This document shows, one piece after another, positions 1 through 61,083 of a stretch of DNA of 61,083 nt. Location: contig JAFQQI010000059.1 in assembly GCA_017411305.1 (NCBI GenBank), positions 1 to 61,083 on the forward strand, in the 5' to 3' direction. A program made the position numbers and the translations under genes. This DNA is from Lachnospiraceae bacterium. Lineage in GTDB: Bacteria; Bacillota; Clostridia; Lachnospirales; Lachnospiraceae. Position 1 is the stretch's first letter. The number at the start of each line of letters is the position of its first letter. The notes below the pieces were generated by a model. It ran no database searches. It saw only the letters and a list, made by a program, of their open reading frames with translations, and had not been told where the DNA came from.

Positions 1-20
1 ACGGGCTCTTCACTGCACCA

Positions 21-290
21 CTATACATTTAATGATTCTAATATACTTTCTGTGTCATCTTTCAATTTCAAGCAAAGTTCATAAAAATCTTTCCATCCTT
101 GAATATAAGCTATCCGAATGGCCCTCGATGTGTATTTACTGTAGTTCTCTTCAATACATGCCTTTAATGAATCTTCTAATTGTCCAATAATGCTATATAA
201 CTCGTGTTCCGCCATTTCTAATTCTTTATCTGTCCTTAATGCCGCATAACAACTATCTAAATCATTATTTGCTATTAAATTAATAATCAT
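21..290 (-). CDS. Small hypothetical protein, 89 aa
   Basis: I do not recognise this protein. It is small, mostly helical-looking and acidic, with no signal peptide or membrane segment. An AGGAGG ribosome-binding site lies about 10 bases before the ATG, which supports real translation. It sits alone in AT-rich DNA on the far side of a tRNA-Leu gene, with about 600 bases of gene-free sequence next to it. That setting looks accessory, such as the edge of an integrated element, but no integrase or repeat boundary is visible inside the window. Function is unknown. Confidence 0.6.
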   Translation of the reverse strand: MIINLIANNDLDSCYAALRTDKELEMAEHELYSIIGQLEDSLKACIEENYSKYTSRAIRIAYIQGWKDFYELCLKLKDDTESILESLNV

Positions 291-299
291 ATCATAATA

Positions 300-905
300 A
301 CCTCCTTTATGATATGATTTTACCGCACTCTATCTGATTCGGGAGCTAGTAAATGATAAATATTTCATATTTTATTCTTAGTTTATGCCGAGGACCATAT
401 ATACGATATGGTCCTCGGTATAATTATCCATAAATAACTATTCATTACTAATTAGTTCTATCTATATACCTTAATATATTTTCCCCCTATTATTATACAA
501 AAAATATATAATAAAATAAAATTTTATATATTCTCTATTAATATAAAATAAACTAAACTTTTATGAATACAAACTAAACATTATTTTTTATTATCTAAAC
601 GCAAAAGTATTACCACCTTTCATAAAAGTCAGTACTTACAAGAAAAATATTCAAAATAATTTTTTTACAAATTTAATATCAAACAAGTTGCCAAAATGTG
701 TTGTAGGTCTATAAATACAGTTCCAAGAATACTGGTAATTTATTATCTTAAAAGCAACTATTTTTTTAATGAATATATATTTTCTCATAAAACAGAAGAA
801 AAAATAAAAAATATTCTATTTAAAAAAATATAAAATTAAAGTTTCAACTACCAATGAATGTCTATTTTTTCAACTTTGACAATTTATATCTTACTGTTTA
901 TAAAA
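300..905. other. AT-rich gene-free stretch
   Basis: About 600 bases that are far more AT-rich than the rest of the window. I see no open reading frame with a credible ribosome-binding site. Apart from the palindrome at 388-418 there is no recognisable structure. The stretch lies on the 3' side of the tRNA-Leu gene, and its composition suggests recently acquired or decayed DNA. Confidence 0.5.
388..418. repeat. Perfect inverted repeat (13-bp arms)
   Basis: The arms CCGAGGACCATAT and ATATGGTCCTCGG are perfectly complementary around a short 5-base loop. Neither side has a clear T-run, so it is a weak terminator candidate. It may terminate transcription from outside the AT-rich region or be a protein-binding palindrome. 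Confidence 0.5.
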
Positions 906-908
906 TAA

Positions 909-933
909 GCACCAAGAATACAATTCTTGGTGC
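909..933 (-). terminator. Probable terminator of the tRNA-Leu transcript
   Basis: On the minus strand a 10-bp stem (GCACCAAGAA with TTCTTGGTGC) is followed by TTATTTTAT. It lies about 95 bases beyond the 3' end of the tRNA-Leu gene, in the correct direction to end its transcript. Confidence 0.6.
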
Positions 934-1025
934 CTAAACCCATTAATAACTGAAAATGTTTACACTTTTGTTTACACACTATAAACGCTGTGCTCGGACC
1001 TCCTTATTTTATGGGTATTTGCGAG

Positions 1026-1109
1026 TGCAGGAAAAGAGACTTGAACTCTCATGGTATTGCTACCACACGGACCTGAACCGTGCGCGTCTGCCAATTCCGC
1101 CATTCCTGC
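1026..1109 (-). tRNA. tRNA-Leu (anticodon CAG)
   Basis: The reverse complement folds as a class II tRNA with a long variable arm. The 7-bp acceptor stem is GCAGGAA with TTCCTGC and the discriminator is A. The anticodon stem is CACGG/CCGTG around the loop TTCAGGT, giving anticodon CAG, which reads CUG. The long variable arm and A73 fit leucine. CCA is not encoded. The gene lies directly beyond the 3' end of the DUF2974 gene, and AT-rich DNA lies on its 3' side, which would suit a tRNA integration hotspot. Confidence 0.95.
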
Positions 1110-1123
1110 GAACAAATCATATT

Positions 1124-2401
1124 TTATCCGTTTTCTTCTTCTGTGTCAACTGTTTTCGCAGGATTTTTTCTTATTTTTCTGATTTGTCTGATTTTTGATT
1201 CAGTTCTGAAAAAGCTTTTTTCCTGAAACTGTTTTTGGAATTCCTTTTGTGCCTCTTTCCATTCTCTTTGAAGTTCCTTTACTTCCTTGGTAACCTCCTG
1301 GCCTCGTTCTGCTATTTCTGCCTTTGCCATCTCTCTTGCCGTTTCAAACAATGCCCGGATCATTTTCCTAATCGCTTTTCCGGTCTCTTCATCAATACCG
1401 CGCATAGCCTCGCCCATACTCTGCATGCTCTTTTTCCAGTTAGCGCCAAGCTGAAATACATCCTTTGCTTCCGATGCAGAAACTACATGATAAAAAGTAT
1501 CAATGAAGGAATGTAATTCCTCCTCGGACAAGGACAAAATCCACTCATTCATAGCTGCATCCCAAAACACCTTACTGTCTTTCATATTTTTTGCACGGAC
1601 AAAGGATGTGTCTTCTACCTTCCAGCTGAAAGAATTGTGCTGCAGCATACCGATACTGCCGCTTTCTACCACTTCATAATAATTCTGGGACTCAAGCAGT
1701 ACCCCCACCACAGAAGAACGGGGAATAAACTTTACCGCACGCTCTTTAATTGCTTCATAATTTCCCATCTGCAGAATCTCCGGACGGAAGCCCGGTCCGT
1801 CATTACTATATACGCAGATTAAATTTTCTCTGGCATCTTCACAACAATTCATGGCCGCATACATTGCCAGATTTCCGCCTTTGGAATGACCCCCTGCATA
1901 AAAATCGCCGCCAATATAGTTTGCCACCTGTTCCATGTATTTCACACTCAGTTGCTGGCTGTAAACAGGTTTGGAAAAAGCCAGATTAAGGTCCTCTTTC
2001 CAACCAATTATGGTAGCATCCGTCCCTCGATAAGCAATAAAAGCATTTTTATCATCAAGTACATACGTAACCGCCGAAAACTGAACCTCTTTATCTTCAT
2101 TCACTACATTCACATAGTAATTAAGTTTCAAAGAACCAAAGCGTACCGACTTTACTGCTGCTGTAAAAAGTGCCATATTTTCTTCCCTGTACCAATAGCC
2201 GTCTAAAATTCTTTCCTTGTCCGGATGATGATAAATACCCTGGATACTGACCGGCGCATTATATTCCTCAAGAGTAGGCACAAAAGGCTCGTAGTTTAAG
2301 TATGCAAGCTGACTAAGCACCAGCGCATCCACTTCATTCAGCGGATGCTCCGAAAAAGTGTGACTGCCATATTCTTTTACATAATCAATAATATTTTTCA
2401 T
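1124..2401 (-). CDS. DUF2974 (Mbeg1-like) alpha/beta-hydrolase family protein
   Basis: About 425 residues, cytoplasmic, of the DUF2974 family of lipase-like proteins with no assigned substrate. The sequence shows the lipase-type FIAYRGTD segment near residues 121-128. The nucleophile elbow is GHSKG at about 171-175, so S173 is the predicted nucleophile. The C-terminal 80 residues are a charged helix rich in Glu, Lys and Gln. I start at the ATG at 2401; an in-frame GTG lies 12 bases upstream. The gene follows the DUF3810 gene by a few bases, so the two are probably co-transcribed. The esterase or lipase role is inferred from family and motif only. Confidence 0.85.
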   Translation of the reverse strand: MKNIIDYVKEYGSHTFSEHPLNEVDALVLSQLAYLNYEPFVPTLEEYNAPVSIQGIYHHPDKERILDGYWYREENMALFTAAVKSVRFGSLKLNYYVNVVNEDKEVQFSAVTYVLDDKNAFIAYRGTDATIIGWKEDLNLAFSKPVYSQQLSVKYMEQVANYIGGDFYAGGHSKGGNLAMYAAMNCCEDARENLICVYSNDGPGFRPEILQMGNYEAIKERAVKFIPRSSVVGVLLESQNYYEVVESGSIGMLQHNSFSWKVEDTSFVRAKNMKDSKVFWDAAMNEWILSLSEEELHSFIDTFYHVVSASEAKDVFQLGANWKKSMQSMGEAMRGIDEETGKAIRKMIRALFETAREMAKAEIAERGQEVTKEVKELQREWKEAQKEFQKQFQEKSFFRTESKIRQIRKIRKNPAKTVDTEEENG

Positions 2402-2418
2402 AATGCTTTCCACTTCAT

Positions 2419-3633
2419 TTAGTATAAAATCCCATCATAGTACTGCAGTAACAAATCCACTACTCTGCTATAGCTGACCTTTCCGTCCGATACCCCGTTT
2501 ATGGTAAGGTTGGTTTCCACTATCTTATCAGAAGCTTCCTTTACCATTTCCGTATCAAGCAGGGCATCTTCTTCCACCTCTTCCCAGGCTTCTTCGGTCA
2601 GGAATTTATCATCCTCTATTACCTGCTCACAAATCACCGGATGAGAAAAATACACCGCTTCATCCTGTCCTATGGCAGAATAAAAGTCTCTGTCCAAATA
2701 TCCCAGCACGCTCATATATCCGCTATAGCGGAAAAAAGCATCCCGGCTGCCTACACAAGCCAGATAACCGATAAAGTTCGCCTCATCCTCCAGTAAAAAT
2801 CCCTTCAAATGAGAAAGCTCATGGCACATGCTTGCAGGCATATTAATCACGTACATTTTATCGTTATAATTGGCCTCCATAGAAAAAGGGAAATAGTACC
2901 CCATCATATATTGCTGGCTAAAAAAATCTGAAAAGAAGAACGGCTTGGGATCCGGATAATACCCCTTCAAATTGGGAAAGTCCTTGCTCAACCGATGCAT
3001 CTGAAGCTTCGCTTCTGTTTTCATATCACCTTCATAAACCAAATACCCCTTTTCATCCCGCTCCATTTCTTCCGAAAGGGCGTTTACCTGCTCTACTACA
3101 TAATCACGCAAAACGGTAAGCTCTGCAAGTCCGTATTCATCGCGTGTTTTCGCACCGATAGGATATCTCTCATTTAGAGGAGATACATGAAACTGCAAAA
3201 AGCAGGTCAATGTCATTTCCAAACTGACAATGGCCGCCACCCAAAGTATAAACTTAAGATAAAGGATAAAGCCTTTGGTTAATCCGGATTCTCCCTTTTT
3301 CTCTTTACGGACAATGCAAAGAATTCCTTCTACAGTCCCCCAAACCAAAAGAAGCATTACCAGAAAAGCCCCTGCATAAAGCATCCACTCCCCTACGGAA
3401 AAAGAAAAAATTCCTGTAAGACGTCCATAGGTTTCCGCCCAAATGGGAAAAATATGTTCTACATACCAATCGCAAAAGGAAGGACTGCACCATCCGATTA
3501 AATTGAGCACTACTGCTATAGCAAGCACTCCTAAAGGAATCAGCAGTGACCTGTTAAAGCCGGTTGCTTTTTTTGCAATCGCATCTTTTCTGTCTGCACT
3601 TTCATTCCGGTTAATTGCATCTTTTTTATTCAT
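2419..3633 (-). CDS. DUF3810 family membrane protein with HExxH motif
   Basis: About 404 residues. A charged N-terminus is followed by three hydrophobic segments within the first 160 residues. The rest is a soluble domain carrying HELSH at about residues 270-274, followed by an Asp/Glu-rich stretch (LEDEANF). HExxH with a downstream Glu is the zinc-binding pattern of gluzincin-type peptidases, and DUF3810 proteins share it. A membrane-anchored metallopeptidase is therefore plausible, but the substrate is unknown. The start is uncertain between a TTG at 3639 and the ATG at 3633; neither has a strong ribosome-binding site. It lies upstream of the DUF2974 gene and is divergent from the AGCS symporter. 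Confidence 0.85.
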   Translation of the reverse strand: MNKKDAINRNESADRKDAIAKKATGFNRSLLIPLGVLAIAVVLNLIGWCSPSFCDWYVEHIFPIWAETYGRLTGIFSFSVGEWMLYAGAFLVMLLLVWGTVEGILCIVRKEKKGESGLTKGFILYLKFILWVAAIVSLEMTLTCFLQFHVSPLNERYPIGAKTRDEYGLAELTVLRDYVVEQVNALSEEMERDEKGYLVYEGDMKTEAKLQMHRLSKDFPNLKGYYPDPKPFFFSDFFSQQYMMGYYFPFSMEANYNDKMYVINMPASMCHELSHLKGFLLEDEANFIGYLACVGSRDAFFRYSGYMSVLGYLDRDFYSAIGQDEAVYFSHPVICEQVIEDDKFLTEEAWEEVEEDALLDTEMVKEASDKIVETNLTINGVSDGKVSYSRVVDLLLQYYDGILY

Positions 3634-3697
3634 ATCCAACTACTTTCACCACTATATTATTAGTAATTATGTTTTTCGCTTATCGACTCGGAGGTCT

Positions 3698-5008
3698 ATG
3701 TCATCTGCCTTTTCTGCCTTAAAAGAAATCAACACTTTTTTATGGAGTGGTCCCCTTTTATTCTTATTAATGGGAACACATCTCTATTTTACCATGAAGC
3801 TGCACTTTCCGCAGAAAAAAATTTTCCACGCTATAAAATTAAGTATTTTACCGGAAAAGAAAGAGGATGAAAAAAACCTTTCCGTATTCGGTGCCCTCGC
3901 CACAACACTTGCTGCTACCTTGGGCACCGGTAATATTGTAGGAGTTTCTACTGCTGTAGCACTGGGCGGTCCCGGTGCCGTTTTCTGGTGCTGGATTACC
4001 GGTATCTTAGGAATGGCAACCTCCTATGCAGAATGCTATCTTGGTGTATTATACAAAAGCCGCGGCAAAGACGGTCTTTACCACGGCGGTCCCATGTATG
4101 TCTGGGAAAATGGTTTACATAACAAATTTATTGCAAAAACTTACGCCGCACTGACTCTTCTTGCGGCTTTCGGAGCAGGCTGCACCACACAGTCCAATTC
4201 CCTTGCCCAAACAGCCCATACCACCTTCGGGCTTTCTCCTCATATTGTTGGTTTTGGCGCCGCTGTTATCACAGGACTGATTATCATCGGAGGAATCCGT
4301 TCCATCGGTAATGTGTGCATGAAACTGGTTCCCGGTCTTGCTCTTCTGTATATGGTTAGCTGCTTTTTACTTTTATTGATCAATCGGGACGCCCTGTTAC
4401 CTGCCATCAAGCTGATTCTTACCCATGCCCTTGCTCCCCGTGCTGTAGGCGGTGGGCTGGCCGGCGGCTCCCTGATGCTAACGGCACGTTACGGCATTGC
4501 CAGGGGGCTTTTTACCAACGAAGCCGGTATCGGTACTGCAGCGATTACTGCGGCGGCTTCCGAGACCACCACTCCCACTCGTCAGGCTTACGTTTCCATG
4601 ACTGCAGTCTTTTGGGACACTGTAGTTATGTGTCTGCTCAGCGGTCTTGTCATTATCACCAATATGCTGCGCCATCCGGAGTCCTTAGTTGGGGTAAACG
4701 AAGCAGGTCTTACCGATGTTGCCTTCTCCTACCTTCCCTTTGGGGGAAATGTTTTTCTTTCCCTTTGCATGATTGCCTTTGCCATTACTACCTTAATCGG
4801 TTGGTCCTATCTTGGGGAAAGTGCAGCCACCTATCTTGCCGGAGAAAAAGGTATCTTTCCCTATAAGGTTGTTTATATTGTCATGATTTACGTTGGTGCC
4901 GTACTTCCGTTATCCTTCGTATGGGAAAGTACGGATTTTATCAACGCAATGATGATTCTGCCAAACCTGGGAGCTCTGTTTTTGTTACAAAAGCATATTA
5001 AAGCATAA
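3698..5008 (+). CDS. Alanine/glycine:cation symporter family (AGCS) transporter
   Basis: A 436-residue polytopic membrane protein of the sodium:alanine symporter family. Typical segments are the GTGNIVGVSTAVALGGPGA core, the GGPMY motif and the NEAGIGTAAI motif. The family imports alanine, glycine or related amino acids with Na+ or H+; the exact substrate cannot be read here. A longer open frame runs upstream, but GGAGG at 3690-3694 sits four bases before the ATG at 3698, so I start there. Its 3' end overlaps the end of the convergent SLC13-type permease gene by 11 bases with no terminator between them. Confidence 0.92.
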   Translation: MSSAFSALKEINTFLWSGPLLFLLMGTHLYFTMKLHFPQKKIFHAIKLSILPEKKEDEKNLSVFGALATTLAATLGTGNIVGVSTAVALGGPGAVFWCWITGILGMATSYAECYLGVLYKSRGKDGLYHGGPMYVWENGLHNKFIAKTYAALTLLAAFGAGCTTQSNSLAQTAHTTFGLSPHIVGFGAAVITGLIIIGGIRSIGNVCMKLVPGLALLYMVSCFLLLLINRDALLPAIKLILTHALAPRAVGGGLAGGSLMLTARYGIARGLFTNEAGIGTAAITAAASETTTPTRQAYVSMTAVFWDTVVMCLLSGLVIITNMLRHPESLVGVNEAGLTDVAFSYLPFGGNVFLSLCMIAFAITTLIGWSYLGESAATYLAGEKGIFPYKVVYIVMIYVGAVLPLSFVWESTDFINAMMILPNLGALFLLQKHIKA

Positions 5009-6113
5009 ATCCTGCTGCCAGCAGAATTGCAAAAAATACCACATTATATGCAGTAAATACCATCATATATTTCCCCTTACGGGAATCCTTCATTTCTGCA
5101 TAGAATTTATAAGAAATAATACTTGCCAAAGAAGCAATCAAGGTTCCTAAGCCACCGATATTGACACCGTAAAGCAGCGCCTTGTATTCTTCGGTAAAAC
5201 CACTCAAAAGCATGGCCGCAGGCACATTGCTGATGACCTGACTAGCTAATGCGGAAAGTAGCAGTTCCTTTCCTGCAAGCAGGCTTTGCAACCATGTACT
5301 GACTGCCGGAATATTCTGCATATTTCCTACAAAGATAAAGAATCCCAAAAAAGTGCCAAGCAGGCAGTAGTCCACCTTTGCAAACAGCTTTCTGTCTATT
5401 ACAAGCATTACACCAAATACAATTACAAAAGATGCCTGCCAGGGAAGAATATGTACCACCGTAAGAAGGCAACACAAAAACAGCCCTATGTATGTCCAAA
5501 CTCTTCTCATATCGGGGTGCTTTTCTTCTTCTTGTAAGTCTGTCACAACAGGCAGCGGTTTTTCCGTAAAAATCACCACTAATAGCAATAGCAAAGATAA
5601 TACCGTAAGAGGCAGCATATATAGCAGAAATTCTACAAGACCCATTCCGGTCAATCCGTAAAGATACAGATTCTGAGGATTTCCGATAGGTGTAAACATG
5701 CTTCCCAAATTAGCTGCGATAGTCTGGAGAACTACTACCTTTATGATTTTTTCCTGTAATCCCGAAAGGCATAAGAGCTCTAATGCAAAGGGCACAAAGG
5801 TAATCAGTGCCACATCATTGGTAATCAGCATACTGCTAAAAAAGCAAAGCAGTACTAACAAAAGACTCAATTGCCGGCTGTTTTTCGCTTTTGCCGTAAG
5901 CTTCTCTCCCAGTAAAGTAAAAATCCCTTGTTCTTTGATGCCTGCCACAATAATCATCAGGCAAAATAACAGTGCTAATACACGATAGTCGGGATAAGAA
6001 AGGTAAGCAGCTGAAGGCTTTACAAAAAATACGGACAAAATTGCCACCGCAACCGCAATGACAAACACCACTTCCTTTTTACAAAATGCAATTATTTTTT
6101 CCTTCAAGGTCAT
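4998..6113 (-). CDS. SLC13/ArsB-type anion permease
   Basis: A roughly 371-residue integral membrane protein with about ten hydrophobic segments. Recognisable family segments include TNDVALITFVPF and the GNPQNLYLY loop, typical of citrate/dicarboxylate/sulfate or arsenite permeases of the ion-transporter superfamily. The substrate cannot be assigned. The ATG at 6113 begins one base after the dus stop codon and is preceded by AAGGA inside dus, so translation is coupled. It is the last gene of the mutS2-like/dus/permease run. It overlaps the convergent AGCS symporter gene by 11 bases. Confidence 0.88.
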   Translation of the reverse strand: MTLKEKIIAFCKKEVVFVIAVAVAILSVFFVKPSAAYLSYPDYRVLALLFCLMIIVAGIKEQGIFTLLGEKLTAKAKNSRQLSLLLVLLCFFSSMLITNDVALITFVPFALELLCLSGLQEKIIKVVVLQTIAANLGSMFTPIGNPQNLYLYGLTGMGLVEFLLYMLPLTVLSLLLLLVVIFTEKPLPVVTDLQEEEKHPDMRRVWTYIGLFLCCLLTVVHILPWQASFVIVFGVMLVIDRKLFAKVDYCLLGTFLGFFIFVGNMQNIPAVSTWLQSLLAGKELLLSALASQVISNVPAAMLLSGFTEEYKALLYGVNIGGLGTLIASLASIISYKFYAEMKDSRKGKYMMVFTAYNVVFFAILLAAGFML

Positions 6114-6114
6114 A

Positions 6115-7164
6115 TTATCCTTCAAAGCTTGCGCCCTCCTTAATCTCACAGGCAGCAAACAGCTCTCTAGCTGCTGCCTCGTAGTCTCTGCCCTTTTGGG
6201 CCTTCCGAATCTGTTTGATGTATTTTGCCATTGGCTTCTCCTTAGAGGTAAACAGATACTGCCAGTAATTCCAAAGCTCCTTCATTTTATAAAGGGTATT
6301 GGTATCGCTTTGCATCAGTGTAAAATACTCGGAATATAGTCGGTCATGAAACGCCATCATTTCCTTTTTCGTGATGACTTCGCCGCCCCTTATTTCCCGA
6401 AGCAGACCGGGATTTACCAAAAAGCCCCTTCCTATCATGATGCTTTCTGTTTTACATTGGTTTACATAACCATGTTCATTTTCTGTTTCTTTGTGGTTTA
6501 CATAACTCTTTTCACTTTCTGCCTCTCTGTGGTTTACATAAAACCTGTCATAATCTGCTTTTGTAAAAATGTCTCCGTTGTAGCACAGCGGATTTCTACT
6601 GTTTTCTACGGCATACTCATAAGCCTCTATATTAGGCTTTCCTCCATAAAAATCCTTACGGGTTCTGGCGTGAACAATCAGCTCCTTCAGTGGAAATTTG
6701 TTATAGATAGAAAGCAGTCCTTCCCACTCTTCTTCACTGTTAAGCCCAATACGGGTTTTTACGGAAATATCGGCAAGATCTTTGCATCCTTCAAAAATCT
6801 CCTCCAAAAACCTTTCAAGCTCGTCAGGTTTTGCAAGGAAGCCCGAACCTCTGCCCTTGGATACTACCGTCTGGTAAGGGCAGCCTAAATTCAAATTCAC
6901 TTCCTTATATCCAAAGTCTGCCAGAATTTTGGTCAGTCCGATAAAATCCTCTGCATTGTTGCTAAGAAGCTGAGGCACAATCGGGATACCCACATTATAC
7001 TCCGGTAAAATATCCTTCATGGAGCGGTGCTTGGTAAAGCCACCACCCGTAGGTACCAGAAAGGGTGTAAAGTATTTATCCATTCCTTCCCCGAAGTATT
7101 CATGATATATGTTCCGGAATAAAAAACCGGTGATTCCCTCAAGAGGGGCAAAATAAATCTGCAT
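6115..7164 (-). CDS. tRNA-dihydrouridine synthase family protein
   Basis: A 349-residue flavoenzyme of the Dus family, which reduces specific uridines in tRNA to dihydrouridine. Visible marks are the N-terminal FAPLEGITG FMN-binding start, NLNLGCPYQTVVSKGRG with the catalytic Cys at about residue 95, the HARTR segment and the IMIGRG phosphate-binding turn. An unusual 36-residue insertion made of three 12-residue repeats (about residues 203-239) sits just before IMIGRG. It lies 12 bases downstream of the mutS2-like gene and is coupled to the following permease gene. The exact Dus subfamily and target base are not determined. Confidence 0.9.
   Translation of the reverse strand: MQIYFAPLEGITGFLFRNIYHEYFGEGMDKYFTPFLVPTGGGFTKHRSMKDILPEYNVGIPIVPQLLSNNAEDFIGLTKILADFGYKEVNLNLGCPYQTVVSKGRGSGFLAKPDELERFLEEIFEGCKDLADISVKTRIGLNSEEEWEGLLSIYNKFPLKELIVHARTRKDFYGGKPNIEAYEYAVENSRNPLCYNGDIFTKADYDRFYVNHREAESEKSYVNHKETENEHGYVNQCKTESIMIGRGFLVNPGLLREIRGGEVITKKEMMAFHDRLYSEYFTLMQSDTNTLYKMKELWNYWQYLFTSKEKPMAKYIKQIRKAQKGRDYEAAARELFAACEIKEGASFEG
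6459..6541. repeat. 36-bp tandem repeat inside dus (3 units)
   Basis: The 11-base core GGTTTACATAA recurs at 6459, 6495 and 6531, exactly 36 bases apart. This encodes three 12-residue units that each begin YVNH or YVNQ and continue with acidic residues. The period is a multiple of three, so the reading frame survives. Most Dus proteins pass directly from the FTxxDYDxF helix to IMIGRG without such an insertion. Confidence 0.85.
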
Positions 7165-7176
7165 CGTTATTTTCCT

Positions 7177-9093
7177 CTATTCTTCATCATATCGGATGAT
7201 AGCTTCTGTATATTTTCTTCCCATATCATGACGTATTTTCCGATTCTCCACAGTCTCAAAAATAATGGAAAAGTCATAATCCTCCGGGTATAACTGCTTT
7301 GCTGCCACATGAAGCTTTACGCGTTTATGGTTAATCCATATTTTTTTATCCGGCATCTGCACCCGAAGTACCCCTTTTTCGTTTATAGGCTCGCATACTA
7401 TTCCGATTTTCTTGTCGGGATAAATCATCACACTGTCACCCCGCCTATATTTTTCGGCAAGATTCGTATTGTTAGATGTAACCTTCGTTTTTATGATTTT
7501 GCTGTGAGACCTTTGTTTATGGCATGTGGTGCGTGCTGCTTCATTTACCGCACTTTTATCAGCTATTCCGGTATTTTTTCCATAAGCGGCCATTCTTGCT
7601 GTCTCTAACATTTCCCGGGGCATTCCTAATCTTTCTGCTATGGAAAATGCGCAGCTTTCTCCTGCCTGACCGATAATCATCCGATAAGTAGGGCTTAACG
7701 TTTCCTCATCGAAGGTCATTCTGGCATTCACAATATGCTCTGCCTTAACAGCGTACTCCTTTACCTCCGGGTAATGGGTCGTAACTAAAAACAAAGCACC
7801 GCTTTTTCTCAGCTCTTCTAAAATCGCAACCGCAATCCCCATTCCTTCTGCCGGGTCGGTTCCGGAGCCAAGCTCATCCATAATCACAAGACTGTCTTGG
7901 TCTACTTCCTTAAGCACCTCCAGAACATTCTTGATATGTGCAGAAAAAGTGGACAAGTTCTCTGACAGGTTCTGCCCATCTCCGATATCGCACAGAAAAG
8001 CACTGTTCATACAAATATCGGCTTCCTTACAGGTTACATGAAGACCGCATTGCGCCATCATGCAGTTTAACATTACGGTCTTAATGGCAACTGTCTTTCC
8101 TCCTGTATTCGGTCCGGTTATGACAACCCCTCTGACATTTTCATCCGGTGCAAACTGAAGGGGCACATTAATTTCCCGGTTCATCAGCGGATGCCTTGCA
8201 TCCTTTAACCGGATTCTCCGTTCTGTGTTGATTTGCGGCTCGGCAGCATCCATATCAATACTAAGCTTACCCTTTGAAAACAAAAAGTCAAGCCTCTCTA
8301 TCATTTTGATATTTTCACTGATTTCCTCTGATGCCTCCGACACCATAGCTGTCAGGGTATATAAAATACGGTATACTTCATTTTCTTCGCCAATCTTCAG
8401 CATCTGTAATTCTTCATAATACTTTGCTACGCTGACAGGCTCAATAAACAATGTATTTCCGGTAGCAGATTTGCCAATCACACTTCCCGGTATTTTAAAT
8501 TTATATTCCTTTTTGGCAGGTACACATACTCTGCCATTTTTCACTGTGCAAAAGCTGTCACTCATGCAATCCTTATTCGCACGCATGATCTGCTCTGCTT
8601 TAAGCTTCATCTGCTCCTCGGTTTTGGCAATCTGACTTCTGTAATAATTCAGTTCATCCGATGCATAGTCATCTACCCCGTCACTTCTGATTTGACGGTT
8701 GATTTCTTCCCGCAGCATCGGCACATCCTTTAAGTTTTCCTCATAATATGCCAGCGCATTTTGATACATCTTACCGCGCTCTAAATAGTCCTTAAGACGC
8801 CTGATTGCCACCAGCACCTTTTCCACACGCTCCAGCTGATAGGGGGTTAAGCAGTCTCCTTTTTCTGCTGTCTGTAAAATATCCCTGATTTCGGAAACAC
8901 TCTGCAGCGGTGGGGTTCCCAGCTTCTCTATGAGATTTCTACTGTCAGTAGTGTCTTTTATCTGCTTGCGCAGGTCTCTCTCCGATAGGCAAAATGTTAT
9001 TTCTCTTATCTGTTCTTTGGCAGCCTCTGTCACTGCCAGATTCATCCATATTTCTTTTACTTTGTCAAATTCAATTTGTTTTTCTATATTCAT
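7177..9093 (-). CDS. MutS2-like MutS-family ATPase lacking Smr domain
   Basis: A 638-residue MutS-family protein. It has the core and clamp regions (residues 1-300), the Walker A GPNTGGKT at about residues 330-337, the signature DGQNLSENLSTFSAH, Walker B LVIMDELGSGTDPAEG and the following TTHYPEVK. The C-terminus has a small beta-rich segment (GDSVMIYPDKKIGIV) like the KOW-type part of MutS2. The protein then ends without the LDLRG-type Smr nuclease domain, about 140 residues shorter than ordinary MutS2. MutS2 proteins act on recombination intermediates or stalled ribosomes; which applies here is unknown. The structured RNA at 9120-9354 lies immediately upstream. Confidence 0.88.
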   Translation of the reverse strand: MNIEKQIEFDKVKEIWMNLAVTEAAKEQIREITFCLSERDLRKQIKDTTDSRNLIEKLGTPPLQSVSEIRDILQTAEKGDCLTPYQLERVEKVLVAIRRLKDYLERGKMYQNALAYYEENLKDVPMLREEINRQIRSDGVDDYASDELNYYRSQIAKTEEQMKLKAEQIMRANKDCMSDSFCTVKNGRVCVPAKKEYKFKIPGSVIGKSATGNTLFIEPVSVAKYYEELQMLKIGEENEVYRILYTLTAMVSEASEEISENIKMIERLDFLFSKGKLSIDMDAAEPQINTERRIRLKDARHPLMNREINVPLQFAPDENVRGVVITGPNTGGKTVAIKTVMLNCMMAQCGLHVTCKEADICMNSAFLCDIGDGQNLSENLSTFSAHIKNVLEVLKEVDQDSLVIMDELGSGTDPAEGMGIAVAILEELRKSGALFLVTTHYPEVKEYAVKAEHIVNARMTFDEETLSPTYRMIIGQAGESCAFSIAERLGMPREMLETARMAAYGKNTGIADKSAVNEAARTTCHKQRSHSKIIKTKVTSNNTNLAEKYRRGDSVMIYPDKKIGIVCEPINEKGVLRVQMPDKKIWINHKRVKLHVAAKQLYPEDYDFSIIFETVENRKIRHDMGRKYTEAIIRYDEE

Positions 9094-9119
9094 TGCTGTT
9101 TGTCCTTTCTTGATTTACT

Positions 9120-9354
9120 ACAAAAAAAGCATGACCATACAGTCATGCTTAGCTTTGCAAAGATTTCGTATCATTAAGCAAATTGTAGGGTAAAAATGCG
9201 GACAGCTTTCCTGTCTGCAAATGGGCACACTGATACCATAGATAGCCGGTCGGTATTTCAAACCTCCTCGCCTGATAAAAGTCACCCTGCAATATTTATT
9301 TTGCAATTTTTACCGTTACAATTAACAAACAGCACTCTCTCCTAAAATTTATCT
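9120..9354 (-). ncRNA. Structured non-coding RNA, possibly raiA-type
   Basis: This minus-strand transcript has its own strong promoter (9361-9390) and ends in an intrinsic terminator (GCATGAC/GTCATGC stem plus seven T). In between is a closed multi-stem fold: ATTGCAGGGT pairs with ACCCTACAAT, GGTAT pairs with ATACC, and a GACAG-GAAAG-CTGTC hairpin lies inside. No sizeable reading frame has a ribosome-binding site. The core, with GGCGAGGAGG, GACCGGCTATC and GTGTGCCCATTTGC, reminds me of the raiA RNA motif of Firmicutes. That family name is recalled, not searched. It could also be a leader attenuating the mutS2-like gene 27 bases downstream. Confidence 0.6.
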
Positions 9355-9360
9355 TTAATC

Positions 9361-9390
9361 ATTATATGAGCCTGATTATTGATTTGTCAA
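9361..9390 (-). promoter_or_regulatory. Sigma-A promoter of the structured RNA
   Basis: Minus strand TTGACA (9385-9390), an 18-base spacer, then TATAAT (9361-9366). Both hexamers match consensus perfectly. Transcription should start near 9354 and run into the RNA at 9120-9354. Confidence 0.8.
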
Positions 9391-9406
9391 GATATTATTA
9401 GCTTAT

Positions 9407-9665
9407 CTAAAAACACCGTTCAAGCCCATCATATGCGAATTTCACGTTCTTGTATTGTTTCTCCAGCTCTCTGTAATCATCATAAGATTTTCCCCAGTCC
9501 TCCTCTAAATGGGTAATGATTACCTCCTTAATCCTCAAGATACAAGCTACACCCGGTTCGCGCATAGGGAAATCCCTTTTCTCTTGCCTCTACGCAAATC
9601 GGACAGTTGCAACAAGGTCTGGGTGTACTGACACAGCCACCGGAACCGATTATTTTCAGTTTCAT
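9407..9665 (-). pseudogene. Metallo-hydrolase (PhnP/MBL-fold like) remnant, core deleted
   Basis: The first 45 codons encode MKLKIIGSGGCVSTPRPCCN and onward to CSLYLED, typical of the N-terminus of clostridial metal-dependent (MBL-fold) hydrolases. A stop follows at once. In another frame directly after it comes the family's C-terminal segment, EVIITHLEEDWGKSYDDYRE onward to FAYDGLE. The whole middle of the protein, which should hold the metal-binding HxHxDH region, is missing. The simplest reading is one internal deletion that removed about two thirds of the gene and shifted the frame. It lies just downstream of the GNAT gene, so the two were probably one operon. Confidence 0.85.
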
Positions 9666-9669
9666 CGCT

Positions 9670-10140
9670 CTACTCCTCACATGTAAATTCCATGAATCTT
9701 CTGAAGGTTTGAAAGCCTACCGATTCGTAAAATTCTCTTGCGGATTCATTAAATCCCCATACATCAAGTTCTATTCTTTTAAAGCCTCTCTCTTTCGCAT
9801 CCTTTTTGATAAATTCAAAGATTTCTGATGCCACGCCTTGCCTGCGGAAAGCTTCGTCTACCGCAACCTCCACAATATGGTAAAACTTTCTCTCTAAGTT
9901 GTATGGGGATTCCGGCCTTACGATGTATTCCACACAGACCATGCCGCAAATCACACCGTCACGCTCTGCCACGATAATATTCTTATTCTCATCGTTACAC
10001 ATCTCATAGACAACATCTTTAAGCTCCTGGCAAAATCCCGGCTTAAAGATATCCGGACGTCCTTTTACGTGCACATCGTTTACCTGTGCCCGCAATTCAT
10101 TCACTCTTTCTAAATCTTTTCCTTCTGCAAATCGTACCAT
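9670..10140 (-). CDS. GNAT-family N-acetyltransferase
   Basis: A 156-residue single-domain acetyltransferase. The acetyl-CoA binding motif is visible as VAVDEAFRRQGVASEIFEFI, followed by the C-terminal pattern ELDVWGFNESAREFYESVGF. The substrate is not readable; relatives act on amines, amino acids, protein N-termini or antibiotics. I start at the ATG at 10140, which follows GGAGAAAGGA. It is preceded by a leader ORF, an anti-terminator candidate and a terminator (10178-10443), so its expression is probably attenuated. A decayed hydrolase gene follows in the same direction. Confidence 0.9.
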   Translation of the reverse strand: MVRFAEGKDLERVNELRAQVNDVHVKGRPDIFKPGFCQELKDVVYEMCNDENKNIIVAERDGVICGMVCVEYIVRPESPYNLERKFYHIVEVAVDEAFRRQGVASEIFEFIKKDAKERGFKRIELDVWGFNESAREFYESVGFQTFRRFMEFTCEE

Positions 10141-10177
10141 TTCCTTTCTCCTCCTTCTTCCAATGCACAAACAAAAA

Positions 10178-10205
10178 GCACCGAACAACAACAATGTGCC
10201 GGTGC
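10178..10205 (-). terminator. Attenuator hairpin before the GNAT gene
   Basis: Minus strand GCACCG and CGGTGC form a 6-bp GC-rich stem, followed by TTTTTG. It lies between the promoter and the acetyltransferase gene it precedes, so it is an attenuator rather than an end-of-operon terminator. The 5' arm overlaps ATGCAC (10202-10207), which can instead pair with GTGCAT at 10268-10273 and open the terminator. Confidence 0.65.
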
Positions 10206-10324
10206 ATCTCTTCCATGTGGTATTATGAATACTTTATAACAAAGTCAAACCTACATTTTCCGATTTCATGCACAGACACATCAGACCTACCTGCTGCGAC
10301 CGCGCATCCTTCGGATGATTACAG

Positions 10325-10387
10325 TCACAGACAAATACGTCTGTAATAATAATACATATTATGCTGTGTGCAATGTAAGTTCTGCAT
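10325..10387 (-). CDS. Leader peptide, 20 aa, MQNLHCTQHNMYYYYRRICL
   Basis: A 20-codon frame begins 28 bases after the -10 hexamer at 10415-10420, with an AGGAGA ribosome-binding site nine bases before its ATG. The peptide has four consecutive Tyr codons followed by Arg-Arg. It stops inside a hairpin (ACAGAC/GTCTGT), and a terminator follows before the GNAT gene. This is the layout of leader peptides whose translation decides transcription read-through, as in tet(M) of Tn916 or amino-acid operons. The signal could be tyrosine shortage or ribosome stalling by an antibiotic; nothing in the sequence decides this. Confidence 0.6.
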   Translation of the reverse strand: MQNLHCTQHNMYYYYRRICL

Positions 10388-10414
10388 AGTTTAAGCTCTC
10401 CTGAATTTTTACTA

Positions 10415-10443
10415 ATCATACTACCGTAAGATAGGATTGTCAA
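10415..10443 (-). promoter_or_regulatory. Sigma-A promoter of the leader-GNAT transcript
   Basis: Minus strand TTGACA (10438-10443), a 17-base spacer and TATGAT (10415-10420). It directs transcription through the leader peptide and attenuator into the acetyltransferase gene. Confidence 0.8.
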
Positions 10444-10479
10444 TGGGATTATCTCCATATTGCAATTACACGCATTATA

Positions 10480-10602
10480 TTACGTTTTCTCTTTTGGCTT
10501 ATCTAATTTCTCTGCCCGAATATAGTATTCCAACAGTCTAAGTACATATGCCGGTGCATGCCGGTTATTCCTTTCCCATTCTGTAACGGTCCGATACGGA
10601 AT
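10480..10602 (-). pseudogene. C-terminal remnant of a small HTH protein
   Basis: This frame reads IPYRTVTEWERNNRHAPAYV and onward to a stop after KPKEKT. It is the second half of a small XRE-like helix-turn-helix protein of the type IPYRTxQNWExGxRxPPxYV. The N-terminal half, with the first DNA-binding helix and the start codon, is missing, and a stop codon from the preceding small ORF lies almost directly in front. It is best read as a truncated gene, possibly an old antitoxin-type regulator. Confidence 0.65.
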
Positions 10603-10607
10603 CTAGA

Positions 10608-10709
10608 TTATGCTTCCATATACTCCCTATAATCTTCCTCGCTTGCGAACAAAATGTAACCGCCATCTACATATCCCATATATCCGCTTGCTGTTGTATA
10701 TCCCTTCAT
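10608..10709 (-). CDS. Small protein, 33 aa (MKGYTTASGYMGYVDG type)
   Basis: A 33-residue frame with a perfect GGAGG ribosome-binding site seven bases before its ATG. The sequence is rich in Gly and Tyr, then acidic (SEEDYREYMEA). I recall similar small proteins beside HTH genes in Lachnospiraceae, but no function is known. Its neighbour here is the truncated HTH remnant, so the pair may once have formed a small two-gene unit. Confidence 0.55.
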   Translation of the reverse strand: MKGYTTASGYMGYVDGGYILFASEEDYREYMEA

Positions 10710-10849
10710 AATGTTACCTCCTAATCAAAACGTATCACTTGTTCTGATAGTAAGATAACATTTTTAGAGTCCCATAAACCTCTCTCTAAGTCTCATCTCT
10801 TTTAAAAAGGTATTTCCCCTTTCCTTTTCCTTTCATCGGATAAATCATA

Positions 10850-10910
10850 TCAATGTCCTGTTTTTTATCCTCAATGTCCTGTTTTTTTATCCTCAATGTC
10901 CTGTTTTTCT
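10850..10910. repeat. Short tandem repeat, three 21-22 bp units
   Basis: The unit TCAATGTCCTG followed by a T-run and ATCC begins at 10850, 10871 and 10893. The copies differ only in the length of the T-run and in the end of the last unit. It lies in the intergenic space beyond the 3' end of rlmD. No gene is encoded. Confidence 0.75.
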
Positions 10911-10954
10911 TTGCTCCGTCCGCCTTTTATCTGATACTAATCTTTACTTTTCAG

Positions 10955-12328
10955 CTACTCAACTCGCTTCAAAACCGCAACTGTCTCAATCCCCGTTGTC
11001 CAAGGGAACTGATCAACGGCCACCGCTTTTTCCACAACATAACCGCTATCCAAAAAGGTCTCTAAGTCTCGCACCAGACTGGTGGGCTTGCAGGAAATAT
11101 AAACCATTCTTTCAATTCCGTAACCGATAATCTTGCCAAGTGCTTTGGGATGGATTCCATCCCTGGGCGGGTCCAAAATAATCATATCTGGCTTTTCTTC
11201 GATAGTATCCAAAACCTTCAGTACATCTCCTGCGATAAACTCACAGTTATGTAAACCATTCAGCTCAGCATTTTTTTTTGCCGCTTCCACAGCTTCCTCG
11301 ACAATTTCCACACCGATTACCTTCTTTGCTACCGGTGCCATTAGCTGGGCGATAGTTCCCGTACCGCTATACAAATCATACACCACTTTATCAGCGCCAT
11401 TCAAATCCCCAACATACTCTCTTGCTGTCTCATAAAGTACTTCTGCGCTTAAAGAGTTTGTCTGGAAAAAGGAAAAAGTAGAAATCTTGAACTTCAGTCC
11501 CAAAAGCTCCTCATAAAAGTAATCCTGTCCATACAGAATCCGTGTTTCGTCGCTTTTTACCACATCTGCTACGGAATCATTGATAATATGCAGAATTCCT
11601 GCAAATTTTCCCTCTAAAGAAAGTGCAAGCAATCCATCTACCCACGATTGCAGCTCAGGTGCTATTTGGGAAGTGGTAACAAGCGCTACCAAAATCTCTC
11701 CTGTTCTTGCCGCTTTTCGTACCAGTAAATGACGAAGAAAACCTTCATGACGTAGGCGATGATAGAACGGTAACCCTTCTTTTGCAAAATAATCTCTGGT
11801 ATAGGTCAAAATTGCCCGATAATCAGCATCAACAATCTGACAATCTGTTACGGACACAATATCATAAAAGCTGCCTCTTTTGTGCATACCAAGGGAAAGA
11901 GGGCCATCCTTTACTTCATCTCCGAAGGAAAACTCCATCTTATTCCGGTAGCCAAACTGCACAGGGCTTGCTTTAATCCCTTCAAAAATCCAAGGTTCCT
12001 GCTGTCTGTTAAGTACGCTGTCAAGTAAGCGTTTTACCTGTCCTTCTTTCACAGCAAGCTGCTCCTCATAAGGAAGAGAAATATAAGTACATCCGCCGCA
12101 AAGTCCGAAGTGGGGGCAGGGACTGTCAATTTCTATGGGTGACTTTTCTTCCACTTCAAGCAGTCTTCCTTCTGCTTTTCCTTTCCGCACCTTATTAATT
12201 CCTGCTCTCACCTTCTGACCGGGCAGAGCATTTTTCACCACGCAAACACCATCTTCTGTCTTTACAATTCCCTTATTGGGGAAATCAACTCTCTCTACAA
12301 TTCCTGTAACAACCTGTCCTTTTTTCAA
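10955..12328 (-). CDS. rlmD: 23S rRNA (uracil-5-)-methyltransferase RlmD family
   Basis: A 457-residue TrmA/RumA-type enzyme that transfers methyl from SAM to C5 of a uridine in 23S rRNA. It has an N-terminal TRAM domain (residues 1-60) and an iron-sulfur cluster motif CPHFGLCGGC (C71, C77, C80). The SAM-binding segment is VYDLYSGTGTIAQLMA. The catalytic part has LDPPRDG and ISCKPTSL, where the Cys is the nucleophile. The start is a TTG at 12328 behind AAAGG; no better ATG precedes the TRAM domain. Firmicutes often carry several paralogs (RlmCD type), so the exact uridine is uncertain. Confidence 0.9.
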   Translation of the reverse strand: MKKGQVVTGIVERVDFPNKGIVKTEDGVCVVKNALPGQKVRAGINKVRKGKAEGRLLEVEEKSPIEIDSPCPHFGLCGGCTYISLPYEEQLAVKEGQVKRLLDSVLNRQQEPWIFEGIKASPVQFGYRNKMEFSFGDEVKDGPLSLGMHKRGSFYDIVSVTDCQIVDADYRAILTYTRDYFAKEGLPFYHRLRHEGFLRHLLVRKAARTGEILVALVTTSQIAPELQSWVDGLLALSLEGKFAGILHIINDSVADVVKSDETRILYGQDYFYEELLGLKFKISTFSFFQTNSLSAEVLYETAREYVGDLNGADKVVYDLYSGTGTIAQLMAPVAKKVIGVEIVEEAVEAAKKNAELNGLHNCEFIAGDVLKVLDTIEEKPDMIILDPPRDGIHPKALGKIIGYGIERMVYISCKPTSLVRDLETFLDSGYVVEKAVAVDQFPWTTGIETVAVLKRVE

Positions 12329-12365
12329 TTTGTTTCAACCTTTCTATCGTAAATTAACTTTTTCA

Positions 12366-12398
12366 AAAAAAATGGGATGCACACTTCCTGCGCATCCC
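12366..12398 (-). terminator. Intrinsic terminator after the acidic membrane protein gene
   Basis: Minus strand GGGATGC and GCATCCC form the stem, followed by A and eight T. It lies between the 109-residue protein gene and rlmD, and should end the upstream transcript. Confidence 0.75.
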
Positions 12399-12469
12399 GT
12401 ATCTTCCTTTTCTGTCAGTCGCAAACTCACTATAGTCATGCACCGGCAACTATAAAGCTTCTGCCGCAA

Positions 12470-12799
12470 TTATTCCGCAAAGTCCTCTTCACCTGCAGGG
12501 TTCTCAGCCTTAATAACAACCGGTTCGGGCTCTTCATCTTCTTCATCCTCGAAGAAGTCATCTTCAAAGTCATCATCGAAATCATCTTCAAAATCTTCCA
12601 GATAATCCGGAGTCATATAACGATATACTGCATATGCAATGGCAGCTACAGCAACTACCACACCGATTGCCGCAAAAATCCACAAAAGTACATTTTTGTT
12701 CTTTTCTTCTTCTTTTTTATTTAAAAGATTCTTCATTTCTTTGATATCATGATGCTTCACAAAATCCATTAATTCTTCAACCTTACTCCATGTATTCAT
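12470..12799 (-). CDS. Small single-span membrane protein with acidic tail
   Basis: A 109-residue protein of unknown function. A charged N-terminal helix is followed by one membrane span at about residues 38-60 (VLLWIFAAIGVVVAVAAIAY). The tail is very acidic, with repeats such as EDFEDDFDDDFEDDFFED. The ATG has GAGAGGA in front. I recall similar small acidic membrane proteins in Lachnospiraceae. It lies alone between pcrA and rlmD, with its own terminator. Confidence 0.75.
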   Translation of the reverse strand: MNTWSKVEELMDFVKHHDIKEMKNLLNKKEEEKNKNVLLWIFAAIGVVVAVAAIAYAVYRYMTPDYLEDFEDDFDDDFEDDFFEDEEDEEPEPVVIKAENPAGEEDFAE

Positions 12800-12946
12800 A
12801 ATTCTGTCCTCTCTTTCTCTTTCCTATTTCAGATTCCAAAATCCATTGTCTCTTACATTGTTTCCTTCTTGATTAATAATATAACATTTTACGCAAGAAT
12901 TTACTACCTGAAAATGAAATTTTTTCCTAAGAATTTTTAATAATAT

Positions 12947-15256
12947 TTATAATTTCTTCAACTTAGCAAAGGCAGCATACATAATCTTCTGTCCTACATC
13001 GTCAAAGTCCACAGTCACCTTATAATCCCGCGGTCCCGGCTCAAGGTCAATTACCGTTCCTTCACCATATTTAATATGTCTGACACGGTCTCCTGCATCA
13101 TAATCCGGTTTACCTCCTGAGGCTGTTCCTGCGCCTTTCACAATGCCAAGCTTACCGAAATCTCCCACACCGCTTGCAATAAAAGGTTTATTCTCTGCTG
13201 CAGTCCGTTTCGGCGCTACTGTAGCAACCGGCTTGCTTCTCATCATGGTATTGTACATCGGATTATATTTGGAGATGCGGTTTTCCGCTCCCGTATCCAT
13301 GTCTGCATCATACTGCCTGGACATAGGCGGCTTATTGTCAAGCAGTTCCGTAGGAATCTCCTTTACAAAGCGGCTCACCGCATTGTACTGGGTTTCTCCG
13401 CGAATCATACGCATCTTAGCGGCGCAAAGTGTTAAATCCTCCTTAGCACGGGTAATTCCCACATAGGCAAGACGCCTCTCTTCTTCTATCTCACCGGTAT
13501 CATCCGATGTTATGGTCATATAACTGGGAAAAACACCGTCCTCCATACCGGTCAGATATACATGGGCAAATTCAAGTCCCTTTGCACTGTGAAGAGTCAT
13601 CAAAAGTACCCTGTTGTTATCATCTTCTAATCTGTCTACATCCGATACTAGTGCAACCTCTTCCAAAAACTCACTTAACGTAGGCTCATCATGGGTTTCC
13701 TCATAAGCAACTATTTTGCTGATGAGTTCGTCAACATTCTCAGCTCTTGCCAGCGCGTCTTCCTCGTCAGCGGCATCCATTTCTTTGATGTATTCCGTAG
13801 TCTCCAGAATCTCTTTAATCAGTGCCTCTAATCCGGCAAATTCCAGTTTTCCCCGAAATACACGAATCATAGAAACAAAGGCTGTCAGTTTGGATACACT
13901 TTTCCCAAGGCCCGGAATATTCTCTGCCACCGTCAGCGCATCAAAAAAGCTGATTTCATGCATATCTGCATAATCCTGTACTTTGGCAATGGTAGTGGCA
14001 CCAATGCCTCTCTTCGGCACATTAATAATTCTCTTAACAGAAAGGTCATCACGACCGTTATCAACGGTTTTCAGATAGGCAAGCAAATCTTTGATTTCTC
14101 TTCTAGAATAGAAATTTACACCGCCTACCACATCATACGGTATGCCTTCTACTACAAAGCGCTCCTCTAAAAGGCGGGCCTGTGCATTGGTTCTGAAAAG
14201 AACCGCGCACTCACCGTATTCCACAATGCCTTCTCTTTGCTTGCGAGCAATATCATCTGCCACAAATTCCGCTTCTTCATATGCATTTTCAAAGGGTCTG
14301 AAATGGATTCTGTTTCCTGCTCCCTTGTCAGTCCAAAGGGCTTTTTCCTTACGCCTTGAGTTGTTGCGGATTACGGCATTGGCTGCATCCAACACATTCT
14401 GGGTGGAACGGTAATTCTGTTCTAAGCGGATAACCGTCGCCTCCGGATAATGATGCTCAAAATCTAAGATATTGCGGATATTGGCACCTCTGAATTTGTA
14501 AATGGACTGGTCATCGTCTCCCACCACGCAAAGGTTACGGTTTGCTGCCGCAAGAAGTCTGATTAATTCAAACTGGGCAGTATTGGTATCCTGATACTCG
14601 TCCACCATAATATATTTAAAACGGTTCTGATAGCTTTCCAAAACATCGGGACAACTCTTAAAGAGTTCAACCGTCAGCATAATCAGATCATCAAAATCCA
14701 CTGCATTATTCTTCTTCAGGGCTGCCTGATACTCCTGATACACCTGGGCGATTTTCTGCTTACGGTAATCTCCGCCTGTACCCATACTATATTCGTTAGG
14801 TAAAATCAGTTCATCCTTTGCCGAAGAAATAGCGGACATAATGACACGTTCCTTGAACATCTTGGTATCTATATTCAGTCTCTTACATATATCCTTCACC
14901 AAAGATTTCTGGTCATCGGTATCATAAATAACAAAATTGTTATCATAGCCCAATCTGTCGATAAATCTACGCAAAATCCGCACACAGGTAGAGTGAAAGG
15001 TAGTAACCCAGATGCTGTCAGAGCCAAAACCTACCAGGTCTTCCACACGTTCCTTCATCTCTCCTGCTGCTTTATTGGTAAAGGTAATGGCCATGATATT
15101 CCAGGGATTGATACCGATTTCTTCTATCAGATAAGCAATCCGGTGGGTAAGCACCCTTGTCTTACCTGAGCCGGCTCCCGCAAGAAGGAGAACCGGCCCT
15201 TCAACCGTAAACACACCTTGTTTCTGTTGTTCGTTCAGTGTATCATAAATACTCAT
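12947..15256 (-). CDS. pcrA: ATP-dependent DNA helicase PcrA (UvrD family)
   Basis: A 769-residue superfamily 1 helicase that unwinds DNA 3'-to-5' in repair, replication restart and removal of RecA. Visible motifs are Walker A AGAGSGKT (residues 27-34), ITFTNKAAGEMKERV, the Walker B segment IMVDEYQDTN, VVGDDDQSIYKFRGA, LEQNYRST, LMTLHSAKGLEF and YVGITRAKEDL. The C-terminal segment GDRVRHIKYGEGTVIDLE is the small domain that binds RNA polymerase in PcrA. Length and motif order match full PcrA. It follows the YdjI-G-H-like genes in the same direction. Confidence 0.96.
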   Translation of the reverse strand: MSIYDTLNEQQKQGVFTVEGPVLLLAGAGSGKTRVLTHRIAYLIEEIGINPWNIMAITFTNKAAGEMKERVEDLVGFGSDSIWVTTFHSTCVRILRRFIDRLGYDNNFVIYDTDDQKSLVKDICKRLNIDTKMFKERVIMSAISSAKDELILPNEYSMGTGGDYRKQKIAQVYQEYQAALKKNNAVDFDDLIMLTVELFKSCPDVLESYQNRFKYIMVDEYQDTNTAQFELIRLLAAANRNLCVVGDDDQSIYKFRGANIRNILDFEHHYPEATVIRLEQNYRSTQNVLDAANAVIRNNSRRKEKALWTDKGAGNRIHFRPFENAYEEAEFVADDIARKQREGIVEYGECAVLFRTNAQARLLEERFVVEGIPYDVVGGVNFYSRREIKDLLAYLKTVDNGRDDLSVKRIINVPKRGIGATTIAKVQDYADMHEISFFDALTVAENIPGLGKSVSKLTAFVSMIRVFRGKLEFAGLEALIKEILETTEYIKEMDAADEEDALARAENVDELISKIVAYEETHDEPTLSEFLEEVALVSDVDRLEDDNNRVLLMTLHSAKGLEFAHVYLTGMEDGVFPSYMTITSDDTGEIEEERRLAYVGITRAKEDLTLCAAKMRMIRGETQYNAVSRFVKEIPTELLDNKPPMSRQYDADMDTGAENRISKYNPMYNTMMRSKPVATVAPKRTAAENKPFIASGVGDFGKLGIVKGAGTASGGKPDYDAGDRVRHIKYGEGTVIDLEPGPRDYKVTVDFDDVGQKIMYAAFAKLKKL

Positions 15257-15305
15257 TCTTAGCTGTCACTCCACTTGTGCTTCTCATTTTTGCATAGTAA
15301 CCCAT

Positions 15306-16058
15306 TTATGCTCTGCTTACCTTGTGGAAGGTCCACGCATAAATATTTAATTCCACAACCGGCGTACCGCAGTATTCACAGACTTTACTTCCAAGTCCGG
15401 AAACCGGTGCACCGCAATTCGGGCAGTTAATGCCTAAAGATAAGTCTCTTTCATCCTCAACAAGGCTTCTGTCCTGAATATAAACTACTTCTACATTAAA
15501 ACGGTCCTGCATCATGCCACGGTCTTCTTTTACCTGTCCTTGTTCCCCCCAGAGACTGTAGCGGTATTGCAAAGAGCTTTGGAAGGTAATGGTACAGCGT
15601 CCGTTTCTTTTCTGATAATTTGATATTTCGGTTCTATGAAGCTTAATGCTTTCAAACCGCTCTTTTTCACCCTGACTCTTTAACTGGATGATATACATTT
15701 CAAGTTGATCCTTTAATTCTCTGCTTCCCTCAGTAAGCCCCGAAGCATCTCCGGCAGTAATCGACATCAGATAAGAAGTCAGGACATTTTCTGCCCTGAC
15801 TTTCATCTCATCGTATTGAAATTCCGGAAACTCTCTTTTGATATTGGGAAGGTACAGACTGGTCATCGCGGATACCGACTTGGGGGTCGCTGAATATTCT
15901 TCTTCTACCTGCTCAAAGCCTTCTTTTAGGGAATCTGTCCCAAAAGCTGCCTGTGAAAAAGAACGCACTGCATTTTTTATACGATATACCGCATAAGCAA
16001 TGCATCCGAAAATTACCAGAATCAGGACCAAAATAATTATGGTTCCTATCTGTGGCAT
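15306..16058 (-). CDS. YdjH-like protein: N-terminal span, Tim44-like domain, zinc ribbon
   Basis: A 250-residue protein with one N-terminal membrane span (IGTIIILVLILVIFGCIAY). A soluble Tim44-like domain follows (about 60-190), with a C-terminal CPNCGAPVSGLGSKVCEYCG zinc ribbon. The ATG at 16058 follows GAGGAGG, so I prefer it to the longer frame. It is the third gene of a run with a zinc-ribbon membrane protein and an SPFH protein, matching Bacillus subtilis YdjH beside YdjG and YdjI. There the complex recruits PspA to stressed membranes; the same role here is inferred. Confidence 0.8.
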   Translation of the reverse strand: MPQIGTIIILVLILVIFGCIAYAVYRIKNAVRSFSQAAFGTDSLKEGFEQVEEEYSATPKSVSAMTSLYLPNIKREFPEFQYDEMKVRAENVLTSYLMSITAGDASGLTEGSRELKDQLEMYIIQLKSQGEKERFESIKLHRTEISNYQKRNGRCTITFQSSLQYRYSLWGEQGQVKEDRGMMQDRFNVEVVYIQDRSLVEDERDLSLGINCPNCGAPVSGLGSKVCEYCGTPVVELNIYAWTFHKVSRA

Positions 16059-16071
16059 AACTGCTCCTCCT

Positions 16072-17175
16072 CTAGAATGAAGATAACCAAACAATAATTC
16101 CAAGAGCAACCAGAGCTGCCACGATTGTTAAAATTACCTTCGGTATGGAAATCGGTGTCTTGCCGGAAACCTTGCCGGTCTGACCGTTTACCATAAACTG
16201 ATATACTTTGTCTTTGTACTTATAGCTGGAAATCCAAACCGGCAAAAGCAGATATTTATATGTAATATCACGATATGTAGTCTGTATCTGCAGATTTCTT
16301 ACACGGTCTGCATGATTCTCCTGCCGGATTTTTTGGGCTATACTTGAATAAAGTCTGCGCTGTATACTGTTTTTAGCTATTTCCCAGCCTTCCTTTACGC
16401 CGATGGCATAACGCTCTGCCGCAAAGCCTGCCACATATTCAGGCTTGTAGCTTTTATTATCTGCCGTATCATAAGGTTCTAATCCAACCAGCATGGACTG
16501 GTTCTGGTTAGTCGTCGCACAGACCAGTTCATCATCGATACCTGCCTGATAGCTGCCTCTGGTATTATACCAGTCAACCACTGTCTCGGTCTGGTCGCCT
16601 CTTTTTACTCTTCTTTCCTTACCGTACTGTCCTGTATACTGGGAAGCAGTAACGGTATCAAAAGTCCAATAAGGTAAATAAACCCCTTTAAAGCTTTTGG
16701 CTTTAGCGCTTTCTTTTGCAAGCTTGGGACAAAACCATTTCTTCTTAATCCAGTTCTTAAACAGCTCTGCTGCCTTCCGGTCTGTCACCTTGAAGGGAAT
16801 CACACCACCGGGCGCCATAGTCTTTTGATCAGCCGCTTCCATAACCTGATTGGAACCGCAAAACGGACATACCGCAGAAATTTCAAGTGCATCGTATACC
16901 GATTCTGCTCCACAGGCTTTACAAAGAACTGTTTTCTTTTCTACACCCCAATTACAGTTAGCGGTATTCTCTGCCTCTGAGAAATCAAGCTCCTGTGCAC
17001 TGGCAGGTGCCTCTTCTTCTTTTTTGATTTCCTGCTCATAATCGCAGTAAGGGCATTTTAAGCCGCCGGTGGCGGGGTCATAGTCCATGACTCCGCCGCA
17101 TCGGGGACATTTTTTATCCGTTTCTTCTATGGTGGATACTACTTTTGCATCCAAGTTTGTATCAAAATCACTCAT
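16072..17175 (-). CDS. YdjG-like zinc-ribbon membrane protein
   Basis: A 367-residue protein with two N-terminal zinc ribbons, CPRCG...CPYC (about 24-45) and CKAC...CPFC (about 80-105). A large soluble domain follows, ending in one C-terminal membrane span (VILTIVAALVALGIIVWL). Such proteins are sometimes mislabelled as PriA because of the zinc ribbon; there is no helicase motif. The ATG at 17175 follows GGGGAGA. It lies 38 bases after the SPFH gene and 13 bases before the YdjH-like gene, matching the Bacillus ydjG-ydjH-ydjI neighbourhood. Confidence 0.82.
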   Translation of the reverse strand: MSDFDTNLDAKVVSTIEETDKKCPRCGGVMDYDPATGGLKCPYCDYEQEIKKEEEAPASAQELDFSEAENTANCNWGVEKKTVLCKACGAESVYDALEISAVCPFCGSNQVMEAADQKTMAPGGVIPFKVTDRKAAELFKNWIKKKWFCPKLAKESAKAKSFKGVYLPYWTFDTVTASQYTGQYGKERRVKRGDQTETVVDWYNTRGSYQAGIDDELVCATTNQNQSMLVGLEPYDTADNKSYKPEYVAGFAAERYAIGVKEGWEIAKNSIQRRLYSSIAQKIRQENHADRVRNLQIQTTYRDITYKYLLLPVWISSYKYKDKVYQFMVNGQTGKVSGKTPISIPKVILTIVAALVALGIIVWLSSF

Positions 17176-17213
17176 ATTATTTCTCCCCGTTTTCACCTTT
17201 GTTTAGAAAACAA

Positions 17214-18545
17214 TTATTGTGCATCGCTCTCGTCAAAAGGGTCTCCGCATTCAGGGCAGAACTTAGGCGGGTTCTTGGGATCTTCAGGTTCCCATCCGCA
17301 CTTATCACACTTATATAAAGGTTCTCCTGCCGGTTTCTTGGCACCGCATTCACTGCAGAACTTTCCTTTGTTTACTGCTCCGCAAGAGCAGGTCCAGCCA
17401 TCTGCTGCCGGCTTCGGTGCACCGCATTCACCACAGAATTTGCCTGTGTTACCGGTCTTGCCGCAAGCACAAGTCCATCCCTCTGCTGCTGCGGGAGCTG
17501 CTGCCGGAGAAGCCTGCTGCATGGGAGCCTGCTGTGCTGCGCCCATCTGGAACAGCTGCTGTGCATTCATGCCGCCTGCCTGGGTTGCCATGTTCATTCC
17601 TGCAAAAGCCATCATAGGTCCTGTTGCTGTATTGGAAGCTGCTGCTTTCATTGCTTCTGCCTGTGCACCAACCAAAGTAGCTGCTGCCATGTTAGGATTA
17701 CGAAGCACTGCGCTCTTCTGCAGTTCCTTAATCATCGCTTCATCTTCTTCGGATGCCTTCATGGCATTGATACCGAAGGATACAATTTCGATACCGCGAA
17801 GCTGTGCCCACTTTTCGGATAATACTTCATTCAGGGCATCTGCAAGTTCCATTGTATGGGCAGGCACCGCACTGTAACGGATTCCCATAGCGGAAATCTT
17901 TGCAAATGCGGGCTGAAGCGCAGTCATAAGTTCCGTCTTTAACTGGCTGTCAATTTCTCTTCTTTCAAAATCATCCTTTACGTTGGCACATACATTCTTG
18001 TAGAAAAGAAGCGGGTCAACAATCTTATAGGAATATTCACCGTTACAACGGATAGAAATATCGATATCAAGACCGATATTCTGATCTACTACTCTAAAGG
18101 GTACCGGATTGGCTGTGCCGTACTTGTTACCCATAATTTCTTTGGTATTAAAGAAGTATACTCTCTGATCCTTCGCTGTATCTCCGCCGAATGTAAAACG
18201 CTTACCTACGGTACTGAAAGTCTTCTTGATATTTTCACCGAGACTTCCGTAAAGTAAACTGGGCTCTGTAGATGAATCATATCTGAATTCGCCTGCTTCC
18301 GCACAGAAATCCACTACCTTACCCTGGTCAACGATAATCATACACTGACCTTCATTGACTGCGATAATAGAACCGTTTGAAATAATATTTTCTTCTCCGT
18401 TGTTGTTAGCGGCACGTCCTTTGGTCTTTTTCTGACCCTTTGTTACCAGAATCTCTTCATCCAGAGAATCACAGTAAAAATACTCCAACCACTGATCGGA
18501 TACCACTCCGCCGATAGCACCGGTAATTGCTTTAATTAATCCCAT
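17214..18545 (-). CDS. YdjI-like SPFH protein with three C-terminal zinc ribbons
   Basis: A 443-residue cytoplasmic protein. Residues 25-290 form an SPFH/virion-core-type domain (YFFNTKEIMGNKYGTANPVP, then the helical part ending NPNMAAATLVGAQAEAMKAA). A Gln/Ala-rich linker follows. Three zinc ribbons end the protein: WTCACGK...CGECG, WTCSCGA...CSECG and YKCDKCG...CPECG. Bacillus YdjI has the same SPFH fold and works with YdjG, YdjH and PspA at stressed membranes. No pspA-like gene is in this window. It is the first gene of the three, with a GGAGG ribosome-binding site. Confidence 0.85.
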   Translation of the reverse strand: MGLIKAITGAIGGVVSDQWLEYFYCDSLDEEILVTKGQKKTKGRAANNNGEENIISNGSIIAVNEGQCMIIVDQGKVVDFCAEAGEFRYDSSTEPSLLYGSLGENIKKTFSTVGKRFTFGGDTAKDQRVYFFNTKEIMGNKYGTANPVPFRVVDQNIGLDIDISIRCNGEYSYKIVDPLLFYKNVCANVKDDFERREIDSQLKTELMTALQPAFAKISAMGIRYSAVPAHTMELADALNEVLSEKWAQLRGIEIVSFGINAMKASEEDEAMIKELQKSAVLRNPNMAAATLVGAQAEAMKAAASNTATGPMMAFAGMNMATQAGGMNAQQLFQMGAAQQAPMQQASPAAAPAAAEGWTCACGKTGNTGKFCGECGAPKPAADGWTCSCGAVNKGKFCSECGAKKPAGEPLYKCDKCGWEPEDPKNPPKFCPECGDPFDESDAQ

Positions 18546-18745
18546 GTTTCAATCCTCCGTTTATATAGTTTTACTTTTCTTTCAGAAAACCGAATCCTGT
18601 TCCGGATTCAAAAATTCCCGTATTATGATTATATCTTTTTTGTCGGATATTGTCTATAAGCAGATTTGCCCATCTGTCATTTTTCATGCACCACAATACT
18701 CTTTTTTTCATAATATGTATCATCGAACCAAATTCGGAGGAATTT

Positions 18746-19768
18746 ATGAAAAAATTATATCTGAAAAAAATATTCAGCCTTGGTCTGTGCCTTCTGCTTT
18801 TGTGCTCCGCCTCCGTCGGTTGCGGAAAAGAAGAAGCTTCGGCCGGTACAGACAATATGGTTGACGTCACATTAAACGAAGTGGCACATTCCATTTTCTA
18901 TAGTCCCTTATATGTGGCCATAGAAGAAGGCTATTTTGAGGAAGAAGGCATCAATCTCACATTGGTAACCGGCTTCGGCGCCGATAAAACCATGACTGCC
19001 GTTCTGACTGATGAAGCTGACATCGGCTTTATGGGCAGTGAGTCCACTATCTATACTTATGCAGGCGGCTCTCAGGATTATGTGGTGAATTTTGCCCAGC
19101 TGACCCAAAGAGCCGGAAACTTCCTTGTTTCCAGAGAACCCATTGAAAATTTTGATTGGGAAATGTTAAAGGGCAGTGAAGTGCTGGGCGGCAGAGCCGG
19201 CGGTATGCCCCAGATGGTATTTGAATATATTTTAAAGAAAAATGATATTGACCCTAAAACTGACCTCAGCATCGATCAAAGCATCGATTTCGGTTCCACA
19301 GCTGCTGCCTTCTCCGGCGGTCAGGGACAGTTCACCGTAGAATTTGAGCCCCATGCCACTTCCTTGGAAGAAAAAGGCGACGGCTACGTGGTGGCATCCC
19401 TAGGCGAAGATTCCGGATATGTGCCTTATACTGCATTCAGTGCGAAAAAGAGTTTTATTGAAGAAAACCCTGAAATTATCCAATCCTTTACCAATGCACT
19501 CCAAAAAGGTATGGACTATGTTAACAGCCATACCCCGGAAGAAATTGCGAAGGTTATAGCTCCCCAGTTTGCAGAAACTCCTGAGGAAACCATTACTACC
19601 ATTATTACCCGTTACCATGAACAGGACACATGGAAGAAAAATTTGATTTTTGAAGAGGAAGCTTTTATGCTTTTGCAAAATATACTGGAGGAAGCCGGTG
19701 AATTACCTGAAAGAGTTCCCTATGAAGATTTGGTTACCACAAAATTCGCAACCAAAGCGATAAAATAA
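18746..19768 (+). CDS. ABC transporter substrate-binding lipoprotein (NMT1/SsuA type)
   Basis: A 340-residue lipoprotein: Lys-rich start, hydrophobic segment and lipobox SVGC at about residues 22-25. The mature part has the NMT1/SsuA/ThiY pattern: HSIFYSPLYVAIEEGYFEEE, GADKTMTAVLTDEADIGFMG and VGGRAGG-like substrate-loop segments. The family binds sulfonates, nitrate, thiamine precursors or similar small molecules. I start at the ATG at 18746, which has CGGAGG in front. No permease or ATPase gene is beside it, so it is an orphan or works with components encoded elsewhere. The 52-bp hairpin array follows its stop codon. Confidence 0.88.
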   Translation: MKKLYLKKIFSLGLCLLLLCSASVGCGKEEASAGTDNMVDVTLNEVAHSIFYSPLYVAIEEGYFEEEGINLTLVTGFGADKTMTAVLTDEADIGFMGSESTIYTYAGGSQDYVVNFAQLTQRAGNFLVSREPIENFDWEMLKGSEVLGGRAGGMPQMVFEYILKKNDIDPKTDLSIDQSIDFGSTAAAFSGGQGQFTVEFEPHATSLEEKGDGYVVASLGEDSGYVPYTAFSAKKSFIEENPEIIQSFTNALQKGMDYVNSHTPEEIAKVIAPQFAETPEETITTIITRYHEQDTWKKNLIFEEEAFMLLQNILEEAGELPERVPYEDLVTTKFATKAIK

Positions 19769-19799
19769 GAACCTGCGTGGTGAAAAGTTTTTATGTAAT

Positions 19800-20145
19800 A
19801 AGCGGATGGTTTTTCGTTAGTCCATCCGCTTTTTCTTGCTTTTTCTCCTTTAAGCGGACGGTTGCCTGATGCTTCTTCCGCTTTTTCTTGCTTTTTCTTC
19901 TTCAAGCGGACGGTTGCCTGACGTTTCTTCCGCTCTTTCTTGTTTTTTCTTCTTCAAGCGGACGGTTGCCTGATGCTTCTTCCGCTTTTTCTTGTTTTTT
20001 CTTCTTTAAGCGGACGGTTGCCTGACGTTTCTTCCGCTTTTTCTTGTTTTTTCTTCTTTAAGCGGATGGTTGCCTATTATCCCATCCGCTTATTCTTATG
20101 TTTTCCTTCTTTTAGCGGACGGTTGTTTATCATTCCGTCCATGGC
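19800..20145. repeat. Seven-unit, 52-bp tandem array of terminator-like hairpins
   Basis: Units beginning AGCGGA recur at about 19800, 19852, 19904, 19956, 20008, 20060 and 20113, an exact 52-base period with one 53. Each unit has AGCGG, a 15-20 base loop, CCGCT and then TTTTTCTTG, so each looks like an intrinsic terminator on the plus strand. Units 1, 6 and 7 have the best stems: AGCGGATGG with CCATCCGCT in units 1 and 6, and GGACGG with CCGTCC in unit 7. The period is not a multiple of three, so it does not encode a repeated peptide. The array lies between the convergent SBP and LiaF-like genes. Confidence 0.9.
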
Positions 20146-20148
20146 ATT

Positions 20149-20478
20149 TCATATCTCATACAACCGGCACACCGCTGCCGTAAAAATTGCCGCTCCCAAT
20201 ACCACTGCAGTCATAATGATAGCTGCAAAGTCATAAACGGTCTTGCTTTGTTCAATCACTTTTCCCTGCTCATCCAGTACTTCCACATTCTTTCCCCTGC
20301 TACCTACCAATACCTCTATTCCAAGCATAATCAGGGTTACCGGCCAGAACCGGTATACGGTCAAATAATCAAACTTTGGGAAAAATGTATGGGCAAGCAG
20401 TAAAAAGCCGGACAAAAGAAGCACGATTCCGAAGCTGACGGAGCCAACTCTTCTTATGATTACAGTCTGTTTTCCCAT
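20149..20478 (-). CDS. Small membrane protein with LiaI/LiaF-like transmembrane region
   Basis: A 109-residue protein with three hydrophobic segments: residues 10-32, 43-58 and 85-105. The first two resemble the paired helices of LiaI/LiaF-type envelope-stress proteins (SVSFGIVLLLSGFLLLAHTF, then FWPVTLIMLGIEVLVGSR). Its ATG overlaps the stop codon of the upstream gene (TAATG), so it is translationally coupled. It is the last gene of the ECF sigma operon. A role in envelope-stress sensing is inferred from family and operon. Confidence 0.7.
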   Translation of the reverse strand: MGKQTVIIRRVGSVSFGIVLLLSGFLLLAHTFFPKFDYLTVYRFWPVTLIMLGIEVLVGSRGKNVEVLDEQGKVIEQSKTVYDFAAIIMTAVVLGAAIFTAAVCRLYEI

Positions 20479-21053
20479 TATGCTTCCTCCTGAATTACCG
20501 CCGTATCTTCCTTCTGTTCATTTTCAACAATATTTTGTGCCAGCTGTGCTTTTCTGCCAAGAATCATTTTCACTCCGACAATCATAATCAAAATTGCCAC
20601 TACTACTCTTGGAACATAGTCCCCTACTGTATACATGATTTTCCAAATATACTCAGGCAAAAAGTTTCTTGCCAAATCTGTCGCGGTGTTCCAAAGCAAA
20701 ATCACACCGGCAGCAATTAAAAGTCCGGCAAGTACCTTTTGATACTTGGAAGCCCATGCAATCTGACCACCGAAATCTTCTCCTGCAAATAAATAGCTGT
20801 CCTTTACCTCTGCAAACTCTTCATCGCTTAAAGATGCCAAATGATTGGCATGGAAAAAGCTGTAAAACCACATTGTCACACCGATTACCACTGCGAATTC
20901 CTCAAACCGGAAATATGATAACCCGAAAATACTTAATAAGAAAATACTCATCAGACTTAAGCCCGTTTTCAAAAATCCCATATACATTTCTCCCGCACCG
21001 GGCATACATGAAAAACAAAATGTTAAAAATCGGTTCTTTTTCTTAGCCTTCAT
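20478..21053 (-). CDS. Multi-span membrane protein of the ECF sigma operon
   Basis: A 191-residue protein with about four to five hydrophobic segments. The N-terminus (RFLTFCFSCMPGAGEMYMGFLKTGL) has the P-G-x-G-xxYxG pattern seen in TM2-type proteins. An acidic loop separates the N- and C-terminal spans. I start at the ATG at 21053 behind AGGAGG; it overlaps the end of the putative anti-sigma gene by 11 bases and the next start by one. Function is unknown; the operon suggests it belongs to the sigma factor's output or sensing. Confidence 0.75.
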   Translation of the reverse strand: MKAKKKNRFLTFCFSCMPGAGEMYMGFLKTGLSLMSIFLLSIFGLSYFRFEEFAVVIGVTMWFYSFFHANHLASLSDEEFAEVKDSYLFAGEDFGGQIAWASKYQKVLAGLLIAAGVILLWNTATDLARNFLPEYIWKIMYTVGDYVPRVVVAILIMIVGVKMILGRKAQLAQNIVENEQKEDTAVIQEEA

Positions 21054-21450
21054 AATCAAATCCTCCTAAATCTTCTCTTTGAAACAATTGATCCATCATG
21101 GTATTAATTTTGTCAGAAAACCGGGAAATTTTACTTCTTCCGTTTTCAAAATGAGCATCCATTCTTTGTTCTACTGCCTCTGTTCCCCTGCGAAGCACCG
21201 AGGCATAGCTCTTATTACTTCCGTCATTTGCCGGAATGGCAAACAAAAGCACAATAGCTGCAGCCATGCCTACCGCCATTTTAATACTATACAGAAAAAA
21301 GGATACTTTTTCGGATGATTCCCGCTTATTTTCTCTTTCCTTCAGTTTACATAACACCGATTCCTGTAAATGTACCGGTGCATATAACGGTTGCCTCTCC
21401 AGTTCTTCTATCAACCTGCCAAGCTCTTCATCTGTGGGATACCCGCTCAT
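21043..21450 (-). CDS. Putative anti-sigma factor, single-span
   Basis: A 135-residue protein. A soluble N-terminal part (residues 1-50) is followed by one membrane span at about 51-72 (SIKMAVGMAAAIVLLFAIPA) and a roughly 60-residue external C-terminus. The start overlaps the sigma factor stop as ATGA. That overlap, the single span and the position right behind an ECF sigma gene are typical of membrane anti-sigma factors. No zinc-binding ZAS motif is visible, so it would be of a non-zinc class. The assignment rests on layout rather than recognisable sequence. Confidence 0.65.
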   Translation of the reverse strand: MSGYPTDEELGRLIEELERQPLYAPVHLQESVLCKLKERENKRESSEKVSFFLYSIKMAVGMAAAIVLLFAIPANDGSNKSYASVLRRGTEAVEQRMDAHFENGRSKISRFSDKINTMMDQLFQREDLGGFDYEG

Positions 21451-21971
21451 CTTCCTTCCTCCTTTCCGTAAAGCTTTTGCAGCATACTTCTGGCTCTGTA
21501 AATCTGTGTCTGTACACTTTTTACATTCATCTGCTTCTTTTTTGCTATCTGCGCCGCAGTCATTTCCTCCAGATAGTACTCTCTGGCAATTTCATCATAG
21601 GGCGGCTTCAACTCATCGCAATACTTTGTAAGGTTATTTTTAATTTCCTGCTCGATGCACAGCTCTTCGGGGTTTTCCTTCTTCTCTGTTATCAGCTCAA
21701 AAAAAGCATCCTGCGTAGGAACCATTCTCTGTCCGGCACTTCTTATGTAATCAATGCTTTTATTTGTAGCAATACGACATATCCATGCCTTTTCGTTTTG
21801 TCCGTCAAAGGTTTCATACTTTTGATACACTGTCAGGAAGGTTTCCTGCGCCAAATCCTCTGCCGTGAAATAGTCCCCGGTTATCTTGTAGCAGATGGAA
21901 AAAACAAGCTTTTCATATGCATCCATCAACTCACAAAGCCGGCTTTGCGAGCATTTTATTTTCGTTGTCAC
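21447..21971 (-). CDS. ECF-type RNA polymerase sigma factor
   Basis: A sigma-70 family protein with only regions 2 and 4. Region 2 is KLVFSICYKITGDYFTAEDL and AQETFLTVYQKY; region 4 is YCDELKPPYDEIAREYYLEE and TAAQIAKKKQMNVKSVQTQI. These recruit RNA polymerase to stress promoters. The start is uncertain: I take the GTG at 21971, downstream of GGGAGGTGGGG, though a GTG at 21998 is in frame. It heads a four-gene unit with a putative anti-sigma factor and two membrane proteins, all joined by overlaps. Autoregulation is expected but no clear promoter is visible. Confidence 0.88.
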   Translation of the reverse strand: MTTKIKCSQSRLCELMDAYEKLVFSICYKITGDYFTAEDLAQETFLTVYQKYETFDGQNEKAWICRIATNKSIDYIRSAGQRMVPTQDAFFELITEKKENPEELCIEQEIKNNLTKYCDELKPPYDEIAREYYLEEMTAAQIAKKKQMNVKSVQTQIYRARSMLQKLYGKEEGR

Positions 21972-22100
21972 AGTGCTTATTTTCCCCACCTCCCTCACGG
22001 CTTTTTTACATCTTCAAAAATAATAACGAAGCATGGCCCATCAAATCTTCAAGTTTTTTAAATTTTTTGTAATTTTTTACCGGCAATTATTTTTATTTCC

Positions 22101-22129
22101 TTGCTCTTTCCATGCGCACATTGTATGAT
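22101..22129 (+). promoter_or_regulatory. Probable sigma-A promoter of the GH9 gene
   Basis: TTGCTC (22101-22106), a 17-base spacer and TATGAT (22124-22129), about 40 bases before the GH9 start codon. Confidence 0.55.
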
Positions 22130-22169
22130 AATTCTATACTTATACTAACATGTACGGGAGGTTATTCAA

Positions 22170-23807
22170 ATGGGAATTTACTTAAATCAGGTGGGCTATC
22201 AGACAGAGGGTGCTAAAATTGCTGTTACTACTGCCCCCTGCAATTTTCAGATTATCAGAGAAACAGACCAAATCAGTGTTTTTGACGGTACCTCTACCGA
22301 GGGCGGCTTCGATGCAGCTTCCGGTGACACCACTTATCACATTGATTTTTCCGAAGTTACCGTTCCCGGACGGTACTATATCTTAACCGGGGATAAGCAG
22401 AAGTCCCCGCTTTTTACCATTGGAGATGATGTTTATAAGCAGTTGCAGCTTGATCTTATGAAGTGTCTCTACTACCAAAGATGCGGCTGTGCCTTAACAG
22501 AAGAATATGCAGGTGAATACACGCATGCAGCCTGTCATACCACGCCAGCCATCTTCTTGGAGGATTATCTGAATAAAACAGAAAATCCTAAGAGCTTCGA
22601 TATGACCGGCGGATGGCATGACGCAGGGGATTTCGGCAGATACTCTACTGCCGGTGCTGTAGCCCTTGCCCATTTGCTTTATGCTTATGAATTATTCCCT
22701 GAAAGCTTTCAAGATTCCCTCAACATTCCGGAAAGCAAAGGCTCTATGCCGGATATTTTGTGTGAATGTATGTATGAGCTGAAATGGCTTCTGAAAATGC
22801 AGGCAGAGGATGGTGGTGTATATCACAAACTGACCTCCTTCTGTCATGCAGACTTTGTAATGCCTGAGGATGACCATATGCAATTTCTGATTTTCCCGGT
22901 TTCTTCCATGGCAGTTGCGGACTTTGCTGCCGTAATGGCACTTGCTTCCCGTGTTTATAAGCCCTTCGACGAAGCTTTTTCTCAAACAGCCCTTACCGCT
23001 GCACGAAAATCCTGGAAGTGGTTACTAAATAATCCTTATGTCGGTTTCCACAATCCGGAAGGCAGTAACACCGGTGAATATGATGATGAATGTGATTTGG
23101 ACGAAAGAATGTGGGCAAGTGCAGAGCTTCTCCGCACGGACTACGGTTACGACGAATCTTATCTTGAAAAGCTCTCTGAATATGTACTCTCTGATATAAA
23201 CAAAACAGATTTCGGCTGGACGGATGTGTCCGGTCTTACCCTGCTTGCTACTTTATTCGATTCCAATCATCGTGCCGGCGCCCAATTAGAAAAGGCTTTA
23301 ACAGATGCTTTATTTGCAGATGCAGACAAGCTTCTTTCCCTGATAAATGCAGGCGGCTACCGCCTGGGTATGGCTCCGGAAGATTATGTATGGGGCAGCA
23401 ATATGGTAATTTGTAACCGTTCCATGCTGTTGATTCTTGCTTCCCTTCTTTCCTCCGATGATAAGAAGGCAACATATAAGGATGCTGCATTCGAACATCT
23501 GCACTATCTTCTTGGCAAAAATGCTCTGGGTATAAGTTATATTACAAGACATGGGGAAAATGCCTACAAAAATCCCCATAACCGTCCAACCTTTGCAGAC
23601 GGAATTGAGCTTCCCATGGCAGGCTGGGTCAGCGGCGGTCCCTTCAAAACACCGGTAGACCCTGCGGCTGTTGAACGGATTCCTGCAGGTACTCCTCCTA
23701 TGAAGTGCTATGTTGACCATGTAGACAGCTATTCTACCAATGAGATTACCATCTACTGGAACTCTCCTGCAGTATTTATGACTGCTTTCTTTGATTTGCA
23801 AAAATAG
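22170..23807 (+). CDS. Glycoside hydrolase family 9 protein, no signal peptide
   Basis: A 545-residue family 9 glycosidase, which cleaves beta-1,4-glucan chains by inversion. Residues 1-85 form the Ig-like CelD_N domain. The catalytic (alpha/alpha)6 barrel follows. Its base lies in GGWHDAGDFGRY (H150-D151-A-G-D154), and the acid is E525 in NEITIYWNSPAVF. There is no signal peptide, so the enzyme is predicted to be cytoplasmic. That suits hydrolysis of imported cello- or beta-glucan oligosaccharides rather than cellulose. GGGAGG precedes the ATG. It is a single-gene unit with no sugar transporter alongside. Confidence 0.92.
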   Translation: MGIYLNQVGYQTEGAKIAVTTAPCNFQIIRETDQISVFDGTSTEGGFDAASGDTTYHIDFSEVTVPGRYYILTGDKQKSPLFTIGDDVYKQLQLDLMKCLYYQRCGCALTEEYAGEYTHAACHTTPAIFLEDYLNKTENPKSFDMTGGWHDAGDFGRYSTAGAVALAHLLYAYELFPESFQDSLNIPESKGSMPDILCECMYELKWLLKMQAEDGGVYHKLTSFCHADFVMPEDDHMQFLIFPVSSMAVADFAAVMALASRVYKPFDEAFSQTALTAARKSWKWLLNNPYVGFHNPEGSNTGEYDDECDLDERMWASAELLRTDYGYDESYLEKLSEYVLSDINKTDFGWTDVSGLTLLATLFDSNHRAGAQLEKALTDALFADADKLLSLINAGGYRLGMAPEDYVWGSNMVICNRSMLLILASLLSSDDKKATYKDAAFEHLHYLLGKNALGISYITRHGENAYKNPHNRPTFADGIELPMAGWVSGGPFKTPVDPAAVERIPAGTPPMKCYVDHVDSYSTNEITIYWNSPAVFMTAFFDLQK

Positions 23808-23845
23808 TAACAAACAACATTCTGAAAAAGGAATCATGTAACTAA

Positions 23846-23883
23846 AAAAGCAGGTATGTATCATCAACCGATACTACCTGCTT
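23846..23883. terminator. Bidirectional terminator between GH9 and DUF1836 genes
   Basis: AAAGCAGGTA and TACCTGCTTT form a 10-bp stem. A-rich and T-rich flanks on both sides let it end transcription from either of the two convergent genes. Confidence 0.7.
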
Positions 23884-23903
23884 TCTATTACTGCAATAAA
23901 TAT

Positions 23904-24539
23904 TTATTTTTCTTTACTCTTTTTTTCTTTAACAGCTGCTTGTCCTTCCTTAGCAGTTACATAATTATCCAACATTTTTTCAATCATAAGTTTCTTTAAA
24001 TAGACATCAAAACTGAGCAAACAAATGAAGGAAAACATTTGCAACGTTTCCTTATCCTCTTCCTTTGCATCTTCAAAAAGAGTATGTGCCATTTCAAATT
24101 TTGTAACAACATCCTCCTTCATGGCATCCACCTGTGCTTTCTCCAGACTGAATACCTCCTCATAAATTGCGCCCAGATTAATATCTCCTTCCCCCTGGAA
24201 ATATTGCTCTGTAAGGGGTCCCAGCAACGCCTGGATATCATTAATAGACAAAATACCCTTATAATAGTAAATAAAAATCAGCATAATAATGTGCTCTCTG
24301 CTGTATTTCTTCTTAACCGGCGGGGGCAAAAGGTCATTTTTGGCATAATTGTTAATCATGGTCTTGGTTAATATCTTGTCCTCCGGATTTCGCAGGGAGC
24401 TTTTCAAATTATGCTCCATGAACGTGGTAACCTGATCCATGTATAGCTCAATATTAGGAATGTCCTCCAGTTTAATGTGATGAATACGGTCTAAGCTTTC
24501 TAATATGCTGCTTAACAAATTATCCTTATCTAAAGTCAT
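23904..24539 (-). CDS. DUF1836 family protein
   Basis: A 211-residue cytoplasmic protein of the DUF1836 family. The family core is visible as LTKTMINNYAKNDLLPPPVK, followed by YSREHIIMLIFIYYYKGILS and IQALLGPL. MerR-like winged-helix character has been suggested for such proteins, because a plain NYxKxxLLPPP segment resembles the second helix and wing. The C-terminal 60 residues are helical with a lysine-rich end. GGAGGGG precedes the ATG. Its targets are unknown. It is transcribed divergently from the YerC-like regulator. Confidence 0.85.
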   Translation of the reverse strand: MTLDKDNLLSSILESLDRIHHIKLEDIPNIELYMDQVTTFMEHNLKSSLRNPEDKILTKTMINNYAKNDLLPPPVKKKYSREHIIMLIFIYYYKGILSINDIQALLGPLTEQYFQGEGDINLGAIYEEVFSLEKAQVDAMKEDVVTKFEMAHTLFEDAKEEDKETLQMFSFICLLSFDVYLKKLMIEKMLDNYVTAKEGQAAVKEKKSKEK

Positions 24540-24631
24540 TTCATATCCCCTCCAATTTCAATCCTCTTTATTATATAGTATTTAAAACCACATGACAAGT
24601 AGTTCATGTTGCAGAAATTATTTTAATTTCC

Positions 24632-24660
24632 TTTACTTCAGAACTTTAATATGTTAAAAT
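24632..24660 (+). promoter_or_regulatory. Probable sigma-A promoter of the YerC-like gene
   Basis: TTTACT (24632-24637), a 17-base spacer and TAAAAT (24655-24660), 43 bases before the start codon at 24703. Confidence 0.55.
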
Positions 24661-24702
24661 ATTACTGTGTTAATATAACATTGGGAATTGGAGGATTTCT
24701 TA

Positions 24703-24990
24703 ATGAATAAAAAGATTCAAACATCTGCTGTAGACCATTTATTTGATGCTATTTTATGTCTCGAAAACAAAGAAGAATGCTATAGTTTCTTTGAAGACTT
24801 ATGTACTGTAAACGAACTGTTATCCTTATCCCAAAGATACGAAGTAGCATCCATGCTCAAAGATAAAAAAACTTATCTGGAAATCGCCGAAAAAACAGGC
24901 GCATCCACTGCTACCATCAGCCGTGTTAACCGTTCCCTGAATTACGGAAATGACGGTTACGAGCTTGTATTCGGCAGACTTGAACAATAA
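24703..24990 (+). CDS. YerC/YecD family TrpR-related DNA-binding protein
   Basis: A 95-residue member of the TrpR superfamily. The middle carries LCTVNELLSLSQRYEVASML, and the helix-turn-helix is YLEIAEKTGASTATISRVNR. It probably binds DNA as a dimer. YerC-type proteins lack a known ligand, and their regulons are mostly undefined. The ATG at 24703 has GGAGG eight bases in front, which I prefer to the upstream in-frame TTG. It is monocistronic, followed by a strong terminator. Confidence 0.9.
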   Translation: MNKKIQTSAVDHLFDAILCLENKEECYSFFEDLCTVNELLSLSQRYEVASMLKDKKTYLEIAEKTGASTATISRVNRSLNYGNDGYELVFGRLEQ

Positions 24991-25014
24991 GCTGTTACTA
25001 AAATAATGAAACCA

Positions 25015-25058
25015 AAAATGGACATTGTAAGTGTAAATCACTTTACAATGTCCATTTT
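25015..25058. terminator. Bidirectional terminator after the YerC-like gene
   Basis: A 16-base left arm starting AAAATGGACATTG pairs with CAATGTCCATTTT around an 11-base loop, followed by TTTTTT on the plus strand. It also serves the convergent M23-like gene. Confidence 0.8.
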
Positions 25059-25072
25059 TTGCCTAAGCATTT

Positions 25073-25783
25073 TTAACCATTAATATCAATAATCAGCATG
25101 GGATCAATATATTCCTCATCCTTCATAATCTGATATCCCAGCTCCTGATTCTCTTCTCCGATGGTAAAAAGAATATATCCCTTGCCCAGTTCTTCACCGG
25201 TTTTTACAAGTGCTGTTCCGTTATTCCGATAAACGGAGCTGTATCCGTTCCCGTGATCAACCACAATTTTGGTTCCGTAGGTCTCATCCGCATCCACTGC
25301 ACTTACCGTTCCGGTTCCCGTAGTAATCACATTCACTCCTTGGGCTGCGGTAAACTTCAGCATCGGTTCTCCCTCGTTTACTTCCTCCATGGTAGCGGAA
25401 CCGCTTAGGGGAAAGCCCTTAGGGAGTGCATTTTCAACAGTTTCATGGGATATGGCATCCTCATTTGCTGCCTTCATACTTACTGTCTCGCTTAACACTG
25501 TTACCTTACTGGATAACGTAGCATTTTCTACAGCAAGTGCTTCATTCTCGTCTGTCAGGTTCGTAATTGTTACCATCTGTTCAACAATCTCTTCTCTGGC
25601 ATTATCTAAAGTTATTGATAAATAGACAAATCCGCATATAACCGCCACTACTACCATAAACAAAAGAACAGCCAGCACCTCTACTATGGTGGAACTGATT
25701 AAATGTCTTTTTATATTATTATTATCTTTTTGCGTTACCAGCAGCAGGGCAAACTTGTTTTTCTTGTTACTCTGTTGTTCCAT
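25073..25783 (-). CDS. Membrane-anchored protein with degenerate M23 (LytM-like) domain
   Basis: About 236 residues. A lysine-rich cytoplasmic N-terminus is followed by one span (VEVLAVLLFMVVVAVICGFV) and a short coiled coil (about 65-100). The external domain ends with VVDHGNGYSSVYRNNGTALV and TGEELGKGYILFTIG, which is the M23 peptidase fold. The expected metal ligands HxxxD and HxH are not all present: HGNG remains, but the second HxH reads YRN. It is likely an inactive LytM-type protein that could regulate a peptidoglycan hydrolase. The start is either 25783 or the ATG 12 bases upstream. Confidence 0.72.
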   Translation of the reverse strand: MEQQSNKKNKFALLLVTQKDNNNIKRHLISSTIVEVLAVLLFMVVVAVICGFVYLSITLDNAREEIVEQMVTITNLTDENEALAVENATLSSKVTVLSETVSMKAANEDAISHETVENALPKGFPLSGSATMEEVNEGEPMLKFTAAQGVNVITTGTGTVSAVDADETYGTKIVVDHGNGYSSVYRNNGTALVKTGEELGKGYILFTIGEENQELGYQIMKDEEYIDPMLIIDING

Positions 25784-25861
25784 AAATCCTCTCATTCTGT
25801 CTGATGAACAGACACTTAAATTCTAATCATTTTATCATAGATTACGAAACAACGCAACTTT

Positions 25862-26929
25862 TTAAACTTTCAGAGCCATATCGCCCTCGCAAATCCATCC
25901 CTTTTTACGCATAAACTCTGATATTACAAAGGCCAGAAGTCCGGGTAAAAAGAAGTGCATTATCATAATTTGAACCAAAGCCACCCACGGTTCCATGCCG
26001 GCAGATACCATTGTCTGATAAGCATTAATCTGTCCCACAAGACCGGCTGTACCCATGCCGGAGCCTGTGGCATTGTTTGTCATTTGCAACACCATCGTAG
26101 AGATGGGTCCCAATATTGCACTGGAAATAATAGCCGGAAGCCAGATAACAGGTTTTTTCACAATATTCCCGATTTGAAGCATACTGGTTCCAAGTCCCTG
26201 CGCCAAAAGTCCGTTTACCTTATTTTCTCTGAAGGAAGCTACCGCAAATCCGACCATATTGGCACAACATCCTACTGTAGCCGCACCTGCTGCGATTCCG
26301 TCAAGCCCCAAAATAATACCAAGCGCTGCAGAGCTGATAGGTAAGGTCAAAACAATTCCCATTAGTACGGAAACAATAATTCCCATTAGGAATGGTGCTT
26401 GTACAGTCCCCCAGTTGATAATACTTCCAAGCCAACTCATAAATGCAGATATGGGAGGCCCCAAAATAAGACCTACCGCCGAGCCGGCAACAATACATGT
26501 GAAAGGAGTCACCAGAATATCCACTTTGGTTTTCCCCGAAACCAGTCTCCCTACATAGATACCTACCACTGCTGCTACGAATGCTCCCAGCGGTTCCCCC
26601 GGTCCTGCCAGCACAATTGCCCCCTCTGCCAACACACTTCCGGCAATAATTTTACCTGCAAATGCCCCCACCATACCGGTAACTGCCGCAGAAAGCATCA
26701 CCAGCGGACTTGCTTTTAGTCGCACTGCCGCACCGCAGCCAATACCCGCGCCGGTTACCACTGCCGCCATCTTCCCCATCATTGTCACCGCTGTACCGAT
26801 ATTGCCTGGCAACATATTTCCTATCTGTTGGATAATGGTTCCGATAATCAGGGTTGCAAATAATCCGGATGCCATGCCGCTTAATCCGTCAATAAATACT
26901 TCATTCAAAAGGACTTTACATTTCTTCAT
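25862..26929 (-). CDS. PTS EIIC-like (PfoR-type) membrane protein
   Basis: A 355-residue polytopic protein of the PTS_EIIC_2/PfoR family with about nine to ten spans. Family segments include GTVQAPFLMGIIVSVLMGIV and LPISSAALGIILGLDGIAAG. It is related to sugar phosphotransferase permeases but has no IIA or IIB domain, and none is encoded nearby. PfoR of Clostridium perfringens was first described as a regulator of perfringolysin. Whether this protein transports or regulates is not known. GAGG precedes the ATG. Confidence 0.8.
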   Translation of the reverse strand: MKKCKVLLNEVFIDGLSGMASGLFATLIIGTIIQQIGNMLPGNIGTAVTMMGKMAAVVTGAGIGCGAAVRLKASPLVMLSAAVTGMVGAFAGKIIAGSVLAEGAIVLAGPGEPLGAFVAAVVGIYVGRLVSGKTKVDILVTPFTCIVAGSAVGLILGPPISAFMSWLGSIINWGTVQAPFLMGIIVSVLMGIVLTLPISSAALGIILGLDGIAAGAATVGCCANMVGFAVASFRENKVNGLLAQGLGTSMLQIGNIVKKPVIWLPAIISSAILGPISTMVLQMTNNATGSGMGTAGLVGQINAYQTMVSAGMEPWVALVQIMIMHFFLPGLLAFVISEFMRKKGWICEGDMALKV

Positions 26930-27063
26930 ATGCCCTCACACCTCTTTGCCATTTCGTATTTTGCTGTTTTTTCTTCCGCTATCGTAACATTAATTCCTGT
27001 AATTTATCAACTGTACAAAAGTCTGAATAATGACAAAATTTTCAAGCAAATATTTGAATTTTC

Positions 27064-27092
27064 TTTACTTTTATCCACGACTGTGCTATTCT
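27064..27092 (+). promoter_or_regulatory. Probable promoter of the cold-shock gene
   Basis: TTTACT (27064-27069), a 17-base spacer and TATTCT (27087-27092). The predicted transcript has a U-rich leader of about 55 bases, as expected for cold-shock mRNAs. Confidence 0.5.
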
Positions 27093-27154
27093 GAATTTGT
27101 TATAGCCGATGGCTTGACAATTTATATTTTTTTATTTTTTTGGAGGTATCTACA

Positions 27155-27355
27155 ATGAACAAAGGTACAGTTAAGTGGTTTAACAACCAAAAGGGATACG
27201 GCTTTATCTCTGACGAATCCGGTAACGATGTATTCGTACACTACTCAGGATTAAATATGGAAGGTTTCAAGTCTCTTGAAGAAGGCGCTTCCGTAGAATT
27301 CGACGTAGTAAACGGAGAAAAGGGACCTCAGGCCGTAAACGTAACTAAGTTATAA
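27155..27355 (+). CDS. Cold-shock protein, CspA family
   Basis: A 66-residue single cold-shock domain that binds single-stranded RNA and DNA. Both RNA-binding motifs are intact: RNP1 KGYGFIS and RNP2 VFVHYS. It probably acts as an RNA chaperone. I start at the ATG at 27155, with GGAGG in front. The mRNA leader is unusually T-rich. A terminator hairpin lies about 115 bases downstream, overlapping the end of the convergent hisA-like gene. Confidence 0.96.
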
Positions 27356-27469
27356 GAAATCTTATAACACATTAATTCAGTAACAAGATGTGCCTTTTCT
27401 TAATATAAATGCTATATCACTTTATTCATTTTATTTAGAATTTGCAGTATTGTTTTAACGGATTAAGGA

Positions 27470-27502
27470 AATAACCTATCTCAAAAGAGATAGGTTATTT
27501 TT
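27470..27502. terminator. Terminator shared by csp and hisA-like genes
   Basis: AATAACCTATCTC and GAGATAGGTTATT form a 13-bp stem around AAAA, followed by TTTT on the plus strand. The stop codon of the convergent hisA-like gene lies inside the right arm. Confidence 0.75.
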
Positions 27503-28271
27503 TGATATAATCCAAAACTTCTTCAAATTTCATGTTTCCGCCAAACAAATCAAGGGCACTGCCGATGGTCACATCCACCTTGCCTTTCCCCAGTGTCTTC
27601 AGCGCAGCCAAATCTTCAAAAGAGTGCACTCCGCCAGCATAGGTTGCCGGAATTTCACAATACTCTCCAAGCAGCTTTGCCACATTTTTTTCAATACCGC
27701 TTGCCTTTCCTTCTACATCTACCGCATGAATCAAAAGCTCGTCGCAATATTTCGAAAGCTCTCTGATATTTATTTCATCTAATACAACATCCGTATATTT
27801 CTGCCATCTGTCAGTAACAATATAATAGCACTCACTTTTTTTACGACAGCTTAAATCCAAAACCAAATGTTCCTTGGAAACGGCTCTGACCATTTCTTTC
27901 AGCCTGTCATAATGCAACCTTCCGTCTTTAAAAACATAAGACGTGACTATCACATGACTGGCACCGGCGTCCAAATACTCTTTGGCATTTTGCGGCGTTA
28001 TCCCTCCGCCTATCTGCAAGCCACCCGGATATGCCTTTAAAGCTTCCAGAGCCTGTGCTTTTGTATTTGCATAAAATTCACTGGATACCGGATTCAATAA
28101 AATAATATGTCCGCCTTTCAGTCCGTTATCCTTGTAAAGATTTGCAAAAAAAGCCGCTGTCTGTTCGGACACAAAGTTTTCTTCTGCGCGATTTCCGGCA
28201 TCACAAAGGCTGCCGCCCACAATCTGCTTAACCTGTCCGTTATGAATATCAATACATGGTCTGAATTTCAT
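27495..28271 (-). CDS. HisA-like ProFAR isomerase, eukaryotic (His6) type
   Basis: A 258-residue TIM barrel of the ProFAR isomerase family, which converts ProFAR to PRFAR in histidine synthesis. It begins MKFRPCIDIHNGQVKQIVGG, with Asp at the position of the catalytic base. It carries GGLQIGGGIT and, at the second phosphate site, ATYAGGVHSFEDL. The overall pattern (LLNPVSSEFY, SCRKKSECYYIVTDRWQ) fits the eukaryotic His6-type subfamily rather than bacterial hisA. No other his gene is adjacent. Either it serves histidine synthesis from a separate locus or it has a related role. Confidence 0.85.
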   Translation of the reverse strand: MKFRPCIDIHNGQVKQIVGGSLCDAGNRAEENFVSEQTAAFFANLYKDNGLKGGHIILLNPVSSEFYANTKAQALEALKAYPGGLQIGGGITPQNAKEYLDAGASHVIVTSYVFKDGRLHYDRLKEMVRAVSKEHLVLDLSCRKKSECYYIVTDRWQKYTDVVLDEINIRELSKYCDELLIHAVDVEGKASGIEKNVAKLLGEYCEIPATYAGGVHSFEDLAALKTLGKGKVDVTIGSALDLFGGNMKFEEVLDYIKK

Positions 28272-28395
28272 TCTATACGACCTTTCTAAACAAAAATCTA
28301 ATTTCTTCTATACCGAATATTTTACCGCACACTGCGCATAATAGCAACAGAACTGACATGATGCGGTTCATTTCAAACCCAATAAGGAGGTCATT

Positions 28396-28911
28396 ATGAA
28401 AAATTGCAAAAAAATCATTACACTCACTGCCATGCTGGCTTTAACATTTACACTGGCTGCCTGCGGCTGTAATAATCAGCAGGATCCTAATGACATGGCA
28501 GATAGCGGCAATACTACCGCTACCGACGATAAGACAACTGCCGGAAACACTACAGGAACCGACAATACCACGACAGAGGATAACGCTGCCAACTTAAGCG
28601 GAACTGACGACATGGGCGATACTACCGATACTACCGATGCAAACGGTACAGATAATGCTTTAACAGATTCCGATGCAGGTATGAATAACGATACCATGAC
28701 AGATACTGACAATGGAATCGGCGATACCACAGACGGTGTTAACGATGCTACCGCAAACACAGGTGACGACGGTGACTCCCTACTTCAGGATGCAGGTGAT
28801 GCTGTAGGAAATGTGGTAGAAGATGTGGCTGACGGTGTATCTAATCTGGCTGATGATGTGACCGGAAACGGAAACGACAATACAGAGAAAAATACAACTG
28901 CCAACCAATAA
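28396..28911 (+). CDS. Low-complexity Thr/Asp/Asn-rich lipoprotein
   Basis: A 171-residue protein with a lipoprotein signal (ALTFTLAACG, lipobox LAAC). The mature part is almost entirely Thr, Asp, Asn, Gly and Ala, with loose repeats such as TTGTDNTTTEDN and ATDTTDANGTDN. No folded domain is visible, except perhaps a short helix (AGDAVGNVVEDVADGVSNL) near the end. It is likely a disordered surface lipoprotein. AAGGAGG precedes the ATG. Function is unknown, and it is monocistronic. Confidence 0.8.
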   Translation: MKNCKKIITLTAMLALTFTLAACGCNNQQDPNDMADSGNTTATDDKTTAGNTTGTDNTTTEDNAANLSGTDDMGDTTDTTDANGTDNALTDSDAGMNNDTMTDTDNGIGDTTDGVNDATANTGDDGDSLLQDAGDAVGNVVEDVADGVSNLADDVTGNGNDNTEKNTTANQ

Positions 28912-28957
28912 GTAATAAGAAACATACTTTACATGTTTTTTATTACAAAGAATACAG

Positions 28958-28985
28958 GAGCTGCCCTTTCAAAAAAGAGCAGCTC
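28958..28985. terminator. Weak hairpin between lipoprotein and fbp genes
   Basis: GAGCTGC and GCAGCTC pair around a 14-base loop. There is only a poor T-run on the plus side, so termination between these convergent genes is plausible but not certain. Confidence 0.4.
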
Positions 28986-28994
28986 TCTATCTAC

Positions 28995-30959
28995 TTATTT
29001 CTCTACAATAATACCGTCCCTGAATGCCTGCAATAAAAGTTCCAGCTGTTTAATGCTTTCCTTAATTTCGCGACCAATGTCTGTATCTGCAACACGAATT
29101 CTGTTTGCCGCCGTTTCCACAATCGTAGAATCGGAAAAAATGTCAGATTCATGAATAATGGCAGATTCCATGGATTCAAAAGGTTCATGGGCTACCAGAC
29201 GCATACCGTGGGAGTTCGCTACCAGTGTATATCCCGCAATACCGGTCTTACTTTGATACGCTTTGGAAAAACCGCCGTCGATAATAAGCAGCTTTCCATC
29301 GCACTTAATGGGCGTTTCCCCTTTTTTAAGTTCTACAGGCACATGGCCGTTAATAATATGGGACTTCTTTGTATCCAGCTTGAATTCCTCCAGAATTTTA
29401 TTGATAACTTCAACATTATCCATCATGGAATAGTAGCTGTTTTTCGTTTCCTTATGGGAATCCTTATCAGCAATAAAATACCGCTCAAAGGTTGTCATTT
29501 TGTCTTTACCGAATACCGGTGAATTGGGTCCTGCCCAGATATACCAGATGTAATCCTGGGCATTTCCCATTTCAATGGGGTCATGCTTGGAATAATACCC
29601 TCTTCTGGCATAATTGTCCAGCACGTCATAAAGAGCCTTTCCTTTATACTCTTTTCCGTCTACATTCACAGACTTAAAGTTTCCGTTTTCATCAAGCGGT
29701 ACGCAGCCGTGATATAACAGATTGGAATTGTGAATTTTGTAAAGACCTCCGTTGGAATACATAAAACGCACATGCTTTTGAAGCTTTTCGCATTTCAGAA
29801 ATGCCTGACGGATTCTTTCCATCACCTGTTCTTCATCCGAAGTCAAATCATAAGGATTAGCCGGATCAACGGTAGGAAAATCCACATCCTTCATTTCGTA
29901 TTCTTTGCCGTATGCTGTAATTGTCTTTTTCTCATAATTAATTTTATCGAGAAGTAACCTGTCATCCATCATAAATTCGGGATGCTTCCGGATTACCTGC
30001 CCTTCCAGCTTAAACTGAATCATGGAGATTGCTTTGTGAATCTTCATATCAAGGCTTAAGTCCTTGGTATTATAATCCGTGTTGTATTTGATAGCAAAGG
30101 CATCACAGTTTGCATCCTTATAGGTTTCCAGTGCAAAGGTAGCAAGCGGAATCAGATTAATTCCGTAGCCCTCTTCTAACGTATCCAGGCTTCCGTATCT
30201 TGCCGCAATACGAATAACGGTTGCAATACAAGGAAGGTGTCCGCAAGCTGCTCCCATCCACACAATGTCATGATTTCCCCATTGAATATCCACGGAATGA
30301 TAATGCATCAGTGTGTCCATTATCATATGGGGACCGGGACCTCTGTCATAAATATCGCCTACGATATGCAAATGGTCAATTACTAACCGCTGAATCAGAT
30401 TACTCAGAGCTGTGATAAATTCCCTTGCCCTTCCGATACGGATAATCGTATGGACAATCTCATTGTAATACCCTTCTTTATCGGAAACCTCTGCCTTTTC
30501 GGTAATTAATTCTTCAATAATATATGCAAAATCCTTAGGAAGCGCCTTGCGCACCTTGGACCTGGTATACTTGGACGCCACACGTTTGGTAATCTGTACC
30601 AGCCTGTGCAGGGTAATTTTATACCAGTCTTCAATATTATCTTCTTCCTGGGCTACAATATCCAGCTTTTCCTGGGGATAATAAATCAGGGTAGCCAGCG
30701 ATTTTTTATCACGGTTACTTAAGGTATTGCCGAATTCTTCATCTATCTGGCGTCTGACCGCACCGGAGCCGTTTTTGAGTACATGGTTAAACTGCTCATA
30801 CTCTCCGTGAATATCCGTCAGGAAATGCTCGGTTCCTTTGGGCAGGTTTAAAATTGCCTGCAGATTAATAATCTCTGTGGAAGCCGCCGCAATATTGGGA
30901 TACTGGTTCGCAAGAATTTTTAAATATTTCAGTTGCATTAATTCTAAATCATTTGTCAT
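28995..30959 (-). CDS. fbp: Class III fructose-1,6-bisphosphatase
   Basis: A 654-residue class III fructose-1,6-bisphosphatase, a gluconeogenic enzyme of Firmicutes. The calcineurin-like metal site is visible as LTDIHGEYEQF, HIVGDIYDRGPGPH and WGNHDIVWMGAA. Later come GGLYKIHNSN and IINGHVPVELKKGETPI. Length matches the family. Its ATG follows the dapB stop by two bases and uses GAGG inside the end of dapB, so it is translationally coupled to lysine-pathway genes. Regulation is therefore likely shared with the lysine riboswitch at 32830-32990. Confidence 0.96.
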   Translation of the reverse strand: MTNDLELMQLKYLKILANQYPNIAAASTEIINLQAILNLPKGTEHFLTDIHGEYEQFNHVLKNGSGAVRRQIDEEFGNTLSNRDKKSLATLIYYPQEKLDIVAQEEDNIEDWYKITLHRLVQITKRVASKYTRSKVRKALPKDFAYIIEELITEKAEVSDKEGYYNEIVHTIIRIGRAREFITALSNLIQRLVIDHLHIVGDIYDRGPGPHMIMDTLMHYHSVDIQWGNHDIVWMGAACGHLPCIATVIRIAARYGSLDTLEEGYGINLIPLATFALETYKDANCDAFAIKYNTDYNTKDLSLDMKIHKAISMIQFKLEGQVIRKHPEFMMDDRLLLDKINYEKKTITAYGKEYEMKDVDFPTVDPANPYDLTSDEEQVMERIRQAFLKCEKLQKHVRFMYSNGGLYKIHNSNLLYHGCVPLDENGNFKSVNVDGKEYKGKALYDVLDNYARRGYYSKHDPIEMGNAQDYIWYIWAGPNSPVFGKDKMTTFERYFIADKDSHKETKNSYYSMMDNVEVINKILEEFKLDTKKSHIINGHVPVELKKGETPIKCDGKLLIIDGGFSKAYQSKTGIAGYTLVANSHGMRLVAHEPFESMESAIIHESDIFSDSTIVETAANRIRVADTDIGREIKESIKQLELLLQAFRDGIIVEK

Positions 30960-30961
30960 GT

Positions 30962-31720
30962 TTATGCCTCAATTACATTACTCATGTTATAAAGTCCCGC
31001 AGGTTTTCCTTTCAGGAACTTAGCCGCCTGGATTGCTCCCTTGCCGAATACTGCCTTAGAATACGCGGTATGGGAAAACGTAATCACTTCATCGGCACCG
31101 GCAAAAATCACATCATGGTCTCCTACGATGGTTCCGCCTCTGACTGCCGAAAAACCGATTTCCTTTACGGGACGTTTTTCTCTTCTCTGACTTCTGTCAA
31201 AGACATACTCATATTCATTATTCAACGCTTCATTTACGGAATCGCCGAGAGCAAGGGCTGTACCGCTGGGAGCATCCACCTTCAGGTTATGATGCTTCTC
31301 AACGATTTCAATATCAAAGCCTGCAGGTGCAAGCACTTTGGTTGCATCCTTAAGGAGCTTAAGAAGCATATTAATACCAAGGGACATATTGGCAGACTTC
31401 AGCACTGCTACCTTCTCGGATGCTTCTTCTACCTTTGCCAGCTGGGCTTCCGAAAGTCCTGTAGTACAAAGTACGCAGGGAACCTGTTTTGTTACACAAT
31501 ACTCAAGCAATCCGTCTACAGCTGCTGCCACACTAAAGTCAATGACAGCATCCGCTTCTACATCACAAGCTTCAATGCTTGCAAATACGGGAAACGGATT
31601 CTTTCCGTCATCAAAAGCATCTACACCAGCTACGATTTCTATTTCTTCATCTGCTGCAATCAATCCGGCAATGGTCTTTCCCATTTTACCGTTACAGCCA
31701 TGCATAATTATTTTTGTCAT
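30962..31720 (-). CDS. dapB: 4-hydroxy-tetrahydrodipicolinate reductase
   Basis: A 252-residue DapB, the NAD(P)H-dependent second step of the diaminopimelate/lysine branch. The N-terminal Rossmann motif is HGCNGKMGKTIAGL. The catalytic segment is EIVEKHHNLKVDAPSGTALA, with HH and the K of the active site, and DHDVIF follows in the C-terminal domain. It lies 45 bases after dapA and two bases before fbp. AGGAGG precedes the ATG. Confidence 0.96.
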   Translation of the reverse strand: MTKIIMHGCNGKMGKTIAGLIAADEEIEIVAGVDAFDDGKNPFPVFASIEACDVEADAVIDFSVAAAVDGLLEYCVTKQVPCVLCTTGLSEAQLAKVEEASEKVAVLKSANMSLGINMLLKLLKDATKVLAPAGFDIEIVEKHHNLKVDAPSGTALALGDSVNEALNNEYEYVFDRSQRREKRPVKEIGFSAVRGGTIVGDHDVIFAGADEVITFSHTAYSKAVFGKGAIQAAKFLKGKPAGLYNMSNVIEA

Positions 31721-31765
31721 ATTTTCCTCCTTCCGGACAATAATACTTCGCCCGCATGCCGTTTC

Positions 31766-32650
31766 TTAGAGAATACCGTATTCCTTCATCGCCTTCTCTA
31801 ATTTAGCGGCATTTGCATCTTCCATTTCAGTAAGAGGCATACGAAGAGGACCTGCCTCCTTACCCATTAAGTTAAGAGCCTTCTTAACAGGAATAGGATT
31901 TACCTCGCAGAATAATGCGTCACATACCGGAATGGCACGAAGCTGTTCCTTCATACTTCCGGTCACATCGCCTTCCAAATATTTTGCACAGATATCATGG
32001 GTTTCCTTAGGTGCAATATTGGAAAGTACGGAAATAACTCCGATACCGCCTAATGACATAATAGGTACGATTTGGTCATCGTTACCGGAATATAAATCCA
32101 CCTTGCCATCAGCCAGATGCATTAATCTTGCAACCTGGGAAAGGTTTCCGCTTGCTTCCTTCACGCCCACGATATTTTCTACATCATTGCAAAGCGCAAC
32201 AACGGTTTCGGGAAGAATATTGCAACCGGTACGGCTGGGAACATTGTAAAGAATACAGGGAATCTTCACTGAATCTGCTACAGCCTTATAATGTGCATAT
32301 AAACCTTTCTGGGTAGCCTTATTGTAATAAGGAGATACCAGTAATAATCCGTCTACACCGTACTTCTCTGCTTCTGTAGATAAATAAATCGCGGTTTCTG
32401 TACAGTTAGAGCCTGTTCCTGCCACTACCGGCACTCTGCCTGCTACCTTTTCTGCACAGTATTTAATTACGTCAAGATGCTCCTCATGAGTTAGGGTAGA
32501 GGATTCTCCTGTGGTTCCGCATACAATAATTGCATCTGTTCCGTTTGCAATCTGGAACTCAATTAATTCTGCGAACTTTTCATAGTTTACTTCTCCGTTT
32601 GCTTTGAAAGGTGTAACAATCGCAACACCTGCGCCTTTAAAAATTGCCAT
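31766..32650 (-). CDS. dapA: 4-hydroxy-tetrahydrodipicolinate synthase
   Basis: A 294-residue DapA TIM-barrel aldolase that condenses pyruvate and aspartate semialdehyde. Family marks are GTTGESSTLTHEEHLDVI, YYNKATQKGLYAHY and YNVPSRTG. The Schiff-base lysine is in IVGVKEASG. AGGAGG precedes the ATG. It is the first gene of dapA-dapB-fbp. A lysine riboswitch and terminator stand between its promoter and start codon, so it should be shut off when lysine is plentiful. Confidence 0.97.
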   Translation of the reverse strand: MAIFKGAGVAIVTPFKANGEVNYEKFAELIEFQIANGTDAIIVCGTTGESSTLTHEEHLDVIKYCAEKVAGRVPVVAGTGSNCTETAIYLSTEAEKYGVDGLLLVSPYYNKATQKGLYAHYKAVADSVKIPCILYNVPSRTGCNILPETVVALCNDVENIVGVKEASGNLSQVARLMHLADGKVDLYSGNDDQIVPIMSLGGIGVISVLSNIAPKETHDICAKYLEGDVTGSMKEQLRAIPVCDALFCEVNPIPVKKALNLMGKEAGPLRMPLTEMEDANAAKLEKAMKEYGIL

Positions 32651-32769
32651 AATTTGCCTCCTTCTGGACTGTTTGTTATTTTACATATAACGATAAGCTT
32701 TCTAATGAATTTTCGTATTACCCGAAATATCGGCATTCTTAATAAAACGTCTTATTCGGCGAAAAAATA

Positions 32770-32792
32770 TCGGCACACATTATGCGCACCGA
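32770..32792 (-). terminator. Expression-platform terminator of the lysine riboswitch
   Basis: Minus strand TCGGTGCGCA and TGTGTGCCGA pair, followed by TATTTTTT. It lies between the lysine aptamer and dapA, as expected for a transcriptional off-switch. Confidence 0.7.
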
Positions 32793-32829
32793 CCTTATCT
32801 ACATCTTCATCGGATAGCGCAACATCAAA

Positions 32830-32990
32830 AAACTTTGATGACAGTCATACAGCTCTTAACTGTATGCCCAAGAACCTGTCTGCAGAAGTACAAGCCCTTT
32901 CGGCGTTTTTTCCTTTCATTTTTCTTCTTATGTGACTGCCACATCCAAAAAATTACTCATAAAACACGCAACCTCTATCTCGTCTATGTA
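32830..32990 (-). promoter_or_regulatory. Lysine riboswitch (L-box)
   Basis: Read on the minus strand, this region has the conserved lysine-aptamer segments in order: GACGAGATAGAGGTTGCG, GAGTAA, GAAAGG, ACGCCGAAAGGGCTTG, and GGGCATACAGTTAAGAGCTG followed by TATGACTGTCATC. The P1 strands GATAGAGG and the terminal segment enclose the junction. It binds lysine and represses the dapA operon. The promoter lies directly upstream and the terminator directly downstream. Confidence 0.88.
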
Positions 32991-33007
32991 ATTGTTTAAT
33001 TAAAATA

Positions 33008-33036
33008 ATCATAGCACCTTGCACGATAACTGTCAA
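33008..33036 (-). promoter_or_regulatory. Sigma-A promoter of dapA-dapB-fbp
   Basis: Minus strand TTGACA (33031-33036), a 17-base spacer and TATGAT (33008-33013), just upstream of the lysine aptamer. Confidence 0.8.
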
Positions 33037-33068
33037 TGCACAGATGCTATGATTTTTGTTTGTTGTGT

Positions 33069-33566
33069 TTACCAACACTTAAATTTCATGGTTTCAATTC
33101 TGGACACTTCGTCTGCCAGCATACAAACTTCATCATTCAGGGAAATACCAGTCATAATGATATCCGTCTCATCATCTCTTGCTTCAAGCAGTGTCTTTAA
33201 ATCCTCTGCGGTAATTATACCGTTATCAATCAGTCCAAGCACTTCATCAAGAATCAGCAAATCACATTCCCCGGTTGTAAGCACCTTCTTTGCGAAATTA
33301 AGGCCATTCTTAATATTAATGACTTCTTCCGTTTTCTTTTCTTCGGAAAGCTCTTCAAAATTCACGTCAGATTTTTCAAACCTGAAAATCTTGATTTCCG
33401 GCTCTAACCTGCTGATAAATTCGGAATCATTTACTCCCTTATCCTTTAAAAACTGAATAATTACAACCGAATCTCCTGCCGCTGCAGATAAGACTGCCTT
33501 CCCCAAAGCTGCCGGTGATTTTCCGTGTCCGTCTCCGCTGTAAATATGTACAAGCCCCTGTCCCAT
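33069..33566 (-). CDS. cobO: Corrinoid adenosyltransferase (CobA/CobO/BtuR type)
   Basis: A 165-residue protein of the BtuR/CobO family, which attaches the 5'-deoxyadenosyl group of ATP to cob(I)alamin-type corrinoids. The N-terminal phosphate loop is HIYSGDGHGKSPAALGKAV. This differs from the common GNGKGKTTAALG: the Thr-Thr pair is Ser-Pro. The Walker B-like LLILDEVLGLID is intact. I start at the ATG at 33566 with GAGGTG in front. It stands alone, with no other cobalamin gene beside it, suggesting salvage use. Confidence 0.88.
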   Translation of the reverse strand: MGQGLVHIYSGDGHGKSPAALGKAVLSAAAGDSVVIIQFLKDKGVNDSEFISRLEPEIKIFRFEKSDVNFEELSEEKKTEEVINIKNGLNFAKKVLTTGECDLLILDEVLGLIDNGIITAEDLKTLLEARDDETDIIMTGISLNDEVCMLADEVSRIETMKFKCW

Positions 33567-33657
33567 AATATACACCTCATATAAGTAAAAATCTTATCTA
33601 ACGATACATTACAAAATTATGTTGCTTATCATATCACAGAAAGAATAAAAAATCAAC

Positions 33658-34311
33658 TTATGCCCGAATAGGTCCTTCCTCTTCAGATTCCAATAATTCC
33701 AGTTTGCTGACAGAAACCTCATAGGCTACTCTCTTTTCCACCTGTTCCTCAGAAAGCTTTTTCATATACTCTCTGCTCTGGATTCTTCCCCAGATTTCAC
33801 ATCTGGTTCCAACATGAAAGTTATTGGCATATCTGGCATTTCTGCCCCAACAAATGCATGGAATATAGTCGCTTTTCCCATAAGGTCTGTTTACTGCCAG
33901 CAGTAAATCCGCAATTTCCCTTCCCAGCGGAGTTTTTCTGTAAACAGGCTCCTTACAGATATATCCGTCAAGATAAATCTGGTTTGATTTAGCACTTTCT
34001 TCAATTTCTTCCACAAATTCAATTTCCCTTGCAAATACGGAGAGAACCAGTCTGTTCTTCCGTTCTTCATGTCTGTTATAGGAACGGAACTGTCCCGTTA
34101 CCATAATGTTTCTTCCCCTGTAATCTGCATTCACATCTAAAAGGCGTTCCGATACCATCAGCGGAATAATATCGCTGGAGTCGCTAAGGCGTGCCACCTT
34201 AACATCTACCATATAAAAGCCTTCTCCGAAAATTTCATGGCTGAATGAGAAATCACTGACGATTTCTCCCATGATTACCACCTGGTTGTTTTCAATTACC
34301 TTATCTGTCAT
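33658..34311 (-). CDS. Single-stranded DNA-binding-like protein with two OB folds
   Basis: A 217-residue protein containing two consecutive OB-fold domains, about residues 8-95 and 108-205. The second has the SSB pattern EIADLLLAVNRPYGKSDYIP, CICWGRNARYANNF and GTRCEIWGRIQSREY. The first is more divergent. Ordinary SSB has one OB fold and an acidic C-terminal tip; here the end is SEEEGPIRA, so the tip is absent. It probably binds single-stranded nucleic acid as an alternative SSB. GGGAG precedes the ATG. Confidence 0.82.
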   Translation of the reverse strand: MTDKVIENNQVVIMGEIVSDFSFSHEIFGEGFYMVDVKVARLSDSSDIIPLMVSERLLDVNADYRGRNIMVTGQFRSYNRHEERKNRLVLSVFAREIEFVEEIEESAKSNQIYLDGYICKEPVYRKTPLGREIADLLLAVNRPYGKSDYIPCICWGRNARYANNFHVGTRCEIWGRIQSREYMKKLSEEQVEKRVAYEVSVSKLELLESEEEGPIRA

Positions 34312-34396
34312 TCATGTTCTCCCTTCTTAATCGTTAAGAATTTTTCCTTTAGGCATTATTATTTATATCACTTTTTATTCGCATTCAGTACATTTA

Positions 34397-34410
34397 TTCG
34401 TCGCGACGAA
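34397..34410. promoter_or_regulatory. Perfect 14-bp palindrome upstream of the SSB-like gene
   Basis: TTCGTCGCGACGAA is a perfect palindrome, 86 bases upstream of the SSB-like start codon. It has no T-run and is too short for a terminator, so it may be a repressor site. The binding protein is unknown. Confidence 0.4.
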
Positions 34411-34571
34411 ATTCAAAACTGCTCGCATTTTCACGTTTATTATCATAATACCCGCCTTTTGTGTCGAATCTGTGAACTTCTCCCCGATTTTTTCGTATTT
34501 CCTTATGATTAACTTTTCAACTGATTTTATATTTACAACTCTTATTGATTAATGCTATACTTATTGAGTTT

Positions 34572-34580
34572 TGATATGAT
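34572..34580 (+). promoter_or_regulatory. Extended -10 promoter before the rod-shaped RNA
   Basis: TG-A-TATGAT forms an extended -10 element at 34572-34580. No good -35 hexamer is seen. Transcription would start near 34588, at the foot of the long hairpin upstream of typA. Confidence 0.5.
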
Positions 34581-34587
34581 AATAAAG

Positions 34588-34743
34588 ATTGCGTGGCAGC
34601 TTGAAAAAAGAATTTGTTCAAATCCTATGCGTGAAGCATTCCGATGAGCCTCCGAAAACAAAAATCGTGTTCAGCAAAGGCTTCCACGATTTTTGAGTCT
34701 CATCTCCATCACGCAAAAGGCTTTTGAACAAGCTTCTTTTTTA
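34588..34743 (+). ncRNA. Candidate structured RNA or typA leader (rod-shaped hairpin)
   Basis: About 140 bases fold into one long interrupted hairpin. From the outside in, the stems are AAAAAAGAA with TTCTTTTTT, TTGTTCAAA with TTTGAACAA, GCGTGA with TCACGC, GATGAG with CTCATC, and AAAAATCGTG with CACGATTTTT around a 15-base loop. The outer 3' arm is itself T-rich. A long rod with internal bulges and an upstream extended -10 is the architecture of 6S RNA, but I cannot confirm that family by sequence. The alternative is a regulatory leader of typA, whose start is 70 bases downstream. Confidence 0.55.
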
Positions 34744-34812
34744 CAATCTGCCTTTCAACATTTTATATACAGGAATCAGTCACAAATTCGAAATAATAAG
34801 AAAGGCAAAATC

Positions 34813-36645
34813 ATGAAACTAAAACGAGAAGATGTAAGAAACATTGCAATTATTGCCCACGTAGACCACGGCAAAACTACTTTGGTGGACGAGCTGTTAA
34901 AGCAAAGCGGGGTATTCCGGGAAAATCAGGATGTGGCGGAACGTGTCATGGACTCCGGCGATATTGAAAGAGAACGTGGTATCACTATCCTGGCAAAGAA
35001 TACTGCTGTTACCTATAAAAATACAAAAATCAATATCATTGATACCCCCGGACATGCTGACTTCGGCGGTGAAGTAGAACGTGTCCTTAAGATGGTAAAC
35101 GGTGTTGTCTTAGTAGTTGACGCTTTTGAAGGTGCTATGCCCCAGACCAAATTCGTACTTCGCAAGGCACTTGAATTACAGCTTCCCGTTATTGTCTGCA
35201 TCAACAAAATTGACAGACCGGAAGCCCGCCCCAATGAAGTAATTGATGAAGTATTAGAACTCTTTATTGAATTAGATTCAAGTGAAGAACAGCTTGACTG
35301 TCCTTTCATCTTCGCCTCTGCCAAATCAGGAATTGCTTCCCTCGATGTAAATGAGCAGGGAGTCAACATGATTCCTTTATTTGAAACCATTCTTGACTAT
35401 ATTCCGGCACCTGAGGGTGATCCTGATGCAGGAACGCAGGTATTAATCAGCACTATTGATTACAATGAATATGTAGGACGAATCGGTGTTGGTAAAGTAG
35501 ATAACGGCATCATCAAGGTGAATCAGGAGGTTGTCATTGTTAACCATCACGACCCTGATAAGCAAAAGAAAGTAAAAGTTAGCAAGCTTTACGAATTTGA
35601 CGGACTGAATAAAGTAGAAGTTTCACAAGCAGGCATCGGCTCTATCGTGGCAATTTCCGGTATTGCGGACATTCATATCGGAGATACCTTATGTGCACCT
35701 GATGCAGTAGCCCCCATTCCTTTCCAAAAGATTTCAGAGCCAACCATTGCTATGCAGTTTATTGTCAATGACTCTCCTCTTGCCGGTCAGGAAGGAAAGT
35801 ATGTCACCAGCAGACATCTGCGTGACCGCTTGTTCCGTGAATTAAACACGGATGTTTCCTTACGCGTAGAAGAAACTGACACTACAGAAGCCTTTAAGGT
35901 ATCCGGGCGTGGCGAACTGCATCTGTCCGTATTAATCGAAAACATGCGCCGTGAGGGCTACGAATTTGCGGTCAGCAAAGCAGAGGTTCTTTATAAAACT
36001 GATGAAAACGGCAAAAAGACAGAACCTATGGAACTCTGCTACATTGATGTACCGGAAGAGTTTTCCGGTTCTGTTATTGAAAAACTTAGTCAGCGAAAAG
36101 GAGAACTGCAAAATATGGGCAGTGCATCCGGTGGCTATACCAGACTGGAATTCTCCATTCCCTCCCGTGGATTAATCGGTTATCGAGGAGAATTTATGAC
36201 AGATACCAAAGGTAACGGTATCATGAATACCATTTTTGACGGTTATGGTCTTTACAAGGGAGATATCCAGTATCGTAAGCAGGGCTCCTTAATTGCATTT
36301 GAGGCAGGCGAAGCCATTACCTACGGTCTTTATAATGCCCAGGAACGCGGCACTCTGTTTATCGGTCCCGGTGAAAAGGTGTACTCCGGTATGGTTGTTG
36401 GACAAAACGGACGTGGGGAAGATATCGAGCTGAATGTCTGTAAAAAGAAACAGCTTACCAATACCCGTTCCTCCAGCGCAGATGAAGCTCTCCGCTTAAC
36501 ACCTCCCAAGGTACTTAGTTTGGAGCAGGCACTGGAATTTATTGATACCGATGAGCTTTTGGAGGTAACTCCGAAATCCTTAAGAATCAGGAAGAAGATT
36601 TTGGATCCTACTATGAGAAAACGTGCAGCGATGAAGGTGAAATAA
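34813..36645 (+). CDS. typA: Translational GTPase TypA/BipA
   Basis: A 610-residue ribosome-associated GTPase of the elongation-factor family, involved in ribosome assembly and stress adaptation. The G motifs are AHVDHGKTT, the switch region RERGITI, DTPGHADF, NKID and SAKSG. Domains III and V and the BipA-specific C-terminus (SRGLIGYRGEFMTDTKG, NARKLTNxRSSSADE type) follow. The frame is open further upstream, but MKLKREDVRNIAIIAHVDHG at 34813 is the family start, with AAAGG in front. A structured RNA lies before it and a large inverted repeat after it. Confidence 0.96.
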   Translation: MKLKREDVRNIAIIAHVDHGKTTLVDELLKQSGVFRENQDVAERVMDSGDIERERGITILAKNTAVTYKNTKINIIDTPGHADFGGEVERVLKMVNGVVLVVDAFEGAMPQTKFVLRKALELQLPVIVCINKIDRPEARPNEVIDEVLELFIELDSSEEQLDCPFIFASAKSGIASLDVNEQGVNMIPLFETILDYIPAPEGDPDAGTQVLISTIDYNEYVGRIGVGKVDNGIIKVNQEVVIVNHHDPDKQKKVKVSKLYEFDGLNKVEVSQAGIGSIVAISGIADIHIGDTLCAPDAVAPIPFQKISEPTIAMQFIVNDSPLAGQEGKYVTSRHLRDRLFRELNTDVSLRVEETDTTEAFKVSGRGELHLSVLIENMRREGYEFAVSKAEVLYKTDENGKKTEPMELCYIDVPEEFSGSVIEKLSQRKGELQNMGSASGGYTRLEFSIPSRGLIGYRGEFMTDTKGNGIMNTIFDGYGLYKGDIQYRKQGSLIAFEAGEAITYGLYNAQERGTLFIGPGEKVYSGMVVGQNGRGEDIELNVCKKKQLTNTRSSSADEALRLTPPKVLSLEQALEFIDTDELLEVTPKSLRIRKKILDPTMRKRAAMKVK

Positions 36646-36665
36646 AAAATAGAATGGAAATAATA

Positions 36666-36790
36666 CCCCCGCAATGTTTGTTCTTGGGTACGCTCTCGCT
36701 ACATAAAAACGTAGCAGTACTAGGTTTGTAAAATACACAAACCAAGTACTGACGTTTTTATAGTACCCATCGAACAAAGCATTGCGGGGG
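36666..36790. repeat. 125-bp near-perfect inverted repeat
   Basis: The two halves pair along almost their whole length. From the outside in: CCCCCGCAATG with CATTGCGGGGG, TTTGTTC with GAACAAA, TGGGTAC with GTACCCA, TAAAAACGT with ACGTTTTTA, AGTACT with AGTACT, and AGGTTTGT with ACAAACC. The left half has one bulge of about 12 bases. It lies between typA and a convergent lipoprotein gene. It could be a very large terminator, a cruciform, or a MITE-like element. No transposase or clear target duplication is visible. Confidence 0.85.
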
Positions 36791-36798
36791 GGTTTTAC

Positions 36799-37401
36799 TT
36801 AATCAAAGTTTGGGGTTATGGTACAATTCATTTGATTTCCGTCATTTAATTTCACCATGTAGTCAGTTTTCTTTGTAAAATATTCTTCATCAAAATACGT
36901 CATTTCGTAGTACTCTTTGTTTATAACTTCTTTTCGCTTTATGCCATTACTTTCCAATATTTTTTCTACATTCGGAAGATATATTGCAAAAACATCTCCC
37001 TTATCTAAAGTTACCTTCCCTTTTTCTTCAACAATCACCTTTTTATTTGTTTCATCATTGAATACTACAAATTTAGGTTCGTTTATGATGCCAACAAAAG
37101 TTAAAATCCATTCTTCTCCGGGTAAAGTAGATTCCATATCAATTCCTTCATATACAATAGGCTCAGGCGTGGGCTTAGGTGTAGGCTTAGGTGTTGGTTC
37201 AGAAGTAGACTTGGATGTTGTCTCCTCTATCCTCTCACCTTCCGCCACTTTAGTTGCTTCTTCTTTAACAGTTGCTTCTTCTGCTGTCTTGGTTTCCTTT
37301 ACCGTCTCTGCAGATGAAGAACATCCAATAAGCATTGCTGCCATAAGCAAAGCCATAGTTAATGTTACAATAAAACTTCTCCGATTCTTTTTTGTTTTCA
37401 A
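36799..37401 (-). CDS. Hypothetical lipoprotein with Pro-rich linker
   Basis: A 200-residue protein with a lipoprotein signal (lipobox MLIGC). An acidic, threonine-rich stretch is followed by a (T-P-K/E-P) repeat linker, then a roughly 115-residue domain I do not recognise. The linker pattern is typical of extracellular clostridial lipoproteins. The start codon is a TTG at 37401 with AGGAGG nine bases in front. It is divergent from the XRE regulator, and the operators at 37489-37530 lie in the shared intergenic space. It may be controlled by that regulator. Confidence 0.75.
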   Translation of the reverse strand: MKTKKNRRSFIVTLTMALLMAAMLIGCSSSAETVKETKTAEEATVKEEATKVAEGERIEETTSKSTSEPTPKPTPKPTPEPIVYEGIDMESTLPGEEWILTFVGIINEPKFVVFNDETNKKVIVEEKGKVTLDKGDVFAIYLPNVEKILESNGIKRKEVINKEYYEMTYFDEEYFTKKTDYMVKLNDGNQMNCTITPNFD

Positions 37402-37448
37402 AATTCAATTCCTCCTATTTTTGATAGTAATAAATTTCATTTATTTCT

Positions 37449-37479
37449 TTGACAAAAAGACTGTCTTCTAAGTTACAAT
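37449..37479 (+). promoter_or_regulatory. Candidate promoter of the XRE gene
   Basis: TTGACA (37449-37454), a 19-base spacer and TACAAT (37474-37479). The long spacer weakens it, but it ends just before the two operator-like palindromes. Confidence 0.5.
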
Positions 37480-37488
37480 TACATATTT

Positions 37489-37530
37489 TAGACCATTTTG
37501 GTCTAAAACGCAATAGTCCAATTCGGTCTA
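37489..37530. promoter_or_regulatory. Paired operator-like palindromes
   Basis: TAGACCATTTTGGTCTA (37489-37505) and TAGTCCAATTCGGTCTA (37514-37530) share the arms TAGACC/GGTCTA, with one mismatch in the second. They start 25 bases apart, so they face nearly the same side of the helix. They lie between the candidate promoter and the XRE start codon, which suggests autorepression and perhaps control of the divergent lipoprotein gene. Confidence 0.7.
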
Positions 37531-37556
37531 TCATATACTATTTTTGAGGTGAGAAT

Positions 37557-37799
37557 ATGATTTACCAACGAATTCGCAGTTTAAGAGAAGATAAAGATTT
37601 AACGCAAACAGATATTGCTAATTATTTACACATATCTCAAAGAACATATTCACGATATGAAAATGATGAACGGGCTATTCCAATTGAAATTCTTTCTTCA
37701 TTAGCTGATTTTCATCAAACGAGTGTTGATTATCTTATTGGAAGAACAAATAACCCAACCCCTTATTTACATGCTCAAAAAACAGTCCCATCGAAATAA
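37557..37799 (+). CDS. XRE-family HTH transcriptional regulator
   Basis: An 80-residue regulator made almost only of a Cro/CI-type helix-turn-helix: IRSLREDKDLTQTDIANYLH, then ISQRTYSRYENDERAIPIEI and DYLIGRTNNP. It probably binds as a dimer to the paired palindromes at 37489-37530, directly upstream of its own gene. GAGGTGAG precedes the ATG. It stands alone between two unrelated genes. Targets other than itself and the divergent lipoprotein are unknown. Confidence 0.9.
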   Translation: MIYQRIRSLREDKDLTQTDIANYLHISQRTYSRYENDERAIPIEILSSLADFHQTSVDYLIGRTNNPTPYLHAQKTVPSK

Positions 37800-37970
37800 T
37801 ACTTTGCAAAATAATGTCTTACTAATTGACAGCATTTCATATACATGATAATGTATATTCAAATATAAAAACACATATATGGGAATTCTCTTGCACATCT
37901 TTGAAACAATTCTTTTTTCTGATTCTGCTTGGTACTCCCTTATATAAAATTGAATAAAAGGAGGGGCCAA

Positions 37971-38927
37971 ATGGGCAAAAAAGATTTGTGGCAAAGTGAC
38001 TACTTTGACAAAAATGAACGCTTTGCAGATATTTTTAATGGAGCATTATTTGGAGGCAAAGCTGTAATTCTTCCCCATGAACTTACGGAAGCTGATGGTG
38101 AAATCGTAAGCATCACAGATACTAAAATGGGAATGAAGGTAATTCGTGACAAGGTAAAAAAATGGCATGGCGGATATTTAAGCATCCTATCTCTGGAGAA
38201 CCAGTCCTACGTGGACTATCGCATGGTGTTTCGCGTTATGAAGGAAGAAGCTTTGGGTTATGAAAAGCAATGGAAAGAGAAAAAACATGAATATCAGCTT
38301 TTGGAGCAATCCCTGAAAAATGATGAATTTATAAGCGGTATCAAAAAAGATGATAAATTTGTGCCGATTATTACACTGGTTCTTTATCTCGGAAATGATA
38401 AAGCATGGGACGGTGCGGAGAGTCTTCATGAAATGCTGGATATGGAAGATACTCTCAAGGCATTTGTGCCGAACTATCGGATTAATGTATTTGATTATCA
38501 TAAGTATTCTGATTTTTCAAATTTCGGACAGGAAAATAAGCTTCTGTTTGAACTGCTTTCTGCTTCTGATGACAAAACTAAAATGGCTGATACACTTGCC
38601 CGAAACAAAGAGCTCTGTAGTAAAATGGATAAGGACAGTATTTGTGCAGTCCTAGGGATTGCCGGAATCAATGCTGATTTAGAGGATATTAAACTATACG
38701 AAAACGAAAAGGAGGTTTACAGTATGTGTAAAGCATTTGATGACCATAAAGAAAGTGGCAGAAAAGAAGGTTACAATGCCGGTATGGCAGATGGCAAAGC
38801 AGAAGCCAAAACAAATGTTGTCGAAAACATGCTACGCCATAACATGGCCGACGAGCTTATTATAATGCTTGCCGCATGTACACAGGAATTTATTGACGAA
38901 GTCAGAGAGCATATGCTTTGTTCATAA
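37971..38927 (+). CDS. Rpn-family recombination-promoting nuclease/putative transposase
   Basis: A 318-residue protein of the Rpn family, a PD-(D/E)XK nuclease group linked to RecA-independent recombination. The N-terminus FADIFNGALFGGKAVILPHE and the segment SLENQSYVDYRMVFRVMKEE supply the nuclease core. The C-terminal part is helical (KAFDDHKESGRKEGYNAGMA) and similar to the end of the partial gene at 60782. GGAGGGG precedes the ATG at 37971. It is monocistronic. No inverted terminal repeats are seen around it. Confidence 0.87.
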   Translation: MGKKDLWQSDYFDKNERFADIFNGALFGGKAVILPHELTEADGEIVSITDTKMGMKVIRDKVKKWHGGYLSILSLENQSYVDYRMVFRVMKEEALGYEKQWKEKKHEYQLLEQSLKNDEFISGIKKDDKFVPIITLVLYLGNDKAWDGAESLHEMLDMEDTLKAFVPNYRINVFDYHKYSDFSNFGQENKLLFELLSASDDKTKMADTLARNKELCSKMDKDSICAVLGIAGINADLEDIKLYENEKEVYSMCKAFDDHKESGRKEGYNAGMADGKAEAKTNVVENMLRHNMADELIIMLAACTQEFIDEVREHMLCS

Positions 38928-38954
38928 CTTCCATTCAGATATCAAACAAAATCA

Positions 38955-38990
38955 AACTCCTGCAAGATGCATCATTATCTTACAGGAGTT
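38955..38990. terminator. Terminator between Rpn and mgtE genes
   Basis: AACTCCTG plus AAGAT pairs with ATCTT plus CAGGAGTT, with one bulge, followed by CTTTATTTC. It serves the Rpn gene, and in reverse the convergent mgtE. Confidence 0.65.
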
Positions 38991-39017
38991 CTTTATTTCT
39001 ACATGCTTTTCATTCTA

Positions 39018-40367
39018 TTATATCCCGAGTAACACACTTGCCATCTGGAAATATACAAGTAAGGACAGCACGTCCAAAATAGTTGTAATAAAGGGACTTG
39101 CCATTACGGCCGGGTCAAACCCGATTTTTTTTGCAAGAATAGGAAGTACACATCCTACTACCTTTGCAAGCAGTACTACAATAACCAAAGTCAGACAAAC
39201 AACTGCTGCAACTAAGATTCCCACTTTGTCAAACCACAATAGCTTTAGGAAATTGGCACCTGCCAAAATCACACCGCATACTACTGCAATCCGTATTTCC
39301 TTCCAAATTACTCTGAAGGAATCTTCAAATTCTATTTCGTTCAGGGAAAGTCCACGGATAATCGTTACGCTGGTCTGTCCCCCTGCATTACCGCCTGTAC
39401 CCATCAGCATAGGAATATATGCCAATAACACACTATATGCAAGCAAGGCATTTTCAAACTTGGTCAGGACACTTCCCGTCAATGTGGCTGAAATCATAAG
39501 AAGCAACAGCCATGGCATACGCTTCTTTGCGATTTCAAAAATCCCCATTTTCATATAAGGTTTATCGGAAGGCATCACCGCTGCCATCATTTCAATATCT
39601 TCGGTAGCCTCTTCCTGCAAAATATCCACGATATCATCGACCGTGATAATGCCTACCAGACGTTCTTCATTGTCTACTACCGGCATGGCAATAAAGTCAT
39701 ATTTTTGGAATTGTCTTGCAACCTCTTCCTGGTCCATCATGGTATTAACATATACCACGTTTTCATGCATGATTTCGCCGATTATCGCATCTGAAGGACT
39801 AATCAGCAGATAACGAAGCGCTACTGTTCCCAATAGCTTACGAGTGGAATCCAGCACATAACAAATGTTAATGGTTTCGCTGTCAACTCCTACCTGTCTG
39901 ATACGGGCAATGGCATCTTCCACTGTCATACTTTCTTTCAGGTCAACATATTCCACCGTCATGATACTTCCGGCAGAATCCTCAGGATATTGAAGCAAAT
40001 GATTAATATCCCTTCTTGTTTCCGCACTGGCACTTGCCAGAAGCTTTTTTACTACATTAGCAGGCATCTCTTCCAAAAGGTCGGTAGCATCATCAGCCAT
40101 CAGATTATCAATAATATTACCTGCTTCACGCTCGGAAAGTCTGGTAATAATATACTGCTGGCTGTCCACTTCCAAGTAAGAAAAGACATCTGCCGCCATG
40201 CTTTTGGGCAAAATACGGAAAATTTTAAGCAGCTCCTCTTCCTCCATCTCCTCCATAACAGCCGCAATATCGGCAGTATTCATGTCGGCAATCTTCTGGC
40301 GGAGGCTGGTATACTGCTTGGTTTCCAGTAACTCTCTGATTACTTCTACATCTCTTTGTTCTTCCAT
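39018..40367 (-). CDS. mgtE: Magnesium transporter MgtE
   Basis: A 449-residue Mg2+ channel. It has an N-terminal superhelical domain (residues 1-130) and tandem CBS domains (about 135-255, with MTVEYVDLKESMTVEDAIAR and VDDIVDILQE). Five membrane spans end the protein, and the pore motif PMLMGTGGNAGGQTS is intact. The CBS part closes the channel when Mg2+ is high. AAAGGAG precedes the ATG, but it lies inside a leader ORF (40346-40450) that overlaps the mgtE start. That suggests translational control on top of the usual Mg2+ gating. Confidence 0.96.
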   Translation of the reverse strand: MEEQRDVEVIRELLETKQYTSLRQKIADMNTADIAAVMEEMEEEELLKIFRILPKSMAADVFSYLEVDSQQYIITRLSEREAGNIIDNLMADDATDLLEEMPANVVKKLLASASAETRRDINHLLQYPEDSAGSIMTVEYVDLKESMTVEDAIARIRQVGVDSETINICYVLDSTRKLLGTVALRYLLISPSDAIIGEIMHENVVYVNTMMDQEEVARQFQKYDFIAMPVVDNEERLVGIITVDDIVDILQEEATEDIEMMAAVMPSDKPYMKMGIFEIAKKRMPWLLLLMISATLTGSVLTKFENALLAYSVLLAYIPMLMGTGGNAGGQTSVTIIRGLSLNEIEFEDSFRVIWKEIRIAVVCGVILAGANFLKLLWFDKVGILVAAVVCLTLVIVVLLAKVVGCVLPILAKKIGFDPAVMASPFITTILDVLSLLVYFQMASVLLGI

Positions 40368-40450
40368 AGCAGTTCTCCTTTATGTGTGATTTTTATGCTC
40401 CGCCCATGAGGAGGAATGTCAGTATTACTTGTTTGTATACTTTTCGTCAT
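40346..40450 (-). CDS. Leader ORF overlapping mgtE, 34 aa
   Basis: A 34-codon frame begins 51 bases after the -10 hexamer (40501-40506) of the mgtE promoter, with AAGGTGGTGG in front of its ATG. It reads MTKSIQTSNTDIPPHGRSIK and ends in a stop 20 bases inside mgtE, in another frame. It runs across the mgtE ribosome-binding site, so ribosomes on one frame affect initiation on the other. The Pro-Pro pair recalls the Pro-rich Mg2+-sensing leader MgtL of Salmonella, but it is not homologous. Confidence 0.5.
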   Translation of the reverse strand: MTKSIQTSNTDIPPHGRSIKITHKGELLWKNKEM

Positions 40451-40500
40451 AAAAACCACCACCTTTCCGAAAACTGCTGATGCAATCTTTTTACAAACTC

Positions 40501-40529
40501 ACTTTAGCTTTTGAGAATAATTTTGTCAA
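40501..40529 (-). promoter_or_regulatory. Sigma-A promoter of the leader-mgtE transcript
   Basis: Minus strand TTGACA (40524-40529), a 17-base spacer and TAAAGT (40501-40506). It lies between yigZ-like and mgtE and gives a leader of about 125 bases. Confidence 0.6.
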
Positions 40530-40549
40530 TATTTATAAGCATATTTTAT

Positions 40550-41215
40550 TTACATTTTCTCTGCTTCCCGGTAATATCCGCTCTCTACGATTTCCGCAAC
40601 TGCACGAGCAGCCGTAGCCTCTGTCAATTCTTTTATCAGACCCGGGGCATCTTCTTTGGGAAGCTGAACCGTAAGAGCCACCTTATCCGTATATTCTGAT
40701 GAAATAACAGGAATCTCTTTGTTTCCCAATAAATGCTGTATTTTACCCAAATCCGTATAATCTGTCTCAATGCGAATGGTTACTCCATAGCGCATGGTTG
40801 CCGTTTTACACGTCGCCAGTCCTTCCTGTACTGCCTGGGTATAAGCCCGCACAAGCCCGCCTGTTCCCAAAAGTGTGCCGCCAAAGTATCTGGTCACCAC
40901 TACAGCTACATTAGTAAGCTCTGCTCCAAGCAGCACCTCTAAAATCGGCTTTCCGGCTGTTCCGCTGGGTTCCCCATCATCACTGCATCTGGTCAGTTCT
41001 TTGTTTTTGCCGATAACAAATGCAGGGCAATTATGTCTGGCATCATAATATTTCTTTTTAACGGATTCGATAAAGGCGACAGCTTCTTCTTCACTCTCAA
41101 CCGGGGCGACGGTAGCAATGAATCTGGATTTCTTTTCGATAATTTCTCCCCTGCCACCTTCATATACAATCCGATAAGGGCGAAAAATCTGTTCCTTCTC
41201 TTCTTTATTACTCAT
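40550..41215 (-). CDS. YigZ/IMPACT family protein
   Basis: A 221-residue two-domain protein of the YigZ/IMPACT family. The N-terminal domain (about 15-125) shows KSRFIATVAPVESEEEAVAF, DARHNCPAFVIG and DDGEPSGTAGKPILEVLLGA, followed by VVVTRYFGGTLLGTGGLVRA. The C-terminal domain is a ferredoxin-like fold. Relatives bind the ribosome or affect translation, but the bacterial function is unclear. I start at the ATG at 41215, with GGAG just before. The stop codon of the YczE-like gene lies in its ribosome-binding region, so the two are coupled. Confidence 0.88.
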   Translation of the reverse strand: MSNKEEKEQIFRPYRIVYEGGRGEIIEKKSRFIATVAPVESEEEAVAFIESVKKKYYDARHNCPAFVIGKNKELTRCSDDGEPSGTAGKPILEVLLGAELTNVAVVVTRYFGGTLLGTGGLVRAYTQAVQEGLATCKTATMRYGVTIRIETDYTDLGKIQHLLGNKEIPVISSEYTDKVALTVQLPKEDAPGLIKELTEATAARAVAEIVESGYYREAEKM

Positions 41216-41217
41216 AT

Positions 41218-41886
41218 TCAAACTCCAAGCTTTTTTATGATACTATGTACTACCTTCTCACTGCGAGGCAGAAAAATTCCTGCCACCGGACCTACCAGTG
41301 CAGCACAGATAAGCGTACCGATTCCCACAGCTCCACCAAGTAAAAAGCCAAACAACACAAAACATACGTCCACAACAATTCTTACAATACCAAAAGGCTT
41401 TTTTAGTTTATCGCTGATTACAATTGCCACCAAATCATTGGGTCCTGTTCCGGAATCGGACTTAATTACAATGGTCATACCGAATGCCAGAATCACGCAT
41501 CCCAGCGCCAGTACCACAATACGCATCACAAACGGATTTTCTGCATGAATAATGCCTCCCAGCATCCATGTAAAAAAGTCAATAATCGGACCGCCGCAAA
41601 CCATACAAATCACAGTACCGATTTTTACATAACTTCTATCTGTCAGCAACAACACTGCAATAATCAAAAGGCTCACTGCCACATGGGTATAGCCATGGGT
41701 TAAAAGCTTTGCTCCCGTTACAGATGCTATGGTTCTGAACAGCCCTTGAATCAAAACATTGAACGGATCCGCCCCCAGATCAGCCAGTAAGAACAAAGTC
41801 ACACCTAAATGGGCAATGGTCAGACCCACAAATAAAATAATCACTCTGACTAAAACTTCCTTTATACTTCTTTTCGATGTTGTCAT
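41218..41886 (-). CDS. YczE/YitT family membrane protein
   Basis: A 222-residue integral membrane protein with about five spans, of the YczE/YitT family. Typical segments are GLTIAHLGVTLFLLADLGAD, PFNVLIQGL and IKSDSGTGPNDLVAIVISDK. The family has no established substrate; Bacillus YczE affects bacillaene production. GAGGAAAACG precedes the ATG. The following yigZ-like gene starts three bases after its stop, so they form a small operon. Confidence 0.82.
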   Translation of the reverse strand: MTTSKRSIKEVLVRVIILFVGLTIAHLGVTLFLLADLGADPFNVLIQGLFRTIASVTGAKLLTHGYTHVAVSLLIIAVLLLTDRSYVKIGTVICMVCGGPIIDFFTWMLGGIIHAENPFVMRIVVLALGCVILAFGMTIVIKSDSGTGPNDLVAIVISDKLKKPFGIVRIVVDVCFVLFGFLLGGAVGIGTLICAALVGPVAGIFLPRSEKVVHSIIKKLGV

Positions 41887-41974
41887 ATCGTTTTCCTCAC
41901 TGCTTCATTAACTACGGTCTCAATATCTCACTTTTTTCATTATATAACAAAAATAAATTTCTGCATATACTTTT

Positions 41975-42003
41975 AAAGAGTACCTGCTTCCAGGTACTCT
42001 TTA
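41975..42003. terminator. Terminator between YczE-like and hydrogenase-sensor genes
   Basis: AAAGAGTACCTG and CAGGTACTCTTT form a 12-bp stem around a short loop. T-rich flanks on both sides let it act in either direction. Its main use is to end the upstream minus-strand hydrogenase-sensor transcript. Confidence 0.75.
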
Positions 42004-42044
42004 ATTCTATAAGGTCTTATTTAACGTAAATATCAATCCAAGTA

Positions 42045-43961
42045 TTAATCTACAAGTTCTTTCATCTGTTCTGCCACACGAACCATGATATCTTCAATCA
42101 CGCCTGCCTGTGCTGCAATTTCCTCGCTGCTGGCTGCAAGTGCTGCTGTCTTTTCATTTACGCGGTAAATATCCTGTAAGAAGGTTTCTACTTCATTCTC
42201 CAGCTTCTCAATTGCAGGAAGAAGCTCATCACTCTTGGTCTTACCTACAATCACGGTTTCCTTTGTTTGGTCAGACAAGTCTCTTACACGGTTCGCAATT
42301 ACTGCAAAGCCTTTACCGGCCTCTCCGCTTCTTGCTGCTTCAATACCTGCATTTAGTGCCAGCATACCTGTCTGATTGGAAATCTTGATAATAGATTCGT
42401 TGACGATATCATAACCGCTTACCGCTTCCTTAAACTGAACCATAGATTCATTCAGCTTATCGGTAAATCCGCTCATCTCGCTAACTGCTTCTGCCATAGC
42501 ACTTGCGTCCTCAGCAGAGCTCTGGTTACCACTTGCAAGCTCTTCCATGGAAAGCTTAATCTTCTCGAATGCTTCCGTAATTTCTGCATAAAGAGCTGCT
42601 TTCTGCTGCTGCTTTTCTTTCAGTTCTTCATGCATACGGTTAATTTCAACCTTTTCAAGTTCCAGTTCACCCTTTAAGTAATGAACACAGTTTTCTTTAC
42701 GGTTAACGCCAAGGGCAACTGCCTTAGCCATCTGGCGACAGCCTTCATAACCGCAGGCACCGCAGTCGATACTCTGTTCCTCTTTGGTAACCTTATTCAT
42801 GCTACGCAGTACATCCTGAATCTGGGATTCGCTGATTTCTTTGATCTTTACTGCCGCATTCTTATTATATGTACACATAAAATCTTCCAACTTTAAGTCT
42901 TTAAACTGCTCGTTTAAATTCTTAAGTCTCTTATCCATATCCAAATCTTTATTCCATGGATTCTTCTTATCCTGAGACTTTCTGACTCTTTCGTTATGGA
43001 TTTCGAATAAGATATCTTCATCTTCTTCTTTTTCAGGTTCGGTAGCCGTACCGTAAATACATCCGCTTCCGCAGTTTAATGCATCTACCATGAAAGGAAG
43101 CTTCTTACCTTCCCGCACACGTTTCGCATAAGTTTCAAGGAAATGATATGCATGCTTTTCGCCTTCAATCTGGCGAATCATCACATCCTTTCCTAAGAAG
43201 TACTCTACATTTTCTTTTAAGCCGCCGGGCTGAGGATATACGCTTCCCAAACCGTATTCAATTTCGTCACCTGCATCATAGCTGCTTAAGTTCATGCCCT
43301 TAAGACGATCCATCAAATGATTAAAGGTAACATTATACTGGATGTAGTCTCTGTTTCCCGGACGGGAGATTTCGGATTTTTTTGCAATACAAGGGCTTAA
43401 GAAAGCCAGCTTGTCAGGTACCTTCATGTATTTTTTCACATAAATGGCACTACACATCATCGGACTGTGTACCGGTACCAGTTTATCTACAAGGTCAGGA
43501 ATATATTTCTCAATGTAATCTACGATTGCCGGACAAGGCTGTGAAATACCACCTGTGAAATTGTACTTGGTAATATAATTTAAATATCCCCATGAAGTAA
43601 TATCCGCACCAAAGCTTACGCTGATAATACGGTTTACACCAAGGCTCTTTAAATAACCGAGAATCTGTCTGTACTGTCTCTTATAATTGGCAATAAATGC
43701 AGGTGCCACAAGCAGACTGATTTTCTCGCCTCTCTTTAAGTCATCTAAAAACTGATCCACGTCATCCTGATAGCTTCTTGCTTTATGATGGCAAACATCC
43801 ATACATGCACCGCAATGCACACAGGCATCTCCGTTTACCCAAATCATATTCTTACCATCCACTTCCGTAGACTGGTTTGCTGTCATTACCGGACATACCG
43901 AAATGCAGCGGTTACATCCCTGACAATTGTCATTTGTAAATACTAATCCCTTTGCAAGCAT
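42045..43961 (-). CDS. [FeFe]-hydrogenase-like sensor fused to chemoreceptor signalling domain
   Basis: A 638-residue soluble multidomain protein. Residues 10-60 hold two 4Fe-4S ferredoxin motifs ([12 protein letters not shown] and [12 protein letters not shown]). Residues 75-310 are the [FeFe]-hydrogenase large domain with the H-cluster cysteines C143, C191, C297 and C301. Loop L1 reads SQPCP where catalytic enzymes read TSCCP, so the proton-transfer Cys is Pro. Residues 400-425 bind another Fe-S cluster (C400, C403, C408, C425). Residues 430-638 are a methyl-accepting-type coiled coil with [20 protein letters not shown]. No membrane span. H2 or redox sensing for chemotaxis is inferred. The ATG at 43961 follows AAGGAG. 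Confidence 0.88.
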
Positions 43962-44174
43962 ATACCTTCTCCTTCGTCTCTTAATCCCAAACCCATTCCA
44001 CAAATACAAAAAAGCGCCTCTGCATTATAACTTAATATGTTATTATTCACAAAGTACGCTTCTTAATTGTTAATATTATAACAGAAATATTACCAAAAGA
44101 CAACGACAATAATGCTATTCTATTGAATAAAATGTATCAAATTGTGAACAATTCTTAATAAACAATAAAAAAAC

Positions 44175-44203
44175 TTTATTTCAGTTTCACATTTTGGTAT
44201 ACT
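44175..44203 (+). promoter_or_regulatory. Weak promoter candidate of the PBP gene
   Basis: TTTATT (44175-44180), a 17-base spacer and TATACT (44198-44203), 50 bases before the start codon. The rest of the roughly 290-base intergenic region, shared with the divergent hydrogenase-sensor gene, shows no other clear structure. Confidence 0.4.
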
Positions 44204-44252
44204 TGCAATGTATGAAAAAAATTATTTCTGAAATTAATGTGGAGGCATATAC

Positions 44253-47024
44253 ATGAATTACAGTAAAAAAGGGATCCGGCAGAAGCAGGCTGCCCTGCAT
44301 GCCACCGGAACCAAATGGAGCCGTAAATTATTTTTATCGCTCCTGAACTTAACACTACTGGGCTGCCTTGGGTTAGTAATTATCGGTGCCAGCATGGGAA
44401 TCGGTGTCTTTAAAGGAATTATTGATACTGCACCCAGCATTGAAAACATCGACGTTACGCCTACCGGCTTTTCTACCTTCGTTTATGACTTAGAGGGGAA
44501 CCAAATCGGTAAGCTTATTGCAGCTGACTCCAACCGTATTCCTGTAGCCCAGGATATGATTCCCGAGGATTTGGCCCATGCCTTTGTTGCAATCGAAGAC
44601 GAACGTTTCTATGAGCACAACGGTATTGATATCAAAGGTATCATCCGTGCCGCTTATGTAGGTGTTTCTCAAGCCTTTAATTTTACGGAAGGTGCAAGTA
44701 CCATTACCCAACAGTTACTGAAGAACAACGTATTTACTAACTGGGTAAATGAAGACGGTCTGGCTGAGCAGGTGAAACGTAAAATCCAGGAACAATATTT
44801 GGCGATTGAATTAAGTAAGACCATGTCAAAGGATGAGGTATTGCTGAATTATATGAACACCATCAACTTAGGTCAGAATACCTTAGGTGTACAGGCTGCT
44901 TCCCTGCGTTATTTTAATAAATCAGTGAATACCCTGAATCTTTCCGAGTGTGCGGTAATTGCCAGCATCACGCAGAATCCTTCCAAATATAATCCGATTT
45001 CCCATCCGGAAGATAATGCAAAGCGTCGTGCCAAGGTACTGAATAACATGTTAGAGCAAGGCTACATTACCCAGGATGAATATGATACGGCTATGGCAGA
45101 TGATGTTTACTCCCGTATCCAGACCGTTAACTCTGAAGTAGAACAGGAATCAGTTAATACATACTTTGTAGATGCATTAACCGATGATATTATGGAAGAC
45201 TTAATGGCCACCGGTAACTATACGGAAACCCAGGCTTATACCCTTCTTTACAGCGGAGGTCTGAAGATTTACGCGACACAGGACCCGAATGTTCAGGCAA
45301 TCTGTGACGAAGTATTCTCCAATGAGGAAAACTATCCGGAAGGCACCAGATGGCAGTTAAGCTACGAGCTCACAATCAAAAAAGCCAATGGCGATTATGA
45401 AAACTTCAGTACGGAAATGTATCGTACTTATTATAAAGAGCAAAATGCATCCTTTAACCTGCTCTATAATTCCCAGGAAGAAGCTTATGCTGCCATTGAA
45501 GAATACAAAGCTGCAGTAATGGCTTCCGGTGATGAAGTATATGGTGAAAATATTACCTTAACTCCCCAGCCTCAGGTTTCCATCGTGGTTGAGGACCACA
45601 GTACCGGTTATGTAGTTGCCATGGTAGGCGGCCGCGGACAAAAGGAAGGCAGCCGTACCTTAAACCGTGCAACTGACAGTAAACGTCAGCCGGGTTCCAC
45701 CTTTAAGGTTGTCGGAGTTTATGCTCCGGCACTTGACAGCGCAGGACTTACCCTTGCCACCGTTCAAAACGATGCGCCCTTTAACTACAATGAAGGCCGG
45801 CCCGTAAGTAACTGGTGGGGCAGCAAGCCTGAAGATTATCGTGGTCTGAATTCCTTAAGACAAGGTATTATTGATTCCATGAATATTGTAGCTGTTAAGA
45901 CATTGACACAGATTACTCCCCAGCTGGGCTTTGATTATTTGAAGAACTTCGGATTTACCACTTTGATTGACCGTGAGGAAATCACTGTAAACGGTAAGAC
46001 ACAGATTTTCTCCGATATCCAGCAGTCTCTGGCGTTGGGCGGTGTAACCAGAGGTGTTACTAATGAAGAATTAACCGCTTCCTATGCAGCGATTGCAAAC
46101 GGCGGTACTTATATTAAACCAAAGCTTTACACTAAAGTACTGGACCATGATGGCAACGTGATTTTAGACAACACACAGCCCCAGTCCAGACAGGTTATTA
46201 AGGAAACTACCGCATGGCTGTTAACCGATGCCATGGTAGATGTAGTAACTTCCGGTACCGGAACCTCCGTCAACTTCGGAAATATGGCTATTGCCGGTAA
46301 AACCGGTACCACTTCCGATTACAATGATGTATGGTTCTCCGGCTATACCCCGTATTATACCGCATCTGTATGGACCGGTTATGATAACAACACCAAGCTT
46401 CGTAACGATAACGGAGAACGAAATTTGGCAAAGAAGTTATGGCGTGCAACTATGTCACAAATTCATGCGGAATTACCCAGCAAATCCTTTGAAATGCCGG
46501 TTAACGGCGGCATTGTAACTGCAACTGTTTGTTCAAAGTCAGGTCTCCTTCCGATTCCCGGTGTTTGCGACGGCACACTGACTACCGAATATTTTGCAGA
46601 AGGAACCGTACCTACCGAAACCTGTAATGTACATTATCAGGGTATGATTTGTCAGTACAGTAATCCACAGTTACCCGCCTGCGAAACCTGTCCGTTTAAA
46701 GTGGCAGGTGTAATGGAAATGACACCGATTGAGCATCCTTCCCTACAACAGGGTACACAGACAGCTCTTGCTGCTTCTGCTCCGGAAGGCCAGCAACCGG
46801 TAACGCCTACCGCTCCAATTACCCAGGAGGTAGTAAATGAAGACGGTACAATCACTACCATTACCGTACCTCAAACCCAGACTAACTACTGTATGCATAC
46901 GGCAGAGTTTATGACGCAACCCGGTGCAGAGGGTATTATCGAACAGCAGCGGAATGAAATCAATGCCATGCTTCAGCAGGCAGCTGCAGCAGCGCAGGCA
47001 ACGGAAGGTGCTCCTGCCCAATAA
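44253..47024 (+). CDS. Class A penicillin-binding protein (PBP1 type)
   Basis: A 923-residue bifunctional peptidoglycan synthase. One N-terminal span (about 27-47) is followed by the GT51 glycosyltransferase domain (EDERFYEHNGID, catalytic Glu, and GASTITQQLLKN). The transpeptidase domain has the three active-site motifs: SxxK as STFK, SxN as SMN and KTG as GKTGTTSDYNDVWF. The C-terminal 150 residues are Thr/Pro/Gln-rich and contain several Cys, probably outside the cell. GGAGG precedes the ATG. It is monocistronic, with a strong terminator behind it. Confidence 0.95.
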   Translation: MNYSKKGIRQKQAALHATGTKWSRKLFLSLLNLTLLGCLGLVIIGASMGIGVFKGIIDTAPSIENIDVTPTGFSTFVYDLEGNQIGKLIAADSNRIPVAQDMIPEDLAHAFVAIEDERFYEHNGIDIKGIIRAAYVGVSQAFNFTEGASTITQQLLKNNVFTNWVNEDGLAEQVKRKIQEQYLAIELSKTMSKDEVLLNYMNTINLGQNTLGVQAASLRYFNKSVNTLNLSECAVIASITQNPSKYNPISHPEDNAKRRAKVLNNMLEQGYITQDEYDTAMADDVYSRIQTVNSEVEQESVNTYFVDALTDDIMEDLMATGNYTETQAYTLLYSGGLKIYATQDPNVQAICDEVFSNEENYPEGTRWQLSYELTIKKANGDYENFSTEMYRTYYKEQNASFNLLYNSQEEAYAAIEEYKAAVMASGDEVYGENITLTPQPQVSIVVEDHSTGYVVAMVGGRGQKEGSRTLNRATDSKRQPGSTFKVVGVYAPALDSAGLTLATVQNDAPFNYNEGRPVSNWWGSKPEDYRGLNSLRQGIIDSMNIVAVKTLTQITPQLGFDYLKNFGFTTLIDREEITVNGKTQIFSDIQQSLALGGVTRGVTNEELTASYAAIANGGTYIKPKLYTKVLDHDGNVILDNTQPQSRQVIKETTAWLLTDAMVDVVTSGTGTSVNFGNMAIAGKTGTTSDYNDVWFSGYTPYYTASVWTGYDNNTKLRNDNGERNLAKKLWRATMSQIHAELPSKSFEMPVNGGIVTATVCSKSGLLPIPGVCDGTLTTEYFAEGTVPTETCNVHYQGMICQYSNPQLPACETCPFKVAGVMEMTPIEHPSLQQGTQTALAASAPEGQQPVTPTAPITQEVVNEDGTITTITVPQTQTNYCMHTAEFMTQPGAEGIIEQQRNEINAMLQQAAAAAQATEGAPAQ

Positions 47025-47049
47025 ACCTGCGCCGCCAGACACAAAAATA

Positions 47050-47085
47050 AAAGGGATTGTCTCCTCCAAAGTGACAATCCCTTTT
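47050..47085. terminator. Bidirectional terminator after the PBP gene
   Basis: AAAAGGGATTGTC and GACAATCCCTTTT form a 13-bp stem with A- and T-rich ends, between the convergent PBP and histidine phosphatase genes. Confidence 0.85.
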
Positions 47086-47088
47086 CTA

Positions 47089-47709
47089 TTATTTATAATA
47101 TATTTTTCCTTCTTCCAACAGGGTAACCTGTCCGTTCTTTGCCAGAAGGTGCGTTACCGCGCAATTTTTGTGTACCCCTTCTCCCCAAAATTCTTTGACC
47201 GGTGTATGATTTACATTGGCAAGAATTGCTTTTAACGCACATCCGTGAGTAGAAACAAGTACCGCTTTATCCTGATACTGAGGGTTATTTACTAATTCTG
47301 TCAGAAAGGCTCCCGTCCTATTTATAATTTCATCAAAACTTTCCCCGCCGGGTGGCACTTTATAATTCTCCGTATCCGTAAAAAACTTTAAGAAATCTCC
47401 TCCGTCCGGGATATTGTATCCCAACTTTCGGCTACTGCACAGACCTTCATATTCCCCAAAACCGATTTCCTGAATTCTGTCATCCTCGATTAAGGGAATC
47501 TTTCTTTCTCCTTTTATAATCTGTGCTGTTTCCTTTGCTCTTTTTAGCGGAGACGTAAATATCGCATCAAAAGGCACTTCCCTAAGCCCCTCTGCCGTAA
47601 TGTATGCAAGCTCTCTTCCGTATTCATTTAACTCAATATCACATCTTCCCTGAATTCTTCTTGCTTTATTATAGTCGGTCTCTCCGTGTCTGATTAAATA
47701 AATTTCCAT
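47089..47709 (-). CDS. Histidine phosphatase superfamily protein
   Basis: A 206-residue phosphoglycerate-mutase-like phosphatase. The N-terminal LIRHGETDYN holds the phosphorylated His and Arg. FTSPLKRAKETAQII and VSTHGCALKAIL supply the second Arg and His. EIGFGEYEGL carries the acid. Substrate is not readable. It follows the MATE transporter gene by 12 bases in the same direction, so the two are probably co-transcribed. Confidence 0.9.
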   Translation of the reverse strand: MEIYLIRHGETDYNKARRIQGRCDIELNEYGRELAYITAEGLREVPFDAIFTSPLKRAKETAQIIKGERKIPLIEDDRIQEIGFGEYEGLCSSRKLGYNIPDGGDFLKFFTDTENYKVPPGGESFDEIINRTGAFLTELVNNPQYQDKAVLVSTHGCALKAILANVNHTPVKEFWGEGVHKNCAVTHLLAKNGQVTLLEEGKIYYK

Positions 47710-47721
47710 ATAACCAACCCC

Positions 47722-49092
47722 TTATTCTTCTTTCGTCTCGATTAATTTCTTACTGCTCCATTTACCGGACAAATATCTGGTAAACGAAATCAAATAGTTC
47801 ACAGTCCAACCGATGGGAACCGCAAACCACACCGCCTGCACACCGATGACTCCTGCCATGGTAAAGGCAAATACGACCCGGATGCCTAAATTGATTAAAT
47901 TAGCAAGTGTAAATACCACCACATCGCCGGCGCCTCGAAGCACACCGTCGGTACATGCCTTTAAGCCGATAAACACAAAGAAAAAGGCAATAAAGGACAA
48001 ATAACTGCTGCCTGTCTGAAAAGCCACCGGATCACTGCCGCTTTCCAAAAAAGCACTGATAATCGGTTTATGGAAAACTGTCAGGATTGCACAAATAAGC
48101 ACTGCGAATGCAGCTACAATTTTAACCCCTGCCAGATATCCTCTTTTTACACGCATGGTTTGTCCTGCACCAAGATTCTGTGCCGTAAACGTTGATACTG
48201 CATTTCCCGTCGCAATCATAGGTACAATGCAAATGGATTCAATCCGCATACCTGCTGTATAACCGGCAAGCACGGAAGAACCGAAGCCGTTAACTACAGA
48301 TTGTACCAATAGCATGCCGATGGATACGATGGATTGCTGCAGCATAGACGGAAGCGCCACTTTTATCATGCTTCCCAGCATACCGGCATCATACAGTACA
48401 TGATCGTCTTCTTCTGTTTTCTTTTCCGCAACATAGTTTTTTAGCTGCTTTAAAAGAATACCAAAAGAAATTACCGCTGACAAGCCCTGTGCAAATACGG
48501 TGGCAACTGCCACACCGGCCACGCCCATTCCAAATGCTTTCACCGTAATTAAGTCTAGCCCGATATTCAGCAGTGATGAAAAAATCAAAAGATACAACGG
48601 TGTTTTGGAATTTCCAAGGGCATTAAAAATAGCTGACAAAATATTGTACATAAACAAAAAAGGAAGTCCCACAAAATATATCTGCAAATATAGCATCGCA
48701 TCCGGCAAAATATTTTCCGGTGTATTTAGTGCTGTCAGGATATTTCGGCATGCCGCAAGACCTATCAGGCTAAGCAGAATGCTAAGCACCAGAAAACTAA
48801 TCAGCACTGTATATACGGAGGTTTTCATCTTGTTATAGCTTTTAGCACCTAAATACTGGGCTGTAATCACTCCGGCGCCGATGCCGCCGCCGATAGCAAT
48901 CATAATAAACACTGTGGTAAGGGAATGGGAAGCACCTACTGCCGCAAGGGCATCTTCTCCTACAAACCGTCCCACTATTACTGAATCCACTGTGGTATAA
49001 AACTGTTGGAACAGATTTCCCAAAATCATAGGTAAGGCAAAAAAGAATAGAGCCTTTCCCGGGCTATCCGTTAACATATTATATTTCTTCAT
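47722..49092 (-). CDS. MATE family efflux transporter
   Basis: A 456-residue membrane protein with about twelve spans, of the MATE family, which exports drugs or metabolites with Na+ or H+. The two repeats are visible: LPMILGNLFQQFYTTVDSVI in the first half and ALPSMLQQSIVSIGMLLVQS in the second. The substrate is unknown. I start at the ATG at 49092, where MLTDSPGKALFFFALPMI follows MKKYN; AAGGA lies nine bases in front. It stands upstream of the histidine phosphatase gene. Confidence 0.92.
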   Translation of the reverse strand: MKKYNMLTDSPGKALFFFALPMILGNLFQQFYTTVDSVIVGRFVGEDALAAVGASHSLTTVFIMIAIGGGIGAGVITAQYLGAKSYNKMKTSVYTVLISFLVLSILLSLIGLAACRNILTALNTPENILPDAMLYLQIYFVGLPFLFMYNILSAIFNALGNSKTPLYLLIFSSLLNIGLDLITVKAFGMGVAGVAVATVFAQGLSAVISFGILLKQLKNYVAEKKTEEDDHVLYDAGMLGSMIKVALPSMLQQSIVSIGMLLVQSVVNGFGSSVLAGYTAGMRIESICIVPMIATGNAVSTFTAQNLGAGQTMRVKRGYLAGVKIVAAFAVLICAILTVFHKPIISAFLESGSDPVAFQTGSSYLSFIAFFFVFIGLKACTDGVLRGAGDVVVFTLANLINLGIRVVFAFTMAGVIGVQAVWFAVPIGWTVNYLISFTRYLSGKWSSKKLIETKEE

Positions 49093-49140
49093 TATTGTCT
49101 GTCCTTCAATTCTTTTATTCCCATCGGTATACACCATATG

Positions 49141-49878
49141 TTACCGTTTACTTACATACAAAATATTACCTAATATTGTCCCCAGAAAATGCTTTCCTAT
49201 GAATGTATCATACTCATTACGACTAATATAAAACTGCTTTCCCCAGGAGGATACTTGGTAGAAAGTATCTTCTCCTATTACGTTTATTCCTGTTATCATC
49301 ACATAATGCGCTCTCGTGTATGATGCCTTCTCCAATCGTGGTATTAAGTCATCGCCTTGATGCAAACGGTACAACGGCAGATAATCGTTTTTATCTTTTT
49401 TTAGCAGCATCATAGGAATGCAACAGATTACAGGAATATCCTGCATAAGCATCTCTTCTGTTCTGTCATACAGCTTTTTCCCGCTCAAAGCCCATTTTGC
49501 CCGTAGGGACCATTTTTCCCGTCTTGCAAGGCGGTTAAAGCTTCGTTGGATTTTTAATCCGCTGATGCCGACTTTCCCCTTGATTCCCCCCATAAAATCA
49601 TAAATACTGTTATAGTATTGCTTATATTCTTCCTCTGACAAAATTCGGTTTACATAACTCAAATTCTCCTGTATGCGGTACTGACCGCTTATGGAACCTA
49701 AATAAAGCAATAAATCTGCAAAGGCAACTATACCGCATCCGCACCCTTGCTTTCTTGCATCCTCTGTCGAAGCTTCCGGGGAAGAAAAAAAGTTTTGGTC
49801 TCCGCCGTAGGTCTTTATTCCGTTTTCCTTACGTTCTACTTTAATATATTCCTTGGTTAATCCCCAAATTTTCTTCAC
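49141..49878 (-). CDS. Hypothetical protein with C39-like (papain-fold) character
   Basis: A 245-residue protein I cannot assign firmly. GCGCGIVAFADLLLYLGSIS near residue 45 resembles the Cys motif of C39-type and other papain-fold proteins. RAHYVMITGINVIGEDTFYQ, then SSWGKQFYI near residue 200, would supply the His and the Asn/Asp-like position. There is no signal peptide. The GTG at 49878 has GAGGAG seven bases in front, so I prefer it to the much longer frame that starts at 49986. A peptidase or a catalytically changed relative is possible. Confidence 0.65.
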   Translation of the reverse strand: MKKIWGLTKEYIKVERKENGIKTYGGDQNFFSSPEASTEDARKQGCGCGIVAFADLLLYLGSISGQYRIQENLSYVNRILSEEEYKQYYNSIYDFMGGIKGKVGISGLKIQRSFNRLARREKWSLRAKWALSGKKLYDRTEEMLMQDIPVICCIPMMLLKKDKNDYLPLYRLHQGDDLIPRLEKASYTRAHYVMITGINVIGEDTFYQVSSWGKQFYISRNEYDTFIGKHFLGTILGNILYVSKR

Positions 49879-49932
49879 AAATATACTCCTCAAACTATCC
49901 TTTTTAAATTCTTGAAATTCGGCTATAATTAG

Positions 49933-49961
49933 TTGACAACATTTTTTGACCATGCTATAAT
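49933..49961 (+). promoter_or_regulatory. Sigma-A promoter of tRNA-Thr
   Basis: TTGACA (49933-49938), a 17-base spacer and TATAAT (49956-49961), 27 bases upstream of the tRNA-Thr gene. Both hexamers are consensus. Confidence 0.85.
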
Positions 49962-49988
49962 AGCATTCGTTGGTGCAAAGCATCATAG

Positions 49989-50061
49989 GCTGCTGTGGCT
50001 CAGTCGGTAGAGCGTCGCATTGGTAGTGCGGAGGTCACGGGTCCGATTCCCGTCAGCAGCT
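49989..50061 (+). tRNA. tRNA-Thr (anticodon GGT)
   Basis: A 73-base tRNA. The acceptor stem is GCTGCTG with CAGCAGC, and the D arm is GCTC/GAGC. The anticodon stem is TCGCA/TGCGG around TTGGTAG, giving anticodon GGT, which reads ACC/ACU for Thr. The T arm is CGGGT/ATTCCCG type. CCA is not encoded. It stands alone with its own promoter and terminator. Confidence 0.95.
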
Positions 50062-50064
50062 CGT

Positions 50065-50094
50065 AAAAAACCCTTGAAGATTCAAGGGTTTTTT
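50065..50094. terminator. Terminator of tRNA-Thr and the convergent TetR gene
   Basis: AAAAAACCCTTGAA and TTCAAGGGTTTTTT form a 14-bp stem directly after the tRNA. It also lies just beyond the stop codon of the convergent TetR-type gene. Confidence 0.85.
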
Positions 50095-50100
50095 GTTTTT

Positions 50101-50724
50101 TCACACCAGCGCATCCTCAATCTCTCTGCAAATTCCGGCGCAAAACATTTCACGCATGGCTTCTTTCTTTGCCGGCTGTAAATCCATATTTTTTTGTAAA
50201 TAGATTCCGTAGCCGCACAGCTTTGAAATGATTGCAAGCATCAAATATTCCTGCTCATATTCTGACAAGCTCACAGCAGTTCCAAAATCACTTCCGATGA
50301 TTCTGTCAAAAATCTCATCAGGTTTCAGTCCATAAACAGATTTCAGTTCTTCCATCCCTTGTATCTTCTGTCCAAGTCCTGTCTTATTGCAGGATGCCTG
50401 AATCAAACGGAACGTGCAGTTTGCCTCGGCAATTTCCGTTTCTATTCTCTTTAGAACAAGCAGGATTCTGTCATAAACAGATTTTTCACCCAGCATTTGT
50501 TCATAAAGACTTAAGCAAAATTGCTCCGCATGATAAAAAATTGCTTTGGCAATCATTTCATCCTTATCTGAAAAATATTCATATGCTGTCCCCTTCCCGA
50601 TTCCTGCTTTTCCGGTAATCTCAGCTACGGTAAGATGACTTATATCTGCACCTTCCCTGAACAACTCAAGTACAGCCTGAAATATTGCAATTTCTTTTGG
50701 GGAAAATTCTTTTCGGTTACTCAT
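50101..50724 (-). CDS. TetR-family transcriptional regulator
   Basis: A 207-residue repressor-type protein. The N-terminal helix-turn-helix is SHLTVAEITGKAGIGKGTAY, followed by EYFSDKDEMIAKAI. The rest is the all-helical ligand-binding and dimer domain. It lies 24 bases after the RND permease gene and is likely transcribed with it. A palindrome at 55012-55033, just downstream of the permease promoter, is the obvious operator. It should therefore repress its own operon until an exporter substrate binds. GGAG precedes the ATG. Confidence 0.92.
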   Translation of the reverse strand: MSNRKEFSPKEIAIFQAVLELFREGADISHLTVAEITGKAGIGKGTAYEYFSDKDEMIAKAIFYHAEQFCLSLYEQMLGEKSVYDRILLVLKRIETEIAEANCTFRLIQASCNKTGLGQKIQGMEELKSVYGLKPDEIFDRIIGSDFGTAVSLSEYEQEYLMLAIISKLCGYGIYLQKNMDLQPAKKEAMREMFCAGICREIEDALV

Positions 50725-50748
50725 ATCGTTTTCTCCATTGAAAATATA

Positions 50749-53700
50749 TTAGTTTTCTTCTATTTCCTTATCCTTCTTTTTTCTTGACTTAAATTTCCGT
50801 TTTTCCTTCGGCTTCTTTTCCCATACAAACATATCGTAAATACAAGGCACTACAATCAATGTCATCAAAGTTCCGTAAATCAAACCGCCAATGGTTACCA
50901 CAGACATGGGTTTGGATAAGTCGGCACCCATACCCTCACTAAAGGCCATAGTACTCAGAGCCAGAATAGTAGTAAGTGCGGTCATTAGAACCGGACGCAT
51001 TCTGGTACGCCCTGCTTCCATAATCGCTTCACGCTTTGGCATACCTTCACTTCGAAGCTGATTAATATAATCCACAAGTACAATACCGTTATTTACAATA
51101 ACACCGGACAGCATAACAAATCCAATCATGGCAATGACACTGACTTCACTGTTACTTATGATAAGTCCCATAAATCCACCGGTAAAAGCAAGCGGAATGG
51201 TAAACATGATAATAAACGGTGAAAGCAAGGATTGAAATTGTGCTACCATAATCAAATACATGAAAACAATTGCAAGTACCAACATCAGCATCAACTGTTC
51301 CATTGCATCATTAATGGTTTCATTTTCACCTGTCATCTGCAGGCTGTAACCCGTAGGCATCTGATAGCCTGCTAAAGCCTCTTCCACATCGGCAGATACT
51401 AATCCTACGTTATATCCGTCTGCAATAGCGGCGGACACTGCGATATATCTGGTTTGTTCACTTCGGTTAACAGACTTAGGGGAATATACATTTTCAAAAG
51501 TTGCCATATCGGAAAGCTTAATCTTTTCCGTAATACCATCTTTATTTTTTCTGTCAATTTCCAATGACTTTACCAATTCTCTGGTAAGCTTCATATCTGC
51601 AGCATTCTTGACATATACATCGTATTCCTTAATCTCGGTTGTCAGTGCCGTCACGCTTGCTGCATCTGCTAATTTTGTCTGTATCTGCTGAAAGATTTCC
51701 GCAACTGTAAGGCCATGGGATATCGCCTTATCTCTATCAATAAGAATACGAAGTTCTCCGGTAGAGTCCTCTAAGCCGTCTGAAACATCAGCAGTACCTT
51801 CCACTGTTGCAACAATAGCCGCTACCTCCTGCGCAATTCTCTGCAAAGTATCAATTTCTCTTCCCTTTACCTGTATGGTGATACCGCTTCCGCCTAATGC
51901 ACTCATATCCATGTCAGATGTCTGGATGTCAATTTCTGCCTGTTCTTTTGTTTTTATATCACCCAACATGGCCTCTATCTCTGCTGCAATTTCAGTATTA
52001 TCACGTTCTTTATTTTCACTTAATGTGACATAAATCGTGGTAGAGTTGGTAGACGCCTCTCCGCCTCCCAGCAACATGGAATTTGCTGAAGAAGTTGCCA
52101 TAGCACCTACATCAGCCACCTCTTCTACTGTCATGATGCGATTTACAATTTCATCACTGACCTTCGCCGTATCAGCAAGAGGTGTATCTTTGGGCATTGT
52201 AAGGGTAAGTGTCATCTGTGTACTGTCCATTTCCGGCATAAAAGCAGTTCCCTTGGCAACAGCACCCATGGTACTAAGCACAAGTGCAACCAAAACCACC
52301 AAAATGACAACCGGCTTTAAGCGTAAAGACCATGCTAATAGCTTGGAATAGCCTTTCATCAGAAAGGCAAATACTCTTCCGTCTTTTTGCTCTTTTGCAT
52401 TTACCATGGTTTTGGATGCCATGGCAGGTACTACGGTAAGGGCTACCACTAAGGATGCCAACAGGGAATACGCAATGGTAAGTCCCATATCCGTAAAGAT
52501 CTGTCTGGTAATTCCCTCCGTAAACACGATAGGCAGAAATACACAAACTGTGGTTAACGTGGAGGCAAGAATTGCACCTGCAACCTCTCCTGCGCCTTCA
52601 ATTGCGGCTTCCTTTGCCGAATATCCTTCATTCTTTAAACGATAAATATTTTCTATTACTACAATCGAGTTATCTACCAGCATACCGATACCCAGTGCAA
52701 GTCCCGAGAGGGAAATTACGTTTAAGGTAACACCGCTGAAATACATACAAACCACGGCAGATACCAAACTGATAGGAATGGAACACGCTACTACTGCAGT
52801 AGGCCGTAAATCCTTTAAGAAAATAATCAATATAATAATTGCAAGCAAGGAACCGAATAATACATTATTTATAATAGAGTCCATAACAAGGTCAATAAAA
52901 ATACCCTGGTCCATTAAGGTAATCAATGTAAGGTTCTCGTCCTCTGCCTGGAGCTCTTCAAATTTTTCTAAAATCTTATCAGAAACATCTCCTGTGGAAT
53001 AGCCGGTCTGTTTTTGCATGGTAACCATGATACCGGGGTCCCCGTTTACATTAGCATAAATATCTGCAGAATTGTCTGTCATAAAGACATCTGCTACATC
53101 ACCAAGGGTTATTACATCCACGCCATCCATTTCCATGTTCATAAGAGGCATGGCTTTCAGTGCTTCTACATTATCCGGCTTATCCCCTACTCTTACCAAA
53201 TAGTCAATTCCTGACTCTGTTACATAGCCTGCGGGCATGGAGAAATTCTGTGCTGTCAATAATGCTTCCACGGTTTCAACGGTAAGAATACCGTGCATAT
53301 CTGCCTGATTATAAGCATCTTCCCGTGCTTCTTCCAGTTCTTCTTCTCCGTCAATTATCTGCTGCAGCGCATCCTGAAGCTGTTCTTCACTTTCTGCAAG
53401 CTGGTCAAGACCGTCCTGAATCTGTTCCCATCCTGCATCTATCTGCTCCTGTCCGGACTCAATCTGCTCTAATCCTGATTCCAACTGGTCTTCCAAGGTA
53501 TCCATCTGTGTCTCGGCGGTAGTGATTTGTAATTCACCTAAGGTAATGGCTGTCTGGGCATTTGCCATTTCGATAGCGGCAGTCAAGTTGCCGGCGTAGA
53601 GCTGGGTAAGACCTTCGTCCAGTTCTACAATTTTATCTTCTAAGGAACTAAGCTGTTCTTCATATGCAGGGATGACTGCTGCATTAGAAGTCTGCACCTG

Positions 53701-54981
53701 CACAAGCTGTTCTTGCAGTTCGGCTTTTTGCAATGTCAGTTCGTCAATCTTATCCTGAGGCTGCATACTGTTACATTCAGCTTTCACCCCTTGTAATGCA
53801 GCTATCACGGTACTTGCGTCCATTGCCTGCACTATGGTTTCATCTATCTGTAAAACCGTTGCAATTGCAGCAGCATTTGCTGCAACACCGCTAGCATTTA
53901 CCTCTGTCATCAATGTATCAATTTGTGTAATTGTATCCAGCACGGTTTGCAATTGTTCGATACCTGTATCTATCTGCTCAATTCCATCCGTAAGTCCGGT
54001 TTCTGTTGCCTTAAGCGCAGCAATCTCCGCTGTCAGATGCATCTTCATCGCTTCTGCATCTGCTTTATAGGTCAAAAGCTCCGTTTCCAGCTCTGCCAGT
54101 TCATCCGTCATTTCTGACTTCTTACTTGCCAGCTCGTTCTTTCCGTTTTCAAGCTCTGTCTTTTTCTCCTCAAGCTCGGCTCTTCCGTCAGCAAGCTCCG
54201 CCTGCCCGTCAAGTATTTCCTGGCGGCTTTCATCCAGCTCTGTCTGACTTTCTGTAAGCTCTGTCTTGGAATCTTCAATTTCCAGCTTAGCTTCTTCCAG
54301 CTCTGCCTGACCGTCATAGATTTCCTGTCTGCCTTCCGCTAATTCTTCTTCCGCATCAAGGAATTCCGTATCAATAGCACCGAATACCTGCTCATTAATT
54401 GCATCAATTTTTTCCTGACGGATAATGACATGTACACTTTCTTCCAAAAGGCCGGTTGCAGAAGCAGAGGCTACGCCTTCAATACTTTCCAGTTCAGGAA
54501 TAATTTCATTCTGTGTCAATTCACTGATTTCAGCAGCGGACATACCTTCCACACCTACTGCCGCAATCATAACCGGCAACATATCGGGATTCATTTTCAT
54601 AATGATAGGACTGCCGATGGAATCGTCCCAATAGCTCTTAATTTGGTCCAGATTTTCCCTGATTTCCAAAGACGCACCGTTCATATCGGCTCCCTGTGAA
54701 AACTCCAGAATCACCATAGAATAGTTTTCACCGGAAACAGAACTGATTCCTTCTATATTACTAACCGTTGCCATAGAAGCTTCTACCGGCTTAGTTACCA
54801 CCATTTCTACGGTTTCAGGACTCGCTCCCGGATATGTGGTCATGACAATCACATAAGGTAAGCTGATATTGGGCAAAAGGTCTGTGGTCATCTTGGTAAA
54901 TGATACAATACCAAGTACCACTACAAGTACCACTGCCACTAAAACGGTATATGGCTTCTTTACGCTGATTTTTCCTAACAT
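50749..54981 (-). CDS. RND-family efflux permease with large coiled-coil insertion
   Basis: A 1410-residue exporter of the AcrB/MMPL type. Twelve spans are arranged as one N-terminal and then groups of five and six. Characteristic segments are KPYTVLVAVVLVVVLGIVSF, ALGIGMLVDNSIVVIENIYR and MLSGVIVNNGIVLVDYINQL. Residues about 207-553 hold an inserted coiled-coil region, rich in heptad repeats such as ELEEKKTELENGKNELASKK, where classical RND pumps have only the first porter loop. No adaptor or outer-membrane gene is present, as expected for a Gram-positive. AAGGAG precedes the ATG at 54981. It is the first gene of a unit with its TetR regulator. Confidence 0.93.
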   Translation of the reverse strand: MLGKISVKKPYTVLVAVVLVVVLGIVSFTKMTTDLLPNISLPYVIVMTTYPGASPETVEMVVTKPVEASMATVSNIEGISSVSGENYSMVILEFSQGADMNGASLEIRENLDQIKSYWDDSIGSPIIMKMNPDMLPVMIAAVGVEGMSAAEISELTQNEIIPELESIEGVASASATGLLEESVHVIIRQEKIDAINEQVFGAIDTEFLDAEEELAEGRQEIYDGQAELEEAKLEIEDSKTELTESQTELDESRQEILDGQAELADGRAELEEKKTELENGKNELASKKSEMTDELAELETELLTYKADAEAMKMHLTAEIAALKATETGLTDGIEQIDTGIEQLQTVLDTITQIDTLMTEVNASGVAANAAAIATVLQIDETIVQAMDASTVIAALQGVKAECNSMQPQDKIDELTLQKAELQEQLVQVQTSNAAVIPAYEEQLSSLEDKIVELDEGLTQLYAGNLTAAIEMANAQTAITLGELQITTAETQMDTLEDQLESGLEQIESGQEQIDAGWEQIQDGLDQLAESEEQLQDALQQIIDGEEELEEAREDAYNQADMHGILTVETVEALLTAQNFSMPAGYVTESGIDYLVRVGDKPDNVEALKAMPLMNMEMDGVDVITLGDVADVFMTDNSADIYANVNGDPGIMVTMQKQTGYSTGDVSDKILEKFEELQAEDENLTLITLMDQGIFIDLVMDSIINNVLFGSLLAIIILIIFLKDLRPTAVVACSIPISLVSAVVCMYFSGVTLNVISLSGLALGIGMLVDNSIVVIENIYRLKNEGYSAKEAAIEGAGEVAGAILASTLTTVCVFLPIVFTEGITRQIFTDMGLTIAYSLLASLVVALTVVPAMASKTMVNAKEQKDGRVFAFLMKGYSKLLAWSLRLKPVVILVVLVALVLSTMGAVAKGTAFMPEMDSTQMTLTLTMPKDTPLADTAKVSDEIVNRIMTVEEVADVGAMATSSANSMLLGGGEASTNSTTIYVTLSENKERDNTEIAAEIEAMLGDIKTKEQAEIDIQTSDMDMSALGGSGITIQVKGREIDTLQRIAQEVAAIVATVEGTADVSDGLEDSTGELRILIDRDKAISHGLTVAEIFQQIQTKLADAASVTALTTEIKEYDVYVKNAADMKLTRELVKSLEIDRKNKDGITEKIKLSDMATFENVYSPKSVNRSEQTRYIAVSAAIADGYNVGLVSADVEEALAGYQMPTGYSLQMTGENETINDAMEQLMLMLVLAIVFMYLIMVAQFQSLLSPFIIMFTIPLAFTGGFMGLIISNSEVSVIAMIGFVMLSGVIVNNGIVLVDYINQLRSEGMPKREAIMEAGRTRMRPVLMTALTTILALSTMAFSEGMGADLSKPMSVVTIGGLIYGTLMTLIVVPCIYDMFVWEKKPKEKRKFKSRKKKDKEIEEN

Positions 54982-55011
54982 TATGCTACTCCTTCTCTTG
55001 CTGTCTCTCCA

Positions 55012-55033
55012 ACTGACCGACCGGTCGGCCGGT
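55012..55033. promoter_or_regulatory. TetR operator candidate
   Basis: CCGACCGGTCGG (55017-55028) is a perfect 12-base palindrome within a longer imperfect one. It lies just downstream of the -10 hexamer of the RND permease promoter, where bound TetR would block transcription. Confidence 0.7.
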
Positions 55034-55041
55034 ATCCAAAA

Positions 55042-55080
55042 AGAGTATATTGACAAAGTTGCCGCTTGTCAATATACTCT
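55042..55080 (-). terminator. sigH terminator containing the RND promoter
   Basis: AGAGTATATTGACAA and TTGTCAATATACTCT are perfect 15-base arms around a 9-base loop. On the minus strand they are followed by TTTTT, an intrinsic terminator for sigH. Each arm carries both promoter hexamers in opposite senses. Minus strand TTGACA (55067-55072) and TATACT (55044-55049) are 17 bases apart and drive the RND gene. Plus strand TTGACA (55050-55055) and TATACT (55073-55078) also form a promoter pointing antisense into sigH. Confidence 0.75.
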
Positions 55081-55095
55081 CCTTTTTCTTTATAT

Positions 55096-55716
55096 TTATT
55101 TAATAAAATGCTTTTTCAGCTTTGCTTTAATTCTCTGCAAGGCATTGTCTGTTGATTTTTCGTCCTTGCCCAGTACCTTTGCAATCTGCGTATATTTCAT
55201 ACCCGTAAGATACAAATCCAGAACCTGCTTTTCGAAACCGCTCAGCTCCCGCTCAATAATTTTTTCCAATGATTCTACATTCTCTCTATCAATCAGCAAA
55301 TCCTCCGGATTTTTATCTGATAAAGAAATCAGCGACTGAATCAGCTCCATATCCTCGCTGTCACTCTTTTCCCCCATATCGGCATATAAGGAAATATACG
55401 AATTAAGTGGTGCATGCTTCTGTCTGCCTGCTGCCTGAACCGCAGTATACATCTGTCTGGATATGCACAAATCCGCAAAGGTAAAAAAGCTTGCATCCCT
55501 GCCGGTGTCATAATCCCTGATTGCCTTAAAGAGACCTATCATTCCTTCCTGAATCAGGTCATCCCGGTCTGCTCCCAGAATGTACATGGAACCGGCCTTG
55601 CTTCTTACAAGGTTTTTGTATTTATCCATAATATGGTCCGTGATTTTTTCTTCTCCGTCCCGCAGACGGACAATCAGCTCTTCATCCGTAAACTGTCCGT
55701 AGTTCTCATGCGTCAT
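55096..55716 (-). CDS. sigH: Sporulation sigma factor SigH
   Basis: A 206-residue sigma-70-family protein of the SigH/Spo0H type, which directs early sporulation and competence genes. Region 2 is visible as LVRSKAGSMYILGADRDDLI and EGMIGLFKAIRDYD, and region 4 as ELSGFEKQVLDLYLTGMKYT. Length fits SigH. It lies at the end of cysE-cysS-mrnC-rlmB-SGNH-sigH, the place it holds in Bacillus and Clostridia. The start overlaps the SGNH gene by 11 bases. The terminator at 55042-55080 follows. Confidence 0.93.
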   Translation of the reverse strand: MTHENYGQFTDEELIVRLRDGEEKITDHIMDKYKNLVRSKAGSMYILGADRDDLIQEGMIGLFKAIRDYDTGRDASFFTFADLCISRQMYTAVQAAGRQKHAPLNSYISLYADMGEKSDSEDMELIQSLISLSDKNPEDLLIDRENVESLEKIIERELSGFEKQVLDLYLTGMKYTQIAKVLGKDEKSTDNALQRIKAKLKKHFIK

Positions 55717-57064
55717 GACTTTGTTCTTCCTCTGTTTCCGTTAACTGGTTTGCTTCATACATCTTAATAATTTCTGCGGCGATATGCTCTGCTAAAATCC
55801 GGTAGCCTGCTTCATTACCATGGACTCCATCAGGCATAAAATTGTGAATAATAGCTGCATCATGGGTATCCAATAAATTGGAATGATACAGGTCAATATA
55901 ATGAACCCCGTATTCCGTTGCCAGTTGCTGCATCATATCTGCAAATACTGCCTGGGAAAGCAGATAAGCACGTTCCCTGCGAAGCATGTCATGAAGCACA
56001 TTGGGTAACGGTGAAACCAATACAATATCTGCCTCCGGATAGTCTTCCTTAAGTCCTTTAATCAATTCGTTCAAGTCACCAGCAAAGGTACGCTCTGAAC
56101 GTTCTGTCAGACTTCCCAGCTCCTTCTGTGATGCACAAAAGCCGTCATTGGTTCCGCCCATAACTATAATTAAATCCGTATCCTGTGGAATTTCCCTGTA
56201 CCGGTCCACAAAAGCATTGTCCCAATATCTGCCGATAGAAGAACCGCCGATTCCCAGATTTACCACCTCTTTTGCTCCAAGCAGCTGTGACAGATGGTAT
56301 GGATATGTCATTTGTTCATAACCTTCCAGCTTTGTCAAATTGGCTGCTTCGGTAATGCTGTCTCCGAGACAAGCTATCTTCATACCGGAAAAGTCTATGG
56401 TATTAGCAGCAATTACTGCTTTATCTTCCTTATTAATGCGCAGGGTGTCTTCATAGGATGCACAAAGCTTCTTTTCTGTCTTACCGTTACCGGATACAAA
56501 CGGCTGTAAATTTCCTGAAACACTGTTATCCGAAATGCTGTTGTCGGATACACTGTTATCGGACACGCTGTTGTCGGATACACTGTTACCGGATACACTT
56601 CCGGAATCGCTCTCGTCCAAACCGTTTCCCGATACACTTTCTGTACTATCGCTTTCATTATCAGAAACACTCGGTTCATCATCGAAAGACATACTGGCAG
56701 AGCTGCTGTCATCCAGTGTGTTGCCTGAAACATCCTGTTCTACATCCTGCGTTGTATCTGTTTCCCTCTCCGAGTCTGTTTGCCCCTCACCTATTGGTAA
56801 TACTTCTTCGGTGTTTTCTACCTCTACATAATTCAGTTCATTTTCTTCGATGTAGGCAATCAAAGCTTCCGGATCCTCGGAAAGAGTTTCAATGGTAGTC
56901 TGCATGGCTTCTACTTCTGCTTTCGCCTGCTCATAGGCTACTACTCTTTCTTTTTCCCACTTGGCATCCTGATAATAATCATATCCCTTATCAATGCCTA
57001 CTGCTATCAGCATAATTGCCGCCATGGCAATCAGCATCAGCATAATTCGGTTTAAATTATTCAT
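55706..57064 (-). CDS. Membrane-anchored SGNH/GDSL hydrolase with pentapeptide repeats
   Basis: A 452-residue protein. The N-terminal span (about 6-26) is followed by an acidic linker. A stretch of repeats (about 141-182) has units like S-V-S-D-N. The SGNH hydrolase domain follows (about 205-440), with the four blocks MKIACLGDSITEAANLTKL, GIGGSS, VMGGTNDG and MPDGVHGNEAGY. Such domains deacylate esters on surface glycans or similar substrates; here the substrate is unknown. In Bacillus this position holds yacP (Rae1), so a hydrolase gene sits there instead. It overlaps sigH by 11 bases. Confidence 0.85.
   Translation of the reverse strand: MNNLNRIMLMLIAMAAIMLIAVGIDKGYDYYQDAKWEKERVVAYEQAKAEVEAMQTTIETLSEDPEALIAYIEENELNYVEVENTEEVLPIGEGQTDSERETDTTQDVEQDVSGNTLDDSSSASMSFDDEPSVSDNESDSTESVSGNGLDESDSGSVSGNSVSDNSVSDNSVSDNSISDNSVSGNLQPFVSGNGKTEKKLCASYEDTLRINKEDKAVIAANTIDFSGMKIACLGDSITEAANLTKLEGYEQMTYPYHLSQLLGAKEVVNLGIGGSSIGRYWDNAFVDRYREIPQDTDLIIVMGGTNDGFCASQKELGSLTERSERTFAGDLNELIKGLKEDYPEADIVLVSPLPNVLHDMLRRERAYLLSQAVFADMMQQLATEYGVHYIDLYHSNLLDTHDAAIIHNFMPDGVHGNEAGYRILAEHIAAEIIKMYEANQLTETEEEQSHDA
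56517..56640. repeat. 15-bp repeats in the SGNH hydrolase gene
   Basis: A 15-base unit, read on the minus strand as roughly GATAACAGTGTATCC, recurs about seven times and encodes S-V-S-D-N or S-V-S-G-N units. The period is a multiple of three, so gain or loss of units keeps the frame. Confidence 0.8.
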
Positions 57065-57076
57065 ATTCTATCCTTA

Positions 57077-57832
57077 TTATTGCAGTCTCTGTCTGACAAT
57101 CTCATAAGCAAGCACGCCTGCTGCCACAGAAGCATTCAGAGAATCGATATCTCCCTTCATGGGAATGGAAGCTACCATATCACACTTCTCCTTTACAAGG
57201 CGTCCTACGCCCTCTCCTTCGTTACCGATTACCAGACCGATAGGTCCCTTTAAATCCAACTGATACATAGTGGTTCCGCCCATATCCGCACAGACAAACC
57301 AAAGTCCCTGTTTCTTTAAGTCCTCAATGGTTTTGGCCATATTAGTTACTTTGGCAACCGGAGTATAATTCAGTGCTCCCGCAGAAGTCCTTGCCACTGT
57401 TGCAGTAAGACCTACCGCACGGTTCTTCGGAATAATAACGCCGTGAGCTCCTGCCAGATTGGCAGTCCTGATAATGGCACCTAAGTTGTGCGGGTCTTCA
57501 ATGTTATCAAGCAGGAAAAGAAACGGTGCTTCCCCTTTCTTTTCTGCCAGGGCAAACATATCCTCTATTTCTGCATATTTATAAGCAGCAGCAACAGCAA
57601 TTACCCCCTGATGCTTTCCGGTTTCGGATAACTGGTCGAGACGTTCCTTTGTCACATACTTAATCATAGTATCGTGCTTTTTGGCTTCTCTCTTAACAGT
57701 CATCACCGGTCCGTCCTGACAACCGTCAAGGATATACACCTTATCAATTTCTTTTCCGGAACGGAATGCTTCAATTACTGCATTTCTTCCTTCTATGGTA
57801 AATTCGTTATAGCCTGTCTTTAATTCTTCCAT
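57077..57832 (-). CDS. rlmB: 23S rRNA (guanosine-2'-O-)-methyltransferase RlmB
   Basis: A 251-residue SPOUT methyltransferase of the TrmH/RlmB type, which methylates G2251 of 23S rRNA in Escherichia coli. An N-terminal substrate-binding part (GRNAVIEAFRSGKEIDKVYI) precedes the knotted domain: LLDNIEDPHNLGAIIRTANL (motif 1), IGLVIGNEGEGVGRL (motif 2) and MKGDIDSLNASVAAGVLAYE (motif 3). It lies 33 bases after mrnC and 12 bases before the SGNH gene. Confidence 0.94.
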   Translation of the reverse strand: MEELKTGYNEFTIEGRNAVIEAFRSGKEIDKVYILDGCQDGPVMTVKREAKKHDTMIKYVTKERLDQLSETGKHQGVIAVAAAYKYAEIEDMFALAEKKGEAPFLFLLDNIEDPHNLGAIIRTANLAGAHGVIIPKNRAVGLTATVARTSAGALNYTPVAKVTNMAKTIEDLKKQGLWFVCADMGGTTMYQLDLKGPIGLVIGNEGEGVGRLVKEKCDMVASIPMKGDIDSLNASVAAGVLAYEIVRQRLQ

Positions 57833-57865
57833 ATTGCACCTGCTCTGTTCTCTGCTATAAAAATC

Positions 57866-58306
57866 CTACAGCGTCATATTCAACTTATGTAAACCTTTTT
57901 GCAACAATTCTATAATGCGGGGCACATTATCCTGTAAGTATAAATATCCTACCAGTGCCTCAAGTCCGGTAGCCTTACGGTAATCTCCTATGGACGCATT
58001 CTTTGCGCTGGTATAGGATTTGGCATTTCTGCCTCTTTTATACACCGCAAGTTCCTCCGGAGAAAGCTCATCCAAAAGAGCCACAATCATCGCCGCCTGG
58101 GTTTCTGCCTTAACATAGGTCACGGTCTTACGGTGAAGCTTGTTTGCCGGTTCATTGCCACGCTCTACCACCACCGTACGGATTAGTAAGTCAAACACAC
58201 AGTCTCCGATATAAGCAAGCGTAAGAGGTGAATACGTCCTGATATCCACCTCTTTTAATGCAAAACTCTGTTTCAGTTGTCCTAATAAACTTACGCTCTC
58301 TTCCAT
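57866..58306 (-). CDS. mrnC: Mini-ribonuclease III MrnC
   Basis: A 146-residue RNase III domain without the double-stranded RNA-binding domain, which matures 23S rRNA in Firmicutes. Catalytic segments are LTLAYIGDCVFDLLIRTVVV and ATGLEALVGYLYL, where the acidic metal ligands lie. It begins 16 bases inside the end of cysS, with AAGGAG just in front, so it is translationally coupled to cysS. The order cysS-mrnC-rlmB is the Firmicutes norm. Confidence 0.95.
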   Translation of the reverse strand: MEESVSLLGQLKQSFALKEVDIRTYSPLTLAYIGDCVFDLLIRTVVVERGNEPANKLHRKTVTYVKAETQAAMIVALLDELSPEELAVYKRGRNAKSYTSAKNASIGDYRKATGLEALVGYLYLQDNVPRIIELLQKGLHKLNMTL

Positions 58307-59700
58307 TTTACTCCTTCACGAGTATCTTCCAAAATAATACCTTTGCTCAAAAGTTCATCTCTGATTTCATCAGCACGGGCAAAATTCTTTTCTTTTCTTG
58401 CTGTCTGACGCTCTGCAATTAATGCCTCGATGTCTGCGTCCAGCATTTCCTCCTGCTTCTCCACGATTAAACCGCAGATGTCGGAAAGAAGGATAATCTC
58501 TGCTTTCAGTGCTTCCAGGAATGCTTTGGTGCTGCTTTCACTTGTATTGGTATTCACAAACTTAACCAGCTCAAAAATTGCGGAAATCGCATCTGCAGTA
58601 TTAAAGTCATCGTCCATGGCTTCATCAAACTTAGCAACAAAGCCTTCTGCTTCCTTCACAAGGCCTTCTTCCTCTGCACTCATTGTATCAGAAACAGCGC
58701 TCTTAAGCAAATAGTTCAAATTGCTTACGCTGGTAACAATTCTCTCATAACCGTTTGCTGCCGCTTCCATTAAATCCGCACTGAAATTCAGCTGGCTTCT
58801 GTAATGTGCGGAAAGCATAAAGAAACGAAGTACCTGTAAATCGTACTTTTCACTGATGTCTCTTACGGTAAAGAAGTTACCTGCAGATTTTGACATCTTC
58901 TTATTATCAATATTTAAGAATGCATTGTGCATCCAATATTTTGCGAATTGTTTACCGTTTGCCGCTTCTGACTGAGCAATCTCATTTTCATGATGAGGGA
59001 ACACTAAGTCCTCGCCACCCGCATGAATATCTATTTCCTCACCCAGATACTTTTTGCTCATCACAGAACATTCGATATGCCAGCCGGGACGACCGTTACA
59101 CCAGGGTGACTCCCAGTACGGTTCTCCTTCTTTTTTGGGCTTCCAAAGTACAAAGTCAAGAGAGTCTTCCTTCTGGTCTTCACCTGTCACCAGTAAAGAA
59201 CGGTTTCCGCCCTGTAAATCATCCAGGTTCTTATGGGAAAGCTTACCGTACTCCTGAAAGCTTCTGGTACGGAAATATACCGTGCCGTCTGCTGCTACAT
59301 AAGCATGACCTTTCTCGATTAAAGTTCCAATCATATCCAGCATACCGCAGATTTCTTCGGTTGCCTTGGGATGTGTAGTAGCAGGTTTTACATTCATAGC
59401 CTCCATATCCTTTTTGCACTCTGCAATATAACGCTCGGAAATCACGGAAGCATCTACGCCTTCTTCGATTGCCTTTTTAATAATCTTATCATCTACATCG
59501 GTAAAGTTTGACACATAGTTTACCTCGTAGCCCTTATGCTCCATGTAACGTCTTACGGTATCAAATACAATCATAGGACGGGCATTACCGATGTGAATCA
59601 GATTGTAAACGGTAGGACCGCAAACATACATTTTTACCTTTCCCTCTTCAATGGGAACAAATTCTTCTTTTCTCTTAGATAGTGTGTTGTAAATTTTCAT
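58291..59700 (-). CDS. cysS: Cysteinyl-tRNA synthetase
   Basis: A 469-residue class Ia synthetase that charges tRNA-Cys. The HIGH motif is HIGNARP at about residues 36-42 and the KMSKS motif is KKMSKSAGN. Zinc-binding residues lie in MYVCGPTVYN and WHIECSVMS. Its upstream neighbour is cysE, 17 bases away, and both are under the cysteine T-box at 60424-60720. Length and motifs match the bacterial family. Confidence 0.97.
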   Translation of the reverse strand: MKIYNTLSKRKEEFVPIEEGKVKMYVCGPTVYNLIHIGNARPMIVFDTVRRYMEHKGYEVNYVSNFTDVDDKIIKKAIEEGVDASVISERYIAECKKDMEAMNVKPATTHPKATEEICGMLDMIGTLIEKGHAYVAADGTVYFRTRSFQEYGKLSHKNLDDLQGGNRSLLVTGEDQKEDSLDFVLWKPKKEGEPYWESPWCNGRPGWHIECSVMSKKYLGEEIDIHAGGEDLVFPHHENEIAQSEAANGKQFAKYWMHNAFLNIDNKKMSKSAGNFFTVRDISEKYDLQVLRFFMLSAHYRSQLNFSADLMEAAANGYERIVTSVSNLNYLLKSAVSDTMSAEEEGLVKEAEGFVAKFDEAMDDDFNTADAISAIFELVKFVNTNTSESSTKAFLEALKAEIILLSDICGLIVEKQEEMLDADIEALIAERQTARKEKNFARADEIRDELLSKGIILEDTREGVKWKRA

Positions 59701-59717
59701 AGGATCGTTTCCTTTCT

Positions 59718-60401
59718 TTATTCTTTTTGTTCTTCGGTGTTTCTCGTTATTGTCCGCATCTGCTGTTCCAAATCAAGCAGCCTGTTTGTCAGCTCTGCAT
59801 TACCCTTTTGCAACTCGGTAATGGCTTCCATAACCGGGTCGGGAAGATGAATCTGGTCCAGTTCTTCCTGTGGCAGATTCTGTTTTAATCTCTTTACCAC
59901 TCTGCCCGGAACACCTACTACCGTAGAACCCGGCGGTACGTCCGAAAGGACCACGCTTCCTGCTCCGATTTTGCAGTTATCTCCGATGGTACAGGAACCA
60001 AGCACCTTAGCCCCGGCTCCTACCATAATATTATTACCCAGTGTAGGATGGCGCTTTCCCTGCTCCTTACCGGTACCCCCCAAAGTAACTCCCTGATATA
60101 AGGTTACATTGTCTCCGATAATAGTGGTTTCACCAATAATAACACCATTTCCGTGGTCAATGAAAAATCCTTTGCCGATTTGTGCACCTGGATGGATTTC
60201 GATTCCGGTCTTTCGCACCGCTCTTTGTGACACCCATCTTGCCCAGAAATAATGCTTTTTCAGATACAGCTTATGAGCCAGCCTGTAATGAACCATCACC
60301 TTAAAGCTTGGATAAAGAAATACTTCCATGGATGAGTGAATGGCTGCATCACGTTCTCTGATGATAGCAATCTCTTCTTTAATATTTTTGATAAATCCCA
60401 T
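59718..60401 (-). CDS. cysE: Serine O-acetyltransferase
   Basis: A 227-residue CysE that makes O-acetylserine for cysteine synthesis. The N-terminal helices are followed by a left-handed parallel beta-helix of hexapeptide repeats (KTGIEIHPGAQIGKGFFIDH, GNGVIIGETTIIGDNVTLYQ, then GAGSVVLSDVPPGSTVVGVP). The catalytic His is in the FIDHGNGVVIGE-like turn. I start at the ATG at 60401 with GGAG in front, not the ATG 12 bases upstream. It is the first gene after the cysteine T-box. Confidence 0.95.
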   Translation of the reverse strand: MGFIKNIKEEIAIIRERDAAIHSSMEVFLYPSFKVMVHYRLAHKLYLKKHYFWARWVSQRAVRKTGIEIHPGAQIGKGFFIDHGNGVIIGETTIIGDNVTLYQGVTLGGTGKEQGKRHPTLGNNIMVGAGAKVLGSCTIGDNCKIGAGSVVLSDVPPGSTVVGVPGRVVKRLKQNLPQEELDQIHLPDPVMEAITELQKGNAELTNRLLDLEQQMRTITRNTEEQKE

Positions 60402-60423
60402 GTTTAACTCCATAAAATATAAA

Positions 60424-60720
60424 AGGATAACTTAGTCTAAGAGACGAAGTTATCCGCGGTTCCACTCTATTAGAGGTACTTTCTTACCTCCACTTAATTG
60501 GCGTAACGTGCCGTGTACGGGTCCTGCTACTAAATCACTGCAATGGTGTTACATCATACCTTGACTTTCTGTTCACAAAACCTGCTCCCGGATGCACTTC
60601 TATTATCTTACAATGGGACTGCTTTCAGCCGGTGGCATTCCCTCTCTGTAATTGCAACATCATTGATGCCTGACAATATACTCTTTCCGTTCATAGCATT
60701 TATTTCTTATTCAAAAACTT
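60424..60720 (-). promoter_or_regulatory. Cysteine-specific T-box riboswitch
   Basis: Minus strand GAGTGGAACCGCGG is the invariant T-box bulge that pairs with the uncharged tRNA 3' end. It is followed by the terminator GGATAACTT/AAGTTATCC with a T-rich tail (60424-60454). Stem I carries AGAGAG and GGCTGAAAG elements. The specifier region GAAGTGCATC presents TGC, a Cys codon. Uncharged tRNA-Cys therefore switches on cysE and cysS. This fits the genes directly downstream. Confidence 0.9.
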
Positions 60721-60729
60721 TACATAATC

Positions 60730-60758
60730 AGAATATGCAAAAGAGAAGATTTTGTCAA
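60730..60758 (-). promoter_or_regulatory. Sigma-A promoter of the T-box/cysE operon
   Basis: Minus strand TTGACA (60753-60758), a 17-base spacer and TATTCT (60730-60735). Transcription begins just upstream of the T-box. Confidence 0.7.
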
Positions 60759-60781
60759 CTGTTATTTCTTCCGTTTTATTG

Positions 60782-61083
60782 TCAAATATTAAATTCGTCA
60801 AAAAGTTGCTTTTGATAATTGGGGGCAGATGCTGCTTTGATGATATCATCTATTCGCCCTACCTCTATTAGCAATTGATTCAAACGGTTAACACGCGACT
60901 CACCTAATGTTTTTCCTTCTTCTCTTCCTTCTTCTCTTCCTTCATTTCTCTCATCTTCCATCCATTCCCGTAATCCCTGACACATATTTACTTTCCCGTC
61001 CTTTCTGTACTTATTCTTCATCCTAAACCGAAACATCTCTTCTTCTCCCACATAATTAACTACCATTTCATAGGCTTCTTCAT
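60782..61083 (-). CDS. Rpn-like protein, partial (C-terminal part; cut by window edge)
   Basis: The last 100 codons of a gene whose 5' part is beyond the right edge; the frame remains open there. It ends with a charged helical stretch (MEDERNEGREEGREEGKTLG) and FDEFNI. Such repeats of E-G-R-E-E-G and a helical tail are typical of the end of Rpn/PD-(D/E)XK-type nucleases in Clostridia. A whole relative stands at 37971-38927. Without the N-terminal core the assignment is tentative. Confidence 0.65.
   Translation of the reverse strand, partial: EEAYEMVVNYVGEEEMFRFRMKNKYRKDGKVNMCQGLREWMEDERNEGREEGREEGKTLGESRVNRLNQLLIEVGRIDDIIKAASAPNYQKQLFDEFNI

Follow-up and report, generated by a model that had tools for sequence, protein, structure and literature searches.

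The window, a stretch of 61,083 nucleotides from a Lachnospiraceae bacterium, carries on its minus strand a gene (42045..43961; ATG at 43961, stop at 42045-42047) encoding a soluble [FeFe]-hydrogenase-domain chemoreceptor of 638 aa. The minus strand applies to all parts of this gene given below. A ribosome-binding-like AAGGAG (43969..43974), recognized by eye, lies 7 nt 5' of the ATG. The protein starts with two [4Fe-4S] ferredoxin motifs (residues 7-60, 43782..43943; cysteines 13/16/19/23 and 47/50/53/57), followed by the [FeFe]-hydrogenase (H) domain (residues 81-304, 43050..43721), a C-terminal Fe-S module of the form Cx2Cx4Cx16C (residues 398-426, 42684..42770; C400, C403, C408, and C425; Pfam FeS, E 1.5e-7) and a methyl-accepting chemotaxis protein (MCP) signalling domain (residues 514-632, 42066..42422; Pfam PF00015, E 7.5e-17). 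No membrane span was found in the protein, the highest 19-residue Kyte-Doolittle mean being 1.07. A first-pass annotation of this DNA had read these parts, including a membrane-free MCP hairpin, as one chain, which was confirmed, and sequence or model analysis showed that the head continues unbroken into the short hairpin.

Upstream of the gene, no flagellar-sigma promoter was recognized with a consensus at two spacings, whose matches stayed at chance level. Sigma-70-like boxes at 44103-44075 and 44052-44024 were among 8 matches, about as many as chance predicts (6.7). Because no neighbour family recurred in more than five of 33 loci, and none at a fixed place, operon function was dropped from the argument; in both G069 and G072, the kinase form has one and the same neighbour family on its 5' side.

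The active site and its clade

Members of groups A, B, C, and D found in this bacterial family served as yardsticks, those of groups C and D being assigned from loops and length, and CpI numbering was carried over via motifs into an alignment without the CpI sequence. The four H-cluster cysteines (C143, C191, C297, and C301) were all kept, as the first-pass annotation had stated, and its reading of SQPCP as a lost proton-relay cysteine also held: in the L1 loop ISQPCPA (residues 139-145, 43527..43547), Pro142 occupies the Cys299 position and Cys143 is the cubane ligand. The L2 loop (residues 187-197, 43371..43403) has Ser189 at Met353, the ligand Cys191, and Lys194, which preserves Lys358, while the L3 loop (residues 293-304, 43050..43085) has Leu295 at Met497 and the ligands Cys297 and Cys301. 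Where group A has its acidic proton-path residue, the window protein has Trp124. According to passages of PMC10407848, Glu252 belongs to a substitute proton path in group D; at the Glu252/Glu289 path (TamHydS numbering), the window protein has L248 and D293, whereas Glu occupies each position in both yardsticks of group D. With Trp124 at the group A column and Leu248 at Glu252, both reported proton routes are therefore absent.

The H-domain fold with its four cubane cysteines places the protein in the [FeFe]-hydrogenase superfamily, and SQPCP instead of TSCCP sets it apart from the catalytic groups A and B, whose curated family cut-offs it does not reach (82.3 vs 405.95 bits for A, 140.8 vs 450 bits for B). 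A structure model had been named beforehand as a check on the H-cluster pocket, and the cofactor-free predicted model of the window protein matches active hydrogenases. All 16 Fe-S cysteines, the eight of the N-terminal ferredoxin motifs among them, were kept together with Lys194 in 65 of 65 rows (59 clade rows plus groups C and D). Cysteine is present at the 299 position in three of the four group C (PAS-type) yardsticks, so its loss is no general mark of sensory types.

In a second tree, of 68 H domains (an earlier quick tree had 70 rows), the window protein fell into a group of 59 rows apart from those of groups A, C, and D (bootstrap 96, SH-aLRT 91). Sequences with an in-frame stop (G105, G084) and the fragment L197 were dropped from the trees, and B_G000 and G084b were dropped from the second one for their long branches. 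Proline stands at position 142, the Cys299 place, in all 59 rows, which came from protein searches made without the ISQPCPA pattern; the 80 public loci, from which the short ORFs L166 and L128 were dropped, were found by patterns that included it, and their Gln-Pro agreement arises by selection. Proline at 299 marks a whole clade of putative sensors, which is new here. G084b, a divergent MCP-form paralogue outside the second tree, has Tyr at 142 and keeps all cysteines and the lysine. In the MCP-fused relative at L065:5848-7821 (+) of genome G084, the L1 loop reads ANYCS, Tyr occupying the Cys299 position, and every Fe-S cysteine is present. One in-frame stop each, from either sequencing error or decay, was seen in the MCP-form genes on contig C59 of G105 and contig C16 of G084 (TGA and TAA).

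The hairpin, its partners and its replacements

Pfam, the tip alignment and the AlphaFold2 model agree on a two-arm helical hairpin with a conserved tip. The descending arm is predicted as a single helix from the Fe-S module to the tip (residues 426-544, 42330..42686; mean pLDDT 84.6), and in the model Cys425, the last ligand of the C-terminal cluster, stands at the root of this signalling helix, a further point that is new here. Within the tip (residues 533-556, 42294..42365), which is the CheA/CheW contact region by homology, N537, A538, E541, A542, G546, G549, F552, and A556 were invariant in 64 sequences. A methylation-type site lies 62 residues past the tip (residues 609-618, 42108..42137) and fits five of the six set positions of a methylation-site consensus pattern. 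Among 96 closed MCP-type relatives, 83 scored 5 or 6 of 6, 78 of them at tip+62, and perfect matches occurred in 62 of the 96 compared with 135 of 9,600 shuffled arms.

The arm past the tip has 92 residues in the window protein and 92 or 93 in 57 of the 96 relatives, whereas 15 of 22 MCPs of the same genome have arms of 148-156 residues; the genome has 23 MCP-domain matches, one of them lacking a recognized tip and so not among the 22. Among these 23, the MCP domain of the window protein is one of the most divergent (63 bits, second weakest E-value). A separate array class defined by arm length was not adopted and is kept as a rival only. We hold with strong confidence that the protein is a cytoplasmic, membrane-free chemoreceptor.

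The genome (G000) is a 2.89 Mb draft in 123 contigs, 82.6% complete. A genome-wide search for CheA and CheW had been set beforehand as a check, and both partners were present: contig C66 carries a flagellar cheB-cheA-cheW-cheC-cheD cluster, with FlhA (identified from a 33-aa stretch), an FlhF-like SRP54-type GTPase, and FapA as neighbours. Neither of the two conditions that the first-pass annotation had set as refuting its reading came true. Four Fe_hyd_lg_C proteins were found: the window protein, a 642-aa paralogue of MCP type on contig C72, and two of catalytic type. In the C72 stretch L072:3442-8688, the paralogue comes after a hybrid kinase with Hpt and a response regulator, all read from one strand, so it may have its own two-component partners. 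A second chemosensory system was seen on contig C39 (L088), comprising a pair of hybrid kinases, one of them carrying DegV, as well as an MCP, CheW, CheA, a response regulator, CheB, CheR, and an HD-GYP response regulator.

Across 120 family genomes, the window's own included, CheW was present in 22 of 22 genomes with the MCP form and in 43 of the remaining 98 (p 2.8e-7, ignoring kinship). The MCP form thus occurs only with CheW among these genomes, which is also new here. The 22-genome list was drawn from protein matches, Pfam showing the MCP domain in eight of the 22, and G022 was left out since its output is a kinase. The sensory, chemotaxis-coupled reading of the first-pass annotation is strengthened by the che cluster, by the co-occurrence with CheW, and by the kept tip and methylation-type site.

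Outputs of the Pro299 clade were read by Pfam on sets of 9, 10, 10, and 7 proteins, which include some neighbouring proteins that lack a hydrogenase domain. Joined to the same head were MCP, HisKA-HATPase with REC and sometimes Hpt, MCP-REC (G115), EAL with a weak GGDEF (L063:1238-3850, +), GGDEF (L186:1498-3255, +), and SpoIIE (L183:1486-3561, +). The EAL, GGDEF, and SpoIIE fusions suggest that c-di-GMP and PP2C-type phosphatases come under hydrogenase-type control. In three genomes, a form of 1125-1127 aa (L243:2378-5752, -; L244:2990-6364, +; L245:6645-10025, -) combines the head with an Hpt domain (HTYKG or HTFKG; a weak Pfam match), a HATPase resembling that of CheA (RNAVDHG or RNAIDHG), and CheX; a response-regulator gene adjoins it, and Pfam found no CheW-like domain in the three proteins. 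As judged from its domains, this form is a putative sensor, kinase and phosphatase in a single chain. At least nine output changes are needed on the tree, some labels coming from tip pattern or similarity rather than Pfam. This variety of outputs beyond MCP is new for the Pro299 head.

Relation to known sensory types

Hydrogenase-MCP fusions are already catalogued as HydDB [FeFe] group C2, described in passages of PMC5037454 as 'chemotactic (putative)' via methyl-accepting chemotaxis proteins, so the kind is not new. By Pfam, the window protein has MCPsignal in the same chain as the hydrogenase domain, and it matches C2 by architecture as a hydrogenase domain with a chemotaxis output and a presumed H2 sensor; it differs from C2, as described in those passages, by the Cys299-to-Pro clade and by the clade's non-MCP outputs.

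The two N-terminal Fe-S motifs and the C-terminal Cx2Cx4Cx16C (C400-C425) resemble group D (M2e) TamHydS as set out in parts of PMC8163306, PMC10407848, and PMC13104023. TamHydS, compared by its published description in part, also has no Cys299, Ser for Met353, and Leu for Met497, and the window protein accordingly shows the group D traits of an absent Cys299 (P142) and a hydroxyl residue at Met353 (S189). Group D membership was nevertheless rejected because Glu252 is absent, Leu248 standing in its place; the window protein further differs in having Pro rather than Ala at 299, a fused output domain, and a tree position apart from the two group D yardsticks. With group C (M2f) TmHydS it shares the standing of putative H2 sensor and a C-terminal Fe-S motif preceding the output part, according to passages of PMC10055695, but it has no PAS domain by Pfam and sits on a separate branch. 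Its loops read SQPCP and SPC, compared with TT(C/S)CP or STCCP, and GPC, in the four group C yardsticks.

Soluble chemoreceptors of the HemAT type carry a metal-cofactor head directly on an MCP hairpin without a membrane span. Their head is a globin instead of a hydrogenase fold, and the stimulus is different. HemAT is named in the abstract of PMC7542364.

TmHydS (group C) and TamHydS (group D) are the characterized sensory-type enzymes in the parts of PMC10055695, PMC8163306, PMC10407848, and PMC13104023 used here. By the corresponding passages, a survey of acetogens dropped its C2 entries at the validation step (PMC9431212), and H-cluster motifs were barely to be found in group C1 proteins according to the authors of a study on Hydrogenedentota (PMC11406978). 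Among the matches listed in the open-licence literature on MCP-linked or C2 [FeFe]-hydrogenases, H2 taxis, c-di-GMP links, and CheX, no title pointed to a functional study of this kind of protein. A 2025 survey counts gut sensory hydrogenases among those needing further characterization (PMC12578642, in part). Gut fermentation is governed by H2 and reducing pressure, and a clade with a fixed active-site change, tight CheW coupling, and swapped outputs brings H2 or redox sensing by hydrogenase-like proteins within direct reach of experiment, relatives with and without maturases serving as natural controls.

Stimulus, signalling route and rival readings

The likeliest reading of the window protein is a chemoreceptor that responds to H2 or to low-potential electrons; this gut bacterium may then be guided by hydrogen gas or by electron pressure inside the cell. 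The phrase 'H2- or redox-guided motility' in the first-pass annotation had named the right two options, of which the data single out neither. For this organism we lean slightly towards H2 as the main signal, sensed via a complete H-cluster, the cell redox state being the alternative; H2 is the more natural reading since the organism has HydE, HydG, and HydF, which lie in a row on contig C61. A slow H2 reaction at the H-cluster would set the redox state of the head or, alternatively, ferredoxin electrons would do so through the N-terminal clusters. The missing proton-relay residues would keep turnover low, such that the state of the head is read out and not spent on catalysis. The redox change could then bend or tighten the helix rooted at Cys425 and thereby alter CheA activity at the tip, some 120 residues off, while CheR, CheB, and CheD would adapt the receptor at Glu613/614.

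Against H2 as the stimulus stands the finding that 11 of the 22 MCP-form genomes lack at least one maturase, with the pocket unchanged. All three maturases occurred in 11 of 22 MCP-form genomes vs 45 of the 98 others (p 0.81, ignoring kinship), none in seven and some in four. The MCP form is thus without association to HydEFG among the 120 genomes, which again is new. Over 36 pocket positions in 20 sequences (10 from genomes with all maturases, seven with none, and three partial; the stop-bearing G084 and G105 left out), only Met/Leu at 168 varied. Since maturase-less genomes carry the same pocket, the [2Fe] subcluster may be dispensable, although the missing maturases may tell more about maturation in the family than about the window receptor. 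Other points that weigh against the main reading are the Cys299 kept in three group C yardsticks, the divergent MCP domain, the C2 entries dropped by the acetogen survey, and the failure to find a flagellar-sigma promoter. HydG was absent by profile from all seven maturase-less MCP-form genomes, and a HydG protein search at E <= 10 returned nothing in G016, G023, G030, G049, G099, and G115, with positive controls in G043 and G089. More broadly, 110 genomes had a best Fe_hyd_lg_C match below 1e-50, and in 38 of them no HydE, HydF, or HydG was recognizable; assemblies of 9-10 contigs (G109, G099) were among these 38.

These counts and the unchanged pocket speak for a redox-only sensor, in which the H domain would hold its cubane alone and four [4Fe-4S] clusters would report the ferredoxin or oxidant state without H2 chemistry; a cubane alone is present in the apo-enzyme, according to a passage of PMC6984386. 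We consider this a serious rival, though less probable than H2 sensing. All three maturases are encoded in the window's own genome, and Lys194, Ser166, and Pro167 are near-universal (65, 64, and 65 of 65 rows). These three residues correspond to Lys358, Ser323, and Pro324, which surround the diiron site. Maturase absence was ruled out as proof of a [2Fe]-free sensor, because intact-looking catalytic-type hydrogenases in such genomes weaken that inference and leave room for an unseen maturation route: L2 and L3 were kept in 20 of the 20 catalytic-type genes read and TSCCP, by pattern, in 15, and in seven genes from six maturase-less genomes the counts were 7 of 7 and 5 of 7.

Extended to the whole Pro299 clade, the head could be a hydrogenase-derived general redox-sensor cartridge with four [4Fe-4S] clusters, independent of HydEFG and plugged into many outputs. 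This idea is tentative and on balance doubtful; if true, fermenting gut bacteria would steer and switch lifestyle by electron pressure and not by H2 itself.

That the window receptor feeds the second chemosensory system on C39, and so controls something besides swimming, is unlikely. Such a system is present, the 92-residue arm may not pack with the main receptors, most of which have arms of 148-156 residues, and the C72 paralogue adjoins a hybrid kinase; yet the canonical tip fits either CheA, and the arm is long (163 residues) in the MCP encoded within the C39 cluster. A slow hydrogenase whose MCP part is a non-signalling dimerization scaffold would agree with the low MCP score, but is very improbable given the conserved tip and methylation-type site, the replacement of MCP by other signalling domains in relatives, and the strict company of CheW in the 120 genomes.
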